From IMG/VR virus record IMGVR_UViG_3300046000_007573, positions 1-21,315 of that record: a stretch of DNA of 21,315 nucleotides; one strand, given 5' to 3'. The position numbers and the translations under genes were made by a program. The stretch comes from a virus. The notes beneath the pieces were generated by a model. It searched no databases. It saw nothing but the letters and a program-made list of their open reading frames with translations, and was not told the DNA's origin. Shown here piece by piece: positions 1-21,315 of the stretch; the stretch's first letter is position 1; each line of letters opens with the position of its first letter.

Positions 1-3000
1 GGAACCGCCCTCGTTGTATCTGCTAATCACATTGTTGATTATCTCAGCAGATACCAGATCGGAGTAAGCCTGTGCGCGTTCGTTTCTATTGGCGACAGTT
101 CCGACCAACGCTTTAAATCTGTTATCGACGCTGAACGTACCGCTATGTGATAGCGACATCTTGGTGAAGTCGAGCAGTTCTTGAATCGCATCAGCGGCAA
201 CTTCGTGCTTCTTAGGATCAAGACCAAAGACGTTAAGGATGGCGTCAACGAGACGGCGCAAGATCGAGCGTTGGTCGAGCGGTGCAAGACCAGCAAGAAT
301 GTTCTGGAACTCCGGCGCAGTGAGTGCGTAGGTCAGGAACTCAGCATTGCTGGACAAGCCGAGCCTTACGACCGGATCTGTATCCAATCCAAGTTTGACT
401 GCATTAGCGAGGGCGAAGTTACGGATCGCTTCAATACGTGCCACTGCCTTCCGTTGGGATTCAGTCTTAGGGTTAAGTAGAACTTTGGCTGTCGGTGCGT
501 GGAGGTATTCGTGCAGTAGCACGTCCACTAAACCACGACCGTTGTGTTCGTTTAGGTTGACTAGAACCGAGTTGCTTGTCCGGTCGTATAGACCAGCAAA
601 GCCTAAGTCCAACTCGACCATTGCGAAGTTAATGTTCCGAATGAAGTCCGGCGCAGTAAGTAGTAGTTCGGCAACCAGTTGCTGTTTTGGCGTGCCAGTC
701 TCCGTGATCCTACGGAGGGCTCCGAGAACAGAGTTGGGGTCACCGGATACCAGACCGAGCTGGCTAACAACGCGCAGGTTCTCTGCCTTTGCTTCGTCGC
801 GGAGGGACGGGTCGATCTGTGACAACGAGAAGTTGTAGTCCGGATCGGAGACACTACGCGGCTTGCCGAGTATCTTGATCTTACCGCCGACCTCTCTGGT
901 TGGGAGGTTTCCACTCTCTAGTGCTTCGGTGCCTGCTATCTGTGCAGCTGCTTCGGAGAACGATTTCGCTGTGGACTGCTTGCGCTCAGTGGCTGATAGA
1001 TTCTCCTCGCTAAACGTTGCGATTGGTGTGCTGCTTGGACGCCCAACTGAACGAACATTTGGATCTGTAACCTGACCCTCAGAAGGTTCGAATCGGGTCT
1101 TTCTAACGACATCAACCGGATCAATATACTTGGTAAGGAGACTGGACTTCGGTATGTTGACGCCGTTTTTAATCAGCGCTTTATCTAGGTTTTCTTTTCG
1201 TCTCCGCACTTCCCCATCAAACTTGTTACGGAGATCCACGCTTGCCTCGATCTCATCGAGCTTACGCCTCACGGCCTCAGATGTATCTCTTCTGTTGCGT
1301 TGAATAGTGGGGGAGCCAGCAATGATCTCAACGTATTGCTTCCACTCCGGAAGTTTGAGGACACGCTCAATCCGCCGACTCTCCTCTTCAACACGTTTTC
1401 TAGCGGACTCAGAGAGCCCAGACAAGAACTCTCGGTTGTCCTTTATTTGAGCGTAAGCTGCTTCGATATCGTTGATTAGTTTGTTGACTAGAATAGGTCC
1501 ACTTAGTTCTCTTGCGGCCTTAGCCTTCTCAAGTTGTTTCTGTTTGGTGGTAATCGAAGCATCCAAATCAGCGAGGGTCTCGTCGCCTTTGTAATAGACG
1601 TCCGCATACGTTTTCTGTAGTCCCGCCAGTTCTTCTTTAAGCGCGGTTCTTTCCTTATTAGACTTCGCCTGTTTTAGTAGAGCGGGTATCTTCTCAATAG
1701 CTTTGCTCGACTCGTCTCGCAAAACGAGACCCTCAGTGATCTCCAGAATTCTTGATCGAACATCGCTAATTCCGTTTATGAGATCCTCAGTTCCTCTGCG
1801 TGTATCCTGTAGCTTCTGGATTTCCGCTTCGATGTCACTAACGTTTTTGTCTTGGAACGCAGCAACGCTCTCGACCGTAACTCCGACGCGACCAGCTTCA
1901 AGACCTTCAGCGATCTGCCTTTTAGTTTTGAGTCTGACTGGACCCATATCTTCGGCGTCCGTCTTCCCAATAAGCGTCCTTAGCAAACGGAACGAATCAA
2001 AAATATCTGCGCGAGCTTCTTCGATTGTGTTGAGTGCGATCCTTCGCTCACTGCCGAGCTTTAACAAATATGGCAGAGCTGCCTGAGCTGCCTCCAAATA
2101 GTTATTGGTGTAATCAATAGTATCTTGATCTGTCGCTTCCGCTTGACGCACGGCTTTACCCGCTGCAACAGCTTCACCCGACCAAGTGGACAACGCTTCC
2201 TTATATGCTTCTGTCTCTTCGTCACCTTTGTTCGGTGGAGGTGGCATCGCCGCCGCAGGTGTTGCAGATTTACGTTCAGCTGGTGCTCGCAGTGGCAGCG
2301 ACATTGTAGGTGGTAGCCAACCGAGGGCGATCAGCAGACCAGCGGCCTGCTTACCTAAATCCGACCCCGACAACTCGAATAATACAGTGCGAGCGTATCC
2401 TTTATTGGTATGGAGAATGTAATCGGTGTTAAGTTTACCAGCTAGTGATTGGACGAGCACAGCATCAGACAAGTTGTCTGCCTGATATGGTGGTATTATT
2501 TCGGTCTGTACCGCAAGATTCCTGAAGACTTGGGCTAGTTTACCAGTTTTGTCCTCTGCGATGGTACGGTATAGCTCGCTCGCCAACAAAGCCGAACGGT
2601 TCATAAAGACAAGGTCAGACGATTCCAGTGCGCTGGCATACGACTCGCCTGTGAGTAGTATATCATATACTCCCGCATCTGCCCCACTCTCTTGCCTCCG
2701 CCTATCCATCTCATCTTGCAGCGCTTGAACTGTATCTGCGCCAGCCGCTCCGATTATCTCCTCTAAGAAGAACCCCTCTCCATCTCGCTTAACGTAATCT
2801 AATGATGTGAGTCCGGTGTTGGGGTCGGCTCGTTCGGCTTTGGCATTCCTGTTCGCTACTGTGTTAAAGGTCGAGGCTCCTACAACTGTCAAATTAGCCG
2901 GACGATTCAAATACGTATTCGGATCTGGTAGTGAGTAGAATCTACCGCCAGCAACAGTAGCGTTGGCAAAAAGGTATCTAGCGTATTGGATGATAACCGA

Positions 3001-6000
3001 AGTGGGGTCTCCGCCCTTGATGTTCTTGTATATCTTTTTGATGTTGGCAGCTATTGAATTAACATCACCGTCTATCATCTCGGTTACGAACTTAACAAGA
3101 TCTGTCTCCTTGAGTTTATCCAGAATAACTCCGTCCCTGACTTCTTGTGGGAGATCAGAAAACTCTATCGTGTTTCCGTCTTCGTCAATGTACCTAGATG
3201 TTAACTCCTGCCCGTCCCCGATCTTAATCTTATCCTGATATTCCAGAGACTGAAAGACTTTCCGTACTACGTTTTGAGCCAAACGATATTCATTTAACTC
3301 GGCATTAAACCCTCGGCTAAGATCCTCTATCGTGTTGTCGATGTAAGTATCTGACCAAGGGAATCTTGAATCTCTATTTCTTTTCGACGCGAGGAGGTTG
3401 CGGGTAGTTTTATAGAGCTTTAATAATGAGGTAGCGAAGTAAGATCCCATATCCCCCTTGATCTCAGACGTGCTCACCATGTTGTTCACAAACAACTCAA
3501 TGCGTGGGCTCTCAAAGTTCGATCTCTCGTTGAATACCTGCTCGCCATTCTCATCAATTCTCGGGTTTGTTACGCGACCAAAACTACCTATGGTAACTGG
3601 TTCTGGGTTGCGAGGCACATAGTATCCTTCGATAATACGCCCGTCCCGTGTATACTGTGACGGGTTCAACAGATCTCTATCGAACGTATCAGGTATGATT
3701 ACACGATAACCAGCCGCGATCTGCGCTTTTGTGATCTTAGGGTTGTTTGTGAACACACCAAACAGACCATCTTTATCCACCGGAAAGTAGATACTTTTGT
3801 CTGTTTTACTATTGACGACTTCGTATTTCTTTCCGTCGATTTCGTAATATCTTTCGTCCTTTATTTTGACCTTGACGTCTTTCAACTGTTGCGCTAACGC
3901 TTCGCGTTTAGCAATAAAGCCAGAGGGTACTTTTCTACCGAGCAGCGCATCTCTCTCCATAGCGCTATCCATCCGATTGATCTCTACCTCAATAGAGTCG
4001 AGCATAGCGGTATCCTCACCAATGGTTCCTTTGGTTCTGGACCTACCGGTAATGGTAACCAGCTCACCGAATTGTGGGTACTTAGACAGCACTTTCTCGC
4101 TAAGGAGTTCGTGCTTGTCCTTGATGTAAGCGTTGGTGTTGGCTACCTCTTGGCCTTCTTGCTCGACTACCTCAACTTGAGCTTGTGAGAACGCTGGGAA
4201 TTTATTCACACCAGACTCAGTAATAAACTGACCAGCTTGGGCTAAGGTCTTTCCGGTTTCCGGCAAGTTGACAATGAACCCGCCTTCGACTAGCTCATTA
4301 AACATATCTTCCTCTTGCGTGCCATTTCGGAACTGTTCTTTAGCGTAAGCTACTCTAGTAACCTTAATGTCGGGCGTTGGATTAAAGGCTTTGACTCTAG
4401 CTCTAGGAGCTACTTCTTCTCTAAAACCACCTACACCAAAAAGTGAGCGGCGAAGTTGAGTGAGCATCTCTTGCTTTCGTTCATTCTCTAGGTCTCTATA
4501 GAAATCAAAATCAGACTGTAGGACAGAACCAACACTGTTGATGTATTTGGTAGCCTTAGCCCTCATATCCTTCATCTGCCCTTTGATGCGCGATACAGCG
4601 GCAGACCTCTTAGCAGCAGGTAGCTTATCAGTTTCTCCAAGACGGGCGTCTAGTTCCTTACTCTTAACAACATAGTTGTTAACAGCAACAAGGAAATCCC
4701 TCACACGGTCTTGTACTGGCTTTGCCGTTCTACGTTTAATCGCTGCCATTTCTTTTTTGGCTTGCTGCGTAATATCAAAAACCTCTGTGCTCGCCGCATC
4801 AATGGCTGTGCGTAAAGCAGGAGCCTCGAAGTTGACGGTGGAGAGCGGAGCCCGCATTGCTACGCCGAGCTTCTCATAAAGGATCTCTCTGGTCTCTTGA
4901 TCGTAACCTGTAACCGCTACGGTTTCCACGCTGTCTCGACGCTCCTCATCGACCTTAACACCCATCTTCTTTAGGTAAGCCTGAAAGTTTTTATTAGTGT
5001 ATGTCTTTACATCAATCGTGGTAAACGCTTCAGGTGTATTGGAAAGTAGGTAGTGTAGCGTGTTCGTGTCGCTGGCCTTTGTTACGGCCTCTTCTTCAGG
5101 TTCCGGTTCCGCTTGTAGCGCTGTCAGCTCCGACACCGCTATACCGAACACCTCTTCATACTCACGCTCGACGACATAGTCCTGTATGATATTTATCCGA
5201 GCAACCAAAGCCCTGTAGTCATCAATGATTAGTTGGCGTTGCTTAGGTGTCGCCTTGTTATTGGTGTCTTCGGCAAAACTGATAATGTCCTCCGCCATTG
5301 ACTCGACGGTATCCAGTTCTTCAATCGAGACGTCGGAGAGACCGATAGATGTGCCGAGTTTGTTGCGTAGTGGTACTATACGTACAATGTTCTCGATACG
5401 ATCCACATCAACAGGCGCGTCCGAATCCACATAGCTCTGCCTAATCCCATTGATAGACTCAGCGAAATCGCGGTCTAGCTGCTTCTGTGATTCGTCCCAA
5501 CTACGGTACACGCGTGGGCCTTGTGATGCAGGGGTTAGCGGTTCTTGCGTTGCTGCGGATTCGAGCTCGATCGCATCCTCACTGAATCCTTTTTTGTTTT
5601 TTCTGAGTGCGGCAATTTCTTTTTTGATTGTTTTCTCAAGATCAACGCTTTGTTGTTTGATGAGCTTCTGCTGCTCCTTGATGGACTTCTGTTCTTCCGT
5701 TAACTGTTTATCACTAATATCCAGATAATTGAGAGACGCAAGGGTATCGGTAACCTTCTTAAGATTCTTCTGCTTACTAGAGATTTGAGCGTCGAATCCC
5801 TCAAGTATTCTTCTAGTCCTGTTCTGTTTATCGGTAACAAGCTCTAGCTCACCTTCTGTAGCGGGAGCGAATGAGCGACCGAGGATGTCCTCCGTCTCTG
5901 CTTGCAACTCTTCATCGGTCATCTCCGGTTCACTTGGAGCGACGAATCCAAACTCTTCTTTTGACTTGACGAGATCCTTGCGGTTAGCGAACCCAAACTC

Positions 6001-9000
6001 AAATTGACCTTCTGCGGTTTCCGATATTGGCGATTTGGGTGTGATGTCGATACCGTACCACTCTGCTATAGCCTTGATCTGTAGAGAGTTAGTAAGGGGG
6101 ATATTCATAGTAGAAGACCCGTCCTTAAGTGAAAGTCCACCTTTAACAATAAGACTACGTACGTTCCCTTCGTCATCGCGGAAGACTTCAAATGACTCAG
6201 GGGTTGTTTTTTCTTTTACTGGAAAAGCAAATTTAGTTTTCTTCTTGCCCCCCATTGATACGTAAGGAGTGCCAGCAGGAACACCAAAAGTCTCCTGCCC
6301 GATGGTAAGGATAGGTGCAGTAAATTTTGAAGCTCGCTGAAAGCGTGGCCCCAAGTTAATGAACTCAACTGATCCACCACCCTCTGTGAGATACGGTTTA
6401 CTAAGTCGAAGGTTGACGGAGCTGCCGTCCGGATCTAGCTCCAGAACACCGCTGAAACCACTGTATTCAATTTCCTCCCCAAGGATGTCATCCAGCAGGG
6501 GCTCGAACGGCTCGTCTGCGGGTGCCCACTGACCCGTCTCTTCGTTAAAGACAGGTCTCCCCTTAAGGGGTCTTTCGTTGGGGTTAGCAACCACAGTGCG
6601 TCCTTTGATATCTTCCTGAGTTTTCTGCGCGGCGATATCTCTTTCGACAGAGAGTCGCGCTTGTTCACGCGCCTCGTCGATACGGCGCTGCAATACATCG
6701 GCGGTAGAATTGCTGTTGTTCTTACGAAGCCGATTTGCAATATCCTCAAATGCGGATGCTCTGCCTTCAAATACCAGACTCTGTTCTGATTTACGGACTC
6801 TGCCGAACTGGGTGCTGCCAGCGATACCTGCACCCAAAGCACCGCCGAGAAGTCCGGCGTCAAACACTTGTGCTACTTTCTCAGCAAGCGAAGCATCCCG
6901 ATCGAGAGCCGAGTTCTCAATAGCCATGCCGACGGCTTGGTCTAGTGATTCTTCAAACGCCTCGCTAAGTCCACCTTTTAGTGTGGTCTTCAACCAGTTT
7001 TTGTATGTGCTGGTAATAGCTGAGCGTGCAGCGATATTGAACGCCTTGTCACTAAGGACGCGGCCTTCGTTAGCTGCATTCTGGTATGCCTGTTTGGCTT
7101 GTCGGTAATTCATCTTACTGACTGGAACAGCACGCTCGGCAGCTTCTTGGACGGAACGTGCTGTCAGTGTGTCACCGCCACGAATCTTACGAACCACGTT
7201 TGTGCCGATGTCTTCAACAGCGCCAAGTCCCAATCCCGACAGACCCACTGTGATAACAGACGTGGATACGCCCATTGCAAGAGCAGCAGGAAGAGCATTC
7301 TTATACTTCTCCTCGTGGCTCATGTCGTCCGGCATCTGATTGTAGAGAGAACCAAATGCGGAGCCAGCTGATCTGGTAAACGTAACGGCGGCAAGTGGAG
7401 CTAACTCTCCGAACTTTTTAGCAAAACTCTCACCGACATCTGTGATAGCCTTGCCGAGAAACTGTGAGCCCTCAGCAGACGCTGCTTTGCGGAACGAAGC
7501 CGCTGCCACATCATCAATCTCAGAGAGTGCCATCTTAGCACCACCACGAATCATAGCACGCGCCGACATCGCACTTGTTTTCGCAAGTGCTTTGGCTCCG
7601 GCAAACGCGCCACCTGTTCCAATAGTCAGACCGATGTCGGCAGCTACCTGTGGGAGTGTGTTCAACAGCTGGAAACCGAAGCCGTATTCGTCTCCGTAGA
7701 GGCGGGAGAATTCCTGACGTCTGGTCTGATCTTTCATCATGTCGCCCATCGTCGTAGCAGCCCACTCATTACCAGCGAGAGCGGCGATGCCCAAAGGGAT
7801 CTCAGCTAAAGTCTTCCATGCGCTTTTTCCAAACTGTTCTAAGCGGATACCAAACGCATCGTAATCTTTACCACTACCTACATATTGCTCAATGAACTCG
7901 GAAGGGGAGAGCCCGTCGGCTTTTGCTTTTGCGTAACTACTAACCGCTTCAGGTTCCTCTTCAAGGATCATCTTAATAAGATCTGGAGCAGCGGATTGCA
8001 GTAACAATTTACGTTGGACGGAGGCTTGTTTCTGCTGGTCTTCATTTAGCGAAGAGCTACTGACAGCCTGATTGAACTTCTCCACATTAGCTAGGAGGCT
8101 TGGGGCGAGAATAACATTGCCCATCGAGTCGGTAGTGATTCCGGTCTCAGGACGGTCGGCTCTGTAAGGAGCTCCAGCAACTCTGTCCGTAAGCGCATCA
8201 CTAAACTTTTCGATCTCAGCAGCGCTAAAGCGTTGGCTGAATACGTTATTACCAGCAAGCGCGTCAGCCAGCGTTGTGTCGGGCGCATACTTCGGTTGTT
8301 TCTGTTCGCCGTCAAATAGGTCAATAAGGAGCTCGCCACCTTTAATGAAGGGGTAACTGATAGCCGTCTTCGCGCCTTCTAGGATGGATTCTCCGGTGGT
8401 GCGGAGTTCGGCAGTTTTCTGCTCTATTCTATTGGAGGCATTTTTTTCGATTAACTTGTTTAAGTCCTTATCCGTTTTTGCGAGATCACTAACCGTACGT
8501 TGGAACATCTCATATCGGGAGTCCTCAGCGCCGTTGGTCAGACCACCGTTCAATGGTTTGACGAAATCATTGACCCGATACAAGTCAGCGGACGACAAAG
8601 CACCAGTTGCGATAAGTGACTTGACCTCACCTGCGATAGCGTCAGGTCGTGCGTTTGCACCAGCATAGAGGCTGCGTGATCCGTCTTCTTCATCGAGCGC
8701 TGTGATGCTATACTCCCCGCGATCGACAGCGGACATACGTGCACGTTTTATCAGTGACTTGTCGGCAAGGGTCTCATCGACATACGGCTTGAAACCCTCC
8801 GCTTCGGATGGAGCTCTCTCTCGTAAGGTAATGTAGTTCGCAAGATTGCTGGCTTTAGCTTCATTCGCTACAACGTTTTCTGGTCCTTCGCTATTTGTGC
8901 GGAGGTAGTCCAATACAAAACGGGCGTCGGTGTCTTCGTTACGCGTCGTGCCAACAACACTAGAATACAAATTATTTTTGACATCATCAGGCATGTCATC

Positions 9001-9192
9001 GGTAAGCAATCCGTCACTCTGAAGACGATCAGCGACTCCGGCGACGATCTCCTGTTCAGTATCTTGGTTTAGTTGTCCTGCGCTGTAGTAGCTAGACCTA
9101 ACATAATCCGTGTAGTTTTTAAGGTTTGTTATTGGTTCAGCAACCTCTTCTTGGTTTGCGATCCAGTCGTCGTATGGTTTAATTTCCAGCAT
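1..9192 (-). CDS. Giant phage protein with zincin-like metallopeptidase motif (3' end beyond window)
   Basis: One frame is open from ATG at 9192 to base 1, at least 3064 codons; its stop lies outside the window. I read it through by eye without meeting a stop. Residues about 505-555, 633-658 and 776-794 are Gly/Ala-rich and hydrophobic. Residues about 1111-1211 and 2441-2678 look like long coiled coils, and a short Pro run lies near residue 2315. Near the known end, HEYLH (H2894, E2895, H2898) is followed 53 residues after the second His by NAEF (E2951). That is the usual zinc-ligand layout of gluzincins and recurs in giant phage proteins of the large polyvalent protein type. I infer a virion-borne or ejected protein, with the hydrophobic parts perhaps contacting the host membrane. 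It is the last minus-strand gene in view, 29 bp after its neighbour, with no Shine-Dalgarno sequence. Central parts match nothing I recognise; an N4-like virion RNA polymerase was considered but its motifs were not found. Confidence 0.85.
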   Translation of the reverse strand, partial: MLEIKPYDDWIANQEEVAEPITNLKNYTDYVRSSYYSAGQLNQDTEQEIVAGVADRLQSDGLLTDDMPDDVKNNLYSSVVGTTRNEDTDARFVLDYLRTNSEGPENVVANEAKASNLANYITLRERAPSEAEGFKPYVDETLADKSLIKRARMSAVDRGEYSITALDEEDGSRSLYAGANARPDAIAGEVKSLIATGALSSADLYRVNDFVKPLNGGLTNGAEDSRYEMFQRTVSDLAKTDKDLNKLIEKNASNRIEQKTAELRTTGESILEGAKTAISYPFIKGGELLIDLFDGEQKQPKYAPDTTLADALAGNNVFSQRFSAAEIEKFSDALTDRVAGAPYRADRPETGITTDSMGNVILAPSLLANVEKFNQAVSSSSLNEDQQKQASVQRKLLLQSAAPDLIKMILEEEPEAVSSYAKAKADGLSPSEFIEQYVGSGKDYDAFGIRLEQFGKSAWKTLAEIPLGIAALAGNEWAATTMGDMMKDQTRRQEFSRLYGDEYGFGFQLLNTLPQVAADIGLTIGTGGAFAGAKALAKTSAMSARAMIRGGAKMALSEIDDVAAASFRKAASAEGSQFLGKAITDVGESFAKKFGELAPLAAVTFTRSAGSAFGSLYNQMPDDMSHEEKYKNALPAALAMGVSTSVITVGLSGLGLGAVEDIGTNVVRKIRGGDTLTARSVQEAAERAVPVSKMNYRQAKQAYQNAANEGRVLSDKAFNIAARSAITSTYKNWLKTTLKGGLSEAFEESLDQAVGMAIENSALDRDASLAEKVAQVFDAGLLGGALGAGIAGSTQFGRVRKSEQSLVFEGRASAFEDIANRLRKNNSNSTADVLQRRIDEAREQARLSVERDIAAQKTQEDIKGRTVVANPNERPLKGRPVFNEETGQWAPADEPFEPLLDDILGEEIEYSGFSGVLELDPDGSSVNLRLSKPYLTEGGGSVEFINLGPRFQRASKFTAPILTIGQETFGVPAGTPYVSMGGKKKTKFAFPVKEKTTPESFEVFRDDEGNVRSLIVKGGLSLKDGSSTMNIPLTNSLQIKAIAEWYGIDITPKSPISETAEGQFEFGFANRKDLVKSKEEFGFVAPSEPEMTDEELQAETEDILGRSFAPATEGELELVTDKQNRTRRILEGFDAQISSKQKNLKKVTDTLASLNYLDISDKQLTEEQKSIKEQQKLIKQQSVDLEKTIKKEIAALRKNKKGFSEDAIELESAATQEPLTPASQGPRVYRSWDESQKQLDRDFAESINGIRQSYVDSDAPVDVDRIENIVRIVPLRNKLGTSIGLSDVSIEELDTVESMAEDIISFAEDTNNKATPKQRQLIIDDYRALVARINIIQDYVVEREYEEVFGIAVSELTALQAEPEPEEEAVTKASDTNTLHYLLSNTPEAFTTIDVKTYTNKNFQAYLKKMGVKVDEERRDSVETVAVTGYDQETREILYEKLGVAMRAPLSTVNFEAPALRTAIDAASTEVFDITQQAKKEMAAIKRRTAKPVQDRVRDFLVAVNNYVVKSKELDARLGETDKLPAAKRSAAVSRIKGQMKDMRAKATKYINSVGSVLQSDFDFYRDLENERKQEMLTQLRRSLFGVGGFREEVAPRARVKAFNPTPDIKVTRVAYAKEQFRNGTQEEDMFNELVEGGFIVNLPETGKTLAQAGQFITESGVNKFPAFSQAQVEVVEQEGQEVANTNAYIKDKHELLSEKVLSKYPQFGELVTITGRSRTKGTIGEDTAMLDSIEVEINRMDSAMERDALLGRKVPSGFIAKREALAQQLKDVKVKIKDERYYEIDGKKYEVVNSKTDKSIYFPVDKDGLFGVFTNNPKITKAQIAAGYRVIIPDTFDRDLLNPSQYTRDGRIIEGYYVPRNPEPVTIGSFGRVTNPRIDENGEQVFNERSNFESPRIELFVNNMVSTSEIKGDMGSYFATSLLKLYKTTRNLLASKRNRDSRFPWSDTYIDNTIEDLSRGFNAELNEYRLAQNVVRKVFQSLEYQDKIKIGDGQELTSRYIDEDGNTIEFSDLPQEVRDGVILDKLKETDLVKFVTEMIDGDVNSIAANIKKIYKNIKGGDPTSVIIQYARYLFANATVAGGRFYSLPDPNTYLNRPANLTVVGASTFNTVANRNAKAERADPNTGLTSLDYVKRDGEGFFLEEIIGAAGADTVQALQDEMDRRRQESGADAGVYDILLTGESYASALESSDLVFMNRSALLASELYRTIAEDKTGKLAQVFRNLAVQTEIIPPYQADNLSDAVLVQSLAGKLNTDYILHTNKGYARTVLFELSGSDLGKQAAGLLIALGWLPPTMSLPLRAPAERKSATPAAAMPPPPNKGDEETEAYKEALSTWSGEAVAAGKAVRQAEATDQDTIDYTNNYLEAAQAALPYLLKLGSERRIALNTIEEARADIFDSFRLLRTLIGKTDAEDMGPVRLKTKRQIAEGLEAGRVGVTVESVAAFQDKNVSDIEAEIQKLQDTRRGTEDLINGISDVRSRILEITEGLVLRDESSKAIEKIPALLKQAKSNKERTALKEELAGLQKTYADVYYKGDETLADLDASITTKQKQLEKAKAARELSGPILVNKLINDIEAAYAQIKDNREFLSGLSESARKRVEEESRRIERVLKLPEWKQYVEIIAGSPTIQRNRRDTSEAVRRKLDEIEASVDLRNKFDGEVRRRKENLDKALIKNGVNIPKSSLLTKYIDPVDVVRKTRFEPSEGQVTDPNVRSVGRPSSTPIATFSEENLSATERKQSTAKSFSEAAAQIAGTEALESGNLPTREVGGKIKILGKPRSVSDPDYNFSLSQIDPSLRDEAKAENLRVVSQLGLVSGDPNSVLGALRRITETGTPKQQLVAELLLTAPDFIRNINFAMVELDLGFAGLYDRTSNSVLVNLNEHNGRGLVDVLLHEYLHAPTAKVLLNPKTESQRKAVARIEAIRNFALANAVKLGLDTDPVVRLGLSSNAEFLTYALTAPEFQNILAGLAPLDQRSILRRLVDAILNVFGLDPKKHEVAADAIQELLDFTKMSLSHSGTFSVDNRFKALVGTVANRNERAQAYSDLVSAEIINNVISRYNEGGS

Positions 9193-9221
9193 GGTGGTAA
9201 TTTGGTTTGGTATTATGTTGT

Positions 9222-9983
9222 CTAAGGTGGTGTTGCCATTGGAGCAACTGTTTTACTTGAAAATAAAGATCGAGGGCTAGAGGTCGTAGCTGATTTTCCT
9301 ACGCCCAATATGCTTGCGTCATAACGCGTCCTGATGTTTTTAGCAAGACCGTAAAGCTCGTCGGCGTTCATTTCAGCTGCCTGTAGTTGTTCTTCCGGTG
9401 TACCGAAGAGGTTAACAACCCGCTCTACTGCGGCTTTCTCCCCAACGTTAGCGAAATTACCAGTCGATTTACCTACGTAGTCCTCTCCGAATTTAACGTT
9501 ATCGAGACCTTTAAAGATGGTGTTCTTTAGCTCCATGTCAGTATTACTACTGGAAGTCACACCCTTAAGTGCGCTGTTCCAGCTCGCCTTAGCTGTCTCA
9601 TCTGAGCCTAAGAGTGCACTGTTGGCGACTCCGACTCTAGCAAAATAGACAGGCCGCTGTTCTTCTGGTACCTGTGTCAGACCATAATCTAATGCCTGAT
9701 TCAGTGCAGCGAGCGACGCCATGTTCTCACGTGCGCTAAGGGACTTCTTCCTGTTTTCCTCTAACCTCAGCTTGGCGTCCTCGAAAGCGATTCCTTTTAG
9801 TTTAAGGTCCATAGCCTTTTCAGATTGCCCTTCGAGTCTTTGGCGCTGCCCTCGCAGAAACGATATCTGATCGTCACCACTCAAGCCACTATTAGTAGCC
9901 ACACTGAAATACTTATTCATCAGAGGTTGAATATCGCCCTCATATGAAAAGTTTTCCTCTTCGGTTTTTTCGTAATCAGCCAT
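9222..9983 (-). CDS. Hypothetical phage protein, 253 aa, helical and charged
   Basis: I do not recognise this family. The protein is mostly predicted-helical and soluble. Residues about 45-85 are rich in Lys, Glu, Arg and Gln and could form a coiled coil. The C-terminal 25 residues are Ser/Thr/Pro-rich and probably unstructured. There are no cysteine pairs, signal peptide or membrane segment. The start at 9983 lies 6 bp downstream of the preceding gene and is preceded by an A/T-rich stretch rather than a Shine-Dalgarno sequence. The stop is TAG. Its place between the Ala-rich 537-residue protein and the giant protein, in the same direction and with very short spacers, suggests co-transcription and perhaps a shared internal-virion role. 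That role is inference from position only. Confidence 0.75.
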   Translation of the reverse strand: MADYEKTEEENFSYEGDIQPLMNKYFSVATNSGLSGDDQISFLRGQRQRLEGQSEKAMDLKLKGIAFEDAKLRLEENRKKSLSARENMASLAALNQALDYGLTQVPEEQRPVYFARVGVANSALLGSDETAKASWNSALKGVTSSSNTDMELKNTIFKGLDNVKFGEDYVGKSTGNFANVGEKAAVERVVNLFGTPEEQLQAAEMNADELYGLAKNIRTRYDASILGVGKSATTSSPRSLFSSKTVAPMATPP

Positions 9984-9989
9984 AGAATT

Positions 9990-11603
9990 TTATTGGTATC
10001 GCCCGAATGTCTCTACACCTGCATCGCTAAACTCTTTCCTAATTCCTTGCCTAATTTTTAATTGTGTTTCTTTTGGTAGCTTATCGAACTCTTCATCAGA
10101 GTATAACTCTTTCCGTCTGTCGTTTTGTGCCTTGATGACACTTTGCGCAAACTTAAGGGAGGCATCGGCTTCCCGTGCGCCACGCTGAGATTTCAATAAT
10201 TGCCTAATTGTTTCAGCGGTGCCGAGTACATTCTTAGTCGGACTCAAAACGTCACCGAGTGCTCCTGCGAACTCGCCAACGGACTTAGGCTGGAATACCC
10301 GCTGCCCTAGAGTCTCGACGTCCTTAGCATACTGGTCTTTTACTTCTTGGTCGCCCATAAAATATCTGCCTGCGTCATAGATCTCTAACGCTGGACCAGC
10401 AGCCTTACCAAATAACCTAAGCGATTTTCCCCCACCGCGAAAAGCTGTAGTTGCGAGTTTCGCTAGTTTTGACTTACCGGCTTCTTTGAGGAGTCGGGCG
10501 ATAGCACCCTTCCCCTTTCCGGCGGCTTTGGCAGCTTCGTCAGCAGCGCCAGCAGCTTCGTCAGCTGCGCCAGCACCTTCATAAGTAGAGCTAGCGGCTT
10601 TGTCAGCAATATCTTTGGCTATATCTTTGGCTGCACGAGCGGCTTCAGAGGTATCACCTACTGCACCAGCGACTTTTGCAGCATCATCTAACATACTAAA
10701 AGGCTTGGTAGCATCGTCCGCAAGTTTTGAGAAATTATACTTCTGCTTGAGTGCTTCAGACGTGGTCTTGGCCGCATCGTCTATCATGTTAAATGGTTTG
10801 GCAGCATCGCCTGCTGCACCGCCAGCTTTGGCAGCAGCTTCAGCAGCTTCAGCAGCGGTTTTGGCGGCGGCTTCGGCGGCGGCTTCGGCGGCGGTTTTGG
10901 CGGCGGCGGCTCGGGCTTTCTCTGTTATGTACATTGACCCACCTTTTACGAGGAGACGCTCAGGACCATCATTACTATCCAGAACGTCATCAAAAAACTG
11001 CATGATGGGTCCTTTCTCTACTGGCACTTCAGGCGGTATAGTAGGTGAGGAAGGTGCCGATGGCGACGGCGTTGGGACTGGCGTCGGGGTTGGTGTGGTT
11101 GACGTAGTTGTCGTAGTTGGTGTAGTTGGTGTATCCTTACTGCCATACTTACTTTTCAGGAAATCATAGGCTTTCTGTACCTCGGCGTCAGCTTGCTCGT
11201 AACTTAGACCAGCACCGACGCCACCCTTGAGTGCTCTATCACGCCCTTCTTGATCGAGTAGTGCACTCTTGCCACCAAAACCTACGGACTTGTTGATGTT
11301 CTCAGTAAACTCTTTAGGTGTGTTCGATATCGGCGGGAGGCCTTGCCTCTCTCTTATTTTGTTTAATCCCTCTCCTGTAGCCTTGTCGCCAAAACTCTTG
11401 TAACCTTCCCGTTGCTCTTGATCAAGTGCTCTGCCCTCCGAAAAAAACTTGTCACTTTTAGACATGCCGATAGTAGACTCAGGGACACCGGTAGGGCTTA
11501 ATCCAGTCATTGGGACACCCCCAGCTCTCTGTAGTTCCTGTAGTTTAAGGGCAGCCTTGTTGGCTTGATCCATCTGATTCTTTTTGTCCTTCTTAGTGGC
11601 CAT
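9990..11603 (-). CDS. Low-complexity Pro/Thr- and Ala-rich phage protein, 537 aa, probably structural
   Basis: The N-terminal 25 residues are basic and Gln-rich. Residues about 155-190 are a Thr/Pro/Ser linker made of TPTT- and PTP-type units. Residues about 228-262 are nearly pure Ala/Lys/Glu (AAAKTAAEAAAEAAAK-like), likely a long helix. After that a degenerate unit of the form KPF(N/S)M(I/L)DDAAK occurs twice, then a GAADEAA unit in tandem. Residues about 395-420 are Gly/Ala/Leu-rich around GRYFMGDQE. The C-terminal 90 residues are charged and helical. There is no enzyme motif. Helix-plus-linker composition with repeats fits a virion or scaffold-like structural protein, but I cannot assign a family. 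It sits between a small basic protein (7 bp upstream) and the 253-residue protein (6 bp downstream), apparently in one transcription unit. Confidence 0.8.
   Translation of the reverse strand: MATKKDKKNQMDQANKAALKLQELQRAGGVPMTGLSPTGVPESTIGMSKSDKFFSEGRALDQEQREGYKSFGDKATGEGLNKIRERQGLPPISNTPKEFTENINKSVGFGGKSALLDQEGRDRALKGGVGAGLSYEQADAEVQKAYDFLKSKYGSKDTPTTPTTTTTSTTPTPTPVPTPSPSAPSSPTIPPEVPVEKGPIMQFFDDVLDSNDGPERLLVKGGSMYITEKARAAAAKTAAEAAAEAAAKTAAEAAEAAAKAGGAAGDAAKPFNMIDDAAKTTSEALKQKYNFSKLADDATKPFSMLDDAAKVAGAVGDTSEAARAAKDIAKDIADKAASSTYEGAGAADEAAGAADEAAKAAGKGKGAIARLLKEAGKSKLAKLATTAFRGGGKSLRLFGKAAGPALEIYDAGRYFMGDQEVKDQYAKDVETLGQRVFQPKSVGEFAGALGDVLSPTKNVLGTAETIRQLLKSQRGAREADASLKFAQSVIKAQNDRRKELYSDEEFDKLPKETQLKIRQGIRKEFSDAGVETFGRYQ
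10532..10572 (-). repeat. 21-bp coding tandem repeat (GAADEAA units)
   Basis: Two adjacent 21-bp units at about 10531-10572 differ by one base (GCAGCTTCGTCAGC then AGCGCC or TGCGCC on the plus strand). They encode two copies of a seven-residue Ala/Asp/Glu unit in the 537-residue protein. The period keeps the frame, so copy number could vary without disrupting the gene. Confidence 0.7.
10820..10915 (-). repeat. GC-rich microsatellite-like coding repeat (Ala/Glu/Lys helix)
   Basis: On the plus strand this is a run of GCAGCTTCA and then GGCGGCGGCTTC-type units repeated in phase. They encode the AAEAAA(K/E) stretch of the 537-residue protein. The local GC content is clearly higher than in the surrounding sequence. 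Such runs are prone to slippage, and because units are multiples of three the reading frame is kept. Confidence 0.7.
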
Positions 11604-11610
11604 ATCTATT

Positions 11611-11928
11611 TTACCAGTTGTAGTTACATGCCCACCATTTGGGCGTTAGTTTGTTTTTTTCGGATGAACAGTTCATCCGAGACTTAAAATTAGAACGACG
11701 TTTTTCGTTCTTGTGTTGCAGGAAATCTTTATATCCACGCTGACCAAACTTCAATTTACGCACATCACTGCCGCTTTTTGCAAGCACGACATACTTCTTA
11801 GGGTCTCCAGCAGGAGCCTTCTTAGGTTTATTGAAACCAGAAAACAACTCACCACGGTATTGAACCTTACCGCTTGATGTTCTTTTAAATTGAGCTGGCA
11901 CACCGCAGATACTGCATCTTCTTGCCAA
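11611..11928 (-). CDS. Small basic phage protein with conserved C-terminal WxxC-type domain, TTG start
   Basis: The C-terminal 65 residues have the layout of a small domain of unknown function common in phages and large DNA viruses: a GxxxYKDF block, then HK..KRRSNFKSR, a Cys, a K..TPKWWAC block and a terminal Trp. I recall this as a DUF5754/DUF6321-like family but cannot verify the number. The N-terminus has a single CxxC (C5, C8), possibly half of a zinc site. No ATG lies between the upstream in-frame stop and the conserved part, so translation probably begins at TTG 11928; GTG at 11904 is the alternative. It ends 7 bp before the next minus-strand gene and is the first gene of that run after TerL. 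Upstream it faces the plus-strand gene at 12037 across a repeat-bearing divergent spacer. Function is unknown. Confidence 0.7.
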   Translation of the reverse strand: MARRCSICGVPAQFKRTSSGKVQYRGELFSGFNKPKKAPAGDPKKYVVLAKSGSDVRKLKFGQRGYKDFLQHKNEKRRSNFKSRMNCSSEKNKLTPKWWACNYNW

Positions 11929-11950
11929 GAAATCAAGACATTTTTTAGGT

Positions 11951-11992
11951 CATGTGACCTGTATCCTGTGTCATGTGACCTGTATCCTGTGT
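11951..11992. repeat. Perfect 21-bp tandem repeat in a divergent promoter region
   Basis: Two identical 21-bp copies (11951-11971 and 11972-11992) begin CATGTGACCTG and end TCCTGTGT. A third copy starts with CAT at 11993 and then diverges. The array lies in the spacer between oppositely directed genes starting at 11928 (minus) and 12037 (plus). A near two-turn spacing of identical sites is what tandem operators or iterons look like. No promoter is obvious around it. Reading on the plus strand it would encode a seven-residue repeat, but that extension is upstream of the likely start. Confidence 0.85.
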
Positions 11993-12036
11993 CATTTAAC
12001 TGGACTCCTACTCAACCAACGCGTAGAATAAGCTCG

Positions 12037-12321
12037 ATGATTAAAAGCGTTCCCATTGCCGGACACAAGATACCGATACGGGTGCGACGCCTCGACGACT
12101 GCTACGGGCAATATCTACCTGACGCGAAGGTTATTGAAATAGACACGGAGACGATCAAGGACGCGAAACTGTTTCGTGAAACACTGAGGCACGAGATGGT
12201 CGAGGCGACACTGTTTCTCTCGGGCATCGCTTACAGCGATACCTACTCACAGGAGCCGATCGTGCGGGCACTCGACGAACTGTTCTGGCCCGCATGGGAG
12301 AAGGTGAGAGTAAAGATTTGA
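12037..12321 (+). CDS. Small zincin-like phage protein with HExxE in place of HExxH
   Basis: The 94-residue product has the layout of small phage metallopeptidase-like proteins: an N-terminal strand region, then TLRHEMVEATLFLSG (H52, E53, E56) and a downstream acidic helix (EPIVRALDELF). Members I know usually read HExxH. Here the second His is Glu, so zinc binding may be changed or lost, and peptidase activity is uncertain. The frame is open upstream to about 11890, but ATG 12037 starts just before the conserved part and leaves the tandem repeat outside the gene. It is the only plus-strand gene within the minus-strand block and is flanked by repeat clusters on both sides, so it may be a separately regulated or recently acquired unit. 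A host-interaction or regulatory-cleavage role is possible but unproven. Confidence 0.7.
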   Translation: MIKSVPIAGHKIPIRVRRLDDCYGQYLPDAKVIEIDTETIKDAKLFRETLRHEMVEATLFLSGIAYSDTYSQEPIVRALDELFWPAWEKVRVKI

Positions 12322-12469
12322 CCCTATATAATCTTTCTCTCCTTTAGTAATTCATATTATCTCAGTAATTCATATTCTCTTATTTATTGAATTATTATGA
12401 ATTACCGACATTCCAGAAACTCTTTGAACTTTTCTGACGTGTGCTTTTTGCAACACACTCGCATTAACC
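12322..12469. other. AT-rich convergent spacer with repeats, possible bidirectional terminator
   Basis: This 148-bp spacer lies between the converging ends of the plus-strand gene (stop at 12321) and TerL (stop at 12470). It is strongly AT-rich. It contains the direct and inverted repeats listed separately and a TATAAT at 12327-12332 without a recognisable -35 element. A weak short inverted repeat GTGTG/CACAC lies at 12439-12458. There is no canonical GC-rich hairpin followed by a T run. Confidence 0.4.
12346..12405. repeat. AGTAATTCATATT direct repeat pair plus an inverted copy
   Basis: AGTAATTCATATT occurs at 12346-12358 and again at 12364-12376, an 18-bp period. An inverted copy, ATTATGAATTAC, lies at 12394-12405. 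The second direct copy and the inverted copy can pair as a 10-bp stem (GTAATTCATA with TATGAATTAC) around a 20-nt loop. This could be a weak two-way terminator between converging genes, or a protein-binding array. Confidence 0.6.
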
Positions 12470-14275
12470 TCAGTCCAAATACGCGTGTCTTGACCTGCTA
12501 ACTACGTCGAGATCTCTCATCGTCCTCGGCGTTGACCGACCGAACACACCCATTTCCGTTTTGTTCGGAGCGTCCACCGCAACCAGCCCATGCCGCTGCC
12601 TTGCCAGATCCAACGCGATAAATGCGGCGTCGGCGATGTCCGGCGACTGCCCCATGCGTTGTTTAAGTTCGGCTTTGGTTTCGACTTTGACGCGCAGGTT
12701 ACCGGATTTAATCATCTCGTAGCGCCTGATGCACATCTCCTTCGCCAGCACGTCACTGATCCCCATTATTTGTTTGGTGCGTAAAAACTCTTTACCAACA
12801 AACCACAGCTCTGACACACGGTTGGTGTAGAGTTCCTCTCCAGTTAGTTTGCTGTTCATACTAACCCGCCTATCTGAAGCCTTCCCTCCGAACTGCACGC
12901 GCAGGAATTGGTCTGACCACTCTCCTGCTAGAACGTCGCAGAACGGCGAGCCCGCTCCAGTTGAGTCAATGGCGACGTTTTCTGGTTTGATCCCTAAGCG
13001 TATACAGGTGTCTCGGATTTGATGAACGATCTGATACGTCCTCGGCACTGCCTTGTTAGTCGCATCATCGTTGAGGCTTATGTAATCCTCGAACTGCATG
13101 CCATATTGCCCGTCCGCGAACTGACCCACCCTAGCGGTATACATAATTGTCCTGTCACCGCCGTTGGTGAACGCCGGATCAACCCCCGCTATCAACGCAG
13201 AAGGACCAACAAATTCAATTTTCTTCATACCATTCGCCTTGAGTATCTCGGACTCGCCGTAGATGCCCTCGGCTTCGTCACTATCGAAGAACACAGCCCT
13301 AACCATTCGCATGTAGGCACGGCTACTCTCACCTAATAGGGCTTTGTCTTCCGCAATCTTCTCAATAGTCGGTAGGAAAGGGTATACTGTGTATCCCGCC
13401 GCCACGTTGGGGCTACGCTCACCATCCAGTCGGATGTATTTACCACCCCACTTTGTGATCCACTCGTCATCCACATCGGGCGTAACGGCTTCCCAACCAC
13501 CCTTCGGTGTAGACCAGACGCCGAAAGAGTCAAACCTACTCGCGGGGTTGGATAACCCCACAAAATCAAACCTTGGGTTTTTGCTTAAGTTAGCAAGCGC
13601 GGCTTGTTGAATCGCTTCACTAAGCTCTCCCAACTCGTCACCGATTAGCAGCACGTGCTTTTGCTTAAGACCAATAAACTTACCAATGGCCTCACGCGTG
13701 CGACTTTTTTCCGCAGCGATCAGCGAAAGACCCGCTCTGTCAAATGTTTGACCATGCTCGTCGATGTAGTTAGCCGACCCAGTCGAGTCCCGAATGTTGA
13801 TCGGAGCTCCGTCAATGACGGACAGTAGGGAGATCACCGAACCCCAGATCCGCTTACGTGCCTCGCGCAAGGTGGTGCTTGTCATCAGGACTAGGGTGTC
13901 CCTCGGCCTCGCCAGCCATGTGATGATACCGTAGCCAGCTAGGGTGTGACTCTTGCCGCTCGATGCTGCTCCACCAATAGCAAGATACTTGTTACCTATA
14001 CACTCACGGATAATCTGCTCCGCCCACGGATGCTTGAGGAACATGTGCTCAGGCAAGTCGTCCCTGTTCCAGAGCAAATCCGCCACGCGCCAGAAATAGA
14101 ACTCCTTCGCCTTGTTGGACGGATGGTTGGCAAAGCCCCACAACAGAGCGGTAAGGGTATTGGTTACAGGAATCAAAAAACCACCAACGTCCATCTTGTT
14201 TGTGGCGGGGTCTATGCGCGGCTCCAGCACGGAGTTTGATACCTTGTCGGGATCGTATTTTCTTGGTCGGCCCAT
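12470..14275 (-). CDS. terL: Terminase large subunit (packaging ATPase and nuclease)
   Basis: This is the motor that pumps phage DNA into the procapsid and cuts it. The ATPase half shows a Walker A motif GGAASSGKS (residues 101-109), a Walker B motif VLLIGDE with D213/E214, and a coupling motif GLSNP (240-244). The RNase H-fold nuclease half shows AGVDPAF (D366), AIDSTG (D437) and SPDIADA (D546, D549). At 601 residues it is a normal length for the family. ATG 14275 gives a short basic N-terminus (MGRPRKYDPDK). There is no Shine-Dalgarno sequence. Unlike many phages, the likely small terminase is not upstream in the same direction: the HTH protein at 14352 is divergent, 76 bp away. Downstream it converges with the plus-strand gene at 12037. 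Confidence 0.95.
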   Translation of the reverse strand: MGRPRKYDPDKVSNSVLEPRIDPATNKMDVGGFLIPVTNTLTALLWGFANHPSNKAKEFYFWRVADLLWNRDDLPEHMFLKHPWAEQIIRECIGNKYLAIGGAASSGKSHTLAGYGIITWLARPRDTLVLMTSTTLREARKRIWGSVISLLSVIDGAPINIRDSTGSANYIDEHGQTFDRAGLSLIAAEKSRTREAIGKFIGLKQKHVLLIGDELGELSEAIQQAALANLSKNPRFDFVGLSNPASRFDSFGVWSTPKGGWEAVTPDVDDEWITKWGGKYIRLDGERSPNVAAGYTVYPFLPTIEKIAEDKALLGESSRAYMRMVRAVFFDSDEAEGIYGESEILKANGMKKIEFVGPSALIAGVDPAFTNGGDRTIMYTARVGQFADGQYGMQFEDYISLNDDATNKAVPRTYQIVHQIRDTCIRLGIKPENVAIDSTGAGSPFCDVLAGEWSDQFLRVQFGGKASDRRVSMNSKLTGEELYTNRVSELWFVGKEFLRTKQIMGISDVLAKEMCIRRYEMIKSGNLRVKVETKAELKQRMGQSPDIADAAFIALDLARQRHGLVAVDAPNKTEMGVFGRSTPRTMRDLDVVSRSRHAYLD

Positions 14276-14351
14276 AAATAAAGTAGAGCGGACAGTACGC
14301 CACTAAAAAAAGTTTGACAAGTAATAGTTTATACACTTCTCTAACCCGCAC
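14276..14351. promoter_or_regulatory. Divergent intergenic region between terL and the HTH protein
   Basis: This 76-bp spacer must drive or precede transcription in both directions. On the plus strand TTGACA lies at 14314-14319, followed by TATACA at 14330-14335, but only 10 bp separate them, too few for a standard sigma70 promoter. TTGACAAGT here is repeated exactly at 15697. An A7 run lies at 14305-14311. Binding by the adjacent HTH protein is conceivable. Confidence 0.4.
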
Positions 14352-14957
14352 ATGTTCTCAAGAAAAAAAGGGCCAACACCAACGGCGAAGCTACGCAAAG
14401 GGCAAGCTGAACGTCGGCAAGCTAAAGCAGCTAGAACCCAACGCGCCATTGAGCTATACCAACAAGGCGTGATGAAGATCCGAATCGCCGAGCAACTTGG
14501 CGTCAGCACCGACACGGTTTGTCGGTGGCTTAAAAACGTAATCGTAGACAAACCAGACAGCGAAGCCGAACCATTCGCCAAAAACCTTGAAGACTCTACC
14601 ACTGCCGTAGTTGCCGACGCTAAATTGGCGGCGCGAGATGAAGAGCAACAAGCCTTATTGGAGGTGGCTGAGAACCAATCCAGTCCGGCGGACAAGTATC
14701 AAGCCTACGTCGCGGCGAGTGCAATTAAAATGCTGCGCGACAACCTGATAAACGTACGCGGTCCGAGAACCGTCCGCGAGTTATCGGAGCTCGACCAGCT
14801 GATCCGCCGCAACCTCGGCCTCAACCCCAAAGGTGGAAGCGGTGGATCGGGATCACTCACCATCGACGTCTCGATACTCAATAACAGTAAGGCAACCAAC
14901 GGAGGCAGTGCTTCCGTAATCATAGACGCAGAAGAGTCCGACGGGTCAGATGAATGA
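14352..14957 (+). CDS. HTH DNA-binding protein, candidate terminase small subunit
   Basis: The 201-residue protein begins with a Lys/Arg-rich arm, then a homeodomain-like helix-turn-helix at about residues 29-62 (AIELYQQGV, KIRIAEQLGVS, DTVCRWLK). A central helical region follows (about 85-150), and the C-terminus is Gly-rich with an acidic tail. N-terminal HTH, helical oligomerisation region and flexible tail is the usual arrangement of small terminases, which recognise the packaging site and dock to TerL. Its position next to terL supports this, although it is transcribed in the opposite direction. It overlaps the RuvC-like gene by 8 bp, suggesting translational coupling. The alternative is a transcriptional regulator of the divergent promoter region. 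Confidence 0.55.
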   Translation: MFSRKKGPTPTAKLRKGQAERRQAKAARTQRAIELYQQGVMKIRIAEQLGVSTDTVCRWLKNVIVDKPDSEAEPFAKNLEDSTTAVVADAKLAARDEEQQALLEVAENQSSPADKYQAYVAASAIKMLRDNLINVRGPRTVRELSELDQLIRRNLGLNPKGGSGGSGSLTIDVSILNNSKATNGGSASVIIDAEESDGSDE

Positions 14958-15453
14958 AGACACTGTTATCGTAGGTGTTGACAACGGGATCAGTGGTGGT
15001 CTCTGCGCTGTGGCGGCGTTTAATGGCGCTGTGATTGCATACAAAGCCATGCCCACCAAAATGGAAGCAGGCAAATCCGAAGTAGATGTTAGAGCCCTAC
15101 TCGACTGGCTAGAGCCTTACAGAAATAATATGGTTGTCTGCGTTGAAGAACCGCTCAAGCACGCCAAATCTTCACAAGCGATGCGATCCATGAGTATCTC
15201 ATTCGGTCTTATTCTAGGAGCGTGTGAGGCTAAACGGTTTGAAGTAAGAAGAGTTCAGGTCAAAGAGTGGCAAGACGCGGTGCTCGGCAAGAGACTCGCG
15301 AAGGGAATGACCAAGGTCGCCGCCATAGCTACAGCCAACAAACTCTGGGTATCAGAGACATGGTTAGCTACCAGCAGAAGCAAAGTACCCCACGACGGAA
15401 TTGTTGACGCAGCCCTAATCGCTCACTATAGTCGAGATCACCAACTACTATGA
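14950..15453 (+). CDS. RuvC-like Holliday junction resolvase
   Basis: The 167-residue protein has the RuvC/RNase H-fold acidic residues in order: D11 in VGVDNG, E66 or E67 in VVCVEEP, and H148/D149 with D153 in PHDGIVDAALIAHY. Length and spacing match small phage and bacterial RuvC resolvases. These enzymes cut four-way junctions made during recombination and replication, and in phages they also clear branched DNA before packaging. ATG 14950 overlaps the HTH gene by 8 bp, and the stop overlaps the next start as ATGA, so these genes are likely co-translated. An endonuclease VII-type enzyme, which can have the same function, is encoded 1.4 kb downstream. Confidence 0.85.
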   Translation: MNEDTVIVGVDNGISGGLCAVAAFNGAVIAYKAMPTKMEAGKSEVDVRALLDWLEPYRNNMVVCVEEPLKHAKSSQAMRSMSISFGLILGACEAKRFEVRRVQVKEWQDAVLGKRLAKGMTKVAAIATANKLWVSETWLATSRSKVPHDGIVDAALIAHYSRDHQLL

Positions 15454-15680
15454 ATCGAAGCTACATCATAAACGCTCTTGAGGCAATCGTCGAAGACGTC
15501 ACGGGTTCTGTAATGAAGCTCCCTTTTAGCAGCGAGCTTGAAGCATTTTTTGAACCCGAAGAGTTCCCCGTTTTTAGGGACATGGTAGCCGAAGAGTTTG
15601 ACTTACCGGACTACTCTATCATCGACACTGCCGAAACGTTTCGAGAGCTAATCGTTCTTTTGGAAGACGAACTTTTTTAA
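15450..15680 (+). CDS. Small acidic protein, 76 aa, faintly acyl-carrier-like
   Basis: Start ATG overlaps the stop of the RuvC-like gene by 4 bp. The product is very acidic with about three predicted helices. Its second half (a stretch reading MVAEEFDLPDYSIID, then TAETFRELIVLLEDEL) has the rhythm of the later helices of acyl carrier proteins, but the Asp-Ser-Leu phosphopantetheine site is missing. It might instead be a DNA-mimic-like or adaptor protein. I would not assign a function. Its end runs into a TAAA repeat. Confidence 0.6.
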   Translation: MNRSYIINALEAIVEDVTGSVMKLPFSSELEAFFEPEEFPVFRDMVAEEFDLPDYSIIDTAETFRELIVLLEDELF

Positions 15681-15693
15681 ATAAATAAATAAA
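15678..15693. repeat. TAAA tetranucleotide repeat overlapping the stop codon
   Basis: Four exact TAAA units start in the TAA stop codon of the acidic protein and are followed by TAAT. The run places stop codons in several frames and gives an AT-rich stretch just upstream of the promoter-like sequence. Confidence 0.75.
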
Positions 15694-15696
15694 TAA

Positions 15697-15725
15697 TTGA
15701 CAAGTCGATGCGCTCAGAGTAGATA
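15697..15725 (+). promoter_or_regulatory. Sigma70-like promoter candidate
   Basis: A perfect TTGACA (15697-15702) is followed after 17 bp by TAGATA (15720-15725), a weak -10 element. Transcription would begin near 15732, leaving a leader of about 17 nt before ATG 15749. The AT-rich TAAA run immediately upstream could act as an UP-like element. The same nine bases TTGACAAGT occur at 14314 upstream of the HTH gene. Confidence 0.5.
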
Positions 15726-15743
15726 GGGGTCTTTCAACCCCTA
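15724..15743 (+). promoter_or_regulatory. Inverted repeat at the promoter and start, operator-like
   Basis: TAGGGGT (15724-15730) and ACCCCTA (15737-15743) form a perfect 7-bp inverted repeat around a 6-nt centre. It overlaps the -10 candidate and the expected transcription start and ends 5 bp before ATG 15749. There is no T run after it on the plus strand, so it does not look like a terminator there. It may be an operator. If transcription starts further upstream, it could instead be a leader hairpin limiting ribosome access. Confidence 0.5.
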
Positions 15744-15748
15744 AAAAT

Positions 15749-15937
15749 ATGAGTGAACCAAAATCGAAGTCTACGGTAAACGCAGCCGGAAACTACACGA
15801 AACCTACGATGCGTAAGACCTTGTTTAACAAGATCAAAGCTGGCAGCTCTGGCGGAGACGCAGGAGAATGGTCAGCCCGCAAGGCGCAACTTCTCGCCAA
15901 AGAATACAAAGCCAAGGGAGGTGGTTATAAATCATGA
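15749..15937 (+). CDS. Small basic phage protein with WSARKAQLLAKEYKAKGGGY motif
   Basis: The 62-residue protein is Lys-rich. Its C-terminal half carries GEWSARKAQLLAKEYKA followed by GGGY, a pattern I recognise from many small uncharacterised phage proteins, especially marine ones, often beside the DUF5872-like protein found next here. No function is known to me. The basic composition suggests nucleic acid binding or packing in the virion. ATG 15749 is preceded by CTAAAAAT and an inverted repeat, with no Shine-Dalgarno sequence. The stop overlaps the next start by 4 bp. Confidence 0.75.
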   Translation: MSEPKSKSTVNAAGNYTKPTMRKTLFNKIKAGSSGGDAGEWSARKAQLLAKEYKAKGGGYKS

Positions 15938-16164
15938 AGAAACCACAAGAATCCCTGAAGAAGTGGACAGAACAAAAATGGCGAACCTCCGACGGCTCTC
16001 CGAGCGAAGGCAAAAAACGCTACCTACCAGACAAAGCGTGGGGTGCTCTCTCCCAAAGTGAGAAGAACGCTACCAATCAGGCTAAGGCAAAAGGCAACGC
16101 CAAAGGTAAGCAGTTTGTTCCACAACCAAAAAGCATCGCTAAGAAAACCTCCGGTTACCGATGA
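15934..16164 (+). CDS. Small basic protein, DUF5872-like
   Basis: The 76-residue sequence follows the pattern SLKKWT.QKWRTSDG.PSEGKKRYLPDKAW..LS..EK.ATN.AKAKG...GKQFV.QPK.IAKK, which I recall as the DUF5872-like family seen in phages, algal viruses and some bacteria. It is highly basic with no enzyme motif; a nucleic acid-associated or structural role is possible. Its ATG overlaps the preceding stop (ATGA). GGGAGG lies 12 bp upstream of the start, at poor spacing. Its stop overlaps the start of the split diphosphohydrolase-type gene, again as ATGA, so three genes are chained. Confidence 0.8.
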   Translation: MKKPQESLKKWTEQKWRTSDGSPSEGKKRYLPDKAWGALSQSEKNATNQAKAKGNAKGKQFVPQPKSIAKKTSGYR

Positions 16165-17291
16165 ACACACCAAACGATCCGAAAGGTGCAATCGGTGCTA
16201 CAAAGACACCACTAGCATTGATTCCGCCGTTTGCTATGGAGCAGACTGCGTGGGTTCACAAGTTAGGCTCCGAGAAATATGGCAAAAAGATTCCAGTTTA
16301 TGCTTGCAATGATGGCGTTGAACTGGCAGAATTCTGTTCGTGCGGATACTCCATACAAAACCAACGTGCCACCCAGACAGGCCACATGCCTCTCGCGGAC
16401 TATGTTTCGAGTGCTACAATAAAGAACACCCAAGAAGCAAGCGGGCCTCATGTCATGAAGGAAGAGTTGCATGGGCAAAAGGATTATGTAAATCCTGCTA
16501 CGACAAACAGCTTAGGCTTTCAGATCCAAGTTACGATAGCAGACAAAAAAGTATTACTAACGACTGGGTCTCAAAAAATAAAGAATATCTTAGAATCCAA
16601 CATTCTGAATACAATAGCAGACCAGAAATTAAGGAAAGAAATACTGTCAACAATAGGATTAGAACTCTTCAATCATTTGGGTTATCGTTGGAAGATGAAC
16701 TCAGAATTTTGGGTGAGCAAAATTACGGATGCAAAGTTTGCGGTGGACCAGCAGGAAGAAAAGGATTATTTGACATCGACCACGATCACAAGTCTGGAAG
16801 ATTTAGAGGATTTATATGTCACAGGTGCAATAAAGGGCTTGGCCTGCTCGGAGACAATATCGAGTCTGTTGAAAAAGCACTCGCATACCTGCGATGTTCA
16901 GAATCTAATTATTCGTGATGGTGAAGTAGAGCAGTATGGGGCCTATAATTGGAGGCGCACAGGCGTATGTGCGACCACGTATGTCGCTGCCATCATGCGC
17001 CACCTCAACGCTTGGCGCGACGGCGAAGACTTGGACCCTGAATCCGGTATCTCGCACATCGCTCATATAGCCTGTAGCTGCAACATCCTACTAGATGCAC
17101 AGCACTGTGACACGTTACAGGATGACCGATACAAGAAGCCTACAAACCCACATTGCGGATCGGAATTTATAGCTGAAGAATTTGGTGCCCAAACAGGTCG
17201 CCCGTCAGAGAATGAGATGGAATGTTTATGTGGGCGTAGGCTCATCTACACATGGAACATGGGCTGGGCATGTGAAGACTGCCACCTTTAA
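16161..17291 (+). CDS. dATP/dGTP diphosphohydrolase-type protein interrupted by a 219-codon in-frame insertion
   Basis: Residues 14-41 (KTPLALIPPFAMEQTAWVHKLG, then SEKYG) and 261-312 (AYNWRR, RHLNAWRDGEDLDPESG, SHIAHIACSCNILLD) are two halves of one domain. I recognise it as the N-terminal domain of phage dATP/dGTP diphosphohydrolases (DUF5664-like, MazG-related), linked to nucleotide-pool control. Between them, residues 42-260 correspond to DNA carrying an endonuclease gene in another frame. This stretch has no stop in the host frame and is exactly 657 bp, so the frame stays open for 376 residues. Without the insert the protein would be 157 residues. A C-terminal CxC...CxxC (ECLCG, WACEDC) may bind zinc. 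The stop codon is inside a 10-bp hairpin. It could be a functional fusion, a split gene needing splicing or bypass, or a broken gene. Confidence 0.65.
   Translation: MNTPNDPKGAIGATKTPLALIPPFAMEQTAWVHKLGSEKYGKKIPVYACNDGVELAEFCSCGYSIQNQRATQTGHMPLADYVSSATIKNTQEASGPHVMKEELHGQKDYVNPATTNSLGFQIQVTIADKKVLLTTGSQKIKNILESNILNTIADQKLRKEILSTIGLELFNHLGYRWKMNSEFWVSKITDAKFAVDQQEEKDYLTSTTITSLEDLEDLYVTGAIKGLACSETISSLLKKHSHTCDVQNLIIRDGEVEQYGAYNWRRTGVCATTYVAAIMRHLNAWRDGEDLDPESGISHIAHIACSCNILLDAQHCDTLQDDRYKKPTNPHCGSEFIAEEFGAQTGRPSENEMECLCGRRLIYTWNMGWACEDCHL
16272..16283 (+). repeat. Left copy of the 12-bp imperfect repeat bounding the insertion
   Basis: GAGAAATATGGC here and GAGCAGTATGGG at 16929-16940 match at 9 of 12 positions and encode EKYG and EQYG in the same frame. 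In the uninterrupted domain only one such unit precedes AYNWR, so the pair marks the insertion boundaries. Confidence 0.6.
16293..16336 (+). promoter_or_regulatory. Structured leader of the endonuclease gene: hairpin plus perfect palindrome
   Basis: CCAGTTTA (16293-16300) pairs with TGAACTGG (16319-16326) as an 8-bp stem (one G-U) with an 18-nt loop. It is followed directly by the perfect 10-bp palindrome CAGAATTCTG (16327-16336), which ends 3 bp before GTG 16340. Stacked structure right before a start codon can limit translation, as known for several phage homing endonucleases. Confidence 0.5.
16340..16918 (+). CDS. HNH endonuclease of the endonuclease VII family, likely homing-type, GTG start
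   Basis: The 192-residue protein has two N-terminal zinc-finger-like units, C10-x11-C22-x2-C25 and C38-x11-C50-x2-C53, an exact 28-residue repeat with GLCxxCY. The catalytic domain follows: CKVCGG (C131, C134), DIDHDH (D147-H150), then CHRC and N (C160, C163, N164). That is the two-CxxC zinc frame and His/Asn active site of endonuclease VII-type HNH enzymes. All known key residues are present. The frame opens after TGA 16319 and has no ATG, so GTG 16340 is the likely start. It lies wholly inside the split diphosphohydrolase-type gene, in a different frame. It may promote its own spread by cutting uninterrupted copies of that gene; resolving branched DNA, as T4 gp49 does, is an alternative. 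Arg codons are AGA/AGG-biased. Confidence 0.88.
   Translation: MRILHTKPTCHPDRPHASRGLCFECYNKEHPRSKRASCHEGRVAWAKGLCKSCYDKQLRLSDPSYDSRQKSITNDWVSKNKEYLRIQHSEYNSRPEIKERNTVNNRIRTLQSFGLSLEDELRILGEQNYGCKVCGGPAGRKGLFDIDHDHKSGRFRGFICHRCNKGLGLLGDNIESVEKALAYLRCSESNYS
16929..16940 (+). repeat. Right copy of the 12-bp imperfect repeat bounding the insertion
   Basis: GAGCAGTATGGG matches the left copy at 16272-16283 at 9 of 12 positions and restores the YG residues before AYNWR at the resumption of the conserved domain. Confidence 0.6.
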
Positions 17292-17311
17292 ACATCCATT
17301 ATGGATGTTTA
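17289..17311 (+). other. Perfect 10-bp hairpin overlapping the stop codon
   Basis: TAAACATCCA (17289-17298) and TGGATGTTTA (17302-17311) are perfect inverted copies separated by TTA. The TAA stop of the split gene is the first three bases of the stem. No T run follows on either strand, so a classic intrinsic terminator is not supported. An mRNA-end stabiliser, a processing site or an operator for the downstream gene are possible. Confidence 0.55.
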
Positions 17312-17381
17312 GTTCGTAGGTTACCATTACCGATCAGGAACTTTTAATTCAAAAAACACAACACAAACAAAAATATTACCG
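17312..17381 (+). promoter_or_regulatory. Upstream region of the 210-residue gene with an ATTACCGAT repeat
   Basis: ATTACCGAT occurs at 17326-17334 and again at 17375-17383, the second overlapping the ATG at 17382. TTACCGATGA also surrounds the start at 16161. The spacer is A-rich (AAAAAACACAACACAAACA). I see no -35/-10 pair and no Shine-Dalgarno sequence. Confidence 0.35.
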
Positions 17382-18014
17382 ATGAGAAACGCCAACTTAC
17401 CTAAGTCTCGAGTCTACGTCCGCTGCGATGCGTTCGGTGGGTGTCCAAATACCTTTGAACCTGCGTGGCTACTTAGCGTACGCGCCATGCGAAATCGTCC
17501 CTTCTGCTTCCAAGTGTGGGTGGATGAATACGCAGCATGCTTCGACAAGATTCCGCCTCAGTGTATCTACTGGTATGAACCAGATGGAGACCAGATCGAC
17601 CTCCCGCTACACAAAGTGCAAATGTGGGAGTGTTTATCTGGCAGTATTGAAGTATGGCAGAAGAGCCAGCTCTGCGATGTGCCGATGCTTGTGAATATGG
17701 GCAAAGGATGCGCTCCGATGACTGGACATTACTGGTTCACTATTGACTTCCTACCGGAAGGACAAGCCGCTGGAACATTAGACATTGGTGACGTTGAACT
17801 CTTGGAAGAACACAAGGAAGGGAACGTGGTTAAGTTGTCTAATGGTCAGATCGCTATCTACCCTAACAATCGCTTGAAGTGGCTCCCGATCAGTCTCCTC
17901 AAAGAAGGCGCTACCGAACGTATACCTAATTGGAACGTCGCCACAAACGAGCAATGGGATGACTGGTGGCAAGACTCGACGGAGATCCTTGGAGACGCTA
18001 AGTGGGCGTATTGA
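17382..18014 (+). CDS. Hypothetical phage protein, 210 aa, Trp-rich
   Basis: I do not recognise this family. The N-terminus has a Cys pair (RCDAFGGCP, C15 and C21) that might be a partial metal site, followed by AWLLSV. The protein is rich in Trp, Tyr and Cys in its first half, which looks like a globular beta-rich fold. Its middle contains GDVELLEEHKEGNVVKLSNG, reminiscent of a small beta-barrel, then a Trp-rich C-terminal end. There is no signal peptide or membrane segment. It ends 4 bp before the SF2 helicase gene and is probably co-transcribed with it, so a role in DNA metabolism is plausible but only by position. Confidence 0.7.
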   Translation: MRNANLPKSRVYVRCDAFGGCPNTFEPAWLLSVRAMRNRPFCFQVWVDEYAACFDKIPPQCIYWYEPDGDQIDLPLHKVQMWECLSGSIEVWQKSQLCDVPMLVNMGKGCAPMTGHYWFTIDFLPEGQAAGTLDIGDVELLEEHKEGNVVKLSNGQIAIYPNNRLKWLPISLLKEGATERIPNWNVATNEQWDDWWQDSTEILGDAKWAY

Positions 18015-18018
18015 TCTC

Positions 18019-19317
18019 ATGAAAACACTATTTGACAAGCAGCGGGAGTCTGTTGACTTCCTCATCGCCACACTCAAGCAGCACAGGGGCGCTCTTGACG
18101 GCTCCCATACCGGAGTTGGCAAGACAGTTATCGCAGCCAGAGTTGCGCTGGAGTTAGGCGTGCCAGTTGCCGTCGTCTGTCCGAAGATTGTCATCCCGTC
18201 ATGGGAGCGCGAGCTTGCGGAGGTCGGCGTCACACCAATCTTTGTAACCAACTACGAGAAACTTAAAAGGGGTAATTCGTTTTTAGCCAAAGTAGGTAAG
18301 AAACTTTTTCGTTGGCAGCTACCCCAAGAGACCTTGCTGATATGGGACGAGTGCCACAAGTGCAAATCACCTTTCAGCCAGAACGCCCAGATGCTGGTCG
18401 CAGCTAAACAAGCGGGTCTGTACAACCTGCTGCTGTCAGCCACGGCGTGCCAAGACCCAACGGAGATGCGTGCGATCGGTTTTACTCTGGACTTGCACTC
18501 ACTCAACAAGCCCGTCGGAAAGAAGAAGAGCTGGTTCTCGTGGATGATGCAATACGGCTGTAGGCAAGACCATTGGAAGAACTGGGTGGCTGGTCCACTC
18601 GCGAAGCTGTCCGAACTCAATAAAGAACTCTACGGCGTGAATTGCGTTAAGCTCACACCGTCTGATCTACCATCTGCATTCACAGATAATCATGTTATTA
18701 CGGAGCCGCTTGCATTTTCTGGCCTGAGCGACATCGCTAAATTTTACAAACAACACGGCGTTACACCTGAGATCGTAGAGCGGTTCGTGGAAGATGGTGG
18801 TGTGAGCCCCCATATTCTCGTAGAAATCCTCCACGCTCGCCAACTTGCCGAAGCAGCGAAAGTGCCCGACATCATCGGCATGATCGAAGACGCAAACGAA
18901 GAAGGTTACAGCGTAGCCGTGTTCGTCAACTTCGTAGACACAGTCAAATCACTGGCTGCATCGTTTCCCGATGCGTCAGTCGTTGTCGGTGGTCAGTCGG
19001 CTATGGTTCGCGAAGACAACGTGCAGCGGTTCCAGACGAATCAAACCCGCGTGATTCTATGTAACATTGCCGCTGGTGGGGTCGGCGTATCTCTACACGA
19101 CGAACACGGTGGATACCCGCGCATGAGCCTGATCTCACCTACATTTAACGTGAAAGAGTATATCCAAACACTCGGACGCATCCACCGAGCGAACGCAAAG
19201 AGTCCTTCTATTCAAAGGGTTCTGGTCGCTTCAAAAACTATTGAAGAAAAAGTATTGACTACACTTGAGAAAAAGCGTAAGGCTATGGAAACACTTCACA
19301 CGAAACAAGAATCATGA
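18019..19317 (+). CDS. Superfamily 2 DNA/RNA helicase (compact DEAD/H-type ATPase)
   Basis: From ATG 18019 the protein has 432 residues. It shows a Q-like residue (Q8), Walker A GSHTGVGKT (28-36), DECH (D110-H113), SAT (140-142), a motif V-like block NIAAGGVGVSLHD, and motif VI QTLGRIHR (Q383, R387, R390). The order and spacing are those of compact SF2 helicases used in phage replication and recombination. The frame is open further upstream to 17959, but that would overlap the preceding gene and lacks conserved sequence; 18019 leaves a 4-bp gap. Its stop overlaps the nuclease start as ATGA. Pairing with a RecB/Cas4-like nuclease suggests joint work in DNA end processing or replication. The C-terminus is Lys-rich. 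Confidence 0.93.
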   Translation: MKTLFDKQRESVDFLIATLKQHRGALDGSHTGVGKTVIAARVALELGVPVAVVCPKIVIPSWERELAEVGVTPIFVTNYEKLKRGNSFLAKVGKKLFRWQLPQETLLIWDECHKCKSPFSQNAQMLVAAKQAGLYNLLLSATACQDPTEMRAIGFTLDLHSLNKPVGKKKSWFSWMMQYGCRQDHWKNWVAGPLAKLSELNKELYGVNCVKLTPSDLPSAFTDNHVITEPLAFSGLSDIAKFYKQHGVTPEIVERFVEDGGVSPHILVEILHARQLAEAAKVPDIIGMIEDANEEGYSVAVFVNFVDTVKSLAASFPDASVVVGGQSAMVREDNVQRFQTNQTRVILCNIAAGGVGVSLHDEHGGYPRMSLISPTFNVKEYIQTLGRIHRANAKSPSIQRVLVASKTIEEKVLTTLEKKRKAMETLHTKQES

Positions 19318-20459
19318 TAACAGAAAAACAACAACTAGATCACAGCTCACGCGCTCATGCTGAGTTCGGACCATCATCTCTCAAGTATGTCGCCATCTGT
19401 GCCGGATATAATGGCAAGGAAGGGACGTCAGGCGCAGCCGAAAAAGGAACGCGCATCCACGAAGCTCTTGAAGTCCGCGACCCATCTGCTCTGCACGACG
19501 AGGAAGAAGTCAAACTCTATGAGGCCATCCTTGCGGACGAGGAAGAGATACTCAACGGTGTCTTCGGTGACTACCCTAAGATCACCGAACGAGAGATCCG
19601 GCTGCACCTCGAACTCGATGCAGCAACACCGACCTTTGGCACATGCGACCTACTGGTGCACACCGCAGAAGGGGTTGCCGTAATGATCGACTACAAGACA
19701 GGCATCAGCAAGATTGACGAGCCTGAGAAGAACTGGCAATCCAAAGCCTACGCGCTGGCGGTATTGCAGATGTTCCCCCACATACACACGATCAAGTTCG
19801 CCTTCATCGTGCCACTCAACGGTGGTATTCTCAGCGGGGTCTTCAAGCGCGAACAGATGAGCGACTTACGTAATCAAATTTCTGAGGTGATTAAGAAAGC
19901 AGAGACTACGCGACCCAAATGGGAGACGGGCTCGATTGAGATCGACGACGTTACACCTACGGTAAACTGCCGTTTCTGCCGATACGAAGAAAGTTGCCCT
20001 GCATTAGGTGCAGTCTGCATAGATATCGCCGCGAGGGTTAGTCCTGAACTACTACCTACAGGCCCTATTAGACCGTCCGATGTGGAAGACCCAGAGGTTC
20101 TTGAGCGGCTCTTCATTGTGGCTAAGATCGTCGAGAATTGGGCACAGTCCATCAAGCACAAGACTACCGGTTTAGCATTAGCCGGACACGAATTTGAGAA
20201 CCATAAGCTGCGGTCAATGGGTTGTCTCAAGAAGACGGTTGAGAAAAACTACCTCGCTCAACTCGCTGTTAAGCACGGCTTGGGTCTTGATGAGGTTATC
20301 GAGGCTGCTGACCTGACAATGAGTCAACTCTCGAAAGCCCTCCACGAAAAAACTCCTAGAGGAAAAAAATCTTTTGTTGTTGACAGCTTCGAAACCGAAG
20401 CTATTGATCTCGGCATCGTCGAGGTTGGACCAACACGATACACACTTTCCTCACGATGA
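19314..20459 (+). CDS. PD-(D/E)XK nuclease with Cas4/AddB-type Fe-S cysteines (DUF2800-like)
   Basis: The 381-residue protein has GTRIHEAL (residues 45-52), GTCDLL (D112), IDYKTG (D126, K128) and Q142-x3-Y146: the catalytic core of RecB-family PD-(D/E)XK exonucleases. C29 near the N-terminus and C219-x2-C222-x5-C228 match the four-cysteine iron-sulfur layout of Cas4 and AddB nucleases. It resembles phage DUF2800 proteins that sit beside single-strand-binding genes. It likely processes DNA ends in recombination or replication. Start ATG overlaps the helicase stop by 4 bp, so both are probably made together. There is no CRISPR array or other cas gene in the window, so an adaptation role is not supported. 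Confidence 0.9.
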   Translation: MITEKQQLDHSSRAHAEFGPSSLKYVAICAGYNGKEGTSGAAEKGTRIHEALEVRDPSALHDEEEVKLYEAILADEEEILNGVFGDYPKITEREIRLHLELDAATPTFGTCDLLVHTAEGVAVMIDYKTGISKIDEPEKNWQSKAYALAVLQMFPHIHTIKFAFIVPLNGGILSGVFKREQMSDLRNQISEVIKKAETTRPKWETGSIEIDDVTPTVNCRFCRYEESCPALGAVCIDIAARVSPELLPTGPIRPSDVEDPEVLERLFIVAKIVENWAQSIKHKTTGLALAGHEFENHKLRSMGCLKKTVEKNYLAQLAVKHGLGLDEVIEAADLTMSQLSKALHEKTPRGKKSFVVDSFETEAIDLGIVEVGPTRYTLSSR

Positions 20460-20532
20460 GGAGAAAAGGGAGTTACGGATGTCCCCTTTAATAAGCGAAC
20501 GCAACAACCGATCAGAACCAGAAAATAGTAAT

Positions 20533-21159
20533 ATGAGCACAGAAGCACTAAACACAAATACAGCAACCGGACTTGCCTTTGCAGCGCAAGACATCGACAT
20601 CCCTCGCCTTAACGTCATCCAAAAGATGTCAGAAATCGAAGGACCTATCGGTTCGGTTGTGATTGACAAGGACTCCGTCCTCCTCGAAGCCGAACAGAAA
20701 ACTCCGGTCGTTGTGATCGGTGCAATCAAGCGGTGGAAAGAAGACGTTCCTTTTGGTGAGGACTACATGCCGAAGATCGTTTCTAACGAAGCCGACGCAA
20801 AGAGCCTCGCTGTAGAGAGCAGCTACGACATAACGGAGTTTGCTGAAATCATCCTACTTATCCCTCAAGTCGGCGATGATGACACAATGTTCCCCTACCC
20901 AATCGGCGATAGCAATTATCAGATTGGTCGTATCACCGTTCAGAAGGATGCCTACCGCATGACATACAAGCGTCTGTTTACCTTCTCGACGTTCAACCCC
21001 GACATTCCGGTGTCCTCGAGATTTTGGAACTTCGGAACTGAACTGATGTCCAAAGGGAAATACAGCTGGTATGTGCCAATGTTGGCCGCTACTAAAGACA
21101 GCGTACCGACTGAAGTAGCTGAGTTTGCCGCACGCCTTACAAAAGGGGGTGCCCAATGA
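20533..21159 (+). CDS. Hypothetical phage protein, 208 aa, beside the Fe-S nuclease
   Basis: The conserved-looking core begins with DIDIPRLNVIQKMSEIEG, then alternating beta-type segments with many aromatic residues (RWKEDVPFGEDYMPKI, MTYKRLFTFSTF, SRFWNFGTEL, KYSWYVPML). I do not know the family. In other phages the partner next to DUF2800-type nucleases is often a single-strand DNA-binding protein (DUF2815), and this size and position would suit such a role, but no motif proves it. ATG 20533 is preceded by AATAGTAAT, the A/T-rich context seen for several starts here. An in-frame ATG at 20479 has a good GGGAG 6 bp upstream and would add 18 residues (MSPLISERNN...); that start is a real alternative. 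The stop overlaps the next start by 4 bp. Confidence 0.75.
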   Translation: MSTEALNTNTATGLAFAAQDIDIPRLNVIQKMSEIEGPIGSVVIDKDSVLLEAEQKTPVVVIGAIKRWKEDVPFGEDYMPKIVSNEADAKSLAVESSYDITEFAEIILLIPQVGDDDTMFPYPIGDSNYQIGRITVQKDAYRMTYKRLFTFSTFNPDIPVSSRFWNFGTELMSKGKYSWYVPMLAATKDSVPTEVAEFAARLTKGGAQ

Positions 21160-21315
21160 TCCCAGTTGCACTTGATAATCCGCTCACGCTTCTAAAGCGT
21201 GAGTTAGACTCCATCCGCAGCGTGATCACTGAAATCGACGGTCACATCACCAAACTCAACGATCAGATCACTGAGCACGCGGTTCAGAAGGTATCTTTGA
21301 ATCTGGTGGCAACTG
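21156..21315 (+). CDS. Start of a coiled-coil protein, truncated by the window edge
   Basis: ATG 21156 overlaps the stop of the preceding gene (ATGA) and the frame is open to the right edge (53 codons). The sequence shows heptad-like spacing of Leu/Ile/Val (LLKRELDSIRSVITEIDGHI, then TKLNDQIT), suggesting a coiled coil at the N-terminus. AGGGGG lies about 7 bp upstream and could serve as a ribosome binding site. Too little is visible to assign a function. Confidence 0.65.
   Translation, partial: MIPVALDNPLTLLKRELDSIRSVITEIDGHITKLNDQITEHAVQKVSLNLVAT

Follow-up and report, generated by a model that had tools for sequence, protein, structure and literature searches.

How can one stretch of viral DNA hold a nucleotide-metabolism gene and, inside it, a complete endonuclease gene in another frame, while the frame of the interrupted gene stays open from end to end? 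The question is raised by a locus at positions 16161-17291 of the window, the whole stretch of 21,315 nucleotides that was analyzed (IMG/VR record IMGVR_UViG_3300046000_007573). The inserted sequence could be removed from the RNA or the protein, skipped by the ribosome, or translated together with its host, and the host frame could be open by accident or by selection. The best explanation, and a likely one, is a homing endonuclease gene hidden in a host frame that it leaves readable.

The interrupted gene and its hidden endonuclease

The open reading frame (ORF) at 16161-17291 (plus strand) starts with ATG and extends through 376 codons in one open frame, encoding a protein of 376 residues. 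Both of its ends match PF18909, the N-terminal domain of dATP/dGTP diphosphohydrolases, in a profile search. The 5′ part of the host gene (16161-16283, plus strand) encodes residues 1-41 and ends in EKYG, with residues 6-41 aligning to PF18909 positions 2-37. The 3′ part (16941-17291, plus strand) begins with AYNW and encodes the rest of the domain, matching positions 39-99 (9.2e-19), followed by a zinc-ribbon-like C-terminal tail; in uninserted homologues the two parts are joined. The domain is thus broken exactly after KYG, which on comparison of homologues is the most conserved motif of the diphosphohydrolase. The split gene described in the initial annotation, an ORF of this extent with its domain divided between KYG and AYNW by 657 bp, is therefore real.

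The insertion itself (16284-16940, plus strand) spans 219 codons of the host frame and harbors no stop in that frame. It is bordered by an 11-bp near-repeat, the 5′ copy of which (GAGAAATATGG, 16272-16282, plus strand) agrees at 9 of 11 bases with the 3′ copy (GAGCAGTATGG, 16929-16939, plus strand) located 657 bp downstream. The exact edges are ambiguous within the TATGG repeat shared by the two copies (16278-16282 and 16935-16939), and can be shifted by at most 6 bp.

Within the insertion lies a gene for an Endonuclease VII (Endo VII)-type HNH homing endonuclease of 192 residues (16340-16918, plus strand), read from a GTG start in the third frame relative to the host gene. It matches PF02945 (Endonuclease_7; 8.7e-16, 58.1 bits against a cut-off of 23.6) and PHROG 2914 (1.7e-27). 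In the alignment, the catalytic residues D147-H148/N164 and the zinc cysteines C131/C134/C160/C163 are intact, forming the DH…N and CxxC/CxxC signatures of the PF02945 family, and the N-terminus carries tandem Cys-rich repeats. This ORF takes up all but 78 bp of the insert. The best full-length relative of the nuclease (36%) among 80 Endo VII loci, surveyed out of at least 600 pattern matches, is that of locus L097, and the GTG at 16340 falls within a few residues of the L097 ATG. No Shine-Dalgarno sequence precedes this GTG (−2.6 kcal/mol), and the same holds for the genes starting at 16161, 17382, and 19314 and for most others in the window. In this phage with few Shine-Dalgarno sites, the hexamer TTACCG stands directly 5′ of the ATG in both the host gene (16155-16160) and the next gene (17376-17381).

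Distribution and mobility of the insert

The insert is absent from close homologues of the host gene. In L002-L005, L008-L010, and L012-L015, whose flanks share ~83-93% nucleotide identity, the gene is contiguous at KYG and reads KYG-PFNW or KYG-AFNW without a break; more distant homologues also lack the insert. A search for uninterrupted homologues had been proposed at the outset as a check, and it yielded dozens of close ones without the 657 bp. Of 965 matching phage records, the 60 listed are all single-piece matches, with no interrupted case.

Contigs from other samples also carry the insert: L001 and L081 have an identical copy, L006, L007, L082, and L083 one with two differences, and L084 and L178 a partial one. 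This recurrence excludes an assembly artefact. The window and L006/L007 are 99.7% identical across the insert (two differences in 657 bp), whereas both flanks are ~12% divergent. The near-identity marks a homing (co-conversion) tract at 16272-16987 (plus strand) that contains only the two differences and has sharp edges, with ~12% divergence on either side. A near-identical element in divergent backgrounds with sharply bounded co-conversion is a signature of homing, here with presence and absence among close relatives, a single conserved site, and co-converted flanks. Both haplotype differences change an amino acid in the endonuclease frame, and both host parts are intact in the two lineages that carry the insert.

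These observations are consistent with a homing element that consists of little beyond an Endo VII-type gene seated in the KYG|AYNW motif of the diphosphohydrolase gene. The endonuclease would cut uninserted alleles, and repair would copy the insert together with its flanks. The element carries no known self-splicing RNA or intein; instead, its length is a multiple of three and the host frame would be kept free of stops. Ribosomes would read through to produce a host protein of 376 residues in which 219 passenger residues separate two helices; the endonuclease would be initiated independently, with GTG 16340 as the probable start. The host protein would keep enough activity, or its loss would be tolerated.

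Structure prediction gives a tentative view of that protein. The AlphaFold model of the 376 residues has a mean confidence of 47, with the insert mostly below 55, and that of an intact control has a mean of 60. Both models are weak, so that placement of the site is only suggested; it would follow helix 23-40 and precede the next one. Because the most conserved motif is struck and AlphaFold confidence is low, the 376-residue protein may be inactive; in its enzyme activity, the gene may thus be recently broken, another of the options in the initial annotation.

One uninserted allele, L011, lacks exactly 63 bp in frame across the KYG|PFNW target (~3990-4005). This single case may record a cut that was misrepaired, or the deletion may have arisen by chance. 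Separately, a conserved insert peptide was considered on the basis of tblastn matches in Arthrobacter phages that ran from the host part into the insert; the extension was weak with BLASTP, and these matches are thus no evidence for such a peptide.

Probable selection on the host frame

The contribution of chance to the open host frame was estimated by fixing the endonuclease protein and permuting synonymous codons, a test that covers the endonuclease part; the other 78 bp and the frame-preserving length would contribute a further factor. Against 4.3-4.7 expected host-frame stops, the window has none (P(0) = 0.0014-0.0047, the upper value being obtained with window codon usage). The frame is open beyond chance, a result that alone is not overwhelming. 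The test was calibrated on Endo VII genes of viral contigs, 74 in number and all outside the set of hidden ones. Their off-frame stops gave observed/expected ratios of 1.04 and 0.96, and none of these 74 free-standing genes had zero stops or reached P ≤ 0.01.

A P of 0.001-0.005 can arise for one element chosen by hand, the insertion is recent (two differences), and it strikes the most conserved motif. These points fit an unlikely reading in which the host frame is open by accident, the gene being a recent casualty whose enzyme is dead and whose stops have not yet accumulated. That reading has to contend with the intact state of both host parts in both lineages, and with the recurrence of a stop-free off-frame, seen in none of the 74 free-standing genes, in L097 and four helicase-methylase relatives.

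At the diphosphohydrolase locus, the two known haplotypes are too alike to reveal selection. Among 80 loci compared at the diphosphohydrolase site, no more distant copies were found, and a search for the junction pattern EKYGKKIP returned the known copies and two unrelated genes, nothing more. With no divergent copy found at this site, selection there has to be judged from relatives.

In L097, positions 388-2949 encode the terminase large subunit (TerL), with Endo VII hidden out of frame at 1509-2096. The TerL ATPase and nuclease domains flank Endo VII in a single open frame, and 14 homologues show that ~200 codons are inserted in frame between CLDD and DDPL. The open frame of L097, taken alone, is not unusual (P0 0.19).

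A helicase-methylase family of phages provides a further test of chance. At one site, both flanks are present in 79 loci; these were retrieved with only the 3′ host part, and broken copies would therefore have shown up as well. Inserts of 444-555 nt occupy the site in four of the 79 (L247, L227 = L110, L260, and L228); all preserve the frame, none is broken, and there are no host-frame stops. The hidden Endo VII genes lie, in locus coordinates, at ~1929-2591 in L227 (= L110), 2064-2636 in L228, 1986-2543 in L247, and 1911-2555 in L260. They match PF02945 at 1e-20 to 7e-25 in a common relative frame, and their pairwise identity is 34-47% in the endonuclease frame but only 19-30% when the host frame is compared. 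The expected numbers of host-frame stops are 4.5, 9.5, 3.5, and 9.6, with P0 of 0.003, <5e-5, 0.013, and <5e-5, respectively, values that are not independent since the four genes share ancestry. Across a nuclease divergence to ~40% identity, the host frame of these genes has nevertheless remained open.

On the evidence of these related hidden Endo VII genes, the host frame in the window is probably kept open by selection and not by luck. Removal of the insert before or during translation would leave the host frame with no reason to stay open; the probable maintenance of that frame therefore argues against RNA-level removal or bypassing. The overprinted in-frame insertion that the initial annotation had placed among its options has held up: the insertion is clean and mobile, its host frame is open beyond expectation, and the arrangement is apparently selected in other hidden Endo VII genes.

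Putative purine-rich ribosome sites precede a plausible start of the hidden nuclease in three helicase-methylase cases (GGAGG…GTG, −10.0; AAGGAGG…GTG, −12.1; and GGAG…ATG, −6.4 kcal/mol), and L228 has GGAG…ATG at −5.6 kcal/mol. With window positions as background, 17% reach −5, and the sites at −6.4 and −5.6 are accordingly weak evidence.

Several other loci were set aside as hidden cases. L085 and L086 are free-standing Endo VII genes, a Klebsiella Endo VII gene adjoins a methylase gene and is not inside it, and the TerL of L214, which is longer upstream, has no insert between its domains by Pfam. L157 and L152 have open off-frames in GC-rich DNA but no recognizable split gene.

The chances are about even that homing elements made of Endo VII genes, and in need of neither intron nor intein, constitute a widespread class. 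Selection would keep the second frame free of stops in diphosphohydrolase, terminase, and helicase-methylase genes, the host protein would be made through the insert and the nuclease from an internal start, and in at least some hosts the enzyme would tolerate or remove a passenger of ~150-220 residues. Such elements would survive in conserved phage genes because selection keeps the second frame stop-free.

Other routes to an interrupted gene and known systems

MobE in nrdA of Aeromonas phage Aeh1 and MobA in T4 gene 60 are endonuclease insertions (PMC2988022) in which, as in the window, an HNH homing endonuclease gene splits a gene of nucleotide or DNA metabolism at a critical site. Those insertions leave the host gene as two coding regions; in the window, the host frame is single and continuous, and the locus is therefore not a T4-type split of the nrdA/gene 60 kind. 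A gene in pieces, with two host polypeptides that assemble as in the Aeh1 nrdA-mobE type, draws on these precedents in T4-like phages (PMC2988022) and on the near-repeat, which leaves the 3′ part its own EQYG before AYNW. Such an arrangement is improbable here, as the host frame offers neither a stop to terminate an N-terminal piece nor an ATG or GTG start near the 3′ part.

Hidden Endo VII genes also occur within inteins. The actinophage terminases L090 and L092-L095 harbor Endo VII out of frame within a true intein, and the group (Gordonia phages Angelicage, Affeca, and Nordenberg; Mycobacterium phages Phlyer and AlanGrant) resembles the window in Endo VII family, relative frame, and open host frame. 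Their passenger is a real intein (PF14890), and a member of the group, the Chandler TerL6-f intein, splices (PMC5050341), whereas the window has no splicing domain. The records of these actinophage terminases are annotated as terminase, or terminase plus intein, only.

Excision at the protein level by an unrecognized, non-Hint intein-like passenger would be in keeping with these TerL inteins, with the open frame, and with the position in a conserved motif. It is very improbable for the window, where no intein or Hint profile of Pfam matches the 376-residue ORF, the junction is followed by A and not by C, S, or T, a terminal HN is missing, and the protein model is of low confidence.

The conserved site and the co-conversion would also suit a very reduced self-splicing group I or II intron, as the initial annotation had allowed. 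A permissive search of 2 kb returned no Rfam intron match up to E = 10, while identical settings recovered the T4 nrdB group I intron, the positive control, at 6e-7; five related hidden inserts likewise gave no intron match. Only 78 nt lie outside the ORF, and the ends of a group I intron (exon U, final intron G) are impossible at any junction within TATGG. As an intron would also give no reason for the open frame, this origin is scarcely credible.

Translational bypassing from UAU/GGC to UAU/GGG by a mobile element of the T4 gene 60 type, another of the options first put forward, would find matching take-off and landing codons in the TATGG repeat, but it is extremely improbable: the gap of 657 nt exceeds the ~50 nt of T4 gene 60, GGC and GGG differ (UAU and UAU being identical), there is no in-frame stop after take-off, RNA near the 5′ edge of the insert is not more stable than shuffles (z +1.2), and the open frame would be unneeded.

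The preferred reading, a hidden homing endonuclease gene in a readable host frame, has a counterpart in the ShiLan domain, a hidden HNH endonuclease in the mycobacteriophage DNA methylase gp65 (Arsenault, Gosselin, Gogarten 2025, PMC11855218), whose hidden ORF was reproduced in JN020143. Both combine an in-frame insertion at a conserved site and a stop-free host frame with a complete third-frame endonuclease ORF read from GTG; both lack a Shine-Dalgarno sequence and any intron or intein signal, and both have a patchy distribution implying homing. Homology between the two nucleases is not detectable (tblastn E 0.85 over 21 aa), and homology is no part of the authors' definition. The window differs in its PF02945 Endo VII, its diphosphohydrolase host gene, and its apparently non-actinophage background. 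The GC content of its insert is 0.42 and not 0.65 as in ShiLan, which makes an open frame less expected there. As all ShiLan features are present, the nuclease is unrelated, and the host gene and phage group differ, the window is an independent variant of an arrangement known since 2025 in the open-licence literature. A helicase-methylase with a hidden endonuclease-like ORF, gp60 of phage Pacc40, is also described there (PMC11855218). Its host architecture is that of L227, L228, L247, and L260, but the insertion site differs, and the ORF is not detectably similar to the nuclease of the window.

The 2025 description is based on GC-rich actinophages and left host read-through and nuclease translation open (PMC11855218). 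Open off-frames are cheap in GC-rich DNA; the window extends the arrangement to AT-richer DNA, an unrelated nuclease, and another phage group, and its relatives supply the statistical case for selection on the host frame. Both read-through of the host and translation of the hidden nuclease are now directly testable.

The terminase of the window phage has no match in the phage collection, and this, together with base composition, suggests a phage outside the actinophages. The minus strand of window positions 1-9192 is taken up by a giant ORF of at least 3064 residues, which runs off the start of the window.
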